The notes below the pieces were generated by a model. The model was not told where the DNA came from, did not search any database, and saw nothing but the letters and a program-made list of their open reading frames with translations. Source: Candidatus Peregrinibacteria bacterium (GTDB taxonomy: Bacteria > Patescibacteriota > Gracilibacteria > Peribacterales > Peribacteraceae). Taken from it: a stretch of DNA of 64,000 nucleotides. The stretch lies in contig JACPMB010000009.1 in the NCBI GenBank assembly GCA_016186175.1, positions 89,973 to 153,972 on the forward strand, given 5' to 3'. The translations under genes and the position numbers were made by a program. This document shows positions 1-64,000 of this stretch, piece after piece. How positions within the stretch are numbered: the first letter of the stretch is position 1; each line of letters begins with the position of its first letter.

Positions 1-110
1 CTTCCCGCAACAAGGCAGCGGCCCGCTCGCCATCACCGTAGCCGCGCCGGGCCAGCCCGATTCGCTCGGCAGCGCGGCGGTGCCGACCGCGGTTTGCCGG
101 TAAATCACCA

Positions 111-821
111 ATGTCACAGCGCAACGCCATCACCGGCCTGATCCCAGCGGCGTCCATAGCCGCCGCGCTCGTCGCGATAGTCGTGCTTGCAGGAATCTCT
201 TACGGCATTTTCGGCGGCTCCGGCAACTTCCGCGCGCAGACGGGCGGCGGCGCACGTTCTTTAGCGTCTTCCGCCGGTTTCTGCGGCCCCGTGTGCGGCG
301 ACAGGATAATAATGGAACCGGAAGAATGTGACGACGGGGCAAGGAATTCGGACGTCCTGCCGGATGCGTGCCGGACAGCATGCGTCAAGGCTCACTGCGG
401 GGACGGCGTCACCGACAGCGGCGAACAATGCGACGACGGAGCGGGCAACGGAAATGCCGGTGGCGGCTGCCGCACAAACTGCACTGCAGCGTCGGGCGGC
501 TCGTCATCCAGCACGGTTCCTGGCACGCACATGGCATGCTCCAATAACCGGTGCGTCGCGGCACAGGGAGCCGGAGCGGACGAATGTTCAAGCGACGCGC
601 AATGCGGAGGGAATAACAGCAGCACCAGTAATAGCGGCAACAGCAGCAACGGTGGCAATAGCGGCAACAGCAGCAGTGGCGGCGGTGTTTTACAATGCGG
701 CAACGGCGTCTACGAGCCCGCTTTGGGAGAAATGTGCGACGACGGCAACACAAGCGACGGCGACGGGTGCTCCAGTCTCTGCGAAACCGAAGACGGGTGG
801 ATGTGCTTCCCGTCCCCATAA
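111..821 (+). CDS. Secreted Cys-rich protein with DUF4215-type repeats and Ser/Asn/Gly-rich linker
   Basis: N-terminal hydrophobic segment; motif [37 protein letters not shown] matches the DUF4215 (Myxococcus Cys-rich repeat) pattern. Confidence 0.75.
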
Positions 822-838
822 CTCCGTTCCGCTGAATA

Positions 839-1912
839 ATGGATTTTCCGGAAAATCATCCGATGTCACACAAGCGTTTCGCCGCCGGCATGCTGCTCGG
901 AGCGCCACTGGCGCTCACAGTCGCCGCGACAGTCGTTGTTGCCGGCGTCTCTCACGGCATCTTCGGCGGCCCCGGCAATTTCCGCGCGCAGACGGGGGGC
1001 GCCTCGGTGGGAGGAACGGCCGGCGCTTGCAACAACGGGATGAGCATCGTGGAATATCCTCTTGCTATCCCGACCAGCATGCCGAGCGGCATCGCCGCGG
1101 ATTCCGGCGGCGGCGCGTGGTTCACGGAAGCAAACGGCAACAAAATCGGCAGGATCGCACCGGACGGTTCCATCGTGGAGTTCCAGATTCCAACGCGGAA
1201 CAGTTATCCGAACAGCATCGCCGCGGATTCCGGCGGCGGCGCGTTGTTCACGGAATCAGGCGGCAACAAAATCGGCAGGATCGCGCCGGACGGAACGATA
1301 ACCGAGTTTTCACTGCCATCGTCCAATAGCGGACCATCTGGCATTGCAGATGGTCTCGATGGCAACGTCTGGTTCACGGAAATATACGGCAACAAAATCG
1401 GCAGGATCGCACCGGACGGTTCCATCGTGGAGTTCCAGATTCCAACGCAGGACAGTGATTCGACTGGCGTAGCCGCGGATCCCGTCGGTGGCGCGTGGTT
1501 CACGGAATCAAACGGCAACAAAATCGGCAGGATCGCGCCATGTTCCTCTGCCGCTTCTTCTTCAATTTCTTCTTCATCTTCGTCATCTCGGACGGTTCCA
1601 TCGTGGAGTTCCGGATTCCAACGCGGAACAGTTATCCGAACAGCATCGCCGCGGATCCCGTCGGTGGCGCGTGGTTCACGGAATCAAACGGCAACAAAAT
1701 CGGCAGGATCGCGCCGGACGGTTCCATCGTGGAGTTTTCTACTCCCACTAACGGTAAACCGTGGGGCATCGCCGCGGATCCCGTCGGCGGCGCGTGGTTC
1801 ACGGAATCAAACGGCAACAAAATCGGCAGGATCGCGCCATGTTCCTCTGCCGCTTCTTCTTCAATTTCTTCTTCATCTTCGTCATCTTTCAGCAGTTCCT
1901 CCAACATCGTGA
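839..1912 (+). CDS. 5' part of a secreted mosaic protein with Vgb (streptogramin lyase)-like beta-propeller repeats; loses frame after ~1588
   Basis: Signal-like N-terminus, ~42-aa repeats ..DGSIVEFQIPT..IAAD..GGAWFTESNGNKIGRIAP; after SSAASSSISSSSSSS the repeat continues in another frame. Confidence 0.7.
   Translation: MDFPENHPMSHKRFAAGMLLGAPLALTVAATVVVAGVSHGIFGGPGNFRAQTGGASVGGTAGACNNGMSIVEYPLAIPTSMPSGIAADSGGGAWFTEANGNKIGRIAPDGSIVEFQIPTRNSYPNSIAADSGGGALFTESGGNKIGRIAPDGTITEFSLPSSNSGPSGIADGLDGNVWFTEIYGNKIGRIAPDGSIVEFQIPTQDSDSTGVAADPVGGAWFTESNGNKIGRIAPCSSAASSSISSSSSSSRTVPSWSSGFQRGTVIRTASPRIPSVARGSRNQTATKSAGSRRTVPSWSFLLPLTVNRGASPRIPSAARGSRNQTATKSAGSRHVPLPLLLQFLLHLRHLSAVPPTS
1472..1588 (+). repeat. 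Direct repeat copy A (propeller unit end plus Ser-rich linker)
   Basis: gccgcggatcccgtcgg...cttcgtcatct is found again at 1771-1887 with one mismatch by eye; offset 299 bp. Confidence 0.9.
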
Positions 1913-4900
1913 CGATTGATCCGGCTGTCGCCTGCTGCACTCAGTCCGGCCAGTGCAGGCAGGAGCTAGGCTCGTTGTGTCCTGCCGGAGAAACGAAATA
2001 CAACACAATGGCGCAGTGCATGGCCGGCTGCGGAGCGGGTTCCTCGTCGTCTGCGTCTGTATGCAGCGCCACGACGTTCTCTTCTTACAGCGCACCAAGT
2101 CTTTCCGGCGTATCGGATGGAGCCGCGACCGGCCCCGACGGCAACCTTTGGTTCATTACCGCGAACGGGACAACGATCGGCAAGATGTCGCCGTCCGGAA
2201 TCCTCGTGGGGTCAGACATCCGTCTTCCGGAAGGATGGCAGGCGAACGAAATCGTTCTCGGTTCCGACGGGAACCTCTGGCTTTCCGCCAACGTCGGAAT
2301 CCTGCGCATCAATCCGGACGACGCCGCAACCGCAGTCCCGGAACTCTTCACACTGCCGGTTGCAACTCTTGATTCCTCCGCCGTTCCAAATGCCATCGTC
2401 CTCGGCCCCGACGGCAACGTCTGGTTCACCACATCATCAGGAACCTTCGGAAAAATCACGCCCCAGGGGAACTCAACGCAGTACCCGGCGCCCGGTACGC
2501 CGTACGACATCACCGTTGGCTCAGACGGCAGTCTGTGGTACACATCCGAAGGATCAGACAACAATGAAGTCGTGAACATCGCCCCGGACGGCGGGCGCAT
2601 CGCTTCCTACCCGATGCCGCAGGGCGTCACGCCGGGCCGCATCATCGCCGGCCCGGACGGCAACATGTGGTTCTTAGCGTTCGCAGTATATGAGGGCGTC
2701 GACCACAACAGAATCGTGCGCATCAAGACAAATGGCACGATGGACAATTTCCCGCTGCAGGCCGACGAAATTCCTGGATTCCTCGCCCCCGGTCCGGATG
2801 GCAACGTCTGGTTCACGTCGAACGGGGGAGAAGACGAAAACGGAGAATGGACGTCGGCCGTAATCGCCAGCATCACGCCTTCCGGCTTCATTACCAGGTA
2901 CGACAGAATGCCGACCGGCCGTTTTCCCCGCTGGATTGTCCCCGGGCCGAACGGCAATCTTTGGGCCGCGGAGATGGACGGCGTCATCACGGAGATCGCC
3001 GCCTGCCGGGGTTCCTCCGCATCCTCTCAAGACGGCACTGTTTGCGAACCGATCTGCGGAGACGGAAAAAAGGTGGGGCCCGAGCAGTGCGATCTTGGCC
3101 CGCAAGCAAGCGAGACCGTCCAAAAGCGCACAGCTCAGGTCAATTTTCTGCCGGCGTTCATGCTGAAGAATGTGTCCATGGCCTGCCCGACCGGCGATGA
3201 CTGCAAGATACTGGCCCAGGAACAGCAGTCGCCGACAATGCTCTTCATTGATTGCGACGACTCCTCATGCTCGCAAAAGACGATCACAGAAATTCAGGCG
3301 CCCGACGGAATGGAATCCGCGGAACTTTCGGGCGCGCCCGGAGGCGAAGGCGGCGGAATTGCTTGTCCCGAAGAGGATGCCTGCATGTTCTCCTTCATCG
3401 CTCTGGAGGGCGGGATAGTGCCGAATCTGTTCGTCGTGCGTTGCCGCGATTCATCCTGCGAGCAGCGCACAATCGAGCAAATCGCCGTACTTGACGGTTC
3501 CACTGTCATGGAAGCGCGTCATCTTATCGCCTGTCCAGCGGAGAACGACAATATGTGTAACATCGTCTTTCACGGATTTGACGCATTGTCAATTCCTGGA
3601 AGCGCCTCGTTCGCAAAGTGCATGGATCCCGGATGCGCGGACAGGCTGATTTCCAGCATGGAAAGAGGCACGGAGATCGCCGCATTTGCCTGCCCGGCGC
3701 CGGATGATTGCAAGGCGTCTTTGTTCATAAGGCCCCCCGAAGTCACGGATCCAGGGCAACTGGAGACGTTGCTGCTCGATTGCGACGATGCCGAATGCAG
3801 CCGCAGCACTAAAACATCGCTGCTCACAGGCAGCGATGCGCGCGCTCTTTCGTGTCCAACGCCGCAACAATGTCAGCTGTTCTACGACGACAATATGCAA
3901 ATGACGCTGCTGCAATGCCGCGACGGCCGCTGCCAAAACCGGTCGGAAGTTTCTCTAGGACAAGCCGTCGAATCGCCGGGAGAGGAGGGAGTTGGCCCCA
4001 TGAGCGTCTCCTGCAAACCCGGATCCTGGTGCAATATGAGTTATCTTTTCGCAAGAGCAGGCCCCCAGGGCGCCGCGGATGACGAAGTGAGGTTCATCCA
4101 CTGCCTCTCGAAAGACTGTTCCAAGCGCCAGCCCGAACTCATAGAGAAAAACGCGGATGTTATCGGCATGTCCATGTCGTGCCCTTCAGACGATCGCTGC
4201 ATGGTGGCATACCTCGCGCATCTGGGTGGCGAGCTGCGAATCGCGGATATCTCCTGGAAAGTTCCAGGGCAGCTTTGCGAGAGCGGCGCCTGCAACGCGT
4301 GGACGTGCCGATGCGAGGCCGGCCAGACGCAATCATCCTCCGTATCCTCTTCCTCTTCATTTTCTTCTTCACATTCTTCGTCTCTCAGCAGTTCCTCTAA
4401 CATCGTTGTGCTTGATCCGACCGTTTCCTGCTGCTCCCAGTCCGGCCAGTGCAGGCAGCAGATGGGCTCGTTGTGCCCTGCCGGAGAAACAAAATACAAC
4501 ACAATGGCGCAGTGTCAGGCGAACTGCGGAACCAGTTCACAATCTTCCTCATCCACAAGCTCGTTTTCTTCCAGTTCCATTTTTTCAAGCAATCGCCCGG
4601 TTTCCTGCCCCTCCGATCCATGCGGCGAAGGCGGCAAAGAGCTTTGCGGGGAACAGGGCCGTACATGCGTCAGGGACACGGCCAGTCCCGATTGCATAAG
4701 GTGCAAAGGCGGATACCAGTGCACCGGCGACGAATGTGGCGTTATCGGCAAAAAATACTGCGAATCGCTCGGCAAATCGTGCATTGCGAACAAACAGAGC
4801 CCGCTGTGCATCTCTTGCATCGAGCCTCTTGCCTGCCGCGGAAATGAATGTGCGCAGAGGGGGAGCAAATATTGCGCCGAATCCGGCAAAGCCTGCATCA

Positions 4901-6285
4901 AAACCAACGACGGAATATGCTTCGAGTGCCGCCCAGAGCCTCAGCCGGCATGCACCGGAGAAGAATGTAAAGCCGGAGGCGCCGCTTATTGCGCTCTCTT
5001 CGGCAAGTCCTGTGCGCCGATAAAGAGCGGCATGTGCATAGCCTGCGCGGACGCCGGCATACTCACCCCGCCGCCTTTCTGCCCTTCCGATCCATGCGGC
5101 GAAGGCGGCGATGAACTTTGCGGGGAGCGCGGCAAATGCGTCAGGGACACGGCCAGCCTCGATTGCATCAGGTGCGAATTTTCCACAGAGAAACAGGTGC
5201 AATGCAATGGAAACGAATGCCGCGCCGGAGGCGCGGCATATTGCGGGATGCTCGGCAAAGGATGCAGGAACACGGGGGGCGATCTTTGCTTCAGCTGCAT
5301 CGCGGAAGGATGCGCCAGCTCCATCGAATGTGCGGAAGGCGCGCAATGCGACGGCGGCAGATGCGTGCAGCTTTGCGGCAACGGGCGGCTTGATATGGGG
5401 GAAGCGTGCGATCCGTCCGCCGGGCCGGGCTCCGGCGGCGGCTCATGCACTTCCAGATGCCTGCTCAAACAGAACCAAAAGTGCACGCACGATGCGGAAT
5501 GTGGGAGCAGGCTGTGCGTAAGGAACGCTTGCGTCCCGTGCTCCGCGGATTACCAGTGCCAGAGCAAGGATTGCCGCAAAGGCGCATGCGTGAATTTGTG
5601 CGGCAACGGCAGGATTGACCCCGGAGAAGCATGCGACCCCGGAATTGGCGACGACGAGAGCAGGTGCACGCGGAATTGCCTTCGATCCGCGGACGCGGAA
5701 TGTGCGCGGAACCGGGATTGCCAGACTGGACTCTGCCGCGATGTCGGCGGATCTAAAGTCTGCGATGAATGTTCCGGCGGCGATCAGTGCTATAACGGGC
5801 TGTGCGTATCGGGCGTATGCGCGGACTTGTGCGGCAACGGCGTCGTTGATCCTGGAGAGCAGTGCGACGACGGCAATCGCGTGACGGGCGACGGTTGCAG
5901 CCGCTTCTGCGAGCGCAAATCATTGGCAATCGGAGGCGTCGCGCCGTTCAGGCAACTGGGAGAGGGGGCGTACAGTGGCGACGTGCGCGGCATGAGCGGT
6001 CAATACGACGAGTACGGCAATTTCGTGCCGCTGGTGGTCGGGGCGTACAGTGGCGACGTGCGCGGCATGAGCGGTCAATACGACGAGTACGGCAATTTCA
6101 TTCCGCTGGTGGCCGGGGCGTACAGGGGCGACGTGCGCGGCAGTCAATACGACGAATACGGCCGTCCCCTCGTCGCCGGCCACGCGGCCGCCGGCAAAAC
6201 CGGGCCCGCCGCGCTTATGGCGATCGCCGGAGGCGCCGCGGCCGGGTGGGCATGGATCAGAAGAAAGCGTAGAGCGGACCGCTGA
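1495..6285 (+). CDS. Main part of the mosaic surface protein: Vgb-like propellers, Cys-paired repeats, Cys-rich modules, DUF4215-like repeats, C-terminal tandem repeat, TM helix and basic tail
   Basis: 1596-aa ORF; the first ~33 residues are out-of-frame readthrough, homologous reading starts at DGSIVEF (~1589). Confidence 0.75.
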   Translation: MVHGIKRQQNRQDRAMFLCRFFFNFFFIFVISDGSIVEFRIPTRNSYPNSIAADPVGGAWFTESNGNKIGRIAPDGSIVEFSTPTNGKPWGIAADPVGGAWFTESNGNKIGRIAPCSSAASSSISSSSSSSFSSSSNIVTIDPAVACCTQSGQCRQELGSLCPAGETKYNTMAQCMAGCGAGSSSSASVCSATTFSSYSAPSLSGVSDGAATGPDGNLWFITANGTTIGKMSPSGILVGSDIRLPEGWQANEIVLGSDGNLWLSANVGILRINPDDAATAVPELFTLPVATLDSSAVPNAIVLGPDGNVWFTTSSGTFGKITPQGNSTQYPAPGTPYDITVGSDGSLWYTSEGSDNNEVVNIAPDGGRIASYPMPQGVTPGRIIAGPDGNMWFLAFAVYEGVDHNRIVRIKTNGTMDNFPLQADEIPGFLAPGPDGNVWFTSNGGEDENGEWTSAVIASITPSGFITRYDRMPTGRFPRWIVPGPNGNLWAAEMDGVITEIAACRGSSASSQDGTVCEPICGDGKKVGPEQCDLGPQASETVQKRTAQVNFLPAFMLKNVSMACPTGDDCKILAQEQQSPTMLFIDCDDSSCSQKTITEIQAPDGMESAELSGAPGGEGGGIACPEEDACMFSFIALEGGIVPNLFVVRCRDSSCEQRTIEQIAVLDGSTVMEARHLIACPAENDNMCNIVFHGFDALSIPGSASFAKCMDPGCADRLISSMERGTEIAAFACPAPDDCKASLFIRPPEVTDPGQLETLLLDCDDAECSRSTKTSLLTGSDARALSCPTPQQCQLFYDDNMQMTLLQCRDGRCQNRSEVSLGQAVESPGEEGVGPMSVSCKPGSWCNMSYLFARAGPQGAADDEVRFIHCLSKDCSKRQPELIEKNADVIGMSMSCPSDDRCMVAYLAHLGGELRIADISWKVPGQLCESGACNAWTCRCEAGQTQSSSVSSSSSFSSSHSSSLSSSSNIVVLDPTVSCCSQSGQCRQQMGSLCPAGETKYNTMAQCQANCGTSSQSSSSTSSFSSSSIFSSNRPVSCPSDPCGEGGKELCGEQGRTCVRDTASPDCIRCKGGYQCTGDECGVIGKKYCESLGKSCIANKQSPLCISCIEPLACRGNECAQRGSKYCAESGKACIKTNDGICFECRPEPQPACTGEECKAGGAAYCALFGKSCAPIKSGMCIACADAGILTPPPFCPSDPCGEGGDELCGERGKCVRDTASLDCIRCEFSTEKQVQCNGNECRAGGAAYCGMLGKGCRNTGGDLCFSCIAEGCASSIECAEGAQCDGGRCVQLCGNGRLDMGEACDPSAGPGSGGGSCTSRCLLKQNQKCTHDAECGSRLCVRNACVPCSADYQCQSKDCRKGACVNLCGNGRIDPGEACDPGIGDDESRCTRNCLRSADAECARNRDCQTGLCRDVGGSKVCDECSGGDQCYNGLCVSGVCADLCGNGVVDPGEQCDDGNRVTGDGCSRFCERKSLAIGGVAPFRQLGEGAYSGDVRGMSGQYDEYGNFVPLVVGAYSGDVRGMSGQYDEYGNFIPLVAGAYRGDVRGSQYDEYGRPLVAGHAAAGKTGPAALMAIAGGAAAGWAWIRRKRRADR
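1771..1887 (+). repeat. Direct repeat copy B
   Basis: Same 117-bp string as 1472-1588. Confidence 0.9.
5964..6165 (+). repeat. 75-bp in-frame tandem repeat (two full copies plus a degenerate third)
   Basis: Encodes GAYSGDVRGMSGQYDEYGNFVPLVV / GAYSGDVRGMSGQYDEYGNFIPLVA / GAYRGDVRGSQYDEYGRPLVA. Confidence 0.9.
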
Positions 6286-6316
6286 TCGTTGAATCCGTGT
6301 TTTTGTAGTTTTTCCG

Positions 6317-9300
6317 ATGACAAAGCCAAGCAAGCCCGCCGGCAGTTCGATGCCGGTCGGCAGCGTGTTGATAATTCTGTGTGTGGCGGCAGCGGTGTTT
6401 ACTCTTACGTCGCGCGCTTTGCGCACAGCGCAGGCGCCGGTCGCCCAGGCGCCGCCTGCAATCTGCCCAAGCCAATGCGGCCCTCCTGGAACACTCAATT
6501 GTTCGCCCGGTTATGGCGAGATGTGCGGAGGCACGTGCGGCTACGAAAGTTGCTGCCAGTGCGATCCAACATCGCCGTCTCCCGACTGCGCTGAGTCGGG
6601 CATCGCGTGTGTGACTGACAGCCAGTGCTGTTCCGGAATGACATGCGAGAACGGCTTGTGCCATGCCGACGAATGTTCTTGTCACCAATTCGATTATTCC
6701 GCCGAAGTGTGCGGACAAAACGCTCAATTCTGCAGTTGGTCGTCAAACGGATGTTCGGGAACTCTGCCAACGCGGCCGTTTGACGGCGGCGCGTGCGACG
6801 CCAACGCCTGCGTTGATTCCGGAGGAACATGCACCAGCGACATCCAGTGCTGCCCGCCTGCGACATGCGCCCTACCGCCGCCTCTTCCGCCGCCCTGCAC
6901 GCCGCTCAATGGCGCCTGCAATGTCAATGCCGATTGCTGCACGGGGTTGGGATGCACTGGATTGAAGTGCGTCGTTCCAGCGAACGGCTTTTGCGGCGAC
7001 GGAATTCTGGAACCGTCGGAAGGAGAAATGTGCGACGACGGCAACACGGACATCACTGATGGATGCGACGACGATTGCCGGCTGATCAGCGACTGCCCCG
7101 ACATCATCGTCCCGTACGGGACGATGCAGAATACCCCGCATTACTTCCCCATCCCCACGGCCCCGAGCGATAACGGCTGCGGCAGCTTCGGAATATGTTT
7201 CGATTCGTGCATGGAGGAGGATTCGGACGGCGACGGCAGCCCCGACCTGTGCAAATGCGATCAGCCGATGTGCTCGGCAGGCGAATCGTGCCAGTTCGTG
7301 CCGGGGATGGGCGAGCCCGCGCAGTGCGTATTGTGCGGATGCGGCGACGGGATCGTGCAGGAATCAGCCGATGAAGAATGTGACGACGAAAACCTGATTT
7401 CTGGCGACGGATGCTCCTCCGCTTGCAAAAACGAAGGCCAGCCGGCTGGCGTTTGCGTATCCTCTCCACAATGCCTGATCGTCGGCTCCACCTGCGCCAG
7501 TTCGTCGCAATGCTGCTCGGGTTTTTGTTACGGAGGAATTTGCAAGCTTCCGCCTAATCCTCAGCCTTTGTACATTATAAGTGTGGATGATGGCCGTACG
7601 ACCGTCCAGCCGGGAGAGACGACGGCGTACATCATCAGGGTGATGAACGTGTCTGCAGTATCCCCTACGACGCCGATTCAGGTGACATTCGCCGTACCTG
7701 TGCAACTCAATCTTAATATGACAAGCGTCATTGCGAGCGGCGGCTCGTATTCGTTGCCAGGCATAGTCACCTGGTACGGCATTATGCCGGCTCCGGGCTC
7801 GCCAATCGCGTTCACCATCGGCGGCTCCATCCATCCTTCGGCGCCGTCCGGTGGGATCATCATCGCAATCGCGCAGATCATCGGCGGCCCGGCGGCGTTC
7901 GACAACACAGGGATACTGGCGCCTTCTTCTTCTTCGTCATTTTCATCTACAAACTCCTCCTCTCCTCCACATTCCTCCTCTCCTCCACATTCCTCCTCTC
8001 CTCCACATTCCTCCTCTCCTCCACATTCCTCCTCTCCTCCACATTCCTCCTCTCCCCCGCACTCCTCCTCGCTCGGAATAACGATTACCGATTACCGAAG
8101 CACCGTAACAATTCCGCCGCCGCAGCCTATGAATTATGACATCGTCGTCACAAATATGTCCGCGGTTTCAGCGTTTGGGATCGTCGTCGGCACGGATCCG
8201 CTCAATACATCATTGCTGTCGCCGATCGCCGTGGGCGGATCGTACAACAACGCGACGCGCGTAGCCTCCTGGACAATACCGTTCATGGCGCCGGGCAGCA
8301 GCGTCGTGCGGCGCATTCAGGCCGCAGTCGGCGCGACGACCGCTGACGGAACGCAGATAGATACCAAGGCGACAATCGTGAGCATGGGCGGAGTTTCCAC
8401 CGGCGCTCCTTCCGCGACAGATAGCACCAAGGTAAACGTTATAAGCACGCCTCTCACCGGATGCATCCGGATCATCAAAACAACCTTCGATGAAACGTGC
8501 GAACTTTTCCAATTGCCGGCGGATACCGCGCTGCAGATGTGCGTTCCAATGTCTCCCGTTCCCCAGGCATGGTTCATCTTGACCGACAACATGTCTCCGA
8601 TTTATTCCACGTCTCCGATTTATTCCACGAATGTGCATGGCTACGCCGTAATCTCAGGCCTGCCGCCGGATGAATACGTGATTACGGAGCTCTTTCCGCC
8701 GGGTGTTACGCCGGGCATTGCTGAAGTATATCAAAATCCCGTTAATCCGGTCTCCGTTTCGGACGGCGAATGTACGGACGTGCGTGTAATCAATATGATA
8801 GCCACCCCGCCGTTTTCATCTTCAGCATCATCTACAAACTCCTCCTCTCCGCCTCACTCCTCATCCCCTCCGTATTCCTCCTCTCCGCCTCACTCCTCAT
8901 CCCCTCCGTATTCCTCCTCATCCAGCGAACCCTCGGGAACTGCGAAAGAAAACCTGTACTGCGACAGACGGCTTATACAAGCTCCCACAACAGAGGGATA
9001 CGGAATCCAGTGCTGGCTCCGCGATAAAACCAATGCAAATCAGAGTCCGCTATGGGGAACGGTCTTTTTCACTCCGGCCTTCTACAGCATAGAACCGCGC
9101 GATGCCTACGGAGTGTTGCCGTACGGGAATCCAATACCCAATCCTCCGGATTACAGCGGCGAAAAGTGCGAAACCCGCTGCTGGGAAGCGATGGATTATG
9201 GAGCATGTTGCATTGACCCCGATTTGCTGGAATCGGAAGACGACCAATGCATGGTGATGACCGTTGAAGAATGCGAAGAAATCGGAGTGGTCCTGGCATT

Positions 9301-9364
9301 TATGGATTATCATTCAGATTTCTGTTATGCGGCGGCCGAAATGGCATGCGATATCACTCCGTAA
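6317..9364 (+). CDS. Secreted Cys-rich protein with DUF4215-like repeats, DUF11-like domains and SSSPPH/SSSPPY linkers
   Basis: N-terminal [65 protein letters not shown]11-like segment (YIIRVMNVSAVSPTTPIQVTFAVP). Confidence 0.75.
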   Translation: MTKPSKPAGSSMPVGSVLIILCVAAAVFTLTSRALRTAQAPVAQAPPAICPSQCGPPGTLNCSPGYGEMCGGTCGYESCCQCDPTSPSPDCAESGIACVTDSQCCSGMTCENGLCHADECSCHQFDYSAEVCGQNAQFCSWSSNGCSGTLPTRPFDGGACDANACVDSGGTCTSDIQCCPPATCALPPPLPPPCTPLNGACNVNADCCTGLGCTGLKCVVPANGFCGDGILEPSEGEMCDDGNTDITDGCDDDCRLISDCPDIIVPYGTMQNTPHYFPIPTAPSDNGCGSFGICFDSCMEEDSDGDGSPDLCKCDQPMCSAGESCQFVPGMGEPAQCVLCGCGDGIVQESADEECDDENLISGDGCSSACKNEGQPAGVCVSSPQCLIVGSTCASSSQCCSGFCYGGICKLPPNPQPLYIISVDDGRTTVQPGETTAYIIRVMNVSAVSPTTPIQVTFAVPVQLNLNMTSVIASGGSYSLPGIVTWYGIMPAPGSPIAFTIGGSIHPSAPSGGIIIAIAQIIGGPAAFDNTGILAPSSSSSFSSTNSSSPPHSSSPPHSSSPPHSSSPPHSSSPPHSSSPPHSSSLGITITDYRSTVTIPPPQPMNYDIVVTNMSAVSAFGIVVGTDPLNTSLLSPIAVGGSYNNATRVASWTIPFMAPGSSVVRRIQAAVGATTADGTQIDTKATIVSMGGVSTGAPSATDSTKVNVISTPLTGCIRIIKTTFDETCELFQLPADTALQMCVPMSPVPQAWFILTDNMSPIYSTSPIYSTNVHGYAVISGLPPDEYVITELFPPGVTPGIAEVYQNPVNPVSVSDGECTDVRVINMIATPPFSSSASSTNSSSPPHSSSPPYSSSPPHSSSPPYSSSSSEPSGTAKENLYCDRRLIQAPTTEGYGIQCWLRDKTNANQSPLWGTVFFTPAFYSIEPRDAYGVLPYGNPIPNPPDYSGEKCETRCWEAMDYGACCIDPDLLESEDDQCMVMTVEECEEIGVVLAFMDYHSDFCYAAAEMACDITP
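7954..8072 (+). repeat. 18-bp tandem minisatellite encoding SSSPPH
   Basis: ctcctctcctccacattc repeated about six times, nearly identical. Confidence 0.95.
8839..8924 (+). repeat. Second Ser/Pro minisatellite encoding SSSPPH/SSSPPY
   Basis: Alternating ctcctctccgcctcactcctcatcccctccgtattc units. Confidence 0.9.
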
Positions 9365-9392
9365 GCGCTAAGCACTAAAAACGATGAGGGCC

Positions 9393-9421
9393 TTGCGCAT
9401 GAAAAATTGTTTAGCTAGAGT
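9393..9421 (+). promoter_or_regulatory. Putative sigma70-type promoter for the metK leader
   Basis: TTGCGC (9393) - 17 bp - TAGAGT (9416). Confidence 0.4.
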
Positions 9422-9435
9422 GCCGTCACATCGTC

Positions 9436-9541
9436 GCCTATCAAGAGAAGCGTCAATGGGAACTGGCCCGCTCGAGACGCTCCCCAACCTCCGGGAAACC
9501 GGAAAGGTGGGACCTCCAGCCCCAGACCGGGGAGAGATAGC
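9436..9541 (+). ncRNA. SAM-I (S-box) riboswitch aptamer
   Basis: CTATCAAGAGAAGCGTCaatGGGAactGGCCCgctcgaGACGCtCCCCAACC...GGTGGGACCTCCAGCCCCAGACCGGGGAGAGATAG: P1 CTATC/GATAG, P2 GCGTC/GACGC, P4 CCCC/GGGG; directly upstream of metK. Confidence 0.88.
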
Positions 9542-9551
9542 ACTCACGCAG

Positions 9552-9581
9552 CTCTTCCCCGACGCGGGAAGAGATTTTTTT
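9552..9581 (+). terminator. Rho-independent terminator (riboswitch expression platform)
   Basis: CTCTTCCC-cgacgc-GGGAAGAG followed by ATTTTTTT. Confidence 0.88.
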
Positions 9582-9591
9582 ATCACCGTCA

Positions 9592-9648
9592 ACTTTCCAC
9601 TTTCAACTTTCAACTTTCAACTTTCAACTTTCAACTTTCCACTTTCCA
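9592..9648 (+). repeat. Heptanucleotide tandem repeat ACTTTC(A/C) in the metK 5' UTR
   Basis: About eight consecutive 7-mers between the terminator and the metK ATG. Confidence 0.92.
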
Positions 9649-9655
9649 CTTTTTT

Positions 9656-10807
9656 ATGTCCCACTTTTTCACATCCGAATCCGTTACAGAAGGCCACCCG
9701 GACAAGCTATGCGACCAGATCAGCGACGCGATTCTCGATGATGCGCTGCGTCAGGACCCCGGCAGTCATGTGGCATGCGAATGTCTGGCTACGACTGGTC
9801 TTGTGGTCGTGGCCGGCGAGATGCGCACAAAAGGATATATTCCAATCGCCGAAATCGCGCGCAGGACGATCAAAGAAATCGGCTACGACGACGCCATTTA
9901 CGGATTCGATTATCATGCCTGCGCGGTCGTAGTAACAGTCGGAGAGCAGAGCGCGGATATCGCGATCGGCGTTGACGGCGATACAAACAAAGAACAGGGC
10001 GCCGGAGACCAGGGCTTGATGTTCGGATTCGCGTGTGACGAAACGCCGGAACTTATGCCTCTTCCGATTTCTCTCGCTCACGGTTTGACTAAGAAGCTCG
10101 CGGAAGTGCGGAAAAAGAACGGATTGAATTATCTTCGTCCCGACGGAAAGAGCCAGGTTACCATCCAGTATTCCGACGACGGGCGGCCCGAACGCGTCGA
10201 ATGTGTCGTGTTGAGCACGCAGCACAGGGAAGATGTTCCGCACGAGCAAATCTGCAGGGACGTCAAAAATCATGTAATAGCTCCTGTGTGCGGCAGGTAT
10301 CTCGATTCCAAAACAAAGTTCCACATAAACCCGACGGGGCGCTTCGTGATCGGCGGACCCCCGGGCGATTGCGGTCTTACTGGCAGGAAAATAATAGTGG
10401 ATACCTACGGCGGGTACAGCCGTCACGGCGGCGGGGCGTTCTCCGGCAAAGATCCGAGCAAAGTTGACCGCAGCGCGGCCTACGCCGCCCGGTGGGTCGC
10501 AAAGCACGTCGTCAAGGCCGGGCTGGCGCGCAAATGCGAAGTGCAGGTTGCTTATGCGATAGGCGTTGCCGCGCCGGTTTCAATTCATGTCGAGACGTTC
10601 GGGACCGGCAAAACCGGCGATCGCAAGCTGGAGCAGGCGATAACTAAAGTTTTCGATCTACGGCCGGCGGCGATCATACGCGATCTGGACCTGCTCAAGC
10701 CGCAATATCGCGCACTGGCGGCGTACGGGCACATGGGGCGCGAAGACCTGGGCGCGCAATGGGAGCGGACGCCGCGCGCTGACGCTTTGCTGAAGGCTGC
10801 TGCGTGA
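9656..10807 (+). CDS. metK: S-adenosylmethionine synthase
   Basis: [53 protein letters not shown]. Confidence 0.97.
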
Positions 10808-10835
10808 ATTATTTTTTCATATTTCCTTTTTCATT

Positions 10836-11231
10836 ATGAACGTCCAGCTTATAGACAGGCAGAATTACGATCAAGAGCACCCTAATTATCGGTATTCTTT
10901 TCTTGCCAAACATGCCGAGGATCCCAATTTGCGTGCTGCGCTTATCGCATTCGCGCAGGCATTATTTTGTTCAGCGCAGAACGAACAACAGGGCATGGAG
11001 CATATTGAAGCGGTGGCAAAAGGGCTAATGCATCTCAACAAAAACAGCTCCCGTGCGGAAGGCCAGGAAGCACTGGTTTCTATGGCGCTTACACAAAGCA
11101 TGCGGGAAATCCTCGACATGTCCATAGAGGCTCTGATTCAGCAAAAACTTCACAATGTCGCGACGGAACTGAAAAATATTATGGAAGCGAACGATCACAT
11201 GGCAAGAAAAGCGCGGCGGCAAACTGCATGA
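10836..11231 (+). CDS. Hypothetical protein, 131 aa
   Basis: ORF following metK, helical composition. Confidence 0.6.
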   Translation: MNVQLIDRQNYDQEHPNYRYSFLAKHAEDPNLRAALIAFAQALFCSAQNEQQGMEHIEAVAKGLMHLNKNSSRAEGQEALVSMALTQSMREILDMSIEALIQQKLHNVATELKNIMEANDHMARKARRQTA

Positions 11232-11245
11232 TATATTCGTCGCAC

Positions 11246-11644
11246 ATGAGCTTTATCGCCGAACTCGGCCCGCAGTACGCCGCGCGCGCGGCAGCAGCAG
11301 GGTTACGCCCCGAAGATGTAACCGAGCATTTCATTCTCGGCTCCGGACACGGAGGCCAGCGCCGCAACAAGCGGGCGACTGCGGTTCAGCTCCATCACCA
11401 TCCTTCCGGCGCCGCGGTCAGGTGCTTTCATATGCGTGACCAGCATCAAAACCGAGTCGCCGCGTGGATGCAGCTGCTGGAGCGCCTGGAAGACTGGAAA
11501 AAAGGCGTAGAGCAGGCGTTCAAGCGCGAAGAGCATGCGGAACGGCAGCGGACGAAGGGGAGATCGGAGGGGCTGAAGAGAGAGATGGTGAAGGGGAAGA
11601 AGAAGAGAGGGGAAATCAAAAGGCTGAGAAAGCAGCAAATATAA
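11246..11644 (+). CDS. RF-1 domain (GGQ) peptidyl-tRNA hydrolase-like / ribosome rescue factor-like protein
   Basis: EHFILGSGHGGQRRNKRATAVQLHHHPSG matches the class-I RF GGQ domain; stop-codon recognition domain absent; Lys/Arg-rich C-terminal tail. Confidence 0.75.
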   Translation: MSFIAELGPQYAARAAAAGLRPEDVTEHFILGSGHGGQRRNKRATAVQLHHHPSGAAVRCFHMRDQHQNRVAAWMQLLERLEDWKKGVEQAFKREEHAERQRTKGRSEGLKREMVKGKKKRGEIKRLRKQQI

Positions 11645-11719
11645 AAACCTCCAAAGGAATCTGCCCTTAAACACAGCGCGCCATTTTTTTTCATGTTCCC
11701 TAATGCATTTCATCCGCGG

Positions 11720-14053
11720 CTACCTTATTTCAATCTCCGTTCCCGGGTAGTAGTACTTTAAAATCTCCTCCGCGGTTCTTCCCTCCCGCGCCTGGCCGGC
11801 CGCTCCGCACCCCGACATTCCGACCCCGTGTCCGATGAGCGGCGTCCCGGCGCACCATGGGTCGTCTTTCGGCGTAAAAATTTCTGAGAACGGAAAATCT
11901 TTCCATCCGGCTTCCTGCGGCGAACGCGTTTTTCCGTCATCTGCGGAAAAGTATGGGGCGCGGATTGTCTCTCCTTTGTAAGTCAGAACTTTTCCCGCGG
12001 TATCGCGAACCGCACGCAGCCACTGCGGATTGCTCTGCTCAAAATCATGGCCGCGATATGCCTGGAATCTGGCTGGACTGTCGTCGCCGTCGTATGGCAT
12101 GCCTGGAAATTTCCGGTGAGCAGGATCGGCGTAGTAATAAGCGTAGGTTCTGGCGGCGATGGCGAACGCGCGCTGTTTTTCGTAAGATTCTGCGTCCGGT
12201 TCCTCCGAAAGTCCCGAAAGATAATCCTCCATTGGAAGGGCGTTGATCAGCGAAAGACGGCCATCAATGATGCGACATTCCACTCTTCCGCGAAATGTCC
12301 GCGTCGAATTGAAATAGCCGGTAACGCGGACAACGCCGTCAATCGCATCTGTGCGCACCGGCGATCCTTCGCACGAGAGTCCGTCCATGGGCAAGTCCGG
12401 CGTCAAAAGGATTCTGATTGCCGGATTATCTGTATTGTGAGGCGAAGAAATGCGCGATTGCCTGGCCGCTCCCGCATTCTCCGGCAGCCACATGGCGCCG
12501 TTTACTGTATTCAGCAACTGCCGCGTTCTGGCGGCCCTTCCGGACATTTCAAAAGTGTAATTCAGCGATCCGACCTTAAGAGCCGCAGTTCCGCGATTCA
12601 TCGGCAGACGCACGCGGATCCTTATTACAACTGACTGTCCCTTTTTCACGATTGGAACGGGGATGCGAAGATCTCGGGCGGGCGCAAGGGCGCCCTCTTT
12701 GTCCAGCCACACACCAAGCCCTGCGCTCCGTGTTATCCGCGCGATTCTGGTGTTGTGAGCATATGATTTTCTGGTTGCGCGGAACAATATCGGAATGGAA
12801 ATTTCCCCTCCAGGTCGCCCCTCGATTATCGTCGCCTCCAGATTTGCCAGCCCGTCTTTACCGGTCACGATGCGGCCGTACACCTGTTTCCCGTCGCTTG
12901 CGACTTCCGTCGGAGCGGAAATTTCAATTTCAGGAAAGACAACCGCGATATTCACATCGCCGGTCATAACATGTTCTCGCACCTGGTCCAGCGCGCTCCA
13001 CATGGCCAGGCCGGGGCAGTCGGTGGAGACCAGCTGCCTGTGTCCAACTATGGCAGGCAGCGCCTTTCCGTGAAATATGACATCGCGCGAAGTGTTGATG
13101 CCGTATTTCTGCGCCAGAATGTGCAGAAGCCACTGCAAACTTTTACCTTGCGCCTGCGTCGGCTGCTCCTTGTCGAAATTGCCCATCATCGCCACGCCAA
13201 TCGTTCCTACGTTGTTGCAGTACACGTGCCCGCCAACAACGGAGTCGCCGCCGGCGCGCCCTTCGTATATCCTGCCTTCATCATCAATAACGTAGTGGTA
13301 GCCGATATCCCCCCATCCTCTGCTGGCGGCATGATATTGATAAAGAGCGCGCATGCGTTCGATTCCGGGCCTCGGATCGCCGCTGATCGCCATTGCGGTA
13401 TGGTGAACAACCAGCAGACGCACTGACGGCGAATATTCCTGCGGCCAGCGCAAATCCTCTCCGGCGGCGTTCCTGGTAACAGGAGCGCTGGACGTGAATT
13501 CCGACGGGTATCTGGCGTACATTTCCTTGCAGTCGCTCTCGCGCGCGGAAAGCCGCGAGCCATTGTCGCCGTTGTCGCCGATCGCATCGGATTTGACAGT
13601 CGACCCGCCGTCGGTCTCCGGGTGGACAGCAAGCAGCGACTCATCGGCTCCCCACTCCGCGCGCGCGAATATCCGATGCTGATTCGTTCCGGTCGAGGCA
13701 ACAGCGAATCGCGCGGGAGCGACGGAAATTCGGATTGGATGCACGTCTCCGTATGAAATTTTGTTTCTGAATCGTACAGTCGTCGCGCCCGGCGGAAGCA
13801 TTACAAGATTCGATTCCCGCAGCGCCGGGTCCTGTTCGTCCTCCGCATGCAGATCCTGCCAGGAGGTCCAGTGACCGCCGTCCCGCGCGCTCACTGCCTG
13901 ATTTGGCGAATCTGCGGAAATGCGAACGCTCAGAGCGTCAATTGGAGTTGCGTATCGGTATTCTTGCGCTCTGGCCGGCGCGCCGGCGCCTGCTGCGGAC
14001 GGCAGCGTCGCCGAAATCATGCACAGAATGATCAATGTGGATCGGAAGCGCAT
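11720..14053 (-). CDS. Exported PGRP/amidase_2 and SpoIID/LytB-like fusion protein
   Basis: VVHHTA...GWGDIGYHYVIDDEGRIYEGR...VGTIGVAMMGN (PGRP); ALPMEDYLSGLSEEPDAESYEKQRAFAIAARTYAYYY...GHGVGMSGCGAAGQAREG (SpoIID). Confidence 0.85.
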   Translation of the reverse strand: MRFRSTLIILCMISATLPSAAGAGAPARAQEYRYATPIDALSVRISADSPNQAVSARDGGHWTSWQDLHAEDEQDPALRESNLVMLPPGATTVRFRNKISYGDVHPIRISVAPARFAVASTGTNQHRIFARAEWGADESLLAVHPETDGGSTVKSDAIGDNGDNGSRLSARESDCKEMYARYPSEFTSSAPVTRNAAGEDLRWPQEYSPSVRLLVVHHTAMAISGDPRPGIERMRALYQYHAASRGWGDIGYHYVIDDEGRIYEGRAGGDSVVGGHVYCNNVGTIGVAMMGNFDKEQPTQAQGKSLQWLLHILAQKYGINTSRDVIFHGKALPAIVGHRQLVSTDCPGLAMWSALDQVREHVMTGDVNIAVVFPEIEISAPTEVASDGKQVYGRIVTGKDGLANLEATIIEGRPGGEISIPILFRATRKSYAHNTRIARITRSAGLGVWLDKEGALAPARDLRIPVPIVKKGQSVVIRIRVRLPMNRGTAALKVGSLNYTFEMSGRAARTRQLLNTVNGAMWLPENAGAARQSRISSPHNTDNPAIRILLTPDLPMDGLSCEGSPVRTDAIDGVVRVTGYFNSTRTFRGRVECRIIDGRLSLINALPMEDYLSGLSEEPDAESYEKQRAFAIAARTYAYYYADPAHRKFPGMPYDGDDSPARFQAYRGHDFEQSNPQWLRAVRDTAGKVLTYKGETIRAPYFSADDGKTRSPQEAGWKDFPFSEIFTPKDDPWCAGTPLIGHGVGMSGCGAAGQAREGRTAEEILKYYYPGTEIEIR

Positions 14054-14177
14054 GAACGGGAGTATAGTGGAGTCAGACGGAAGAAACGCGGCGAATACGG
14101 GAACGGCAAACAGAGTTTCGCCGAAGAGGAACGTCTTTTTGTTGACAGCGGCGCAATGTCTGCAAAGATCATGCACT

Positions 14178-15383
14178 ATGGAATGTGCGCAATATAACGG
14201 AATATCCAACAACAAATGTCGGTCGCCACGAGTATGTTCCGCAACGAGCGCAAAAATCGCGTTTGCCATATGCGGCATCATGGCTGCAGCCGGCGCAGTT
14301 CCTTTTTCGCAGGCTCAGGAAGCTGCCGTAAAAAAAGACGCCGGCGCGGAGACAAAAAAAATCGGAGAAGAACTCCTCGGTCGTCTCGTAGCAGGACTCT
14401 ACAATGCGTTCGTCAAAGAAGGGAACGCGGACGCGGCGTTCTCCGCTCTCGAGCGCCGCGGAGTTGACGGCATTCGCGCGCTGCTGATATATTGTTCCGA
14501 TGCCACCGGATACAATTTCCGCACGCGCGCCGAACAATGGATCGCAGCCCGCGCGAGAGCAGATTCCGCGGTGCTCCAATTCCTCGTTGACAGTTTGTAT
14601 TCGGAATATCTTGGAGATCACGCGGCGCGCATTCTGCCCCATGCGGGAGCCGGAGTCGCGGAACACGTGTTAAGCGCGATGAGCGGCGTCCTTGATCCGG
14701 GCCGCAACGGCGCGACCATGAACACAGCTGGAAAAAAACGCGCTGTTGATCGCGCGAAACATGTTCTCTGCCTTCTTCCGTCCGAGTACGTCGTAAATAT
14801 TGTCTCGCAGAAGTTTCAGCGCGAACCAACCGGTTTGCACGAATTCAAAGAACCGACGACATTCGGAATCAATATGGCGTACGTTCTCTGCACGCGATCC
14901 GAAGGAATAGAGGAATTAGCGGGAATAGTGAGAAGACAACCAACGGAAAGAATCGGACGCAGCATATTGCGCGGCATGAAGCTCGTCCTGGATGAAGCCG
15001 GTGACAATCTTTTGGGTGACAACCAGAACGGCAACGCGGTGGAAAAATGCTGGCGCGGACTCTTCGCCGCGTTCAGCGCCGCGCCGGGGTGGAGGGATTC
15101 AGTGGAGCCTCTCGAAAAGAAATTTGAACAAATCTCCAAATGCCGTCGCGAGCGGATGGAAGAATCGCGCAAGAAGCAACCGGAAAAGAAAAGCAGCTAT
15201 TCGCCTCCGATGTCGCCCAGCAATTTCGAGTATGCCGCGATCATGGAATCCGCGGAAAACACACGCTCCGCTGTTATGCGCCCGTTTTCCGACAGACGAG
15301 CGCGCAAAGGTCCGTCCATTGAACGTAAAATGGCTTCCCTAAGGGCTCGTTCCGAATTTGCGCGGCAAAGAATTGCATCATGA
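14178..15383 (+). CDS. Hypothetical exported protein
   Basis: Signal-like segment SAKIAFAICGIMAAAGAVPFSQAQ; 3' end overlaps the convergent glycosyltransferase gene. Confidence 0.6.
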   Translation: MECAQYNGISNNKCRSPRVCSATSAKIAFAICGIMAAAGAVPFSQAQEAAVKKDAGAETKKIGEELLGRLVAGLYNAFVKEGNADAAFSALERRGVDGIRALLIYCSDATGYNFRTRAEQWIAARARADSAVLQFLVDSLYSEYLGDHAARILPHAGAGVAEHVLSAMSGVLDPGRNGATMNTAGKKRAVDRAKHVLCLLPSEYVVNIVSQKFQREPTGLHEFKEPTTFGINMAYVLCTRSEGIEELAGIVRRQPTERIGRSILRGMKLVLDEAGDNLLGDNQNGNAVEKCWRGLFAAFSAAPGWRDSVEPLEKKFEQISKCRRERMEESRKKQPEKKSSYSPPMSPSNFEYAAIMESAENTRSAVMRPFSDRRARKGPSIERKMASLRARSEFARQRIAS

Positions 15384-16378
15384 CCGTCCCGCAGGTATCC
15401 GGCGATTCCGCACTGATCCGTAACGATCACCGGCGTTCCCGACGCCATCGCTTCAGCGACGACGAGTCCGAAAGGATCGTTGTCCCGGGATGGCAGGACC
15501 AAAACGTCAATTGACCGGTAGAACGCGGCAATATCGTAAATATGCGGAATAATCCGTATGCGGCCGATGCTCTGCATCTCAAAATCGTTAATCTGCCAGA
15601 TCAATTTTCGCAAATATCCTTCATCAGGTCCTTTCCCCGCAATCGTGAGATCGGCCTCCGGCAAGCCGCCGACTGCCTGAATCAGCATGTCAACCCCTTT
15701 CTCCGCGCTTAAGCGCGCGACGCAGCCAAGCATCATCCCGCCCGTCCGGCCGTTCGGTCGATTGGGCAGGCAGTCCCCTCCCACACGTCTCGTTCCTGGC
15801 GAAGCCGATGTACTCGGAGGGGGAGATGGGGAGAATCGTTCCAGACCGATTCCATTTGGAATCGCCGTTATCTTTTCCGGCTTCCATCCCAATTCAAGAT
15901 ATATCTTCCTGCTGAGCTCGGACACGCACACCGTCATCACGTGTTCACTGAGCTTCCGGAGCATTGGCAGCCACGGATTCTTCCTCAGCCAATTTCCCAC
16001 CCGGTCGTGCTCCATCCAAATAACTTTAATTCCTTTCTTCACCGCCGTTTCCGTAAGCAGCAGTTTCTCGCTCATACTGAGCATGAAGACCGCGTCCGGT
16101 TCGCCGAATTCGTTGAGCGCCGCCTCAAGCCTCCGCCGCATCTTCTGTTTCCTCCAGAAGAAGCCGATCGCCGTCCACTTGGAGACCGGCGGCGGGCCGA
16201 TTTCAAGACTGGCATTGGGCAGCTGCGCCCGATCCGCTTCCCCAATCAACACCGGGCAGCTCCCCAAAAACGCGACGGAATGACCCAGTCCGCTCAGACC
16301 CTTCATGAGCGACATCGTCTGTCGTTCCGCTCCTCCCAAGGCGCTTTCCAGTGGGAATCGGGTAAATAGAATACGCAT
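15197..16378 (-). CDS. Glycosyltransferase family 4 (GT-B)
   Basis: MRILFTRFPLESALGGAERQTMSL; LGCVARLSAEKGVDMLIQA; VLPSRDNDPFGLVVAEAMASGTPVI. Confidence 0.9.
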   Translation of the reverse strand: MRILFTRFPLESALGGAERQTMSLMKGLSGLGHSVAFLGSCPVLIGEADRAQLPNASLEIGPPPVSKWTAIGFFWRKQKMRRRLEAALNEFGEPDAVFMLSMSEKLLLTETAVKKGIKVIWMEHDRVGNWLRKNPWLPMLRKLSEHVMTVCVSELSRKIYLELGWKPEKITAIPNGIGLERFSPSPPPSTSASPGTRRVGGDCLPNRPNGRTGGMMLGCVARLSAEKGVDMLIQAVGGLPEADLTIAGKGPDEGYLRKLIWQINDFEMQSIGRIRIIPHIYDIAAFYRSIDVLVLPSRDNDPFGLVVAEAMASGTPVIVTDQCGIAGYLRDGHDAILCRANSERALREAILRSMDGPLRARLSENGRITAERVFSADSMIAAYSKLLGDIGGE

Positions 16379-16410
16379 TATTTTTCGGGAGAATTTTGCA
16401 TTATGACCAT

Positions 16411-17712
16411 TCATCCTGAAGTGATTTTCTCCTGCCCCCCCATGTATGGCCGCAGCGCCGCCGGAATCGTCACGCTTCCATCCTGATTCTGATAAATCTC
16501 GAGTATGGGAATCAGAATCCTCGGGCTCGCAATGCATGTGTTATTGAGCGTGTGGACGAAGTGTTTTTTTCCGTTTTCATCCTCATACTTGATGTTTAAG
16601 CGGCGCGATTGAAAATCATAGAACGTCGAGCAGCTGTGCGTTTCCCCGTAGGCATTCCTGGACGGCATCCACGTCTCTATGTCGTTCTTGCAGACCTGTC
16701 CGCGTCCCATGTCGCCTGTGCATACGTCCACGACGCGGTACGGGAGCTTAAGCGCCTGCACGATCTCCTCGGCGTTGGCCAGAATCTCCTCGTGCATTTT
16801 CGCGCTCGCCGCCGGATCGTTTTCGCACAAGATCACCTGTTCCACTTTCTGGAATTGGTGGATGCGATAAAGGCCTTTAGTGTCCTTGCCGTACGTGCCG
16901 GCTTCGCGTCGGAAACAGGGTGATATGCCGCAATAACGCTTCGGCAAACCCCCGCGTTTAAGAACTTCATCTTTGTGGTAGCTCGTTACGGAAACCTCCG
17001 ATGTTCCTATCAGATACGCTCCGTCCCCGTCCAAAGGCCCGTCCTTCTCGTGCTGCACGCCCACCGAATACGCCTGCTCTTCTCCGCCGGGGAAGTAGCT
17101 CGTGCCCATCATCGCGTCGTAATGAACCAGCAAAGGCGGAATAAACGGCGTGTAACCCTTTTTAATCAGGCGGTCCAGCGTGAACATCAAAATGGCGAAC
17201 TCAAGACGGACGCCGTCGCCTTTCAGGAAATACGTTCGGGCTCCGGCTATCTTGACTCCGCGGGGAATATCAATGATGTCGAGCAGCTCGCCGAGCGTCA
17301 CGTGATCCAGAGCGTCGAAGTTGAATTTCGGAAGCTCTCCCCATCTCCGGACTTCCTTGTTATCAGCATCGTCCTTCCCGATCGGAACATGCGGAAGCGG
17401 GATGCTCGGGAGCAGAAGCTGCAGGTGGAGCCAGCGCGACTCAAGGGCGGCGAACGCTTCTTCTTTTTTTCTAAGTTCCTCCGAAAGCACTTTCATCTCT
17501 TTAATCGTCTTGTCTTTCTCGGTTCCTTTCATCTTGGGGACCTCCTTGCTCGCTGAGTTCTTCTTTCCGCGCATAGCTTCCACGTCTTTTAGAAGATTCA
17601 GCCGTTCCTCATCGAGCTTCAGGAACGCATTCACGTCTACGTCAATGCGCTTCTTTTTTGCGGCGTCCTGATAAGCGGAAGGACGAGCGCGAAGATCGCC
17701 AAGATCAATCAT
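16411..17712 (-). CDS. serS: Seryl-tRNA synthetase
   Basis: Class II aaRS motifs: SVTSYHKDEVL, ISPCFRREAGTYGKDTKGLYRIHQFQKVEQ, NNTCIASPRILIPILE; probable start MIDLGDLRARPSAYQDA. Confidence 0.96.
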   Translation of the reverse strand: MIDLGDLRARPSAYQDAAKKKRIDVDVNAFLKLDEERLNLLKDVEAMRGKKNSASKEVPKMKGTEKDKTIKEMKVLSEELRKKEEAFAALESRWLHLQLLLPSIPLPHVPIGKDDADNKEVRRWGELPKFNFDALDHVTLGELLDIIDIPRGVKIAGARTYFLKGDGVRLEFAILMFTLDRLIKKGYTPFIPPLLVHYDAMMGTSYFPGGEEQAYSVGVQHEKDGPLDGDGAYLIGTSEVSVTSYHKDEVLKRGGLPKRYCGISPCFRREAGTYGKDTKGLYRIHQFQKVEQVILCENDPAASAKMHEEILANAEEIVQALKLPYRVVDVCTGDMGRGQVCKNDIETWMPSRNAYGETHSCSTFYDFQSRRLNIKYEDENGKKHFVHTLNNTCIASPRILIPILEIYQNQDGSVTIPAALRPYMGGQEKITSG

Positions 17713-17738
17713 GCTTTCATGGTAGCGCAAAACCGGCG

Positions 17739-18188
17739 CTATTCCATGCCCTGCCTTTTCAGTCCCTTCTGCACTGATCTAACATTTTCCAGAATATTCT
17801 GGATGTTTTCCTTATCCCTTCCTTTTTTGGGATTCAGCAAAGCCAGGGCGGACTGCCATGCCTGCAGCGCCTCGAGCGGCTGATTGTTGCGCGCGTACGC
17901 CGCTCCCAAATCCATCCACCCCTCCGCATCGTCGGTCCCGTGCTCAAGCGCTTTGCGATAGTAAACGATCGCCCCCGCCGGCTCGCCGCCGAGCGTGCAG
18001 TTGTGCGCTATTTGCAGACAAAACGCCACGTAATTATTGACGAAATGCGGCTCGTCCGGAACAAGCTCCATGGCTTCGCGCAACAGCCTCTCCCCTTCCG
18101 CGTAATGCGTTTCATCGGTGACGCGCATCGCTTCCTCCGTGAGTTCCACTGCGCGAGCGTAGCCGTCGTCGGAAGTGCCAGGCGACAT
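17739..18188 (-). CDS. TPR-repeat protein
   Basis: AIVYYRKALEHGTDDAEGWMDLGAAYARNNQPLEALQAWQSAL. Confidence 0.75.
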   Translation of the reverse strand: MSPGTSDDGYARAVELTEEAMRVTDETHYAEGERLLREAMELVPDEPHFVNNYVAFCLQIAHNCTLGGEPAGAIVYYRKALEHGTDDAEGWMDLGAAYARNNQPLEALQAWQSALALLNPKKGRDKENIQNILENVRSVQKGLKRQGME

Positions 18189-18221
18189 AGTTCGGCTGGT
18201 TCACCGCCAGTCCGGCGATCA

Positions 18222-18250
18222 TTGAACCATACCGCGGGCAGAGGTACAAT
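18222..18250 (+). promoter_or_regulatory. Putative uvrB promoter, near-leaderless
   Basis: TTGAAC - 17 bp - TACAAT, then 9 nt to ATG at 18260. Confidence 0.55.
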
Positions 18251-18259
18251 CAGGGTTCG

Positions 18260-20305
18260 ATGTCCCTAAAGAACACCAGCGGCAAACCGTTTAAGCTGCT
18301 TTCTCCGTTTCAGCCGACGGGCGACCAGCCGTCCGCCATTGAAAAACTGGTGACCGGCGTCAAAAAAGGGGAAAAACACCAGACGCTCCTGGGCGCCACC
18401 GGCACCGGCAAAACATTCACGATGGCCAACATAATCCAGCAGGCGCAGCTGCCGACGCTGGTGCTGGCGCATAACAAGACGCTTGCCGCCCAATTATGCA
18501 GCGAGTTTCAGGGATTCTTTCCGGAGAACGCCGTATCGTACTTCGTCTCGTACTACGATTACTATCAGCCGGAAGCGTATTTGCCGGCGACCGACACGTA
18601 TATCGAAAAAGACGCCTCCATAAACGAGGAAATCGAAAAGTTCCGTCATGCCGCCACATTCAATCTCCTTACGCGTCGGGATGTGCTCATCGTCGCGTCG
18701 GTTTCGTGCATCTACGGACTCGGCAATGTGGAGGATTACGAAGCGCTGGCGATCAAGATCGAGCGCGGGCAGCACATAAAGCGCGACCAGCTTCTTCGCC
18801 GCCTGACCGATATCCAATACTGCCGTTCCGGAATGGATTTTAAACAGGGCATGTATCACGCTCTGGGAGACACAGTCGAGATTTTTCCGCCGGGCGGCGA
18901 TACGGTGCTGCGTTTTGAGCTGCCGTTCGACGAAATCGAGACGATACAGGAAGTGGACAGCTTTACTGGAGAAGTGCTCCAGGAGTTGCAGGATGTAGCG
19001 ATATTTCCGGCGGCGCACAACGTGACGACAAAAGAGAAAATTGACGCGGCGATCTTCGGGATTCAACAGGAGCTTAAAGAGCGCGAACAGGAATTCATCA
19101 AAAAAAACGAACTGGCAAAAGCGGAACGCATCCGCACGCGCACGGAATACGACATAGAAATGCTCAAGGAAACCGGATACTGCACCGGCATCGAAAACTA
19201 TGTCCGCTATCTAAATCCTTCGAACGCAGCTCCGGCCGGATCGTCCGGACGCGCACTCCGCGCAGGCAAAGGCACCGCCGGCACCGCAGTTTCCACGCTG
19301 CTGGATTATTTTCCCGGCGATTTTCTTCTAATAGTGGACGAAAGTCACATCACGATCCCGCAGGTGGGAGGAATGTACGAGGGGAATTTCAGCCGCAAGC
19401 AAACGCTGATAGATTACGGGTTCCGCCTGCCGAGCGCGCACGACAACCGTCCGCTCAAGTTCGACGAATTTGAATCTCGCGTAAACCAGCGCATCTATGT
19501 CTCTGCCACTCCCGGCAAGTATGAATTCGCGAATACTCCAAAACAGAATCTTGTCGAGCAGATCATCAGGCCGACCGGCCTGCTGGATCCGATAGTTAAG
19601 GTTAAGGCGACGAAAAACCAGATTGACGACATTTTCGGAGAGATAAAAAAAACTCTCGCAAACAAAGAACGCGTACTGATCACGACTCTGACCAAGAAAA
19701 TGGCGGAAGAACTTACGAAGTATCTGAACGAAGCAGGACAGAAAGTCCGGTATCTCCACAGCGACGTAGAAACGCTTGAGCGCATCGAAATATTGAGGCA
19801 GCTTCGCACGGGGGCAATAGACATCATCGTCGGCATCAACCTTTTAAGAGAAGGCCTGGACCTTCCGGAGGTCAGTTTCATAGCGATATTGGATGCCGAC
19901 AAACAGGGCTTCCTCCGCTCGCGGGACGCCCTCATCCAGACGATCGGGCGCTGCGCGCGCAATGTTAACGGCCATGTCACGCTTTATGCCGACAAAATGA
20001 CCGACGCTATGACGCAAGCGCTGGCCGAGACCGAACGTCGCAGGAAAATCCAGTCCGAGTACAACAAAAAACACGGCATAACGCCGGCGACGATCATCAA
20101 GGCCGTGCATGATATTGCGGAGGAAGGCCGAAAACTGGAACTCCGCCGTCCAAAATACGATCACACGAAAATTCCAAAAGACGAAAAGAAGCGCCTCATG
20201 GATGAGCTCGAGAAGCAGATGGAGATTGCGGCGCAAAACCTCGAATTCGAGAAGGCAGCTGATCTGAGAGACGAAATTGAACTTCTTCGAAGAGAGCTTA
20301 AATGA
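18260..20305 (+). CDS. uvrB: UvrABC system protein B
   Basis: GATGTGKTFTMANII; YYDYYQPEAYLP; SATPGKYE; GINLLREGLDLPEVSFIAILDADKQGFLRS; C-terminal UVR motif. Confidence 0.97.
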   Translation: MSLKNTSGKPFKLLSPFQPTGDQPSAIEKLVTGVKKGEKHQTLLGATGTGKTFTMANIIQQAQLPTLVLAHNKTLAAQLCSEFQGFFPENAVSYFVSYYDYYQPEAYLPATDTYIEKDASINEEIEKFRHAATFNLLTRRDVLIVASVSCIYGLGNVEDYEALAIKIERGQHIKRDQLLRRLTDIQYCRSGMDFKQGMYHALGDTVEIFPPGGDTVLRFELPFDEIETIQEVDSFTGEVLQELQDVAIFPAAHNVTTKEKIDAAIFGIQQELKEREQEFIKKNELAKAERIRTRTEYDIEMLKETGYCTGIENYVRYLNPSNAAPAGSSGRALRAGKGTAGTAVSTLLDYFPGDFLLIVDESHITIPQVGGMYEGNFSRKQTLIDYGFRLPSAHDNRPLKFDEFESRVNQRIYVSATPGKYEFANTPKQNLVEQIIRPTGLLDPIVKVKATKNQIDDIFGEIKKTLANKERVLITTLTKKMAEELTKYLNEAGQKVRYLHSDVETLERIEILRQLRTGAIDIIVGINLLREGLDLPEVSFIAILDADKQGFLRSRDALIQTIGRCARNVNGHVTLYADKMTDAMTQALAETERRRKIQSEYNKKHGITPATIIKAVHDIAEEGRKLELRRPKYDHTKIPKDEKKRLMDELEKQMEIAAQNLEFEKAADLRDEIELLRRELK

Positions 20306-20338
20306 AATGGCTTATGCAGACGGTTCATCCTAACCCAG

Positions 20339-21163
20339 TTATCCGAGAACCTTCACTGCCTCTCTGTATCCCTCAGGCGTTCCGGTATCGAGCCTGGTGC
20401 CTTCAAAGACGCAGCCGTAAATTTCCATTCCGTTGCGCTGGATGAGCGCGTCTATGAGACGGATCTCGTCATGGCTTCCCTCTGCGATTCTATGCAGAAT
20501 GTCGAACATAGATCGAGGGATAATGTACTTGCCGACAATGCCAAGGTTCGATGGGGCGTCTTCCGGTTTCGGTTTCTCCACGAGCTTCGTTACCTTCCTA
20601 AGCCGGACGTGCGGAGCCTTCCACGACGCATCAATGCCGACGATGCCGTACCTGGGGATCAGGCTGCGTTCCACCTCCTGCAAACAGAGCATCGTGGCGT
20701 CTTTTGGGTTCTTCAACGCAGCCAGTCCCTTAATCAGCTGTTGCAGGCCGTTCTCCCTCCCGACGATCAGGTCGTCCCCGAATAGTATCGCAAGGCTGTC
20801 GGTGGCGACCCAGCTTTTGGCCTGCAGCAGCGCGTGTCCGTCGCCCAGCATTTGATCCTGATATACGACGTGAAAATTGACGTTGTGGTAACGCGATAGC
20901 TCCTTGAGCATATGGAGCTTTCCCCGCTTCTCCAATTCGCGTTCGAGCGCAGGCATGTCGTAGAAATACTGCGGGATCATTTCTTTGCCGCGATTGATGA
21001 CGAAACATATGTCGCGGATTCCTATATCCAGACATTCGTCAACGAGCAAAGCAACAATCGGCTGATTGCCTATGGGGAGCAATTCTTTCGGTACTACCTT
21101 GGTCCACGGCAGGAATCGCGTGCCGAGGCCGGCGACCGGAAGAATGGCTTGTGTAAGCTTCAT
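20339..21163 (-). CDS. galU: UTP--glucose-1-phosphate uridylyltransferase
   Basis: MKLTQAILPVAGLGTRFLPWTKVVPKELLPIGNQPIV. Confidence 0.93.
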   Translation of the reverse strand: MKLTQAILPVAGLGTRFLPWTKVVPKELLPIGNQPIVALLVDECLDIGIRDICFVINRGKEMIPQYFYDMPALERELEKRGKLHMLKELSRYHNVNFHVVYQDQMLGDGHALLQAKSWVATDSLAILFGDDLIVGRENGLQQLIKGLAALKNPKDATMLCLQEVERSLIPRYGIVGIDASWKAPHVRLRKVTKLVEKPKPEDAPSNLGIVGKYIIPRSMFDILHRIAEGSHDEIRLIDALIQRNGMEIYGCVFEGTRLDTGTPEGYREAVKVLG

Positions 21164-21211
21164 ATGCGGTCTCTCTGGAAAGGATGAGGAGTATAGAATC
21201 GCGCGTGGGTT

Positions 21212-21240
21212 TTGACAATCCGCGCCGGATTGAGTACAAT
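21212..21240 (+). promoter_or_regulatory. Putative sigma70-type promoter
   Basis: TTGACA - 17 bp - TACAAT upstream of the 21268 ORF. Confidence 0.6.
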
Positions 21241-21267
21241 GTCCCGATAATTTCCTCAAAACACATT

Positions 21268-21510
21268 ATGACGACGACCGGCGCAGCGATAGAGCACATC
21301 CATAATTTGTATGTCATGCAGTCGCAGATCATTGACCTGCTTGATCGTGATCTGAGCACGCCTAAGGCGCGCAAAGAAGCGCGCGCCAACATACGCGAAT
21401 TTCAAAAACTTCTGCGCGTGGCCGACTGGCGGTACATGGGCGGGGAAGATGTGCTGGAAGCTCTCAAATCATTGTCTGTGGAATTGCAACGGAGACTCAA
21501 GTCTCGTTAA
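21268..21510 (+). CDS. Hypothetical small protein
   Basis: MTTTGAAIEHIHNLYVMQSQIIDLLDRDLSTPKARKEARANIREFQKLL; preceded by a promoter-like site. Confidence 0.6.
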   Translation: MTTTGAAIEHIHNLYVMQSQIIDLLDRDLSTPKARKEARANIREFQKLLRVADWRYMGGEDVLEALKSLSVELQRRLKSR

Positions 21511-22012
21511 TTGGAATAATCCTCGTCTTCTCTTCTTTTGGAATTAGGACTTTTAACACGCAATCCTTGCTGAATGTCGCGCGGACTTTTTTCGAATCAA
21601 TGATCCCTGGCAAAGTCACCGTGCGCGAAAAAGGGCCCCAAAAACATTCCTGCAGGTAATACTGATTTGCTTGAATTGCGTCCTGATGCCGTCGCACGCC
21701 GCGAATCGTCAGCACATTGTCGTTCACCTCAATGTCAATATCGCTCAGCCGCACGCCGGCAATCGGTGCGCGAATGATCGTGTAATCGTCCTGGTCGAAA
21801 ATATCCACCGCCAGCTTTCCGCCCGCCCGCCCTGCCTTGTCGGCAGGCAAATGGAAAGACCCGGGCTCCGCATTTTCTCCTGCGCCGGTTTCGGACGACA
21901 TGCCGGTCTCCGCCGCCACGGCGTCTCGCCGCCTGCCCGACAAAAACCACCCTCGTCTGCCATTCGGCTGATCCGGTGAGCCGAATATTCCGTGAAACGG
22001 CGATCCTGCCAT
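21497..22012 (-). CDS. Hsp20/alpha-crystallin family protein
   Basis: LAVDIFDQDDYTIIRAPIAGVRLSDIDIEVNDNVLTIRGVRR...FSRTVTLPGIIDSKKVRATFSKDCVLKVLIPK. Confidence 0.85.
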   Translation of the reverse strand: MAGSPFHGIFGSPDQPNGRRGWFLSGRRRDAVAAETGMSSETGAGENAEPGSFHLPADKAGRAGGKLAVDIFDQDDYTIIRAPIAGVRLSDIDIEVNDNVLTIRGVRRHQDAIQANQYYLQECFWGPFSRTVTLPGIIDSKKVRATFSKDCVLKVLIPKEEKTRIIPINET

Positions 22013-22197
22013 GGAGGCCCATTATAACAATTCACACTGGGAGCGGGCAAAAAGACGATGTGGCGCAACGGGAGACTTGTTATGCTTTCATTTGCCGGCA
22101 ATGCCATGTACAATCGGCAGCACGAAATAACCTGCTTGCCACGCGCGCGGAGATCAGTAGAATCCGACGGTTCACATTTCATTCCATCACAACGTCC

Positions 22198-22422
22198 ATG
22201 ACATCCGCACAACTCAAAAACTGCATCCGACAACTCCGTTTCGATCGCAGCATGACGCAGGAAGAGCTTGCGCTCAGAACCGGCGTGAGCCGCCAGACCA
22301 TCATGAGCATCGAACGCGGCAAAACAAATCCGTCGGTATTGCTCGCACTCAAGATAAGCGTCGCTCTCGGCGCGGACGTCAATGAGGTTTTTATAATGGA
22401 AGGCAAGCTGGCTCCCGTGTGA
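22198..22422 (+). CDS. XRE-family HTH transcriptional regulator, 74 aa
   Basis: LRFDRSMTQEELALRTGVSRQTIMSIERGKTNPSVLLALKIS. Confidence 0.88.
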   Translation: MTSAQLKNCIRQLRFDRSMTQEELALRTGVSRQTIMSIERGKTNPSVLLALKISVALGADVNEVFIMEGKLAPV

Positions 22423-24055
22423 CGCCAGCAGAAACGCGCATATCGTCCAGAAGCAATTGAGGGGCTCGCGAGCCCCTCCAATTATCCGTGCCTATTCTGC
22501 ACAGCAAATCAATGGGTTTGCCGGAAAATTCTTCCAAATGACCGAGATTGAAGCCGATCAGCTTCCGCCCGCGCACCGATGCTTGCAGGTGTTTTCCGCC
22601 GCTTCCCACTCGGCGCGCGCGTTCGAGTCGGACGTTGCTGATAAAAAACCTGGGCTCCGGATTCCCATGCCCGAACGGTTCCAGCGCGCGCAAAGAATCG
22701 CACAGGCCAAGCGTCACCTCGTCGGGGATGATGGCCGCATCTGCGAAAATACGCGGAACCAGCGACTTGGGCGGCACACAGGCGCGAATATCCGCCTCCA
22801 GGCGCTCCCTCAGCGCGTCAAAAGCTGCGTGACGAAACGTGCATCCGGCCGCCATGGCGTGTCCGCCGAATGTGATCAGCAGATCTGCCGCTCGTGCCAG
22901 CCCGGCCGTTACGTCGAAGGCCTGGATGCTCCGGAGCGAAGCGACGCAGACGCCGTCCCTTAATGCACCCACAAGAACGGGCTTGCCGAATGACTCGCAC
23001 AATCTGCCGGCGAGAAGCCCGCAGACGCCGGGCGAGTAATCTTCATGAACAAAACAGAGCACGCTGCCATCATCCATTTCCGCCCTTGGAAGAAGCAATT
23101 CCAGATGCGCGCTCACCACTTCCTGGCGTTCCCGGTTGAGAGCGTCGAGAGAAAGCATCGCCTCCATATCGCCGAGCAGCGCACCAAGCGCGATGTGCGG
23201 GTCGGCCATGCGTCCGGCGGCGTTTATTCGCGGCGCAATGCGGAATGCGATGTCCCTGCTCGAATACGGGGGCCGAAGCCCCGAGTTCATGCACAAAAGC
23301 GCCAATGGGCCGTTTTTCAAGCGGCTTAGGGCCAGCAGGCCGCTATGCGCCAGAGTCCGGTTTCCGCCGCGGAGTTCAACGATATCGGCGATCGTGCCGA
23401 TGGCGGCCAGAGCCATATCCGTCTCACGATCGTCCCATTTGGCGTCTCCCGATTCCCGTTGTATGGAGTTTACGACGCTCCACGCCACTCCGGCCCCGCA
23501 CGGCGCAGGGACGATCGGAGGAGACGCAAGCGACGGGTGCAATATGGCGAACGCCGGCGGGAGCGCCTGCATCAAGTGATGATGATCCAAAACAATCACA
23601 TCAATGCCTTCCGACAGCGCCAGAGTAATCGGCTCGATTGCCGTCGCTCCTGTATCAACCGTCAAAAGCAGCGTCACGCCGGCGTTCCGAAATTCCTCCA
23701 CAATCGCCTGACGCAATCCGTAGCCCTCGTTCAGTCTGTGAGGGAGGCGCATAACCGGCTGTATGCCGCGCCGGAGCAAAAAGCGCGCCAGAATGGCCGT
23801 CGACGTTATGCCGTCGCAATCATAGTCGCCGAAGATGCCGATTTTCTCCCGCGCGGCGATCGCGCGCATGATCCGCTCTGCCGCTTTGTCGAAATCCCGA
23901 AAGCGCCGCGCGTCGTGTCCGAACTCGTACAACAGCTCGCCTTCTCCCAAAGGATCGAGCTGCCGCACGCGCAAAAGCGAATCGGCGATTGCTTCGCCGG
24001 TTTCCTTGGTCGCGCCAATCGTCCATGCGCGGCCGGTGAGGGAGAGGGAAGTCAC
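22391..24055 (-). CDS. recJ: Single-stranded-DNA-specific exonuclease RecJ
   Basis: GIFGDYDCDGITSTAILARFL; VDTGATAI; VLDHHHL; FGGHAMAAGCTF. Confidence 0.93.
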   Translation of the reverse strand: MTSLSLTGRAWTIGATKETGEAIADSLLRVRQLDPLGEGELLYEFGHDARRFRDFDKAAERIMRAIAAREKIGIFGDYDCDGITSTAILARFLLRRGIQPVMRLPHRLNEGYGLRQAIVEEFRNAGVTLLLTVDTGATAIEPITLALSEGIDVIVLDHHHLMQALPPAFAILHPSLASPPIVPAPCGAGVAWSVVNSIQRESGDAKWDDRETDMALAAIGTIADIVELRGGNRTLAHSGLLALSRLKNGPLALLCMNSGLRPPYSSRDIAFRIAPRINAAGRMADPHIALGALLGDMEAMLSLDALNRERQEVVSAHLELLLPRAEMDDGSVLCFVHEDYSPGVCGLLAGRLCESFGKPVLVGALRDGVCVASLRSIQAFDVTAGLARAADLLITFGGHAMAAGCTFRHAAFDALRERLEADIRACVPPKSLVPRIFADAAIIPDEVTLGLCDSLRALEPFGHGNPEPRFFISNVRLERARRVGSGGKHLQASVRGRKLIGFNLGHLEEFSGKPIDLLCRIGTDNWRGSRAPQLLLDDMRVSAGVTREPACLPL

Positions 24056-24268
24056 TCAGGCACGTTAGCAGTCGCGAGAATCGCAGGCGATGGAATCGAC
24101 ATTCTTAGTAACGGGATTATCGCGACAGCAAGGGCTGATCGGATGTTCTTAATCAGTGTGGAACATCCACATTGGCCGACAAAATCCAAATGCGCCAATT
24201 GCAAGGAAATGATCAATAGCCGCAAAAAAGCTCAAACGGAACCTGGTGATTGATTCGTGAATATTTCT

Positions 24269-24796
24269 TCAAAACTCTCTCACGAATCTTTCCAAAACCC
24301 GCGCCCGGCGCAACGTCCACAGCGTGGCCGCAATCATCGCAATTATGGTTATAGCGGATGCCGTGCCGGTATCGGCCAGCGGCGCGCCGTTCGCCGCTGC
24401 AGTGGACTGCAACGCCGAACCGAGCAGGCTGTTCTGTTGTGCCAGTCTGGCAAGAAGTCGCGCGGTGACCGGATCAAGTCCGCCGTAGACGGGCGCCGAT
24501 TCGGCCGGTCGGAAATCTCCCAAATATTCCGAATCGGCCTCCGTTGTTACCGGAGGCGGAAGGCCGTCGTCCCGCACGGGATCCCATGGCTCGCGATAAA
24601 TCGCTGGATGACGATCAATGTTCAGTTGCGCGTTCATGTCGGAATTCCACTTGGCGCCGCGGGGGCCGCCTGGAATCAAGAACGCATTGTCATTTTCCTG
24701 CAGGAATTGCTCCGGAGTCATGTATGACTGCGCGATGCCGGTCACAGGAGCAAGAAAACCGATGACTGTGACGATGGTGAGGAGACGCGAATGCAT
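24269..24796 (-). CDS. Hypothetical exported protein with C-terminal TM
   Basis: MHSRLLTIVTVIGFLAPVTGIAQS signal-like start; hydrophobic C-terminal segment. Confidence 0.55.
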   Translation of the reverse strand: MHSRLLTIVTVIGFLAPVTGIAQSYMTPEQFLQENDNAFLIPGGPRGAKWNSDMNAQLNIDRHPAIYREPWDPVRDDGLPPPVTTEADSEYLGDFRPAESAPVYGGLDPVTARLLARLAQQNSLLGSALQSTAAANGAPLADTGTASAITIIAMIAATLWTLRRARVLERFVREF

Positions 24797-24824
24797 CAGG
24801 ATAGTATAGGGGAAAAAACCTGTT

Positions 24825-25847
24825 TCAGCAATCCTTCCTGGAATCCAGCAGGCACTTGTAGAATCGCACATCGTCTCGGATTCCGTTGCCGATGGTATCA
24901 ATTTTCCTAGGATCGGATTCTCCAGCATCCACTCTGCCGTTCAGGTTTTTGTCCTCCCCAATCTGCATATCGTACGGAATGTCAACGCACTGCAAGCCTT
25001 TGTTGTCCTTGCAGGTTTTGCGGGTTTGCCCGTGGCGCGCAAGTCCGTCGGGCAGGCCGTCACCGTCGGTGTCCGGTTTGAGCGGATTGGTTTCTCCGAT
25101 ATCCCATCTGCCGTTGCGATTAGCGTCCTCGATGCCGTCCACAAGCCCGTCGCTGTCGGTATCGCGGCCCAGCGGGTCGGTTCCGCCGATCGTTTCTTTG
25201 CCGTCATTCAGACCATCGTCGTCGGTGTCCGGATTCCCGGGGTCGGTTTGGTATTGGCGCTCCAGCTTGTTATTCAATCCGTCGTCGTCATAATCAGCGC
25301 CGATCGGCAGCTCTTTCTCTGTCATGATGTAACATGTCATCATGCCGGTGAAATATTCAAGCTGGTGCCGCACGGGGTTTGCAGCCGCATGCGTCTGATT
25401 CAGCGGAATCGAAAGACGGAACGGCGACAATGCGTTTTGCGAATTCTCCCTGGCGGCGCGCCACGCTCGTTCCGCTTCGGAAAGGAACATTTTTCCGGGA
25501 AATCCAACACTCTGGCGCGGATTGGCGGAGTCGCTCTCGTCCGGGAAGCAGTATCCCCAATACCGAACTTTTCTCCCCGAGTTGCCGAGAAGAATTTCTC
25601 GTCCGATCCGGTCAATGGCCTCGGGAACTGTGAAAAAGGTGTGTGTGGACGATGGTATTGTGGCTCCGGACGCGACTTCGGTTTCCGTAAGCACTTTCCA
25701 ATTGCTTGAGCCGCGTTTTTGCTCCAGGGAACGCGCGTGAGCGAATGAAGCGGCGAAGGGCAGCTGAATGGCCGTAACAGCAACAGCCGCGGCGATTACA
25801 CCGCATAGAACTCCGCAAAATCCCGCGAAAAGTTTGTGTTTGTGCAT
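24825..25847 (-). CDS. Exported protein with thrombospondin type-3-like Ca-binding repeats
   Basis: DYDDDGLNNKLERQYQTDPGNPDTDDDGLNDGKETIGGTDPLGRDTDSDGLVDGIED...DTDGDGLPDG. Confidence 0.8.
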   Translation of the reverse strand: MHKHKLFAGFCGVLCGVIAAAVAVTAIQLPFAASFAHARSLEQKRGSSNWKVLTETEVASGATIPSSTHTFFTVPEAIDRIGREILLGNSGRKVRYWGYCFPDESDSANPRQSVGFPGKMFLSEAERAWRAARENSQNALSPFRLSIPLNQTHAAANPVRHQLEYFTGMMTCYIMTEKELPIGADYDDDGLNNKLERQYQTDPGNPDTDDDGLNDGKETIGGTDPLGRDTDSDGLVDGIEDANRNGRWDIGETNPLKPDTDGDGLPDGLARHGQTRKTCKDNKGLQCVDIPYDMQIGEDKNLNGRVDAGESDPRKIDTIGNGIRDDVRFYKCLLDSRKDC

Positions 25848-26000
25848 TTCATGACAGTATACCAGAAATTATCTTTCGTCTGAAGGAGGGCGTAGGAATA
25901 TAGGAATAGCAGGATATTGCGAGCCATAGCCAAAATTCCTGACTGCCATGTCCTAACGCTCAATTACTCTATTATCCTATTGCCCTATTGCCTCAGCCAC

Positions 26001-27074
26001 ATGTCCCGCGATTATTACGACGTTCTTGGACTTCAGGAATCCGCCTCCGCGGACGACATCAAGCAGGCCTACCGCAAACTGAGCAAGGAATGGCATCCGG
26101 ACAAACACAAAGGTGACAAGAAAGCCGAGGAAAAATTCAAAAAAATCAACGAAGCATACGAAACGCTCAATGACCCCAAAAAGAAACAGATGTATGACCA
26201 GTTCGGAACGATGGGTTCGGGCTCGGGACCGGGCGCCGGGTTTGGCGGGTTTGATTTTTCCGGATTCACCGGCGGCGGGCACATGAATTTTTCCGATTTG
26301 TTCGAGGGGTTTTTTGGAGGAAGGGAGCGACGCAGCCAGTCGCGGGAGGAACGCGGGGATGATCGGGAAATCAGCATCACCATCGCTTTTGTGGAAGCCG
26401 TATCTGGAACAAATCGCGAGTTGCGCGTTAAAAAATTGGTTGCTTGCAAAACGTGCTCGGGATCTGGAACGGAATCTGGGGGCAGGCTGGTCGTATGCGA
26501 AAAATGCGAAGGAACCGGGCAGATCATCCGCCAGTCACAGTCATTCTTCGGTTTGATTCAGCAATCCGTCGTCTGTAATAACTGCCGCGGGTCCGGAAAA
26601 GTTCCGGAACATCCGTGCAAAGCGTGCAGGGGGGAAGGCCGCATTGCCGACGACGCGACAATCAAGGTCGCCGTGCCGGCCGGAATAGGCGACGGGCAGT
26701 CCCTGCGCATCCGCGGAGATGGAGACGCGGCGCGTCGAGGAGGCACACCCGGCGATCTCTACGTGCGAATTCGCGTTGAACAAGACAGGCGTTTCGCACG
26801 CGACGGGGACGATATAAACACGACTGTTTCAATCGGAGTCCCCGACGCCATCCTTGGCGCCGCCATTCCAATCGAAACGGTCCATGGGCCGATACAGTTG
26901 AAAATCCACCCCGGCACGCAATCTGGCCAGATTTTCCGCATCAAGCACAAGGGAATGCCGGTCCTAAACACAAGCAGGTTCGGGGATCACTATGTTAAGG
27001 TGAATGTGGAGATCCCTTCCAGAACAAGCCGGGAGGTGAGACAATTAGTGGAAGAGTGGAAACGCCTGTCCTAG
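26001..27074 (+). CDS. dnaJ: Chaperone protein DnaJ
   Basis: J-domain with HPDK; G/F region; four CxxCxGxG zinc motifs; stop codon TAG lies in the repeat element at 27072. Confidence 0.95.
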   Translation: MSRDYYDVLGLQESASADDIKQAYRKLSKEWHPDKHKGDKKAEEKFKKINEAYETLNDPKKKQMYDQFGTMGSGSGPGAGFGGFDFSGFTGGGHMNFSDLFEGFFGGRERRSQSREERGDDREISITIAFVEAVSGTNRELRVKKLVACKTCSGSGTESGGRLVVCEKCEGTGQIIRQSQSFFGLIQQSVVCNNCRGSGKVPEHPCKACRGEGRIADDATIKVAVPAGIGDGQSLRIRGDGDAARRGGTPGDLYVRIRVEQDRRFARDGDDINTTVSIGVPDAILGAAIPIETVHGPIQLKIHPGTQSGQIFRIKHKGMPVLNTSRFGDHYVKVNVEIPSRTSREVRQLVEEWKRLS

Positions 27075-27163
27075 ACACGGCGCCGTTTTTCGTCAAACAT
27101 TCATTAGCTTTACACAGCCATATTTCTTGGAGTGATGTCCACGAAGAAACGGCGCCGTGTCTA
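27072..27163. repeat. Terminal-inverted-repeat element (MITE-like), copy 1
   Basis: TAGACACGGCGCCGTTTTTCGTC....ACGAAGAAACGGCGCCGTGTCTA; its reverse complement aligns along its length with 53792-53886. Confidence 0.85.
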
Positions 27164-27724
27164 AATATCAAGATTCTCCAGTCCATCGTCCTGCGCCATG
27201 ACCGGAGAGAGCTCTTCGCCCTGGGCGGCGTCCGGCGGCCGAGCACCGCGGACTTTTTCGTTTTTCAACTTAAGAACGATCTGACGATAATCACCCTCGC
27301 CAACGCTTTCGGTCGCGAGATCGCTCATGCCGGGGGTGTTCGCTATATGAAGATGCACTATCCGGCGCAAGTAAGGACTCATTGGAGCCAGGGCGATGCG
27401 CGAGCCGGTTCTGCGGACGAAGTCGGCTTTTTGCTCGGCGATTTTACGGACCTTGTCTTCCCTCATGCGGCAATATCCGTCCACATCAATTACGATGAAC
27501 GGGCTTTTTTCCATATGTTCTTTTGCCCGGACTATTGACTTAACCAGATTCTGCAGACCGTTCAGTGTTTCGCCGTGCCATCCTATTATGCGGCTGGCCT
27601 GATTGCTTACGATGTCCACGCGCGTGATGCCTCCGTCTTCCTCGGCCACATTTATGGCGTCGAAAGGCAGCGAGAGAAACTTGAGTAATTTGCCGAGAGT
27701 GTCTTGAATGAAGGCATGATCCAT
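27161..27724 (-). CDS. jag: KH/R3H-domain RNA-binding protein (Jag/KhpB-like)
   Basis: IIGWHGETLNGLQNLVKSIV (KH); R3H-like RIVHLHIANTPGMSDLATESVGEGDYRQIVL. Confidence 0.85.
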   Translation of the reverse strand: MDHAFIQDTLGKLLKFLSLPFDAINVAEEDGGITRVDIVSNQASRIIGWHGETLNGLQNLVKSIVRAKEHMEKSPFIVIDVDGYCRMREDKVRKIAEQKADFVRRTGSRIALAPMSPYLRRIVHLHIANTPGMSDLATESVGEGDYRQIVLKLKNEKVRGARPPDAAQGEELSPVMAQDDGLENLDI

Positions 27725-27748
27725 GGCTGTCGGAGGATAACATAGGAA

Positions 27749-27870
27749 GGGAACCTCTGAAAAATGCCTCCTGCTTCGTCAGCTGTGCCAAAATTTCGCT
27801 CAACGTATGCCGATACGCCTCGCGAAATTTTGGCTTGCTTCCTCGCATGAGGCGATTTTTGAGAGGTTCC
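27749..27870. repeat. Long imperfect palindromic element with GGAACCTCT ends
   Basis: GGAACCTCTGAAAAATGCCTC...GAGGCGATTTTTGAGAGGTTCC; inner arms GCCAAAATTTCGC / GCGAAATTTTGGC; another AGAGGTTCC at 27910-27918. Confidence 0.8.
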
Positions 27871-27924
27871 TTCCCATCGTGATGTTTTGGTGATGCGTAT
27901 CATTTTGCAGAGGTTCCGAAGAAC

Positions 27925-27953
27925 AAAAAAAGCCCCCGTTTTACGGAGGCTTC
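27925..27953 (-). terminator. Rho-independent terminator of the HU gene
   Basis: Minus strand AAGCCTCCGTaaaACGGGGGCTTTTTTT. Confidence 0.85.
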
Positions 27954-27974
27954 TGTCTTCGTATGCGGATTCAA

Positions 27975-28250
27975 TTACCGGACGGCGTCCTTTAACGTCT
28001 TGCCTGCCTTGAAGGACGGAACCTTCATCGCTGGGATGGAAATTCTCTGGCTTGGATTGCGTGGGTTGACGCCCATCCTCGCGGCACGGTGGCTGAGCTT
28101 GAAAGTGCCGAAGCCGGTGATCGTGACTGGCGTGCCCTTCTTCAGGTTCTTCACGACTATATTGATAACGGCCTGGAGTGCGTCGCTGGCGGCGCGCTTG
28201 GTGATGCCGGCGGCGTCCGCAATTGCGGCGATCAAGTCCTGCTTGGACAT
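27975..28250 (-). CDS. hup: HU family DNA-binding protein
   Basis: MSKQDLIAAIADAAGITKRAASDALQAVINIV...GFGTFKLSHRAARMGVNPRNPSQRISIPAMKVPSFKAGKTLKDAV. Confidence 0.95.
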   Translation of the reverse strand: MSKQDLIAAIADAAGITKRAASDALQAVINIVVKNLKKGTPVTITGFGTFKLSHRAARMGVNPRNPSQRISIPAMKVPSFKAGKTLKDAVR

Positions 28251-28580
28251 ATAAAGGATGGGGAAATGAGATAGATAGCGGGCAGTCTACCATTGTTTTC
28301 CGCTTATGCAAGCCAATACGCTGAATTTTGGGCTAATATAAGAGCCAAATATGAAATTGGCTTCACAAAGCCAAAATGTATGAGCACCAAAGATGATCGT
28401 ATTGTTATGTTTGTTATGCAACTATAATCAAATTATCAGCCTGTCAAGATTTCTTCGCTACGAATAATCCAGTCATCCCATTGGTAAAATCAGATGCGAC
28501 TGCCAATCAAAATTCATCACTCAGAATTTTTGCGTTTTGACAGCGGTATCCTCTATCACTACTGTTCGATTCCGATTCGC

Positions 28581-30989
28581 ATGCCAAAACACCTCGTCAT
28601 AGTCGAAAGCCCAGCCAAGGCAAAAACAATCAAACGTTTTTTGGGAAAAGATTACGACGTCGAGGCCAGCATGGGTCATGTGCGCGATCTTCCAAGCTCC
28701 ACGATCGCGGTTGATGTTGAGCGTGATTTCGAACCGGAGTACGAGGTGCCCGATGAAAAGAAAACCGTCGTAAAAAAACTCAAAGACGCCAGAAAAAAAG
28801 CCGATGATCTATGGATTGCCACAGACGAAGACCGCGAAGGCGAGGCCATCGGCTGGCATCTGTGCAAGGTTCTAAAAGAAGATCCGAAAACTGTGAGCCG
28901 GATAGCGTTTCACGAGATCACGGAAACAGCCATCAGGCATGCAGTGGAAAATCCGCGGCGCATCAACATGAAACTTGTTGGCGCGCAGCAGGCGCGCCGG
29001 GTCCTCGACCGGCTTGTCGGATACACGCTTTCCCCTTTCCTGTGGAAGAAGGTCTATCGCGGGCTCTCCGCGGGCCGCGTCCAATCTGTCGCTGTACGGA
29101 TAATTGTGGACCGCGAACGCGCCATCAAAGCCTTCAAGCCGGAGGAGTACTGGTCCATTGAGGCTCTGCTGGAAAATTCAGCGAAGCAGACGTTCACCGC
29201 GGCGTTGAGCAGGAAAGGCGGGCAGAAGTGCGAACCGGAGAGCGAGGCGGAGGTGAAGCGCATCCTGGCCGATCTCGAAGGGGCGCAATATGAAGTCTCT
29301 GCCATCGAGAAGAAAGAACTCAAAAAAACTCCGCCGCCACCGTTCACGACGTCAACCCTGCAGCAGGAGGCGGCCCGCAAGCTTGGTTTTTCGGTCAAGC
29401 AGACCATGGTGATAGCGCAGCAGCTGTACGAAGGCGTCAGCCTCGGAAAAGGAGCCGGTCACACTGGCCTGATCACGTATATGCGCACCGATTCCCACAA
29501 TCTCAGCCAGAAAGCACTCGATGACGCCATGCGAACGATCGAAAGCCACTATGGGCGCGAGTATGTTCTCGCGGAACCGCGCATATACAAGAAAAAATCC
29601 AAAGGCGCTCAAGAAGCGCACGAGGCAATCCGCCCGACTGAAATGGAGCGTATTCCAGCCTCGATTGAAGACGTTCTTGATCATCAGCAACTCAAGCTTT
29701 ATACGCTCATATGGAACCGGACAATGGCGACCCAGATGGCTGCGGCGGAACTCAAGCGCGTCGGCGTGGATATCTCGGCTCTTCAACAAGGCTCAGGACA
29801 GGCTCCGAATTATATTTTCCGTGCGACCGGTCAGACCGTAGTGTTCGACGGATTCCTGCGCCTGTATCAGGAAGGCCGAGACGAAGATCATGTGCGCAAA
29901 GAAGACGATGTTGATGAAGGCGATAAGCTGTTGCCGCCTCTCGAGGAAGGCGAACAGGTGGCTCTTGTCGAGCCTTTAAAAACGGAACAGCACTTTACCA
30001 AGCCGCCGCCGCGCTACACCGAAGCGAGCCTTGTGAAGAAAATGGAGGAAGAGGGCATTGGCAGGCCGAGCACCTACGCTCCGACGATTTCGACGATTCA
30101 GCAGCGCGGTTACATAGTAAAAGATGGAAAACAGCTCGTGCCGCAGGACGTCGCGTTCATGGTCACTGATCTGCTGACAGAGCATTTTCCGGACGTCGTA
30201 AATCTCGCCTTCACGGCGCACATGGAGCAAAAGCTGGATTCAATCGCGGAAGGCGAAGAAACCGCGCCGAAGTTCCTAAAAACTTTCTACGGCCCGTTCA
30301 AGATGCTCGTTGACAAGAAAACAGATGAAATCCGCAAGAGCGATGTGATGAAAGAGCGCGAGCTTGGAACCGATCCGTCCAGCGGCCTGCCAGTGATTGC
30401 CCGCATCGGCAGATTCGGGCCGTACGTGCAATTAGGAAGATTCGAGCCGTCGTCAAAGATCTCAAAAATGACAAGAGGCAAAAAGACCGCAGGTTCGCCA
30501 AAGGAGGCGAAACAAAAACTAAAAAGCGCGTCGCTGCCGAAGAACGTATCAATAGACAATGTCACTCTGGAGCTTGCACTTGGGCTTTTGAGCTTTCCGC
30601 GCGAACTTGGCGCACACGACGGCAACATGATAATCATATTCCTCGGCCGCTTTGGGCCGTATCTTAAATGCGGCGACGTCACCACAACGCTGCCGAAGGA
30701 TCGCGACCCGGTCGCAATCACCCTCCAAGACGCGGTTGCTATTATGGCGGAGAGCCAGGCAGCCAAAAAGAAAGCAGCGGCGCCGCTAAGGGAACTCGGC
30801 GCCGATCCTATGACTGGAGCCAGGGTTCTGATCAAGGATGGTCGCTTCGGCCCCTATGCCACCGACGGCAAAACGAACGCATCGCTCGGCAAAAAGCGCG
30901 ACCCGCAGACGATCACGCTGGAAGAAGCTGCGGACCTGCTCGCGAAAAAACGAATCAGAGGTCCGAGTAAATGGAGAAGGCGTTTTTGA
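28581..30989 (+). CDS. topA: DNA topoisomerase I
   Basis: MPKHLVIVESPAKAKTIKRFLGKDYDVEASMGHVRDLP; TDEDREGEAIGWHL; GLITYMRTDSHNLS; C-terminal RFGPY repeats. Confidence 0.96.
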   Translation: MPKHLVIVESPAKAKTIKRFLGKDYDVEASMGHVRDLPSSTIAVDVERDFEPEYEVPDEKKTVVKKLKDARKKADDLWIATDEDREGEAIGWHLCKVLKEDPKTVSRIAFHEITETAIRHAVENPRRINMKLVGAQQARRVLDRLVGYTLSPFLWKKVYRGLSAGRVQSVAVRIIVDRERAIKAFKPEEYWSIEALLENSAKQTFTAALSRKGGQKCEPESEAEVKRILADLEGAQYEVSAIEKKELKKTPPPPFTTSTLQQEAARKLGFSVKQTMVIAQQLYEGVSLGKGAGHTGLITYMRTDSHNLSQKALDDAMRTIESHYGREYVLAEPRIYKKKSKGAQEAHEAIRPTEMERIPASIEDVLDHQQLKLYTLIWNRTMATQMAAAELKRVGVDISALQQGSGQAPNYIFRATGQTVVFDGFLRLYQEGRDEDHVRKEDDVDEGDKLLPPLEEGEQVALVEPLKTEQHFTKPPPRYTEASLVKKMEEEGIGRPSTYAPTISTIQQRGYIVKDGKQLVPQDVAFMVTDLLTEHFPDVVNLAFTAHMEQKLDSIAEGEETAPKFLKTFYGPFKMLVDKKTDEIRKSDVMKERELGTDPSSGLPVIARIGRFGPYVQLGRFEPSSKISKMTRGKKTAGSPKEAKQKLKSASLPKNVSIDNVTLELALGLLSFPRELGAHDGNMIIIFLGRFGPYLKCGDVTTTLPKDRDPVAITLQDAVAIMAESQAAKKKAAAPLRELGADPMTGARVLIKDGRFGPYATDGKTNASLGKKRDPQTITLEEAADLLAKKRIRGPSKWRRRF

Positions 30990-31045
30990 TTGGGCGAATG
31001 GAAATTGAGTGCATGCTTTCTCAATATTTCCTGACCTGCATCATT

Positions 31046-31270
31046 ATGAGCACTAACATCACACCGTTCGAAGATTACAACATTCGCCGTCTGTACGACG
31101 AAGAAAAAGATATTTGGTATTTTTCCGTGACGGACATCATTCAGGCACTGACACAGCAAAAGAATTTTCAGGCGGCTCGCAATTACTGGAAAGTCCTCAA
31201 AAACCGCTTAAAGAAGGAAGGTAGTCAGGTGGTTACAGATTGTAACCGACTGAAATTACGAGCCGCCTGA
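31046..31270 (+). pseudogene. Truncated BRO-N (prophage antirepressor-like) protein
   Basis: DYNIRRLYDEEKDIWYFSVTDIIQALTQQKNFQAARNYWKVLKNRLKKEGSQVVTDCNRLKLRAA then stop inside the expected domain. Confidence 0.6.
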
Positions 31271-31348
31271 AAAATAGGCTGGTGCTGACGAAGGGCTGCG
31301 TTCGAAAGGCGTGACCTCTGTATCTACGTTCGGAACAGGAACGAACTC

Positions 31349-31867
31349 TTAAGAATTTATTACAGCACGATCAGCGTAGACTCGACGCCAGAGTTTGCGC
31401 GCTCGGGCTTCCTTGAGAAGGCTGGAGAGCCTTGCAATCGGGTAGGCAATTTTATCATCAACTGTAGCAGCATTCTTCTTGCGATCTACTCCACCATTTT
31501 CTGGAGGGGTATCACCGGCATCCCAAGTTCCAGGTATTCTCACTCGAGAACTGGCCGGCTTCCAATCTATTCGCGCATCATACACTTTTCCCCCGGAAAA
31601 ACCATCTGGACAAAGCAGGATGCGATAGGAGTCTTGTTTTTGGGTGAGCGCTGCCAAGACAAGCAGCCCCTCCGTGTCGCGTCCGAATGCCGTGAGAGAA
31701 AGATGACTGATAGCAATGGAGAGACCAGGGTGCTGCGCGATCAGCGCCAGTGCTTCTTCTTTGCACGCCGCACACAGGGCCTTTACACATATCGACTTTT
31801 CCACCAATTCCTGCAGAAACTCTGCCTGAGCGGGCTCGTCATGGGCAATCAATACTTTCAATTCCAT
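31349..31867 (-). CDS. Degenerate response-regulator receiver-like protein
   Basis: MELKVLIAHDEPAQAEFLQELVEKSICVKALCAACKEEALALIAQHPGLSIAISHLSL resembles REC but lacks the phospho-acceptor Asp. Confidence 0.5.
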   Translation of the reverse strand: MELKVLIAHDEPAQAEFLQELVEKSICVKALCAACKEEALALIAQHPGLSIAISHLSLTAFGRDTEGLLVLAALTQKQDSYRILLCPDGFSGGKVYDARIDWKPASSRVRIPGTWDAGDTPPENGGVDRKKNAATVDDKIAYPIARLSSLLKEARARKLWRRVYADRAVINS

Positions 31868-32065
31868 AGTTCTGTATCCTACTCTTAATTATGTGGAAAT
31901 GCAAAGTGACCATGGCCTCTCCAAGATCGAATGCCGTTTCTCAGATAGAAAAGAAGTTTGAAATTCGAATCTAGACTAAGCTAGCCTCTGTGCCCCAAAG
32001 GCAAACAGGTCATGCGTCCAATGTGGCCGCGTAAAGAACTGCGGCTTCCAACTTCGCTCTTTGTG

Positions 32066-32285
32066 CTATGAGGGATCGTTCAGAGGTGACTTACCAGCCG
32101 CCAAGCCAGCGAGACTTTCGATGATCCTTCTTCGTAACGGTGTCCACATATTCCCATTTTGCTTAATTGCTGATTCCCGCAACCTCGCCGCTCTTTCGCT
32201 AATGAACGCTTCATAGATCAATGGTCGAACCTTTGTAAAACCACTCTGTATTTCGGAGGCTCTGAAGCACGTAGAAATAGAACAT
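32066..32285 (-). pseudogene. GIY-YIG endonuclease pseudogene with internal deletion and frameshift
   Basis: Minus-strand MFYFYVLQSLRNTEWFYKGSTIDL then stop; the adjacent frame gives LIYEAFISERAARLRESAIKQNGNMWTPLRRRIIESLAG, the C-terminal pattern of the same family. Confidence 0.75.
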
Positions 32286-32333
32286 AGTGAACTATGATGA
32301 TCGTTTTCACGTATCTTTCAATAGCAGTGGCAG

Positions 32334-32359
32334 GCCACGGCAATCGCGATTGCCGTGGC
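32334..32359. repeat. Perfect 26-bp palindrome beside the tRNA-Trp 3' end
   Basis: GCCACGGCAATCG|CGATTGCCGTGGC. Confidence 0.9.
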
Positions 32360-32431
32360 AGGCGCGGCAGGGATCGAACCTGCGACCCCAGGGTTTGGAG
32401 GCCTGTGCTCTACCAACTGAGCTACGCGCCT
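32360..32431 (-). tRNA. tRNA-Trp (CCA anticodon)
   Basis: AGGCGCGTAGCTCAGTTGGTAGAGCACAGGCCTCCAAACCCTGGGGTCGCAGGTTCGATCCCTGCCGCGCCT; acceptor AGGCGCG/CGCGCCT. Confidence 0.88.
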
Positions 32432-32447
32432 ACGAGATGATGGAATT

Positions 32448-32546
32448 GAAGGACCTGTGCTCTCCAACTGCTTGCCGGCCGTAGCTCGGAAGCGAAGGCT
32501 GGCCTGCCCACCGTAGCCCAGAGGCGAAGGTGGGAGCTACGCGCCT
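32448..32546 (-). pseudogene. Second, interrupted 5' fragment of the tRNA-Trp gene
   Basis: CTCGTAGGCGCGTAGCTC ... CAGTTGGAGAGCACAGG duplicates the tRNA 5' half, split by a 64-bp insert at 32471-32534. Confidence 0.7.
32477..32534. repeat. Two tandem ~28-bp palindromic repeats
   Basis: GGCCGTAGCTCGGAAGCGAAGGCTGGCC and CCCACCGTAGCCCAGAGGCGAAGGTGGG, shared core CCGTAGCYC...GCGAAGG. Confidence 0.8.
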
Positions 32547-32556
32547 ACGAGCGCAT

Positions 32557-34311
32557 CTACTGTAGCCTCTTCAGAAGGTTTTTTGCATCCTGATTTCCGG
32601 CATCCATTCTTAATATCTGTTCTAATATTCCGCGTGCCCGCGCCGGATTGCTGATCAAAAGATGCTCCGCCAGCGCCGACATTATCCGCGGATCATCCGC
32701 GCTCAGCGCATATGCTCTTTCCAGCAGTTCCAGTGCCTCGCCGGTTTGCCGCTGCGAGTCGAGAATCAGCGAGAGATTGAAAAGCACGCCCTCCGTATTT
32801 GGATTCCATTCCAAAGCCGCGCGGAATTGCTCTTCCGCTTCCGCCGTTTTGCCCGTTTCGAGCAGCAGGCTCCCGAGTTTGTTCCTGGCAGAAACGTAGG
32901 AAGGATCAATCTCCACGGCTCTGCGATACTTCTCCATCGCATCGGAGATTTTCCCGTTGTGTTCATCCAGCACGCCCAGCGCGACTAGCGGTTCGGGATT
33001 TCCCGGCTCCAGCTTCAACGCTTGCAAAAACTGGTCGGCTGCATCCTCCACGCGGCCGATTTTGGCGTATACCGTCCCCAGCCCCATTCTTAGTTGCAAG
33101 TTGTCGCCGTAAGCAAGCCCGTCCCGCAGCAGCTTAATGGCGCGTTCATATCTGCCGGTCTGGCGGTCCATGGCGGCGAGCGAGTCGCGGGCGGCGACTG
33201 ATTCCGGGTAAAGTTTCAAAGTATTGCCGAACAAAGCTGCCGGCGAGTCCCAGATTTTCGTTTGGAAGAACGATAACGTTGTAAGAACTGCAATGACTCC
33301 AACCCCGGGAACCCACATCCAAAAACGATTGTAGAGGCGTAGCACCGCTACATCCTGGGTCGCGGCCATCATCAACAAAAACACCAACCCCACCATCGGC
33401 AGGTACGGATACCGGTCGGACGCGAAGTACATCTCGCTGCCTTTGTGGAAATTGATGAAGGTCGGCGCGAGAGTGGTCAAAAAGAACGCGACGCCGAATG
33501 TCATCCATTGCATTCTGCGCGTCAGGCAGAAGGCCGCACATGCGATCAGCGCAATAATGATCACCGCCGGAAGAAGGAACGCTGGCAGCAGAATGTTTAT
33601 CTCCCCGCGGTACGGATAAAAGACACCGAGATGAACCGGCATCAGAAATTTTTGCAGGTAGAACGCCGTGCTCCTGGCCGCCATCAGGGCCGTCTCGGTG
33701 ATCGAATGATGCGCAATGATGCGTTCCTTCCCAAGCACCGCGACCAGCGTGAAGACGCCGGAAAGCGCCGCATACGGAATTTTGTCAATCAGGATTTTCC
33801 ACGACCATTTGCGCCGTTCGATAAGAATGTCGGTCAGCAGCAGAACCGCCGGCAGCGTAAGCGCAATCACTTTCGACAGAAGTCCGAACAAAAAAAGAAT
33901 CACGCTGGCCCAGTAAGCCGCGGAGCCTCGCGCGGCGCCTGCCATCCTCCGGTATCCGATGTATCCGATCCACGCCGATAAAAAAAACATCGCCGACAAC
34001 AAATCCTTTCTCCCGGCGAGCCATGCGACCGCTTCGGTGTTCAGCGGATGCGCCGCGAACAGCATGCCAGCAAATATCGCTGGAACGAGAAGCTCCGCGA
34101 CGCACTTCATTCGCGCGAGAAGTAACGCAATCCACATCACGAGCAACGCATTCCCGGCATGCAGCAGGATGTTCGTCAGATGGTATATCCACGGCGACAG
34201 CCCCGCCATCATGTAGTTGATCTGGTAGCTCACGAATGTGAGCGGGATATACAGCTCCGGATCGTAGGAAGTGAAGACGGTTTTTAGATTCCCAGCCGTC
34301 ATTCCCCGCAC
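32557..34311 (-). CDS. Multi-TM TMTC-like protein with C-terminal TPRs; N-terminus possibly truncated
   Basis: YIPLTFVSYQINYMMAGLSPWIYHLTNILLHAGNALLV...TPR array; GTG start follows an in-frame TGA. Confidence 0.75.
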   Translation of the reverse strand: MRGMTAGNLKTVFTSYDPELYIPLTFVSYQINYMMAGLSPWIYHLTNILLHAGNALLVMWIALLLARMKCVAELLVPAIFAGMLFAAHPLNTEAVAWLAGRKDLLSAMFFLSAWIGYIGYRRMAGAARGSAAYWASVILFLFGLLSKVIALTLPAVLLLTDILIERRKWSWKILIDKIPYAALSGVFTLVAVLGKERIIAHHSITETALMAARSTAFYLQKFLMPVHLGVFYPYRGEINILLPAFLLPAVIIIALIACAAFCLTRRMQWMTFGVAFFLTTLAPTFINFHKGSEMYFASDRYPYLPMVGLVFLLMMAATQDVAVLRLYNRFWMWVPGVGVIAVLTTLSFFQTKIWDSPAALFGNTLKLYPESVAARDSLAAMDRQTGRYERAIKLLRDGLAYGDNLQLRMGLGTVYAKIGRVEDAADQFLQALKLEPGNPEPLVALGVLDEHNGKISDAMEKYRRAVEIDPSYVSARNKLGSLLLETGKTAEAEEQFRAALEWNPNTEGVLFNLSLILDSQRQTGEALELLERAYALSADDPRIMSALAEHLLISNPARARGILEQILRMDAGNQDAKNLLKRLQ

Positions 34312-34485
34312 GGCTCGGGAGAGTCAGCTGCGCGGGCCGGCGCGTTTCCATCGGTTGTCCCATGGAAGAAAGTATAGATGCGCATGCGACTGCCGCTCTC
34401 ATTCGCTTGACGATTTCATTCCTCAGTATGCTTTTGGCGATCGCGGGATGGCTCAGATGGCGAAATTCTGCTATTATTGTCAGAA

Positions 34486-35457
34486 ATGAACATCGAGATA
34501 TCAATTCCGCGTCCAGGCGTCACTTTGCTTGCTCTTGCAGCCGCAATCGGATGGGGCCTGTACTTCACTTCGGAGAACCCGCAGACGGCATCTGTCATCG
34601 AGGTTCCTGCGACTCAGGCTCCACCGTCTTACGTCGTTGAGCCGGAAATAACGCCTGGCTCGCGCGATGGAAGTCCGGCTCCGGCCGTTGCCGAATCGTC
34701 GGCGGAAGAAGATCAAAACGGAACGGGCATTACGCAGGCGGAGATGCGCGTAAAATGGGCGCGCGCGGAGCAGGAGTTCCTGCGGAAAAAGCAGGACATC
34801 ATCCGAGATCAGCTTGCAGGACTGCAAAAGGAGCGCGACGCGTTGGGGACGGCGGCGGACCCTGCGATCGAAGAGCAATTTCGTCGCAGCGTTCAACTTC
34901 TAACGTCTCTTGTCAAAGATCAGCAAAAAGCGGAACAATTCCTGCGCGCGTCATTCCGCCAGCAGTGGGAGGCGGAGGAACGGGGGATGACGGCCGCGAA
35001 AGGCGCGCCGTCCAAGGAAGTCGGATTTTTCTGGCCGGTGGAACCGGCAATCGGCATCTCGGCATACTTCCTGGATCAGGAATACAAGGAGCGCTTCAAG
35101 GTGGACCATTACGCGATAGACATCCCGACTGCACAGGGCACGGATGTTCTGGCGGCCGCCGACGGAATTGTCAAAGACGTCGTGGATCACGGCTTGGGAT
35201 ACAACTATGTCACGATTGCGCATGGCGACATCCAGAACGGGGCGCCGCACGGCGTAGCGGCGGTCTACGGACATCTGAGCGAATTCAACGTGCGGCCCGG
35301 GCAGCGGATTCATGCAGGAGACGCGATAGGAAAATCCGGCGGCATGCCGGGGCTCCCAGGCGGAGGGTCATCCACCGGTCCTCATTTACACTTCGGCCTT
35401 TACGTCAACGGATCGCCAGTTGATCCACTAAAGTATCTTCCGGAATTCAAGAGCTGA
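34486..35457 (+). CDS. M23 family metallopeptidase with coiled coil
   Basis: HYAIDIPTAQGTDVLAAADGIV...GHLSEFNVRPGQRIHAGDAIGKSG...STGPHLHFGLYVNGSPVDPLKYL. Confidence 0.92.
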   Translation: MNIEISIPRPGVTLLALAAAIGWGLYFTSENPQTASVIEVPATQAPPSYVVEPEITPGSRDGSPAPAVAESSAEEDQNGTGITQAEMRVKWARAEQEFLRKKQDIIRDQLAGLQKERDALGTAADPAIEEQFRRSVQLLTSLVKDQQKAEQFLRASFRQQWEAEERGMTAAKGAPSKEVGFFWPVEPAIGISAYFLDQEYKERFKVDHYAIDIPTAQGTDVLAAADGIVKDVVDHGLGYNYVTIAHGDIQNGAPHGVAAVYGHLSEFNVRPGQRIHAGDAIGKSGGMPGLPGGGSSTGPHLHFGLYVNGSPVDPLKYLPEFKS

Positions 35458-36531
35458 TCATCGCATGGACCTTGCGTATGCGTCCGTCATTCCGGCGACA
35501 TAATCCTTGACGGCTTCGTGGAGGCTGTCGCCGATGCGCTTCTGCAGCTCCAGTACCTTTGCAATAGGTCGCGCGTAAAACTTATCGCACAGTGCTGTTA
35601 CGATTTCCTGCCCCTGCCTTCCGGCTTCCAGCACCCGCGCATTGGCGTACATTCTCTCGTTGAGAAAATCGTGCAATGTCCGGAGCGATGCGATCATGCC
35701 ATCGGAGAATTTCACGATCGGCCGGAGCGCGGAATACACATCGTCCAGCGCCCTGATCCCTTGCGATGCAAGTTCCGCGTCCGTTGCCGCATAAAGATCA
35801 TTCATGAGCAGGTTGATGAGCGCGCCGCGCATGGATGTTTTTCTTTCTCCACTCAAGTGGAGCGCTTCTTTCGCGAGCGGCACCGCACAGAGGTCGGTTG
35901 CCGCAAATAGTCCCGCCCGGATTCCGTCATCGCAGTCGTGCGCGCTGTACGCTATCTCGTCCGCGATGTTTACGATTTGCGCTTCAAGGGCCGGCTTGAG
36001 CCCGTCCGCAGATCGCTGTCCGGGATGCTTTTTTAGTCCTTCCAGCACTTCGCGGTTAACATTGAGCCCGTGATGCATCGTGGAATGTTCTTCCAGCAGA
36101 GTCACCGCGCGGAGCGATTGTTCATTGTGCTCGAATCCTGATCCGTATTTCTTCATCCATGCGTCCAGCGCCTGTTCCCCCATGTGCGCGAACGGTGGGT
36201 GGCCGAGATCGTGACTGAGCGCGATGCACTCAGCCAGATCTTCATTCAGGCTCAATGTGCGCGCCATATCCCGGCTCAGTTGAGCGACTTCCATCGTGTG
36301 CGTCAGCCGCGTGCGGTAATGATCGCCTTCCCCTGCGACGAAAACCTGGGTTTTCCCTTGCAGGCGTCTGAATGCCTGCGTGTGAATAATACGATCGCGG
36401 TCGCGCTGGAAAGGGAATCGTGTGTCGTCTTCGGGTTCGGGTTCGACTCGACCCAATGTTCCCTGAATAGGGACCGCATGAGCGGCTAGAACGGAATTTG
36501 CTTCCTGGATTCGCAGAGACAGCGGCTTCAT
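35458..36531 (-). CDS. dgt: dGTP triphosphohydrolase-like HD protein
   Basis: FPFQRDRDRIIHTQAFRRLQGKTQVF; RTRLTHTMEVAQLSR; LSHDLGHPPFAHMGEQAL. Confidence 0.9.
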   Translation of the reverse strand: MKPLSLRIQEANSVLAAHAVPIQGTLGRVEPEPEDDTRFPFQRDRDRIIHTQAFRRLQGKTQVFVAGEGDHYRTRLTHTMEVAQLSRDMARTLSLNEDLAECIALSHDLGHPPFAHMGEQALDAWMKKYGSGFEHNEQSLRAVTLLEEHSTMHHGLNVNREVLEGLKKHPGQRSADGLKPALEAQIVNIADEIAYSAHDCDDGIRAGLFAATDLCAVPLAKEALHLSGERKTSMRGALINLLMNDLYAATDAELASQGIRALDDVYSALRPIVKFSDGMIASLRTLHDFLNERMYANARVLEAGRQGQEIVTALCDKFYARPIAKVLELQKRIGDSLHEAVKDYVAGMTDAYARSMR

Positions 36532-36566
36532 GGGCTTATTGTAACCTTGAGTGCAGCCGGCAAACG

Positions 36567-37250
36567 TTATTTCCTTATCACGCATACCAGCATGTTGGCA
36601 TGGCCGTTTTTTACAGCCTCGCGATCCCCTCCCCTGTATGTCCAATACAAATCCGGACGGCATCTTGTGCAGTCCGCATGACGTTCGATCCGGTCCGGCC
36701 GGACGCCCAGATCAAGAAGCTGCTTGGTTGCGGCTCCCTGAAGATCGGCGGTCTTTCCATGAATGAATTCTTTAGGAAGCGGCGGCAGTTCTAGAGTCGG
36801 ATCGCTGAAATCCGCGCAAGCCAGACACAGTGACGGGCCCCCGGCTGCATAGACCTCTCCAGGTTGGATGCCCCATTCTGCATTCAATACGCGGAAGAAT
36901 TCCGGAATGGCACCGGCGATCAACCCCCTCCAGCCGACGTGGAGGACTCCAGCCACACTCCGCGCAGGAGCGTAGATCAGGAAGCCCTGGCAGTCCGCGA
37001 CGCGCAGGCATAGCGCGAGACCTGAAACATCTGTGATCATCCCGTCGGCATGCTCGGTCCTGTTGCCGTGCTCGCGAATCACAACGGTGCGGTTTCCGTG
37101 AATTTGCCAGAGCCCGGCAGCGCGATCGGCCCCGAGCGCTTTCATTGCGGTTTCATCGTTCATGATGTCATCTTCCTTTGTGAACAACGCGACATGCAAA
37201 TGATCATCAAACTGTCGAAACAGAGAGAATGGTGAGATGATCATCGGCAT
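36567..37250 (-). CDS. Laccase-domain/YfiH (PgeF) family protein
   Basis: LWQIHGNRTVVI; MITDVSGLALCLRVADCQGFLIY; AGVLHVGWRGLIAGAIPEF. Confidence 0.85.
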   Translation of the reverse strand: MPMIISPFSLFRQFDDHLHVALFTKEDDIMNDETAMKALGADRAAGLWQIHGNRTVVIREHGNRTEHADGMITDVSGLALCLRVADCQGFLIYAPARSVAGVLHVGWRGLIAGAIPEFFRVLNAEWGIQPGEVYAAGGPSLCLACADFSDPTLELPPLPKEFIHGKTADLQGAATKQLLDLGVRPDRIERHADCTRCRPDLYWTYRGGDREAVKNGHANMLVCVIRK

Positions 37251-37271
37251 AGGGCTCCGATTTTCATATCG

Positions 37272-38048
37272 TTAGAGGGTATGGAGTAGATGTGAAATGG
37301 TTTCAATGACTCTCCTGGTTCCGTACGCATTCCCGTATTCGGGAAATAAGACCGTCCCTGCCCGCTTGATCACAGTGCTCGCAGTTTCGCATGCATCGAC
37401 TGGCTTCACACCCTGTGCTACCAGTCCCGCGATCAATCCCGCGAGCACGTCGCCGGTTCCTCCTGCGGTCAGCCCCGCGTTGCCGCCGCTGATTTTTCGA
37501 ATTTTCCCGTCCGGACCTGCAATTTGATCAGTCTTTCCCTTCAGATGGATGACGATGCGCGCTTTCTTCGCGACAGCGCCCAAGGTTTTCGCGTGCACCC
37601 CCATCCGTTCCAGCTCGCCGAGGTGCGGCGTGAGAACCGCGTTTTTCCCGCGTGCGGCGTCAACCGTCCATTCCTGAATCGCGCTCGCATCCAATATCAA
37701 AGGGCATGGAGCCGACTCGATCATCTCCCGTATCAATTTGAGCGTCGCCGCACCCCGGTCGAGGCCCGGCCCGACGACGGCACAGTCAACCGTCGCGAGC
37801 ATTTCCAGCAATGGGCCGATGTCTGCGTTTTTTAATTCATCTCCTCTAAACGGGTGAACCTGGAAGTTGAGCGAATACATTCTGGCAACATGCTGATGTA
37901 CATTCGGGAGCGCCAGGTACACGAGATCCGCGCCGCTCGACTCGGCTGCCAGAGCGGAAAATACAGGCGCGCCGTGCTGGCGCAACGAGCCTCCAATGAC
38001 CGCCACTATTCCATTTTCCCCTTTATGAGAATCAGGCGCTCTTTCCAT
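37272..38048 (-). CDS. ADP-dependent NAD(P)H-hydrate dehydratase-like protein
   Basis: VAVIGGSLRQHGAPVFSALAAESSGADLVYLA; AVVGPGLDR; NAGLTAGGTGDVLAGLIAGLVAQG. Confidence 0.88.
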   Translation of the reverse strand: MERAPDSHKGENGIVAVIGGSLRQHGAPVFSALAAESSGADLVYLALPNVHQHVARMYSLNFQVHPFRGDELKNADIGPLLEMLATVDCAVVGPGLDRGAATLKLIREMIESAPCPLILDASAIQEWTVDAARGKNAVLTPHLGELERMGVHAKTLGAVAKKARIVIHLKGKTDQIAGPDGKIRKISGGNAGLTAGGTGDVLAGLIAGLVAQGVKPVDACETASTVIKRAGTVLFPEYGNAYGTRRVIETISHLLHTL

Positions 38049-39141
38049 GCAGGTATCGTACCACCGCTTTCTCCACCTCTTTTCCGACTTTCTCCCGAAA
38101 CCGTTCGGCTGCAAACTGCCTCGCGTGCCTCCGAATTTCCGCGCGATCGAACGACGCGGCGGAAAATCGCCGGATCGCGCCGGCGAGCGATTCTTCGCTC
38201 TGCTCACCAAAAAACAATCCGGTTTTTCCTTCTATTACGGCGTCCCTGACTCCCCCCTTTCCGTATGCGATGACCGGCGTTCCGCACGCCTGCGCCTCGA
38301 TCGGGACAATGCCGGCGTCTTCGTGAGCTGAAAAAAGCACCGCTTCAGCAGAAGCGTAAAGAGACGGAAGTTCATTGTCCGATACGCTCCCGCGGAACTC
38401 TATTGTCGGGCCCGCCATCGCTTTCAGAGATTTCTCTTCTTGCCCGGAACCGGCGATCACGAGAGGCAGGCGCAACGCGTTCGCGCAACTGATCAGGATG
38501 TCGAAACGCTTATACGGCACAAGACGTCCGACGGCGAGGAAACCCGTTCGCGGACGCCGAATATCTGATAGAAAAAAACGATCGTGGGCTGGCGGAGGAA
38601 TTACGACGGATGATCTCCCGTAAATCCGTTCGATGCGCGCCGCCGTCTCGCCTGAATTCGCGATAAAAGCGTCAACTCGTTTGGCAGTGGAAAGATCCCA
38701 CCTTCGCAGTTTTACAAGCTGTCTTTTTACCGCTGCGCGGAAAATTCGCGGCACATGAAAATCTTCGAGATACTGATCTTCCATCTCCCATGCGTAGCGC
38801 ATGGGGGTATGGCAGTAGCATACATGGACAGAGCCGCTTGGCGGGATGATCCCTTTGCCAACCGCGTGCGACGAGCTGACGACGACGTCATGTCCGCTTA
38901 AGTCCGCGTCCTCAATCGCGCGCAGCATCCAAGGCAGCAGTAATTGATGTTTTCCAATTATGCGGTAAATACGTTGCAGTCCGGATTGCCGCACGTCCGC
39001 GTTTCGCAGGCCGTTCGGCAACGGAGTCCGCGCGACAGTCGTATATATTGGGCTTGCCGGCCACAGCGCGCTCAGTTCAGCCAGCGCGCGCTCCGCGCCG
39101 CCGGAGGCGGTGAGCCAGTCGGCGACCAATGCCAATCGCAT
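38032..39141 (-). CDS. Glycosyltransferase family 4
   Basis: MRLALVADWLTASGGAERALAELSALWP; FLAVGRLVPYKRFDILISCANAL; EAQACGTPVIAYGKGG. Confidence 0.9.
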   Translation of the reverse strand: MRLALVADWLTASGGAERALAELSALWPASPIYTTVARTPLPNGLRNADVRQSGLQRIYRIIGKHQLLLPWMLRAIEDADLSGHDVVVSSSHAVGKGIIPPSGSVHVCYCHTPMRYAWEMEDQYLEDFHVPRIFRAAVKRQLVKLRRWDLSTAKRVDAFIANSGETAARIERIYGRSSVVIPPPAHDRFFLSDIRRPRTGFLAVGRLVPYKRFDILISCANALRLPLVIAGSGQEEKSLKAMAGPTIEFRGSVSDNELPSLYASAEAVLFSAHEDAGIVPIEAQACGTPVIAYGKGGVRDAVIEGKTGLFFGEQSEESLAGAIRRFSAASFDRAEIRRHARQFAAERFREKVGKEVEKAVVRYLHGKSA

Positions 39142-39193
39142 GAATGGATTATAGGGCGAATGCGGCAGATCACACATGTGCTGTATTAGAATG

Positions 39194-40168
39194 TCTGCCG
39201 TGCTCCAGCGTCCGACCTTTCCACTGCCGCGCAAATTCAATCGCCCGTTGACGCGTCAGACGCGAATATTCGTCGAACGTAGGCATAAAGTCGCGCGGCA
39301 GCGTCGCAGCGAGCAACGGAGAAGATCAATCCGCAAGTGGAGGGCGACTGTCGCGGAGCGGATGTCCGCGATGAGAAAATGGCTTAAGTTCCTGGCACTC
39401 GCGCTCGCCGCATTCGTTGTTTTCCTGCTTCTGTTCTCGCCTATTCTGCACGTCAGGGAAATCAGAGTCATACGCTCCGAGGGGCGGATCGCCCTTCCGG
39501 CGGTGTTGCAAGCCCTCGCGCCCCTTTATGGCAGGCATTTGCTGATGATTTCCACGCATGACGCAGCAGAGCGCGTAAAACTCGCCGTCCCCGACGCCAG
39601 CGATGTATACGTCCGGAAGCAATACCCGTCGGAGCTGGTTGTGCGCATCGCTGTCTCTCCGCTTGTAGCGCGAATACTGATTGATCCGCCAGGAGCAGTG
39701 GCCGAAGACAGGGCGAGTGCATACGATGCCACGCCTGGAGTAGCCGGCCTTTCGGGTTCCGGAGCGATAGCAAGCGAGGCAACCGCGGATTTTCTAACAG
39801 CCAACGGCATGCTCGTGTCCACTGTCCATGTGACGGTTTCGCAGCCGATGCCAGTAATTCGCGTGGTGGATTGGGCTGCTTTTCCGGTGCCGATGCATCC
39901 ATTGCTCACGCCCGAATTTATGGACCACATGAAACGTGCGGAAGAGGCGCTGGCACTGGAGTTTGGCCAGCAAATAGCGACTAGGACAGTTTTTTTGCGG
40001 GCGCGCGAATTTCATCTCGATTCGCCGAAGGTCGGTTTCTGGTTTGATGTAAGAACACCTCTTGAGGATCAGCTGCAGCGCCTGCGAATATTTCTCGGCA
40101 AGGTCAAATTGCAGGACGTAAAAAGCCACGTGGACCTTCGATTGACGGGGAGAGTTATTTATCAATAG
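39194..40168 (+). CDS. ftsQ: FtsQ-like POTRA-domain protein
   Basis: Basic N-terminus, single TM, HVREIRVIRSEGRIALPAVLQALAPLYGRHLLMIS...DVYVRKQYPSELVVRI. Confidence 0.75.
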   Translation, partial: SAVLQRPTFPLPRKFNRPLTRQTRIFVERRHKVARQRRSEQRRRSIRKWRATVAERMSAMRKWLKFLALALAAFVVFLLLFSPILHVREIRVIRSEGRIALPAVLQALAPLYGRHLLMISTHDAAERVKLAVPDASDVYVRKQYPSELVVRIAVSPLVARILIDPPGAVAEDRASAYDATPGVAGLSGSGAIASEATADFLTANGMLVSTVHVTVSQPMPVIRVVDWAAFPVPMHPLLTPEFMDHMKRAEEALALEFGQQIATRTVFLRAREFHLDSPKVGFWFDVRTPLEDQLQRLRIFLGKVKLQDVKSHVDLRLTGRVIYQ

Positions 40169-40244
40169 GTGCGGGAAATCGCAACGCTGGACAAAATACG
40201 GCGCTTCCGTGTCGTAGTCTCTCCTTGCTGTTACTATAGCCAGG

Positions 40245-41123
40245 ATGGAGAGTCTTAATTTCCTCCTGTCTGTCTTCCTGATGGGGTTGCTTCCTGTTGT
40301 GCCAGGCGGCGCGCCGGATATTGTGATGATTGATGACATGCCGCTGTCGCCTCCAGTAATCGCCAGCCGCAAGGCATTTCCAAGCAAAAGCCTGTCGCAC
40401 GCACTTTCCGCATCCGGAGTCGTTATCCTAGACATACGCAGCGGACAGGCGATATTCGCCCGCAACGAGGATCGGAAAAGACCGATCGGGAGCCTTACGA
40501 AGATCATGACTGCAATAATCATTGCAGAGTCTCACAAACTTGATGAAATCGTTGCAATCCCGTCCGATATATCGGATACGGACGGGAGCACCGCCAGTTT
40601 GCCTCCCGGGTCGCATTTTACAGTTGGAGATATCCTTTCTGCTCTCTTGATCGCCTCAGCAAACGACGCAGCGGAAACGCTGGCAAGGTTCCACAGCGGT
40701 TCCAGCGCCGCGTTCGTCTATGCAATGAACGAGCGCGCGAAATCCCTCGGTCTTAAAAACACCTCTTTTGCCAATTCAAGCGGCCTAGACGACGCGGCAC
40801 AATGGTCCACTCCACGCAACATCGCGTGGCTGGCTTTATACGCATTGCGCAATCCTGCACTTAGGAGCCGCATGTCCACAGCGAAGGCGTCCATTAGCAG
40901 TGTAGAGGGGCACGAAATCAAGTTGGAACACACGCACGCGCTCATAGGAAAGGACGGGGCAGTAGTTGCCGGCAAGACCGGCACCACCGCGCTTGCACGG
41001 CAGTGCCTGCTTTCTCTCGTGAGTGAAAACGGGCGGGAATACCTGGTTGTTTTGCTTGGTTCCAACGAGCGTTATGCCGACCTTCGCGCGATTTTGCGAA
41101 TTCTACGATCGTTTCTCGTCTGA
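40245..41123 (+). CDS. D-alanyl-D-alanine carboxypeptidase, peptidase S11
   Basis: RPIGSLTKIMTAII (SxxK); LLIASANDAAETLA (SxN); VVAGKTGTT (KTG). Confidence 0.93.
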   Translation: MESLNFLLSVFLMGLLPVVPGGAPDIVMIDDMPLSPPVIASRKAFPSKSLSHALSASGVVILDIRSGQAIFARNEDRKRPIGSLTKIMTAIIIAESHKLDEIVAIPSDISDTDGSTASLPPGSHFTVGDILSALLIASANDAAETLARFHSGSSAAFVYAMNERAKSLGLKNTSFANSSGLDDAAQWSTPRNIAWLALYALRNPALRSRMSTAKASISSVEGHEIKLEHTHALIGKDGAVVAGKTGTTALARQCLLSLVSENGREYLVVLLGSNERYADLRAILRILRSFLV

Positions 41124-42166
41124 TGACGATGCGTACCCCGCTTGTCCGCTGGCTTAATCTGCGCGTGCGCGTGCTCTTGATCCTGATCTTTCTCGCAAGC
41201 GCGCTGCTTCCGCCGTACGTGCAAACATCGGCCGATTCATCGAACGAACTGGAATTTCCCGCTCAACAATTTCTTTTCGTGGAGGAGGGCTTTCTGATGA
41301 AAACTTCGTCGCTTGGCGAACAAGGATCGCGCCTGGCATTCAGCGAGAGTCTGGTGCACCGCGTCAGGGAAGGCGAATCGGTCGAGAAGATCGCAGCACG
41401 TTACGGCATTTCCGCGCAGACGATCCGTTGGACAAACGGTCTCACCGAAACATCCACAATCCGGCCGGACCAGGAGCTAATTATTCTTCCAGTGGACGGA
41501 GTGTTGCACACGGTGCGCCGCGGCCAGACTCTCGGTCGCATATCGCAACTATACGACGTTCCACTGGAAGCGATTATCCGGCAGAATCGCATCAAAGGGA
41601 GCTTTGTAGTAGCCGGAGATCAAATCATCATTCCAGGCGGCAAGCCTGTGATTGGCGACACGTCCGTAGCCTCGTCGGACCAGGTTCTGCGATTCGCCGA
41701 CTCTCTGCCTGCAAAAGATATCCGGCTGCCCATCGGATCCGTCTCCGAGCCGTCTCCGGCCGTGGCGCCATCAGTAGGCGCCATTCTCTCGCAGACGCTG
41801 CTGCAGATGCCGTGCAAAGATTGTTTCTTTACGCAGAAGTATCACCCGGGGCACTATGCCGTTGATCTCCAGACGCGTGGCGGCGGCCCGGTCTTCGCAG
41901 CCGAAGATGGCGTGGCAATCCGCACGGAAATCGGCTGGAACGGAGGATATGGGAACGTAATTGAAATTGATCATGGAAACGATCTCGTGACTCTTTATGC
42001 GCATAATCGCGTGCTCTACGTAAAAGATGGCGACTCCGTCAAGCGCGGCCAAGTGATAGCCGAAATGGGCAACACAGGGCTTGTTCACGGCCCGACCGGA
42101 ATCCACGTCCACTTTGAAGTGCGGGTGAACGGCGTCAAAAAAAACCCCGGACTTTATCTGGAGTGA
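41123..42166 (+). CDS. M23 metallopeptidase with two LysM domains
   Basis: VREGESVEKIAARYGISAQTIRWTNGL; VRRGQTLGRISQLYDVPLEAIIRQN; HYAVDLQTRGGGPVFAAEDGVA...GIHVHFEVRVNG. Confidence 0.92.
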   Translation: MTMRTPLVRWLNLRVRVLLILIFLASALLPPYVQTSADSSNELEFPAQQFLFVEEGFLMKTSSLGEQGSRLAFSESLVHRVREGESVEKIAARYGISAQTIRWTNGLTETSTIRPDQELIILPVDGVLHTVRRGQTLGRISQLYDVPLEAIIRQNRIKGSFVVAGDQIIIPGGKPVIGDTSVASSDQVLRFADSLPAKDIRLPIGSVSEPSPAVAPSVGAILSQTLLQMPCKDCFFTQKYHPGHYAVDLQTRGGGPVFAAEDGVAIRTEIGWNGGYGNVIEIDHGNDLVTLYAHNRVLYVKDGDSVKRGQVIAEMGNTGLVHGPTGIHVHFEVRVNGVKKNPGLYLE

Positions 42167-42257
42167 GTATTTGCGCCGATATTAAAAAATGATCTATTGT
42201 TGACATGTGCGCAAACAATTATATTTTTGCCAAGCAAAGATCGAAAAATGGAAAAAA

Positions 42258-42854
42258 ATGCTAGCCGGCATGGAACGCAGGTGGAGAAACCCCGACATAC
42301 GCGTCGCAGCATTGCTGGTGATAGACATGCAGCGTTATTTCCTGGACAAATCTTCTCATGCCTATGTACCGGCTGCGACTGCAATCGTGCCCGGCGTACA
42401 GCGGCTGATTCGACTGTTCCGCAAACATAAACGCCCGGTTGCGTTCACGCGTTTTGCGGTTGCAGACGACGAAAAAGATCCGGTCGGGACATGGTGGGGG
42501 CGATCAATTGCGGACTCATCCTGCGACGGCATGATTTCAAAGCATGTGCGACCGAAAAAGGAAGAGAAAGTTTTCCGAAAGTCGTCGTACAGCCCGTTCC
42601 GCGGCACGGATCTGGAGCGGCATCTCCGCAAACTCGGAGCGCGCCAGATCGTCATTGCCGGCGTTTTGACAAACCTTTGTTGCGAAACCGCGGCGCGGGA
42701 GGCATTTGAACTCGGCTTCGATGTTTTCCTGACTGCGGACGCCACGGCGACATACAACGAAAAAATGCATGAAGCGACTCTACTGAATCTATCTTGCGGG
42801 TTCGCCACGCCGGTGCACGCTTCGGATTTGCGTCCTCTGCGCCCGACGCCATGA
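42258..42854 (+). CDS. Isochorismatase-family cysteine hydrolase
   Basis: VAALLVIDMQRYFL; HLRKLGARQIVIAGVLTNLCCETAAREAFELGFDVFLTADATATY. Confidence 0.9.
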   Translation: MLAGMERRWRNPDIRVAALLVIDMQRYFLDKSSHAYVPAATAIVPGVQRLIRLFRKHKRPVAFTRFAVADDEKDPVGTWWGRSIADSSCDGMISKHVRPKKEEKVFRKSSYSPFRGTDLERHLRKLGARQIVIAGVLTNLCCETAAREAFELGFDVFLTADATATYNEKMHEATLLNLSCGFATPVHASDLRPLRPTP

Positions 42855-43705
42855 CGTACGACTGTGCAATCGTAGGCGCGGGGCCTGCCGGAATTGCCGC
42901 CGCCGTGCAGCTTAAAAGATCAGGAGCGGGAATCGCTCTGTTCGAGTGCCGGGAAGTAGGCGGCCTTATGCGCAATGCGCTGCTTGTGGAGAATTATCTT
43001 GGGTTTCCTGCGGGTGTGGATGGAAATAAACTCGCGACTCTGTTCATGGAACAATTGGAATCACTTAGCATCCTGCCTTTTCATGAGGAAGTTATTGCGA
43101 TTGCAGAGGATGCTGAGTCGCTGCTGATCCGCACTGCCAACGGAAGCCATCGGTGCGCAAACGCAATTATCGCAACAGGCACGACACCGCGTCGCGCCTG
43201 CATTGACGGAGAAGAGCAGTTGGAAGGGAGAAGCCTTTTTTACGAAATACGGGATATGCCGGAAGACGGGCGCGGGCGCGCGGCGCTTGTCGTCGGCGGC
43301 GGGGACATCGGTTTTGATTATGCGCTGCACTTGCAAAAACGCGGATACAAGCCTCTGATCGTTGCCCGAAGCGGGCCGCGCTGCGCCCCGCTTCTTCGGC
43401 GGCGGGCATCGGAATGCGGCATCCGATGCATCGAAAAATCGTTGCCAAAGGCAGTGCGTCAAACCGGCGGAATGTTGGAAGTGAGCCTGGACGACGAACT
43501 CGTGCCGACGGATTATATTCTGGTCGCCGCGGGCCGGAAGCCGCGCCTGGTTCCGATCTCCGCGCGCAATCGCGCCGCCGTGAGTTTCGCCGGCGACGTG
43601 CGCAACGGACTCAAGCGCCATATTCACATCGCGTCCGGCGACGGCGTGCGTGCGGCAATTAAAATGCTTTGCAGAATTTCCAAGCTATCAAATGCGAGTA
43701 ATTGA
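42851..43705 (+). CDS. NAD(P)/FAD-dependent oxidoreductase, thioredoxin-reductase-like, no CxxC
   Basis: DCAIVGAGPAGIAAAVQLKRSG; GGLMRNALLVENYLGFP; LVVGGGDIGFDYALHLQKRG; 4-bp overlap with the upstream ORF. Confidence 0.87.
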   Translation: MTYDCAIVGAGPAGIAAAVQLKRSGAGIALFECREVGGLMRNALLVENYLGFPAGVDGNKLATLFMEQLESLSILPFHEEVIAIAEDAESLLIRTANGSHRCANAIIATGTTPRRACIDGEEQLEGRSLFYEIRDMPEDGRGRAALVVGGGDIGFDYALHLQKRGYKPLIVARSGPRCAPLLRRRASECGIRCIEKSLPKAVRQTGGMLEVSLDDELVPTDYILVAAGRKPRLVPISARNRAAVSFAGDVRNGLKRHIHIASGDGVRAAIKMLCRISKLSNASN

Positions 43706-44576
43706 ACGACATGGCGACGGCCGGATTGCAACGGTGTACGTCGCGGAAACCGGCGGAGGCCGCATCGAATTCGCCGAATCCGTGCAGCCGCCGGCTCCGC
43801 TGTCCGACAAATGGGTTCTGATTATTTCCTGTATGATCGGGTGCCCGGTCCGCTGCCTGATGTGCGACGCCGGAAGGCGATGCGCAGGGCTCCTTACAAA
43901 GGAGCAGATGCTGGAACAGATTGATTACATGGTCCTGACGCGTTTTCCGGACAGATGCGTGCCTGTCAAAAAGTTCAAAGTGCAATTCACGCGCATGGGA
44001 GAGCCCGCCTTCAACCCGGCGGTTCCTGATGTGCTGGAGGAGCTTCCGGCGAAATATCGCGCACCAGGGCTGATCCCGTCTGTTTCCACCGTCGCTCCGA
44101 TGCATTGCCAAAAGTTTCTGGCGAGGCTGGCGGATACCAAAAGACGTCTCTATTCCGGCGGACGATTTCAGCTCCAGTTTTCCATTCACACGACCGATGT
44201 ATCCAGGCGCGACGAGCTTATTCCGATCCGTAAATTGAGCTTTGCTGAGATCGCAGAGTTCGGCGGGCGGTTTTTCGAGCCCGGAGACAGAAAAATCACG
44301 CTGAATTTCGTCGTGATGAACGGCTATCCGATAGATCCTTCATTGCTCAGGCGGATATTCGATCCTTCGCGTTTCCTTATAAAACTTACGCCGCTAAATC
44401 CCACTCGTGCGGCCGGGAAGAATGCCCTTTCGACGGCGCTGGATCCTAACGACGAAACGTCTGTCACGGAACTGGTCTCAAACATGCGCTCCTGCGGATT
44501 CGAGACGCTCGTGAGCATAGGCGCTCTGGAGGAGAACGCGATTGGAAGCAATTGCGGACAGTACGTATCAGCGTGA
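43692..44576 (+). CDS. RlmN-like radical SAM protein
   Basis: CMIGCPVRCLMCDAG (CxxxCxxC); FTRMGEPAFNP; C-terminal GSNCGQY resembling the RlmN CGQ tail; 14-bp overlap with the upstream gene. Confidence 0.85.
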   Translation: MRVIERHGDGRIATVYVAETGGGRIEFAESVQPPAPLSDKWVLIISCMIGCPVRCLMCDAGRRCAGLLTKEQMLEQIDYMVLTRFPDRCVPVKKFKVQFTRMGEPAFNPAVPDVLEELPAKYRAPGLIPSVSTVAPMHCQKFLARLADTKRRLYSGGRFQLQFSIHTTDVSRRDELIPIRKLSFAEIAEFGGRFFEPGDRKITLNFVVMNGYPIDPSLLRRIFDPSRFLIKLTPLNPTRAAGKNALSTALDPNDETSVTELVSNMRSCGFETLVSIGALEENAIGSNCGQYVSA

Positions 44577-44784
44577 AATTGCGATTTGCAAGTTTACAAA
44601 AAGTATTGTACAATATCAAAAACACATTTATGCAAGGAATCTCAGCCCGAATCGGCAAATTCTCGCTCTGGAACGCAGTTCGCGACGCGCGCGTCCGCTC
44701 CGGAGTTTATCTGTGGTTCCTGATAGCCGGTCTATGCGTTATTCTTGCGAATGCCGTGGCGGCCGGCATGTGATTGTAATGCGT

Positions 44785-44861
44785 GGATCCGTAGCTCAGC
44801 TGGCTAGAGCGCTCCCCTGTCACGGGAGAGGTCGCGGGTTCGAGTCCCGTCGGATCCGCCA
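44785..44861 (+). tRNA. tRNA-Asp (GTC), CCA encoded
   Basis: GGATCCGTAGCTCAGCTGGCTAGAGCGCTCCCCTGTCACGGGAGAGGTCGCGGGTTCGAGTCCCGTCGGATCCGCCA. Confidence 0.96.
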
Positions 44862-45087
44862 GAATATTTCAACTTTCACCAACGCCGCCCGAAGTCAAAA
44901 ACTTCCTCCGAGACCCGGCGTAGTGCCGCAGAACGAAGAGGGGCCGTCTTGGTGAGGGGTATGATCTGTGACTTTATGCACTACACCTACGTTCTCCGTG
45001 GCTCGCGTTGATGACGAGGGTGGGAAACTGCGCCTGCAGACTGTCACTCATGCCGAGCAGGATGTGAACAAGTTACGGAATATTGTG

Positions 45088-45117
45088 TTGACATTGTTTA
45101 CACAGATAATCTAGAAT
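45088..45117 (+). promoter_or_regulatory. Promoter of the DinJ-like antitoxin gene, apparently leaderless
   Basis: TTGACA - 18 bp - TAGAAT, then 6 nt to ATG at 45124. Confidence 0.6.
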
Positions 45118-45123
45118 AATCGC

Positions 45124-45426
45124 ATGACAACACTCCATGTCCGTCTGGATGACAAGCGCAAGAAACAGGCACAGAAAATCTTGGCACAACTGGGATTGGA
45201 TCTTAGTCAAGTGGTACGCCTGTTCATTCATCAAATTTGCATTACCGACGGTGTACCTCTGCAGATTCTTACAGAAAACGGATTCAGTGTTGATGAGGAA
45301 GAGGTACTTCTTCATGACGCGCAAGCCGCACGTGCTGGTCGGGCGGTAAAACGCTACAAGAACGTTGATGATCTTTTCCGCGCCGCTTATGCAACTGCTG
45401 ACGATCGTCACGCGGCCCAGATATGA
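45124..45426 (+). CDS. RelB/DinJ-family antitoxin
   Basis: MTTLHVRLDDKRKKQAQKILAQLGLDLSQVVRLFIHQICITDGVPLQI. Confidence 0.85.
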   Translation: MTTLHVRLDDKRKKQAQKILAQLGLDLSQVVRLFIHQICITDGVPLQILTENGFSVDEEEVLLHDAQAARAGRAVKRYKNVDDLFRAAYATADDRHAAQI

Positions 45427-45688
45427 ACGCGACCTCGGCCGTTTCTTGCATAGTGACAGAGCTGCGAAATTTCTGCCGAAACTCCGGACGGCGATTCTCC
45501 ATTTGCAGCAACGAAAAAGATTGCCGACTACATTTCGTGATCATGCCTTGAAGGGGCGCCTACAACAGCTGCGTGAATGCCATATCGACTACGACTTGCT
45601 GCTCGTCTACGAAATCGTCGAGGAGCGATTGGAATTGCTTCTCTTGCGTCTATGTGATCATGACGAGTTACGGAAGATAGCCCATTGA
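45389..45688 (+). CDS. YafQ/RelE-family mRNA interferase toxin
   Basis: TRPRYERDLGRFL...LPTTFRDHALKGRLQQLRECHIDYDLLLVYEIVEERLELLLLRLCDHDEL; overlaps the antitoxin ORF. Confidence 0.87.
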   Translation: MQLLTIVTRPRYERDLGRFLHSDRAAKFLPKLRTAILHLQQRKRLPTTFRDHALKGRLQQLRECHIDYDLLLVYEIVEERLELLLLRLCDHDELRKIAH

Positions 45689-45711
45689 TAGTGCAGCCAC
45701 CTATTTCATAG

Positions 45712-46197
45712 AATCATTGCTTCCACTACCGCTTCGTCTGCATCCACCCGTTCGACGACGGCAACGGCCGTATGTCACGACTCCTCATGAATTTGCTCCT
45801 CATGCAGGCAGGCTACCCGCCATGTGTGGTACGAAATACCAAGCGCAGAGAGTACCTCCAGAGCCTTGAGCGGGCAGACACCACTGGATCCACGGACGCG
45901 TTTGTGCGCTTACTTGCCGGTGAGCTCATCCAAACCGAGGAGACGATGCTGAGAGTGCTCGAAGGCAAACCATTGCCGCCCATTCCAGGCGAAAAGCTCC
46001 ACCGTGAGGCTCGTAGGGAGCTCATACTGAAGGCCATCGGTACGGATACGCTCTCCATCGGACAGATCGCCGACCGCGTATTGCGTATCAAGCGACCAAC
46101 ACTCAAGAATGATTTGCGTTTGCTGGTTCGTGCAAGAACGCTCAGAAAAAAAGGGATTGGAAAAGGCGTGACCTACACGCGCTCTGAAAAGACCTGA
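45712..46197 (+). pseudogene. N-terminally truncated Fic-family protein
   Basis: FHYRFVCIHPFDDGNGRMSRLLMNLLL: Fic motif HPFxxGNGR retained, everything upstream missing; an in-frame stop precedes 45712. Confidence 0.8.
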
Positions 46198-46275
46198 TAG
46201 TATTCTTTCGGCTTAGGTTGGCTGCAATTCAAACCTGCGCAGATCAACGTTTTTGAGCAGGGAGATGCATCCATG

Positions 46276-47991
46276 TCAGGAATGTGACAATACCGGCACT
46301 CTTGATGCTGGTGGAGTCGGTGCCTCTTGTCTAAGTCGTTTATCCTGATCGCGTTTCAGAAAGACAACAAGCCCATCCCATGCTTCTCCGTAAGTCAGAT
46401 TGGATCGCTCCTTGAATTTCTTCTTCTTAAGAACCGTTTGGGCGGGGCGAATTCCGAAGGAATGAGTTATGTTATGTCTGCTGCAGAATTCACCGACATC
46501 GCTTTTCCCCGTGAATGATTCCTTCTCCTGGAACGAATCATGTTCATCAAGTGCCATTACAGAGGCAACATTCTTTTGGCCGAGTGCTTCTGCCAATTTT
46601 GGTGCATAAGAAAAATGCATACCGTCGACACTCTCTATATGCCTGCGACTGGAATCGAATGCAAAATCAAATGACGGATGAGAAAGCATGAATACCTTGG
46701 CCTGTGGCTCTTCTCTCATAAGCCTCGTCAGGTACCTCACTTGTTCGTCGAGTCCCAATTCGCCCGATAACTCAGTTCCAACAAGAGTGAATTGCAACCC
46801 CGGAAGTTGCCTTACCTGTTGCAGAGTCTCTCTCAGCTTGGTTCGTTCATCTTTGCAGTGCTTGTAGGTATCTTCAAGAAAAATAAAACCTGCACCACAG
46901 AGCATAGAGACAACTTCTATCGAATCTTCACCGTCGAGGAATCTTTCAAATACATGCTGGAGTTGCGGTGGGATGTGAAGTGCCAAATGAGAAATTTCTG
47001 TGCGGCCGGTCATATCTGCCATAAGATTCGGCAATCTGGTGATCGCCTCATCAGTAATGCTTCTTAGAAGAACTACCGATGCGCCATCCTCAAAAAAGTC
47101 AGCAAGCAATTCCGCAGGAGGACGGCCGTGCTCTTTGATTTGCTCTGCAAAATTATGTGCTTCTTGCGTAGTAAGTAATGGTTTTGTGTTCACCCCCAAC
47201 ACTCCCTCGATCAATTGACGGTTGATCGCTGCGGATACACGTGCCGTTTCCGTTCGATCACTCTTTTCCATTATGGAAAGTACGGCATGGGCGTTTAGAG
47301 CCAGACGTGCATCGGTGAATCGCTGTGCATGCTTCAATAGGCTCCGCAATTTTTGAATCCATAGCCGGTAATCCTCTACTCCCAGATATTCTAGTAGATT
47401 CTTTCTCAGTGTTTTCCCATCGCGGGTACTGCTTTGCATTGCAAGCCTATCAAAGACGATCGAGCTATCATCAACTGCTTCTTGGCCGCGCATCTGGGCA
47501 TCAAGAGCATAGATGGCTTTTTTCATGAGTATCACTGTGCGTGCTTCGATATCGTGATCTTCTTCAGTTTCCTTCCCGGAGAGCAATGAATGTGCCTTCT
47601 GCAGAAATTGTCTTATACCAGGATCGAAAATTAATTTTGCGTCTTTTTTAATACGCAGCTCAAGCGAAAGAATAAACGCTTGTAAAACCGCAGGAGATGC
47701 ATCTTTTGTTTCGATGACAGAGCAAAATAATTTCTGTACTTCTGTGCGTGTAGGCCATTGACAGGCCATGATCTGTGCAAGTTCAGCTTTCAGCTTACCA
47801 TCCGTGGCTTGTTCATAGGCTCTTAGAAAGTCAGCAAATGCTCCATCTAATTTTCCTATTGAGCTCATAGTTTTTCTCATGATTGTTTCTGCTGCCTGAA
47901 AGCGAGCATCAGCATCGGCCTCTTGGCTTCTGAGAAGAACATGTAGATGGTAATTCAATTCCTTATCGCCATTTGATGGCTTATCGCTCAT
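46276..47991 (-). CDS. Large protein of unknown function; helical N-terminus, possible ChaN/Tiki-like region
   Basis: 571-aa ORF; LLADFFEDGASVVLLRSITDEAITRLPNLMADMTGRTEISHLALHIPPQLQHVFERFLDGE is weakly ChaN-like. Confidence 0.6.
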   Translation of the reverse strand: MSDKPSNGDKELNYHLHVLLRSQEADADARFQAAETIMRKTMSSIGKLDGAFADFLRAYEQATDGKLKAELAQIMACQWPTRTEVQKLFCSVIETKDASPAVLQAFILSLELRIKKDAKLIFDPGIRQFLQKAHSLLSGKETEEDHDIEARTVILMKKAIYALDAQMRGQEAVDDSSIVFDRLAMQSSTRDGKTLRKNLLEYLGVEDYRLWIQKLRSLLKHAQRFTDARLALNAHAVLSIMEKSDRTETARVSAAINRQLIEGVLGVNTKPLLTTQEAHNFAEQIKEHGRPPAELLADFFEDGASVVLLRSITDEAITRLPNLMADMTGRTEISHLALHIPPQLQHVFERFLDGEDSIEVVSMLCGAGFIFLEDTYKHCKDERTKLRETLQQVRQLPGLQFTLVGTELSGELGLDEQVRYLTRLMREEPQAKVFMLSHPSFDFAFDSSRRHIESVDGMHFSYAPKLAEALGQKNVASVMALDEHDSFQEKESFTGKSDVGEFCSRHNITHSFGIRPAQTVLKKKKFKERSNLTYGEAWDGLVVFLKRDQDKRLRQEAPTPPASRVPVLSHS

Positions 47992-48097
47992 AATCCCATT
48001 ATAACATTATTTATTAATAATTCAACAATGCCAGGCGAGGCATTGTTACTGTCTTGTTTGCATCTGGCGTATCCGCCGCCTGTACAATCCCCTACCG

Positions 48098-49831
48098 ATG
48101 TTCACGAAGAATTTCAGGCGCGAGGCGCTGTGGCGGCTTCCTCTGCCTGTTTTTCTGATTTTGTTCCTGTGGGGCATGGAAGCGCGGTATCCGAGAGTCG
48201 GCGGCGATTTCCTGCCGTTTTTCCGGCAGCTTCTCGAAGGCCGCTGGCACTTCGCGCATTACGGGCTGGCGCCATTGCGGTACGCCGTCCATCTCTGCGG
48301 CGGGCTGCCGCTTTACGGCCATCCGAACGATCTCTATTACTCGATTCCGCAATTGCTCGTCCTGATAATGGATCCGTGGAGGGCGATGGAACTGTCTGCC
48401 GTCGTCTTTTTGAGTGCCGGCTACGCAGGATGGCGGCTCTTTGGGAGCGATGTGCTGCGGTTAAGCGGGCCGTGGAACCGCGTCCTCGCGCTTGTCATGA
48501 TCTCGAGCGGGTTTTACTTCATGCACATCCATGGAGGCCACATAAACTTCTTTGCATACCCTCTCCTCGGATGGCTGTGCTGGTTGCCGCTTTCCAATGA
48601 GCCGAAATGGCTGAACACCACCGCGCGGGCGGCGTTGTTCGGCCTGCTCGCGGCTGCGATTCTCCACACAGGCGGATACTACGTGCTTATATTTTTTGGG
48701 ATTCTTTTTTCCGCCGGTTTGCCGCTTCTGTTGCTTTATCGCGACCATGCGGATGTTCCGGACATTCGCACGATCGTCAGTCGCGCGTTTTTCTCCGCAG
48801 CCGCAGCCGCTGCCGTTTCTGCAAGCAAGCTTGTCGCCGTTTATTCGCTCATGCGGGTGATTCCGCGCGCCGTAGACCTCAGCGTTTTGCGCGTCAGCCC
48901 CGCTCTCTTCATGTTGCGGTCATTGTGGGGATTCCCGCAAAATCGCGCGCTTTTCGCGGGAGCGCCGTGGAGTCCGCACGAGAACAGCATGTTCACGTCG
49001 CCAGTTGTTCTTTTTGGCGTTGTGATTGCGATTTTCTGGCTTGTGTTCCCGAACGGGAAAGACTTCCGCAGGCGCATTATCTCGCTCGCCTGCTTCGCGC
49101 TTTTGTTCTTGATATTCCAGAGTCTTGTGGCGGGGTCAGGGATCGCGGCACTCGCGTTGCACCGGCTGCCGGTCTTTTCGTCCATCCGGGTATCAGTGAG
49201 GTACTTGAACATTTTTTCGATCATCCTGTCTGTCATTGGCGTGTGCGTGCTGACCCGCTCGGCGCGGCGCTGGCGGCCGGGCGCCGATGCGGGCCTGGCG
49301 GCATCCGCCATCGTAATCACTCTTGCCGGCTTTTTCCTTGCTTATCGCGCGCTGATGCCGCAAATCAATCTGCATCTGGACTACCGGCAATTCCGTACGG
49401 AGCTTGATCGCATGGAATCGGCGGGATTCACGCGAATTCCCGTTGACCGCGCCGTCGCCGGCGATACCGATTTCCTCGGCACGACCGGCATCGTCTGCAC
49501 CGAGGACGCACTGTTCACGTGGATGCGTCAGCCTGTACGGAAAAAAATGACGCCTGGCCCGGTGCGCGATGAGCGCGGCGGCGATTTCAACATGATGAAG
49601 CCCGCTTGTTACGCGTACGGCCCCGCAAATAATTGCAGGCCCGGCGACCGAATTCCGGCTGCGGACAACAAAAATCTGGATGGTTTTCTCACGGGCGGGC
49701 CGATGACATGGAAGATATCCGCTCTACAGCGCGCCGCCGATGCGCTAACGATCGCAAGTCTGATCGCAGCCGTGGAGTATCTGTTCATCGAATGGTTTTT
49801 CCGTCGCAATGCGGCAAGGCGCGCTTATTGA
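48098..49831 (+). CDS. Multi-TM GT-C/YfhO-like membrane protein
   Basis: Many hydrophobic segments; located upstream of a GT2 gene. Confidence 0.7.
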   Translation: MFTKNFRREALWRLPLPVFLILFLWGMEARYPRVGGDFLPFFRQLLEGRWHFAHYGLAPLRYAVHLCGGLPLYGHPNDLYYSIPQLLVLIMDPWRAMELSAVVFLSAGYAGWRLFGSDVLRLSGPWNRVLALVMISSGFYFMHIHGGHINFFAYPLLGWLCWLPLSNEPKWLNTTARAALFGLLAAAILHTGGYYVLIFFGILFSAGLPLLLLYRDHADVPDIRTIVSRAFFSAAAAAAVSASKLVAVYSLMRVIPRAVDLSVLRVSPALFMLRSLWGFPQNRALFAGAPWSPHENSMFTSPVVLFGVVIAIFWLVFPNGKDFRRRIISLACFALLFLIFQSLVAGSGIAALALHRLPVFSSIRVSVRYLNIFSIILSVIGVCVLTRSARRWRPGADAGLAASAIVITLAGFFLAYRALMPQINLHLDYRQFRTELDRMESAGFTRIPVDRAVAGDTDFLGTTGIVCTEDALFTWMRQPVRKKMTPGPVRDERGGDFNMMKPACYAYGPANNCRPGDRIPAADNKNLDGFLTGGPMTWKISALQRAADALTIASLIAAVEYLFIEWFFRRNAARRAY

Positions 49832-49854
49832 TGCGCAGGATGTAAGATGAAAAC

Positions 49855-50583
49855 GTGCTCTCTATTTCCGTGGTCATTCCCGCATACAACGAAGAAGCTG
49901 CGCTGGACGGCGTGTTGCGGCGCTGCATGGATACGCTTACGCAATGCGCGGAAGATTTCGACATCACGATTGTCAACGATGCGAGCGACGACGGCACCGG
50001 CGCGATCATCGAAGACTGGCGGCGGCGTTTCCCGGAACTTATCCGCGTCGTGCATCATTCCATCCGGCAGGGCATGGCCAGTACGTTCGAAGACGCCTAC
50101 CGCAGCGGAAGAAAAGAGTACGTCATATTGCTGCACGGTGACGGGCAGTACCCGCCGGAGATGATATCCGATTGCATTCGCGCGCTCCCCTTTTCCGATG
50201 TAGTTTTAATGACGCGCCGGCGGAAATTTTACGGTCCGTACCGTCATGCTCTCTCATGGGGCTATCGCCGTATTCCAAGTCTGTTTTTTGGAATTGATCT
50301 CCGAGATCCTGGCTGCAGCAAATGCCTGCGGCGCGATCTGATTGAAAGCATTCCGATCATATCCACAAGCGTGTTCGCGGAGGCGGAACGCGTAATTCGC
50401 GCTGCCCGGGACGGCCGCAGAATAACTTTCATAGAGATCGAATCCGTTCCGAGGGTATCGGGAATCGCGCAAGGCGGCGGGATGCTGCATGCGCTACATG
50501 CGTTCGGCGACATGCTTAGGTTTTGGTGGAGCCTGCGAGTAATGCGCAATTACGGCAAGAACAACGCAATCAAGAATCAGTAA
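49855..50583 (+). CDS. Glycosyltransferase family 2 (dolichol-phosphate-mannose synthase-like)
   Basis: SISVVIPAYNEEAALDGVLRRCMDTL; TIVNDASDDGTGAIIEDW; EYVILLHGDGQYPPEMI. Confidence 0.9.
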   Translation: MLSISVVIPAYNEEAALDGVLRRCMDTLTQCAEDFDITIVNDASDDGTGAIIEDWRRRFPELIRVVHHSIRQGMASTFEDAYRSGRKEYVILLHGDGQYPPEMISDCIRALPFSDVVLMTRRRKFYGPYRHALSWGYRRIPSLFFGIDLRDPGCSKCLRRDLIESIPIISTSVFAEAERVIRAARDGRRITFIEIESVPRVSGIAQGGGMLHALHAFGDMLRFWWSLRVMRNYGKNNAIKNQ

Positions 50584-50610
50584 AGTCCAGGGATTCTATT
50601 GCTTTAAGTC

Positions 50611-50632
50611 TTCCATGGAGGCTCCATGGAGG
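50611..50632. repeat. Two tandem CTCCATGGAG-type palindromes overlapping the start codon
   Basis: TTCCATGGAGG CTCCATGGAGG; further sites at 51102-51111 and 51183-51192. Confidence 0.85.
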
Positions 50633-51243
50633 GTATCTTGGAGGCCGTGACGCTCCCCTATCTCACGATCGGCGAGGCTGCGAAGCAGACGAATCGTTCT
50701 CCGAGCACGATACGGCGTATCATCCGATCGATCATCGTCGGCCCGTCAAACGAAGACCGCTCCGGAGTCGAGCCGACGCCGAAAGCAGTCGAAGCTTTCA
50801 AAAAAAAGGGCGAGAATTTCACATGGAGGATCCGCGAAGACGTCCTGCTTAAGAATATGTCTTCAGCCCTGAAGGGAGAGGAAAAATCAGCGGCTCGCTT
50901 TTCCTCGAAAATGGAAAAGGATGTCCTTCAAATTCTCCGGCAGGAGCTGGATCGTAAAAACATGCAAATTGAAAAACAGTGGGATGTTATCCAGTCGCTC
51001 AACGACCGTCTGCGCGAAGGCAATATTCTCATGGGGTCCCTGCAGCAGAGACTCGCGCTCCCGACCGCAGATTCCCATGCTCCGGCGGCCGTCAGCCCTC
51101 CCTCCATGGAGCCCTCCATTGAGACAAAGAGGGCCTCCAAAAGAAAGGCGCAAGATGTTAAGGAAAAGCTGTCCAGGAAGGCCTCCATGGAGGCCGTCAC
51201 GAAACCTTCCAGGAGGGGAGTCCTAAGTTGGCTTTTCCGATAA
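50626..51243 (+). CDS. HTH (MerR/excisionase-like) protein with coiled coil and basic C-terminus
   Basis: LTIGEAAKQTNRSPSTIRRIIRSII; LRQELDRKNMQIEKQWDVIQSLNDRLREGN. Confidence 0.72.
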   Translation: MEGILEAVTLPYLTIGEAAKQTNRSPSTIRRIIRSIIVGPSNEDRSGVEPTPKAVEAFKKKGENFTWRIREDVLLKNMSSALKGEEKSAARFSSKMEKDVLQILRQELDRKNMQIEKQWDVIQSLNDRLREGNILMGSLQQRLALPTADSHAPAAVSPPSMEPSIETKRASKRKAQDVKEKLSRKASMEAVTKPSRRGVLSWLFR

Positions 51244-51372
51244 TCGGAACGCAAGAATTCAAATCATAATAACCAATGGAGTCTATGGAGAACGTTGCAA
51301 GCACAAAAGACGGCAATCCGTCATTGCCGGGTATTGCATATATATCTTTACCACTAGTAAGGTGTGTATCCA

Positions 51373-51921
51373 ATGAATAGACTGCTAGCATCAGAAAAAG
51401 TGGATGCGATCAAAGTGCAGGCGAACGCTGCCATGCAGGGTTTTGAGGCAATCCCTACGCATGAAAGACTATTGAGCATTGCCAAGGCTAATAACATTGA
51501 AGTGCTAGAGGCAGACCTTTTTGACATCTCTGGTGCTCTGCGCAAGGAAGGCGATGTTTGGAGAATATATGTCAATCGTCAGGACTCACCGCAACGAAAA
51601 CGATTTACAATCGCTCACGAATTAGGACACTTTTTTCTTCACACAACCGAAGGCACCGAATTCGTAGACGGTTATGTATTTACTCGCTCGGACATTATCC
51701 GCTATGGAGAAAGGGAATTAGAAGCGAATGAATTTGCCGGAAATCTTGTGATGCCCGAATCTAAAGTGCGCGAATTGGTAACGGGAGCAATTACAGATGA
51801 AACGATAGTATCTTTAGCAAGAACATTTGAGGTATCTCCATTTGCAATGGAAACACGCCTTAAGAATCTTGGACTAATCAATGGTCCCGCCTCCTCAACA
51901 CCAAGGCCTCACACACCCTGA
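51373..51921 (+). CDS. ImmA/IrrE-family metallopeptidase
   Basis: KRFTIAHELGHFFLHTTEG (HExxH); RELEANEFAGNLVMPE. Confidence 0.92.
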   Translation: MNRLLASEKVDAIKVQANAAMQGFEAIPTHERLLSIAKANNIEVLEADLFDISGALRKEGDVWRIYVNRQDSPQRKRFTIAHELGHFFLHTTEGTEFVDGYVFTRSDIIRYGERELEANEFAGNLVMPESKVRELVTGAITDETIVSLARTFEVSPFAMETRLKNLGLINGPASSTPRPHTP

Positions 51922-52171
51922 CACTGGCAGGATGTATGAAGACTGGCATGGACAATTAGGGGCAACGCCTATTGCTCCACTCGTGCTGGACAACAGAAGT
52001 GACGACGAGAAATCTGCGAGCGCAAGGTTGAAAAACGCACAGGCTGCAGAAATGGAACAAAAGAATTGGCGACGTAGGATTGCAATCGGATGGGCCTATT
52101 TTTGGAGATTCGGCCTGACGTTCATAGTCGGATTTATTCTCGGCAATGCGTTCAGGGTTACTGTATGGTAA
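51881..52171 (+). CDS. Small single-TM protein (alternative start 51932)
   Basis: RRRIAIGWAYFWRFGLTFIVGFILGNAFRVTVW; starts within or right after the ImmA/IrrE gene. Confidence 0.6.
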   Translation: MVPPPQHQGLTHPDTGRMYEDWHGQLGATPIAPLVLDNRSDDEKSASARLKNAQAAEMEQKNWRRRIAIGWAYFWRFGLTFIVGFILGNAFRVTVW

Positions 52172-52265
52172 CGCTATGCCGAAAGAAGACGTTGATAGGC
52201 TCCGATTCGAGACATTACTGCGACGTGCTGCAACGTTATCCGACTGGATATCAAGGGATAGTCGC

Positions 52266-53723
52266 CTAATTTAATACCGGCAGTTTCTTATGCCACTCCG
52301 TGGCTTGCTCGTACGCGTGCGCTGCGCGGAGGATAGTGGATTCCTGCCATCGCGCGCTCATCAGCTGGAGGCCGATCGGCAACCCTTCGCCGGAAAATCC
52401 GCACGGCACCGAGAGCGCAGGAATTCCTGCCATAACCGCGCCGTCCATAAAAATGTCTTCCAGATACAGGGCCACGGGATCATCCGCGTGAGCTCCGATG
52501 GTAAAAGCCGGGGTGGGGGAGACCGGCGCCAGAATCACATCCACCGAACGGAACGCCTTGTCAAAATCCCCGCCGATCAGCGTTCGCACTTTCTGCGCCT
52601 GGCGGTAATACGCGTCGTAGTACCCGGCGGAAAGGGCGTAGGTTCCGATCATGATCCGGCGTTTTACTTCCGGACCGAAGCCGGTGCTGCGCACCTGCTC
52701 ATAATAATCCAGAAGATTTTTGTATTTCCCGGCCGTGTGTCCGTAGCGTATGCCGTCGTAGCGGGCCATGTTTGAACTCACTTCGCATGGGCAAAGAACG
52801 TAATAGGCGGCGAGCGCGTATTTGGTATGGGGGAGGGAGATGTCTGCAAGCGTCGCGCCGAGTTTTCCGAAGGCCTCCGCGGCGGCCTTCACGGAGGCCT
52901 CCACCTCATTGCTCATGCCTTTGATTAAGTATTCCTTAGGGATGCCGATCTTAATGCCCTTCATGCCCTTTTTCAGATCAGCACGATAGTCAGGTACAGG
53001 CATGTCGGCCGTCGTTGCATCAAGCGGGTCCTTTCCAGCTATGGCCTGGAGGACGATTGCGAGATCTTCCACTGTGCGGCACAGCGGCCCGATGGTGTCG
53101 AGCGAACTGGCCATGCTCATCACTCCAAAACGGCTGGTGCGGCCGTATGTTGTTCGCAAGCCGGCAATGCCGCAGAAGCCGGCAGGTTGCCGTATCGAAC
53201 CACCGGTATCAGTGCCCAGCGCGAAAATTCCTTCTCCGGCGCATACTCCAGCCGCAGAACCTCCCGATGAGCCGCCGGCCACGCGGGATGTGTCCCACGG
53301 ATTCCTGGTAACGCCATAGCATGAGGATTCCGTGGAGCACCCCATTGTGAATTCATCGGTATTCGTCTTTGCTATGCTGATCGCTCCGGCGGTTTTCAGC
53401 CTTTTCGTAGTGGTTGAATCAAAAGGCGGCACGTAATTCTTTTCGCGCAGGATATTGCTGCATGCGGTGGTGGGAACTCCTTCTTCGCAATAAACGTCTT
53501 TGGCAAGATACGGGATGCCGGTTAATGGATTGTCGAATTTTTTGTCGTCATCAATTTTATTGGCTTCAACCAGGGCTCTTTCAAAGTTCCGATGCACCAC
53601 GGCATTGATCTTCCCGTCTATTTTTTCAATGCGCTCAATGCAGGCGCGCACCAGTTCGTTCGAGCTTACTTCGCGTCCGGCTAATTTGTCATGCGCCTGT
53701 GCGATGGTGAGAGCGGAAAGCAT
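52266..53723 (-). CDS. gatA: Glutamyl-tRNA(Gln) amidotransferase subunit A
   Basis: AVVHRNFERAL...GIPYLAKDVYCEEGVPTTACSNIL; GGSSGGSAAGVCAGEGIFALGTDTGGSIRQPAGFCG; start moved to MLSALTIAQAHDKL. Confidence 0.95.
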   Translation of the reverse strand: MLSALTIAQAHDKLAGREVSSNELVRACIERIEKIDGKINAVVHRNFERALVEANKIDDDKKFDNPLTGIPYLAKDVYCEEGVPTTACSNILREKNYVPPFDSTTTKRLKTAGAISIAKTNTDEFTMGCSTESSCYGVTRNPWDTSRVAGGSSGGSAAGVCAGEGIFALGTDTGGSIRQPAGFCGIAGLRTTYGRTSRFGVMSMASSLDTIGPLCRTVEDLAIVLQAIAGKDPLDATTADMPVPDYRADLKKGMKGIKIGIPKEYLIKGMSNEVEASVKAAAEAFGKLGATLADISLPHTKYALAAYYVLCPCEVSSNMARYDGIRYGHTAGKYKNLLDYYEQVRSTGFGPEVKRRIMIGTYALSAGYYDAYYRQAQKVRTLIGGDFDKAFRSVDVILAPVSPTPAFTIGAHADDPVALYLEDIFMDGAVMAGIPALSVPCGFSGEGLPIGLQLMSARWQESTILRAAHAYEQATEWHKKLPVLN

Positions 53724-53791
53724 TGGTGCGAATGCGGGATGATGGCGTGATAGAGGACTGGGGCAGGTGAAGACCGTGATGGGGATCGGAC

Positions 53792-53886
53792 TAGACACGG
53801 AGTCGTTTCTTCGTGAACATCACTCCTAGAAGTACAGCTATAGAAAGCAAACGAATGATTATTGAAGAGAAACGACGCCGTGTCTA
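53792..53886. repeat. Terminal-inverted-repeat element (MITE-like), copy 2
   Basis: TAGACACGGAGTCGTTTCTTCGTGAACATCACTCC....GAAACGACGCCGTGTCTA; homologous to the reverse complement of 27072-27163. Confidence 0.85.
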
Positions 53887-54180
53887 GCCGTGCGCGGAAG
53901 GCGACACGATTTGGTGATCGCTAAGAGGCAGGGGACTGCAGGAAAGCAGCTTTTCCGGATCCGTTCCTGCGCTTCGAACTACGTCGTCACGCAGCGCGTT
54001 TGTCCGGCCAGTCACCTGCGCCGTTGCCTCCACGCCGTTCGTATCCACTTCCTGGAGCACGCTGACGTATTGCAGGATTGATGTGAGTTCTTTGGAGTAT
54101 CTCGAAACCTCGTCTTCCGTAAGACTAAGACGAGCGAGCTTCGCAATATGCCGGACCTGCTCTTTCGTGAGTTGCGTCAT
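53884..54180 (-). CDS. gatC: Glutamyl-tRNA(Gln) amidotransferase subunit C
   Basis: LTKEQVRHIAKLARLSLTEDEVSRYSKELTSILQYVSVLQEVDTNGVEATAQV. Confidence 0.92.
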   Translation of the reverse strand: MTQLTKEQVRHIAKLARLSLTEDEVSRYSKELTSILQYVSVLQEVDTNGVEATAQVTGRTNALRDDVVRSAGTDPEKLLSCSPLPLSDHQIVSPSAHG

Positions 54181-54197
54181 GTTTCTATTCTACACAC

Positions 54198-54584
54198 ATG
54201 CGGCTCATGCGCCTCCGCGGCAGAAAAACCTGTGATCGTCTGATACGCCAGGGAAACGTCTGGAAGGGCCGCCATATGCTTATCAGGTGGCTGGCGGGCC
54301 ATCCACGCCACCCGAGCGCCAGTCGCGCGTCTGAGGCCATTTATGCGGGAACACTGGCCTCTTCCAAACTCGACAAATCCGCCGTCAGGCGAAACAGAAT
54401 GCGCAGACGATGCCGTGAGGCGCTGCGCATGGCTCTTCTGGCGCTGCCTGCCGCGCCATGGACCATGCAGTTGTTGGTTGTTCCACGTTCATCTAGTCTG
54501 GATGCCCCGTTTACAGAAATTCAGAAGGACATTCTGACTTTTCTATCTTCACGTTCCCATGGCCGAAGCGCAAAAACCACGTAG
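54198..54584 (+). CDS. rnpA: Ribonuclease P protein component
   Basis: LASSKLDKSAVRRNRMRRRCREALR; overlaps the downstream yidC. Confidence 0.85.
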   Translation: MRLMRLRGRKTCDRLIRQGNVWKGRHMLIRWLAGHPRHPSASRASEAIYAGTLASSKLDKSAVRRNRMRRRCREALRMALLALPAAPWTMQLLVVPRSSSLDAPFTEIQKDILTFLSSRSHGRSAKTT

Positions 54585-56016
54585 CATCCTCCGCTTTCTA
54601 CTGCTTTTTCTGACGCTGTATATTGGGATGCAGCTTGTTTTTGGAACGCTGTTTCCATCCGGCACACGGCAACAGATCGTTCCCGGGCCGCAGCTTACGT
54701 CGCAATCGTCGTTCACCATAGGCAATCACCCTGTTCTTGCGTTGCATAACGAACCGGCCGGCAGCGAATCTTTCGGCATCGGGGGCTGGCTGTCGTCCCA
54801 GTGGTGTTTATTCCAAAAACTTCTCGGGGCGGCTTTGTCGTCCAGGCAGTGTGCCGCGCTGGCGGCGGTCCATTCCGGATCGCCGTACACGCTCGAAAAT
54901 CGCTGTCCTAAGCCCCATGTTGACGTTTTCCTGGTTGAGCGCGACGACAAATCAGTAGAGACGCTGACTCCGGCGACGTCCTCCGAAACAGTCGTTCCGT
55001 GCGCGCCGGTTCAGGTCGTGGACCCCGGCGAAACTGTCCAGATCAGCCTCGCGCCGTGGAAATATTCGCTGTTTGAAAAAACCGGGACGTATGAGGTCCG
55101 GCTTCCTGGAATTGGAGTTGTCGGGGCAGGGGATTATTCAGTTAAACCGGGATCATCCGGCAGCCTGGCCGGACAGGCCGAAGCGGTCACCGCTTCGCGG
55201 ACCGTTACGCGATTTTCCATTGTCGAACCGGGCATTTTCCGCAAGACGTTCCGCACATTCATTTCCGCGCCGTTCCTGAATTTTCTCGTGTTCGTCGCGT
55301 CAATGATTCCCGGTCATAATCTGGGCGTCGCGATTTTGGCTCTTACCCTGGCGGTCAAAATACTGTTATTTTTTCCGACTCAGCACGCACTCGAAGGGCA
55401 GAAGAAAATGCAGATGCTGCAGCCGAAACTCGAAATCATAAAAGCCAGGCACAAGGGCGACGCTAAGCGCATACAGGAAGAAACGATGAAGCTGTGGCGC
55501 GAGCACAATGTCAATCCGTTCCAGAGCATCCTGCCGATGCTGGTCCAATTTCCGGTGCTGATAGGGCTATTTTACGTGGTTCGCGATGCGAGTGACTTCG
55601 CTTTGTCGCGGCATTTGCTCTATGGAATGTACGACGATCTTCCGTGGCAGTTCGGGACGTCGTTTTTGGGACTCGATCTTCTGCGGCCCGATATTCTCGT
55701 TATGCCCGCTCTCCTCGTCGCGCTGCAATTTATGCAGATGAAGCTTTCTTTCAGCATCCAGAAGAGGAAAAAGAACGCTTCGCAACATTCGGCAAAGGAG
55801 ATCGCAGATGCTCCGGGCAGCGGTGATGCGAAAGAGAAAAAAGCGGATTCTTCGCCGCAGGAAGCGCAGCAGAAAATCATGCTTTACGGGCTTCCGCTCA
55901 TGATCGGCTTCTTCGCGCTCCAATTTCCTGCTGCTGTATCACTGTACTGGGGAATCTCGACGATCTTCGGCATCGGGCAGCAACTTGTTGTAAACAGGGA
56001 GCATTTGCGGGTTTGA
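54559..56016 (+). CDS. yidC: Membrane protein insertase YidC
   Basis: FLNFLVFVASMIPGHNLGVAILALTLAVKILLFFPTQHALEGQKKMQMLQPKLEIIKARHKGD; FQSILPMLVQFPVLIGLFYV. Confidence 0.93.
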   Translation: MAEAQKPRSILRFLLLFLTLYIGMQLVFGTLFPSGTRQQIVPGPQLTSQSSFTIGNHPVLALHNEPAGSESFGIGGWLSSQWCLFQKLLGAALSSRQCAALAAVHSGSPYTLENRCPKPHVDVFLVERDDKSVETLTPATSSETVVPCAPVQVVDPGETVQISLAPWKYSLFEKTGTYEVRLPGIGVVGAGDYSVKPGSSGSLAGQAEAVTASRTVTRFSIVEPGIFRKTFRTFISAPFLNFLVFVASMIPGHNLGVAILALTLAVKILLFFPTQHALEGQKKMQMLQPKLEIIKARHKGDAKRIQEETMKLWREHNVNPFQSILPMLVQFPVLIGLFYVVRDASDFALSRHLLYGMYDDLPWQFGTSFLGLDLLRPDILVMPALLVALQFMQMKLSFSIQKRKKNASQHSAKEIADAPGSGDAKEKKADSSPQEAQQKIMLYGLPLMIGFFALQFPAAVSLYWGISTIFGIGQQLVVNREHLRV

Positions 56017-56017
56017 G

Positions 56018-57088
56018 TCAGGCAACAGTCACTTCCTTGCACAAATACACATCCTGAATCGCATTCAGAATCTGAATACCCTCATCCATCGGCTTCTGGA
56101 ACGCCTTCCTTCCAGAAATCAATCCGGCGCCCCCCGCGCGCTTGTTGATCACCGCCGTCATAACAGCCTGCTGCAGGTCATTTTCCCCAGAGGCGCCGCC
56201 AGAATTGATCAAGCCGATTCTCCCCATGTAGCAATTCGCCACCTGGTAGCGGCAGAGGTCTATCGGATGGTCCGAGCTGAGTTTTTCGTACATGCGTTTA
56301 TCAAGCTTCCCATAGGATCCCGACCCAGTGTTCAGGGCCGTATAACCCCCGTTCACTTCCGGCAGCTTCTGCTTGATTACGTCTGCCTCTAGAGTCACTC
56401 CCAGATGATTTGCCTGCCCCGTCAGGTCGGCGGCCGTGTGATAATCCACGCCGTCTTTTTTGAACGCAGGATTGCGGAGGTAGCACCACAAAACCGTAAA
56501 GAGCCCCAGTTGATGCGCTTTTGCGAATGCCTGGCCCACCTCGATGATCTGCCGTCCCGATTCTGGCGAGCCGAAATAAATCGTCGCGCCGACTCCGAGC
56601 GCCCCCATATTTTTGGCCTGCTCCACCGTCGCGAACATCACCTGGTCGAATTTGTTCGGATATGTCAAAAGTTCGTTGTGATTCAATTTCACTACGAAAG
56701 GAATTTTCCCGGCATATTTTCTCGCGACTATCCCCAGCGCCCCCACGGTGGAAGCTACTGCGTTGCACCCTCCCCGTATCGCGAGCTGCACAAGATGCTC
56801 CGGATCGAAGTAGTCGGGATTTTTGGCGAAGGATGCTCCGGCGGAATGTTCGATTCCCTGGTCAACAGGCAGGATCGAGAGGTAGCCGGTGCCGGCCAGG
56901 CGCCCGTGATCGTACATGGCGGTCAGATTCTCGATAACTTGTTTTGGCCTGTCCGAAGCCGCAAACACATCCTTCAGCGTTTTCATGCCGGGCAGAAGCA
57001 GTTTCTCTTTCGGGATTGTCCTGCATTCATGGTTCAGCAAAGGATCAGCCTTGTCTGCGAGGAGCGAGCGGAGATCGTTATATTGCAT
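56018..57088 (-). CDS. Class I (archaeal-type/FbaB-like) fructose-bisphosphate aldolase
   Basis: [61 protein letters not shown]. Confidence 0.9.
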
Positions 57089-57153
57089 GGCAGGACGGAA
57101 TGAAGTCCGTCGAAACAGTATCATAATTTTCCCATTCGTCCCAAAATTGTGTT

Positions 57154-57414
57154 TCAGATGGTATCCAAAATGTCTTTCAGTCGGGTAATAACAGAATCGT
57201 CGCCAGGAAAATCCGCATCTGTAACTTCATACGGCGTGCTCCCGATCATAACGTGATACAGATGGCATGTGTTGAACCACGTGGCATATTTTTCCTGATA
57301 TTTCTCTGCCAGGTCGTATACTGCTTTGCATCCAACTGTGAAGTTTTTATTCTGTATATCGATAAGTAGTCGTCTGACTGTATCGGCATCTTGTTTTGGA
57401 GCGACATTTGCCAT
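57154..57414 (-). CDS. Hypothetical small protein, 86 aa
   Basis: ORF with plausible composition ([45 protein letters not shown]). Confidence 0.5.
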
Positions 57415-57523
57415 GCGCCAATTTTAACTCCTTCGCTTGCTTGACGCAATAGGGAAATATTATATTCGTATTAATATGGATGCTATCTATGCTCGGGTTA
57501 ATTTTGTGGTTATCCTCATTGCG

Positions 57524-58960
57524 ATGCCCCCTTGCCTGTACAACACGTTTTCCAAAAGGGAAGAGCCCCTCGATACGCTTGCGACTCCGTCGCAAGCTAC
57601 TCGGGGTGACAACAAGTTAAGGATCCTCACCATGTACACGTGCGGGCCAACTGTCTACGGACGGCCGCATATCGGCAATTATTCCAGCTTCCTGATGGCG
57701 GATCTTAAAAATATCACCGACGTCGGACACCTGCTCCACGACGCGGACCACGGAGACGACAAAATCCAGAAGGAAGCGGAGCGTGAGAAATCGCACCCGC
57801 TCGAAATCGCGCGGCGTTACACGGAGCAGTATCTGGAAGACGAGCGCGCGCTTAACATTCTGGAGCCGGAATCGAGGCCGCGCGCGAGTGAATTCATCAA
57901 AGAACAACTGAAGATAATCAAAATTCTTCTGGAGAAAGGAAACGCTTACGAAACAGCCGACGGCGTTTACTTCGACGTGCAAACTTTTCCGCGGTACGGA
58001 GCGCTTTCGGGCAACACGCTGCAGAATCTGAGCGCCGGCGCGCGCGTCGCAGTGGACGAAAATAAAAAACACCCGGCGGATTTCGCGCTGTGGAAGAAGT
58101 GCGTCGGCGATAACGGCCGTCACGTCCTGCGCTGGAGTTACGCAACAGGCGAGATCAGTCACTCAGTCGGCGAAGATGCTTTATCGGGATTTCCAGGCTG
58201 GCACATCGAATGTTCCGCCATGAGTTCATCACTGCTGGGCGAAACGATTGATATACACACCGGCGGCGAGGACAACATCTTCCCTCATCATGAGTGCGAA
58301 ATCGCGCAAAGCGAAGCTGCGACGGGCAAACCATTCGTCCGCCTGTGGCTTCACAAACGCCGCATTGATCTTGGAGAGGCGAAGATGTCAAAGAGCCTTG
58401 GCAACATCCTTACGATTCCGGACATAGTCGCAAAGGGATATTCGCCGCTCGACCTGCGTTATTACCTTCTCTCGGTTCATTATCGTACGAACCTAAAGTT
58501 CACCTGGAGGGGCATGGATGATGCGCGGAAAGCGCGACGAAAAATTCTGGAATGGATGAATGCTTTGGAGTCAGCGAAGCCCTTTGCGCATGTGACATCA
58601 CATGGAATGAAAATGAATATCAAACTCTTCTCGAACGTTATGAATGAGGATTTGAATACACCAGCGGCATTGGCCGATGTTTTTGAAGCAATGAATTTCT
58701 TTTACAAGTCTCCGGAGATCGGCAAGTCAGATCTTTCTAAATATCTGGAGTTTATAAGACTCGTCCGCCGTACCTTTGGCTGCTTTGAACCTGAGGAACA
58801 AAATATTCCTGCAGATGTTCTTGCTCTCGCAAATGAACGGAAGACCGCGCGAGATATGGGAGACTTCAAAGAATCCGACCGTCTCCGTGATGCAATAAAG
58901 GAGAGAGGATTCGAAGTTAAGGATACTGCTCAGGGCCAGGCGATAAAGCGAGCGTCATGA
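57524..58960 (+). CDS. cysS: Cysteinyl-tRNA synthetase
   Basis: LYNTFSKRE...MYTCGPTVYGRPHIGN; GWHIECSAMSSSLLG; IDIHTGGEDNIFPHHECEIAQSEA; KMSKSLGN. Confidence 0.95.
   Translation: MPPCLYNTFSKREEPLDTLATPSQATRGDNKLRILTMYTCGPTVYGRPHIGNYSSFLMADLKNITDVGHLLHDADHGDDKIQKEAEREKSHPLEIARRYTEQYLEDERALNILEPESRPRASEFIKEQLKIIKILLEKGNAYETADGVYFDVQTFPRYGALSGNTLQNLSAGARVAVDENKKHPADFALWKKCVGDNGRHVLRWSYATGEISHSVGEDALSGFPGWHIECSAMSSSLLGETIDIHTGGEDNIFPHHECEIAQSEAATGKPFVRLWLHKRRIDLGEAKMSKSLGNILTIPDIVAKGYSPLDLRYYLLSVHYRTNLKFTWRGMDDARKARRKILEWMNALESAKPFAHVTSHGMKMNIKLFSNVMNEDLNTPAALADVFEAMNFFYKSPEIGKSDLSKYLEFIRLVRRTFGCFEPEEQNIPADVLALANERKTARDMGDFKESDRLRDAIKERGFEVKDTAQGQAIKRAS
57566..57607. repeat. Palindromic element inside the cysS coding sequence
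   Basis: CCCCTCGATACGCTTGCGAC tcc GTCGCAAGCTACTCGGGG, read in-frame as ~PLDTLATPSQATRG. Confidence 0.8.
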
Positions 58961-59604
58961 TCATTGCTCTTAACAGCGGTCATTCTCGTACATCATGTGC
59001 GGATCGCATGACGTCTGGAATTCTTGCGTGCGAAGTTTTTCCGTCTGTCTGTCGTAAAGGCGGGAAAACTCCTCTTTACTTTGTATTTCGTTGAACAGAC
59101 TGCATCAGGTACCGAAAATATCTTTTTTGCAACAGTATTTGATTTCATGTCCTGGTTGCCTCATCAGCGTCCTGCTTTCGGAAATTATGGGCCAAATCGC
59201 CGAAATCATCGGTCATAGATACAGCAATCGCAATATCGCGTATTCCGGAGACGTAACGTACGACGGTTTGCGACGTTATCTGGACTGCCACCCAAGCTCC
59301 TTTGGAGGCTTGATTAGCGGGAAGCGCCTTATGTAACATCCCGCTGATCCGCTCGTGAAAACGGAGAGCGTGGTCCGTGTGTATCCGGTCTTTGAAAATC
59401 CGGCTCCTGCCACTCGCTACGCCCGCACCTTTCGAAAAGGTGCTGGGCCATTCGAGACGACAGGCACTTCACATCCAATCCCTCCAGGATTCGGATCGTG
59501 CTTAGCGTTAATCCCGATTGTCCAACCCCCTCATTATGCGGGGGAGTTTCTGCTGTGATACGCAGGACATGTATCGGTTTCGTCTCATCTCTTTATATTT
59601 AAGG

Positions 59605-59690
59605 AGGGGAGCGCCGCATTTTTCGGCGCTCGTTCCCAACGTCGTTCAGGTACATGCGCAATCGGTTAATGCACGCAGGATGCGTGCGCT
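59605..59690 (+). promoter_or_regulatory. Structured 5' leader (two hairpins) of the S-layer gene
   Basis: GAGCGCCGcatttttCGGCGCTC and GCACGCAggaTGCGTGC upstream of ATG 59718. Confidence 0.6.
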
Positions 59691-59717
59691 TTATTTCCTC
59701 ATTTCTTTACTTCATTT

Positions 59718-62700
59718 ATGGACATTACTCGCTGTAAGAAGATCCTCGCGGGTCTATCGGCCGGCGCGATCATGCTCACGCAAGTATCGAGCGTCTTCGC
59801 CGCATACACCGATGTTCCCTCCGGGGTCTGGTTCGATGAAGCCGTCACGGCCTTTACGGACAACGGCATTCTCGATGCGAGCCAACCGCGCTTCCGCGGC
59901 GGCGACAACGCCAACCGCGCGGAGTTCGTTAAGCTCCTTGTCATGCTGAACGGGGGATTGCTATCCACCCCGCCGGCGGTAGCCAGCTTCGACGACGTCA
60001 AGCCGTCGGCCTGGTACTACGCATACATGGAAGAAGCCGCCAAGGAGCAATGGGTCCGCGGCGACGGCAACTGCTACGGCACGCACCCATGCAACGCGCG
60101 CCCGGGCGCAAATATCAACCGCGCCGAGGCAGCCGCCCTGATCGTCCGCGCCTTCGGTCTCGAAGCCAGCGGAGCGGCTCCGCAATTCGTGGATAACCCG
60201 TCCGGACAGTGGTACACGGAATCCGTCCAGACAGCCGCGGATCACTGCGTCCTGCAGGGCGACGACAGCACGGGCCGCGTCCGCCCGAGTGACAACATGA
60301 ATCGCGCGGAAATGGTTGTGATGCTCTACCGCGTTGATCAGGGACTCACGTACGGAGTGGATTGCGGCGAGGCAGTGACGCCGGCCTCGGCCGGCATTTC
60401 CGCCGCCCGCGCCACGAGTTCCACGACGGTCGAGGTCGAGTTCACGATGAACATGAACAAGGCCTCCGCCGAGACAGCCAGCAACTATTCCGTAACCGGC
60501 GCAACGCCGGCGGTTTCGGTTTCTTCGGCAAAGCTCGTGGGAGACGACACGGTTGAACTCACTCTCTCCGGCGATCTGACCGGAGGCAAGGAATACACCG
60601 TCACCGCCACCGATGTTAAGGGTGCGGACGGCACTGTGTTCTCCGATTCCGACACGTTCACTGGATACACGGCGCTTCCGACGAGCGACAGCACGCTCTC
60701 AGTCGCAGTGTCTTCCAAGAACCCGGTCGGGGACACCATCCCGCAAGGCGCCGTCGGCGTGACCATGCTTTCCATGGATATCACGGCGTCGTGCGACGAC
60801 AAGGCATCCATAACCGACATCACGATCTTGCATGAGGGATTCGGCGACGAGGTTGACATTGACGGCGTGTACGCCACGGTCAACGGAGCCCGCATCTCGC
60901 GCAAGCGCACAATTGACAGCAAGGATCAGACGGCCAGCGTTCACCTGACGAATGCGCTCGAAATCGCGGCCTGCAAGACCATCACGGTTGATCTTGCCGC
61001 GGATTTCAATTCCACGGCCACGACTTCCGCCGAGCACAACCTTGCGGTCGAACTTCCGTCCGACGTGACGACGAACGCCAAGCAGGTAACCGGCAACTTC
61101 CCGCTCCGCGGAAGCACCTTTAAGGTGGCCGCGGTCCGCAGCGGCAGAGTCAGCATCGAGTACCGCACTGTTTCGCCGAACGAAGTGGAGGTGGGCAACA
61201 AGGGCGTTGTCGTCGGCAAGTTCCAGATCTCGACCGACTCCACGGAAGACCAGACGATCTACTCCATGACGATCGAGAACGACGGCACAAGCCACGACGG
61301 ATCCTTGACGAACCTCAAGATCCGCCGGAGCGACGGCACGGTGCTTACCAACACCGTCGAGACGACGGTCGGCGACTTCGCCACCTTTGTCTTTGATCCG
61401 CCGTTTACGGTGCTCGAAGGAGACAAGCTCACAATGGACATCGTGACGGACGTCGTCGGAGGAGCCGGCGACAATATCAAGATGCACTTCGAGGAGACAT
61501 CGGACGTCTTCGCAGTCGGTTCCCTGTACGGGTACGGCGTGAACGGGCAGTTGTACGGCTCGCGCATCGCGATAATCACGGAGACTTCCACACTCCCGGC
61601 CACGGTCACGATTGACGCAGGAGAATTCACGATCGAGATTGACGGGCCGTCGCAGCAGAGCTACACGCGCGACCAGAACGAAGCCGTCCTGGCCAACATC
61701 ATCTTCACGACCGGCGGCGAGCGCGTGAACATCCGCAGGCTCTACATACTCGTCGAAGGCAAGAGCAGCTCCGGATCCACGCTTGCCAACAGCAGCGGCA
61801 CCGCTTACGACAACATCCATGAAGTTCTCGAGAACGTCTCGCTGCGCAACAAGGCGACAGGACGCGCTCTGGATGGCGTGCGACTTACGGGATCCTCCGA
61901 CTTCGGAGCGGTCGGCGTCGCCGGCGTCGGCACGTTCCAGATATACCGGTTCGACGACTTCACGGTTAACGGCAAGGAGACTTACGAGCTCCGCGTTGAC
62001 TTTAAGGACAACGGTTCCGGCAACAACCCCAAGCAGGGCAACACGTACATGATCCACATTTGCGGCGAACCGACTCAAGTCAGTTCCGCCACGAACACCG
62101 TGGGATGCGCTCTTGGAGGCTACTTCGCGCTCACTACAACGACCTACCAGATGCTGGTCGAAGGACTGAGCACGGGTGACAAAGTCAACGACGTCCGCCC
62201 GCGCGGCACCATCACCGGCAACGCGCAGCGAATCGCCGACGCCACGCTGACGCTCTCGGTCAAGTCGCTCGGCACCACGGACACGGCGGTAAAGAACAGC
62301 AAGAACGTCAACCTGTTCCGCTTTGAGGCCCGCGCAGGCGAGGCCAAGGATCTGCTTGTCACCAAGTTCATCCTCAACTCCGGCACAGGAGCGACGTCGC
62401 TCCAGAACGGCCAGAACTACACGCTATGGGTTGATACCGATGGCGACGGCAAAGTGGACACCGTGCTGGAGAAGGGCCAGACGACGCAAAGCAGCAAGAT
62501 CACTTTCTCGCAGCTCACAGGAGGCGGATTCGTGATTCCGAAGGAGAAAACGGTGGTGTTCGAGGTCCACTCGGACATCTCCGCGTCTCTCACGACAAAC
62601 GACCTGTTGGTCCAGTTCTCCACAGGAGACACGTTCATCGAAGCGGAGACCGTGGACCGCGGCAGCAGTCTTTCGGGCATAAAAGTGAACGGCTCGCTGA

Positions 62701-64000
62701 TCGGCGGCGCTACCAGCAACGACATCACGGTAACGACCGTAACCTCGATCGGATGGGTCCTGGTCAGCCAGGGAGACCTGTTCGTGTCGCTTGACACGAC
62801 TTCCGTCCGCAGCAGGCAGCTGCTCGGCGGCTTCCTCGGCGACACGATCCTCCGTCTGAACTTCCACGCGGAGAACGAAGACATTGACGTGACGGACATT
62901 CAACTGAACACATCAGGTTCGGTTGCTCCGTCTCTGGACCGCCTTGAGTTGTACAAGGAAGGCGCGACGACGGCATTCGGCTCCGCCACCATCGGTGGAT
63001 GCGGTGCCGACCGCACGCGCTCGGTAAACAACGGTCAGGAAAACAGTCCGACACGTGCGTTCTGTCTTAAGATGCAGAGCCGCTCTCTCGTCGTTCCGAA
63101 AGGCGCCGATCTGAAGGTGCTCGTCAAGCCTGTGATCAAGACAGACGTTGACGGCGCTGTTTCCGGCTCCGGCGTGCAGCTCTATGTGGTACGCGACCCG
63201 GCCGCCGACAACTCCACCGGCTCCGGCGCGATCCGCGCGCGCGGCGACCAGTCGAGCAACACTCTGGTTTTCAACGATGGCGACGCTTCGGGCGAGGGCG
63301 AAGTCTTTATAGGCACCAAGACGGTCGCGGCGAACGCCTATATAATCGGCAACCGCAACTTCACCACGCTGTCGCAGATCAAGACGATCGCAAACGCAAG
63401 CAGTGACGCAAACGGCACTGCGATTCCGAACGGTCCGGGAGCTGCGATCGGCAAATTCAAGATATCGGCCGCGTCCCACAGCAACTCGAAGAACGGTCTG
63501 AACAAGATCGTGCTTTCGGGTGTGGTCTTCAACGTCAATGCAACGAACGTCGCGCTTGATGCGAGCACGAACAGCGCGTCTCCAGGTCTGACGTCCACCA
63601 ACACCTTCAAGCTCTTCAATGCGAACAACGCGGCTGTAACGCGGGGCTGCCTGGCGACGAACACCTCCGGAACCGCTCTTACAACGACCTACAGCGCATC
63701 CGGTTCCTTCGTTGTCATCTGCGACGCTCTTGCAGACACTGCGCGCAACGCGGTCAACGTCACGATTGATGCTGGCACTGATCAGACGTTCGTCCTACAG
63801 GCAAACGTGTTGAACACGAAGATCAATGCCAACTCGACGTCTACGTTGCAGGTCAGCCTTGTGAACTTCGATTCCAGGACTCTCACCGCCTTCGGCGCCG
63901 CGTCCACGTCGAGTCACTTCGATTGGGTTGACTCCGACAACTCGACTATAAGCGCAGGCAAAACGACTTCCTCCCGCTTCCTGTGGGTGGATTACGATAC
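59718..64000 (+). CDS. S-layer protein with three N-terminal SLH domains (partial, runs off window)
   Basis: MDITRCKKILAGLSAGAIMLTQVSSVFAAYTDVPSGVWFDEAVTAFTDNGILDASQPRFRGGDNANRAEFVKLLV..; SLH repeats at FDDVKPSAWYY and FVDNPSGQWYTESVQTAADHCVLQG. Confidence 0.92.
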   Translation, partial: MDITRCKKILAGLSAGAIMLTQVSSVFAAYTDVPSGVWFDEAVTAFTDNGILDASQPRFRGGDNANRAEFVKLLVMLNGGLLSTPPAVASFDDVKPSAWYYAYMEEAAKEQWVRGDGNCYGTHPCNARPGANINRAEAAALIVRAFGLEASGAAPQFVDNPSGQWYTESVQTAADHCVLQGDDSTGRVRPSDNMNRAEMVVMLYRVDQGLTYGVDCGEAVTPASAGISAARATSSTTVEVEFTMNMNKASAETASNYSVTGATPAVSVSSAKLVGDDTVELTLSGDLTGGKEYTVTATDVKGADGTVFSDSDTFTGYTALPTSDSTLSVAVSSKNPVGDTIPQGAVGVTMLSMDITASCDDKASITDITILHEGFGDEVDIDGVYATVNGARISRKRTIDSKDQTASVHLTNALEIAACKTITVDLAADFNSTATTSAEHNLAVELPSDVTTNAKQVTGNFPLRGSTFKVAAVRSGRVSIEYRTVSPNEVEVGNKGVVVGKFQISTDSTEDQTIYSMTIENDGTSHDGSLTNLKIRRSDGTVLTNTVETTVGDFATFVFDPPFTVLEGDKLTMDIVTDVVGGAGDNIKMHFEETSDVFAVGSLYGYGVNGQLYGSRIAIITETSTLPATVTIDAGEFTIEIDGPSQQSYTRDQNEAVLANIIFTTGGERVNIRRLYILVEGKSSSGSTLANSSGTAYDNIHEVLENVSLRNKATGRALDGVRLTGSSDFGAVGVAGVGTFQIYRFDDFTVNGKETYELRVDFKDNGSGNNPKQGNTYMIHICGEPTQVSSATNTVGCALGGYFALTTTTYQMLVEGLSTGDKVNDVRPRGTITGNAQRIADATLTLSVKSLGTTDTAVKNSKNVNLFRFEARAGEAKDLLVTKFILNSGTGATSLQNGQNYTLWVDTDGDGKVDTVLEKGQTTQSSKITFSQLTGGGFVIPKEKTVVFEVHSDISASLTTNDLLVQFSTGDTFIEAETVDRGSSLSGIKVNGSLIGGATSNDITVTTVTSIGWVLVSQGDLFVSLDTTSVRSRQLLGGFLGDTILRLNFHAENEDIDVTDIQLNTSGSVAPSLDRLELYKEGATTAFGSATIGGCGADRTRSVNNGQENSPTRAFCLKMQSRSLVVPKGADLKVLVKPVIKTDVDGAVSGSGVQLYVVRDPAADNSTGSGAIRARGDQSSNTLVFNDGDASGEGEVFIGTKTVAANAYIIGNRNFTTLSQIKTIANASSDANGTAIPNGPGAAIGKFKISAASHSNSKNGLNKIVLSGVVFNVNATNVALDASTNSASPGLTSTNTFKLFNANNAAVTRGCLATNTSGTALTTTYSASGSFVVICDALADTARNAVNVTIDAGTDQTFVLQANVLNTKINANSTSTLQVSLVNFDSRTLTAFGAASTSSHFDWVDSDNSTISAGKTTSSRFLWVDYD

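Follow-up and report, generated by a model that had tools for sequence, protein, structure and literature searches.

The 92-bp sequence that separates the convergent genes dnaJ and jag in the window (the whole stretch of 64,000 nucleotides analysed here) was inserted there as a member of a new MITE family, itself of a familiar type, as demonstrated by an empty site in a congener. The earlier note had described it as a short non-autonomous element, and this description is borne out: it is short and non-coding, is present in at least 13 copies, carries terminal inverted repeats, and is flanked by a 2-bp target-site duplication for which the congener retains the empty site. Very probably the complete history is that a MITE that inserts at TA, preferably within CTAG, duplicated the TA, was moved in trans by an enzyme of the IS630/Tc1-mariner type, and left the interrupted stop codons rebuilt as TAG. 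The features at the dnaJ-jag site are as follows.

27072 to 27163, unstranded: element copy 1 including both TA duplications; it occupies the whole dnaJ-jag interval, and the empty site is in congener G002.
27072 to 27073, unstranded: left TA target duplication, bases 1 and 2 of the dnaJ stop codon.
27162 to 27163, unstranded: right TA target duplication, bases 1 and 2 (minus strand) of the jag stop codon.
27072 to 27088, plus strand: left terminal inverted repeat, TA included, TAGACACGGCGCCGTTT, which holds the self-palindrome ACGGCGCCGT.
27147 to 27163, minus strand: right terminal inverted repeat, 17 bp pairing perfectly with the left one.
25917 to 27074, plus strand: dnaJ; stop TAG made of the duplicated TA and the element's G, TAA in the congener.
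27161 to 27724, minus strand: jag/khpB (KH and R3H domains); stop TAG made of the duplicated TA and the element's G, TAG in the congener.

Copy 1 reads TAGACACGGCGCCGTTT...AAACGGCGCCGTGTCTA, with ends TAGACACGG and a 17-bp perfect inverted repeat whose arms lie 58 bp apart. A longer arm had been proposed earlier (TTTxTTCGT...ACGAAxAAA), which holds for the first 17 bp and is imperfect beyond them. Coordinates and protein domains agree with the claims that the stop codons of dnaJ and jag form the two ends of the element and that it fills the gap between them: the dnaJ product contains DnaJ, DnaJ_C, and DnaJ_CXXCXGXG domains and its gene stops with TAG at 27072-27074, while the jag/khpB product contains R3H and KH domains and its minus-strand stop appears as CTA at 27161-27163. 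The element has no coding content and matched no known RNA family. As single-stranded RNA the whole sequence is predicted to fold at -40.6 kcal/mol (z = -7.5). Its arms recur far above chance, with 6 matches at up to 3 mismatches compared to 0.25 expected from shuffles.

TA flanks nearly all copies on both sides, most often as C-TA...TA-G, so that in most copies a C precedes and a G follows the TA pair as expected of a CTAG target. The bases immediately inside the TA are invariant (G on the left, C on the right), whereas those outside vary (A, T, or G on the right, C or T on the left). Non-TA duplications, identical on both sides, were found once each as TG (L026), TC (L099), and GA (L097). 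The constant inner bases, variable outer bases, and matched non-TA duplications indicate that the duplication is 2 bp long and that the inner G and C belong to the element itself. A 4-bp CTAR duplication was ruled out, since the outer bases of some copies differ between the two sides and since the empty site in G002 speaks against it.

In G002 the element is absent, and dnaJ and jag are convergent with overlapping stop codons (CTAA). The empty site there reads ...GTCTCTCCTAAATATCCAAATTCTCC / TCCTAAATATCC. Removing the element and one TA from the sequence studied here leaves ...GCCTGTCCTAAATATCAAGATTCTCC / TCCTAAATATCA, which is exactly the overlapping-stop arrangement of G002, and the element thus entered stop codons that already existed. 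Upon insertion the dnaJ stop changed from TAA to TAG and that of jag from TAG to TAG, the TA having formerly been common to both. This makes the site a clear case of a transposon lying in overlapping convergent stops with neither protein changed. An empty site of equal length was also found for copy L024. Among seven proteins that end on a copy and have G002 homologues, five end at the exact homologous residue (those of dnaJ, jag, thyA, gatC, and the ABC exporter), and the other two, a TsaE protein and an ABC ATPase, end no more than 1 residue from the G002 stop. The earlier suggestion that the element brings a stop codon at each end is therefore correct for the third base, the G, which comes from the element, but not for the T and A, which are duplicated host target, and the stops themselves were already present at the homologous positions in G002.

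The assembly from which the window was taken (G000; 904,290 bp, 82% complete) contains at least 13 full copies of 90-96 bp in both orientations, the other 12 being 80-97% identical to copy 1. This genome-wide search refutes the possibility, raised in the earlier note, that no further copies exist, and the homologous copy which that note placed at 53792 was recovered between gatC and the gene called gatA by position.

53792 to 53886, unstranded: element copy 2, 95 bp, 80% identical to copy 1, in reverse orientation.
53884 to 54180, minus strand: gatC; its stop TAG coincides with the right end of copy 2, and the homologous congener position has TAA.
52266 to 53723, minus strand: 485-aa gene, gatA by position, on the same strand and downstream of gatC, with its start 68 bp from copy 2.

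Other copies were located upstream of genes and between divergent genes. At two further places in G000 the bare 20-bp palindrome TAGACACGGCGCCGTGTCTA occurs with the rest of the element absent, which a deletion joining the CGGCGCCG palindromes of the left and right arms could produce. One of these solo palindromes amounts to a net 18-bp insertion within a called gene and introduces no stop codon in that gene's frame. At adk (L025:1501-1544), a copy replaces the C-terminus of the protein and adds a tail, giving the new end ...ALDTAPFLRGHHSKI.

Two other repeats are found in the window. Upstream of jag, positions 27750-27917 hold another dispersed repeat that folds back on itself, about 168 bp long with ends GGAACCTCTGAAAAAT / ATTTTGCAGAGGTTCC; similar copies number roughly a dozen in 733 kb of own-genome sequence, and most of them lie between called genes. 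At 31165-31273, a single 20-nt inverted repeat, TTTTCAGGCGGCTCGCAATT, is 95% complementary with arms 69 nt apart and overlaps a called gene of 99 aa at its 3' end. It had no second copy in the own-genome sequence examined.

Across 74 genomes searched at the family level by pattern and by similarity, related copies were patchy, being present in G068, G026, and G079, which represent three further genera of this family. G068 carries at least 11 paired copies of 61 to 289 bp, G026 one relative, and G079 two. Neither search found full copies in the congeners G001-G003. The interior of the element can be aligned among G000, G068, and G079, and this together with the patchy presence fits an old mobile family. 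In some G068 copies (L089, L091, L093, L098, and L099, at about 1501-1790) REP-like palindromes such as CCACGGGCGTAAGCCCGTGG are nested in mid-element. In G002, the sequence TAGACACTG lies at the homologous ABC-exporter stop (L232; own-genome counterpart L043:1501-1520) and is perhaps a decayed remnant. Arm matches in viral contigs, Bacillota, and a Nonlabens MAG were single arms with no partner and were rejected as chance, and single matches in G103, G281, G307, and G343 were likewise taken as chance.

Copy ends were tabulated against stop codons for 25 copies, 13 from G000, 11 from G068, and 1 from G026. Thirteen of the 25 end on the stop codon of a gene, or 10 if only Pfam-recognised genes are counted, compared to 4.7 expected for random placement among non-disruptive CTAG sites (P = 1.5e-4 and P = 0.01, respectively). 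By genome, 6 of 13 full copies in G000 end on an open-frame stop (5 with Pfam matches), as do 6 of 11 in G068 (4 with Pfam matches) and the only copy in G026; one of the two solo palindromes in G000 also ends on a stop. A frame of 180 aa that ends on copy L022 matches no Pfam family, lacks a congener homologue, and was left out of the conservative total. Double stops shared by convergent genes were seen three times, at dnaJ/jag (G000), pyrF-like/SLH protein (G068), and ribD-like/FMN reductase (G026), whereas 0.13-0.15 were expected (P = 4e-4).

The coincidence with stop codons is real and has a simple structural reason. Insertion occurs at a TA dinucleotide, preferably within CTAG, and duplicates the TA, with cutting and pasting done in trans by a presumed IS630/Tc1-mariner-type transposase that is now absent or unassembled. 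As both inverted ends begin with G, stop codons would tolerate the insertion, TA|A or TA|G being rebuilt as TAG whichever strand the gene is on and whichever way the element points. The preferred target CTAG is also what two convergent TAG stops form where they overlap, and an insertion there, where such genes are tightly packed, can spare both proteins. This suggested rule, in which a TA target and a G-first end make TAG on both strands, may let TA-inserting elements live in very compact genomes. It is rather probable that the placement is a by-product, TA and CTAG being common at stops and other insertions having been purged from a gene-dense genome, an explanation which concerns placement only and is compatible with a MITE. 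Stops make up 5-6% of non-coding TA sites. Among non-coding CTAG sites they make up 13% in G000 and 25% in G068 (the latter background taken from one 400-kb contig), shares that are understated because the genes were called with a home-made simple hexamer script, covering 84% of the sequence, that misses genes and thus overcounts "intergenic" sites. With genes missed and promoters probably purged, part of the stop excess is expected from selection alone, and the gaps in gene calling, together with counter-selection at other sites, probably account for some of it. The observed counts, both of all stops and of double stops, lie above the expected ones and speak against the by-product explanation. 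That the G-first ends and CTAG targeting are adapted to, and actively prefer, stop codons or overlapping stop codons appears improbable. If true, the element would be a gene-safe transposon whose niche fits small genomes with densely packed genes.

With regard to the enzyme, the two traits that mark IS630/Tc1-mariner insertion, TA target duplication and CTAG target preference, are both present. The same MITE may instead have been moved by another DDE enzyme making short duplications (e.g., of the IS5 type) or by an undescribed transposase, which we consider possible but unlikely. In its favor, the IS630-type domain PF13358 (DDE_3) was absent from G000, G001-3, G068-70, G026, and G034, including every carrier genome tested, and PF13358 loci elsewhere in the class have inverted ends that differ from the repeats of the element. 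The transposase with matching inverted repeats sought at the earlier note's suggestion was thus found neither in the carriers tested nor at these loci, and the exact arm pattern, searched in one genome per species for 85,462 species and in the class, revealed no autonomous partner; the partner may be extinct, diverged, or unassembled. The inverted repeats of a MITE are usually common to an autonomous element, but this is not required once the partner has been lost, and absence from G000 is weak evidence since that genome is 82% complete. Against the other enzymes, PF01609 (DDE_Tnp_1), which covers many IS4/IS5 enzymes, was absent as well from G000, G001-3, G068-70, and G026, the 4-bp duplication is excluded, and a TA duplicated within CTAG, now and then replaced by a non-TA pair, is what characterises IS630 (PMC2170065). 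The element works like one mobilised by IS630/Tc1-mariner enzymes but, the carriers G000, G068, and G026 being without PF13358, is not filed as a proven member.

Two further explanations dispense with such an enzyme altogether. A palindromic terminator family, which the earlier note had offered as an alternative, or an mRNA-stabilising hairpin selected at gene ends and not mobile, would account for the strong fold and for copies that frequently lie directly after a stop codon. It is very improbable given the target duplication, the congener's empty site at this pair of stops, and copies that lie upstream of genes, in the gaps between divergent ones, and, as the net 18-bp insertion, inside a gene; neither the intrinsic-terminator pattern (GC stem, short loop, T tract) nor the corresponding U-tract was found. 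Least credible is an element of the REP/RAYT type, mobilised by a Y1 transposase that acts on single strands, despite the self-palindrome in each arm, the two palindromes that occur alone, and those nested in G068 copies. Y1-type insertion is not known to make a target duplication, whereas here a 2-bp duplication is shown with its empty site, and no linked Y1 transposase was identified, a motif scan over 733 kb of own-genome sequence giving one weak Y1 motif, within a 768-residue open frame. The reading preferred here remains a MITE mobilised by an IS630/Tc1-mariner-type enzyme.

The family adds a MITE to a lineage for which none was found described in the open-licence literature. Words beginning with "transpos" do not occur in a paper on five Peribacteria genomes (PMC4736985), nor does the phrase "stop codon" in a review of prokaryotic MITEs (PMC10969869). 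Among known systems, IS630 and ISY100, which are of Tc1/mariner type, also duplicate TA; a CTAG preference is reported for IS630 in the title of Tenzen and Ohtsubo 1991, as cited in PMC2170065, and rare non-TA duplications in vitro for ISY100 of the IS630 family (PMC2170065). They encode a transposase, whereas the present element encodes nothing. The Correia/NEMIS elements of Neisseria are, in the account given in PMC2229807, likewise small MITEs with inverted ends, terminal TA, and target duplication, but they differ in sequence and host and often lie upstream of genes and carry promoters (PMC10969869). Of 58 overlaps between pneumococcal BOX elements and annotated genes, 36 have their stop codon encoded within the repeat, dnaJ being one example, according to the BOX passages of PMC3049150, which provides a precedent for a repeat supplying gene stop codons. 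BOX is, unlike the present element, modular, 67-637 bp long, and linked to ISSpn2 rather than IS630-Spn1, and the two-sided stop seen here is not reported for it in those passages. The anatomy of the element matches that of IS630/Tc1-mariner-type MITEs such as pneumococcal RUP, a MITE of IS630-Spn1. As described in the RUP passages of PMC2229807 and PMC3049150, RUP is also about 100 bp long with inverted ends, terminal TA, and TA target sites, folds tightly, and is over-represented between convergent genes. Its ends resemble a resident IS630 element, in contrast to the present case, in which no such element was found, and exact placement on stop codons, a feature of the present element, is not stated for RUP in those passages. 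Of these systems, RUP is the nearest in size and in likely mechanism.
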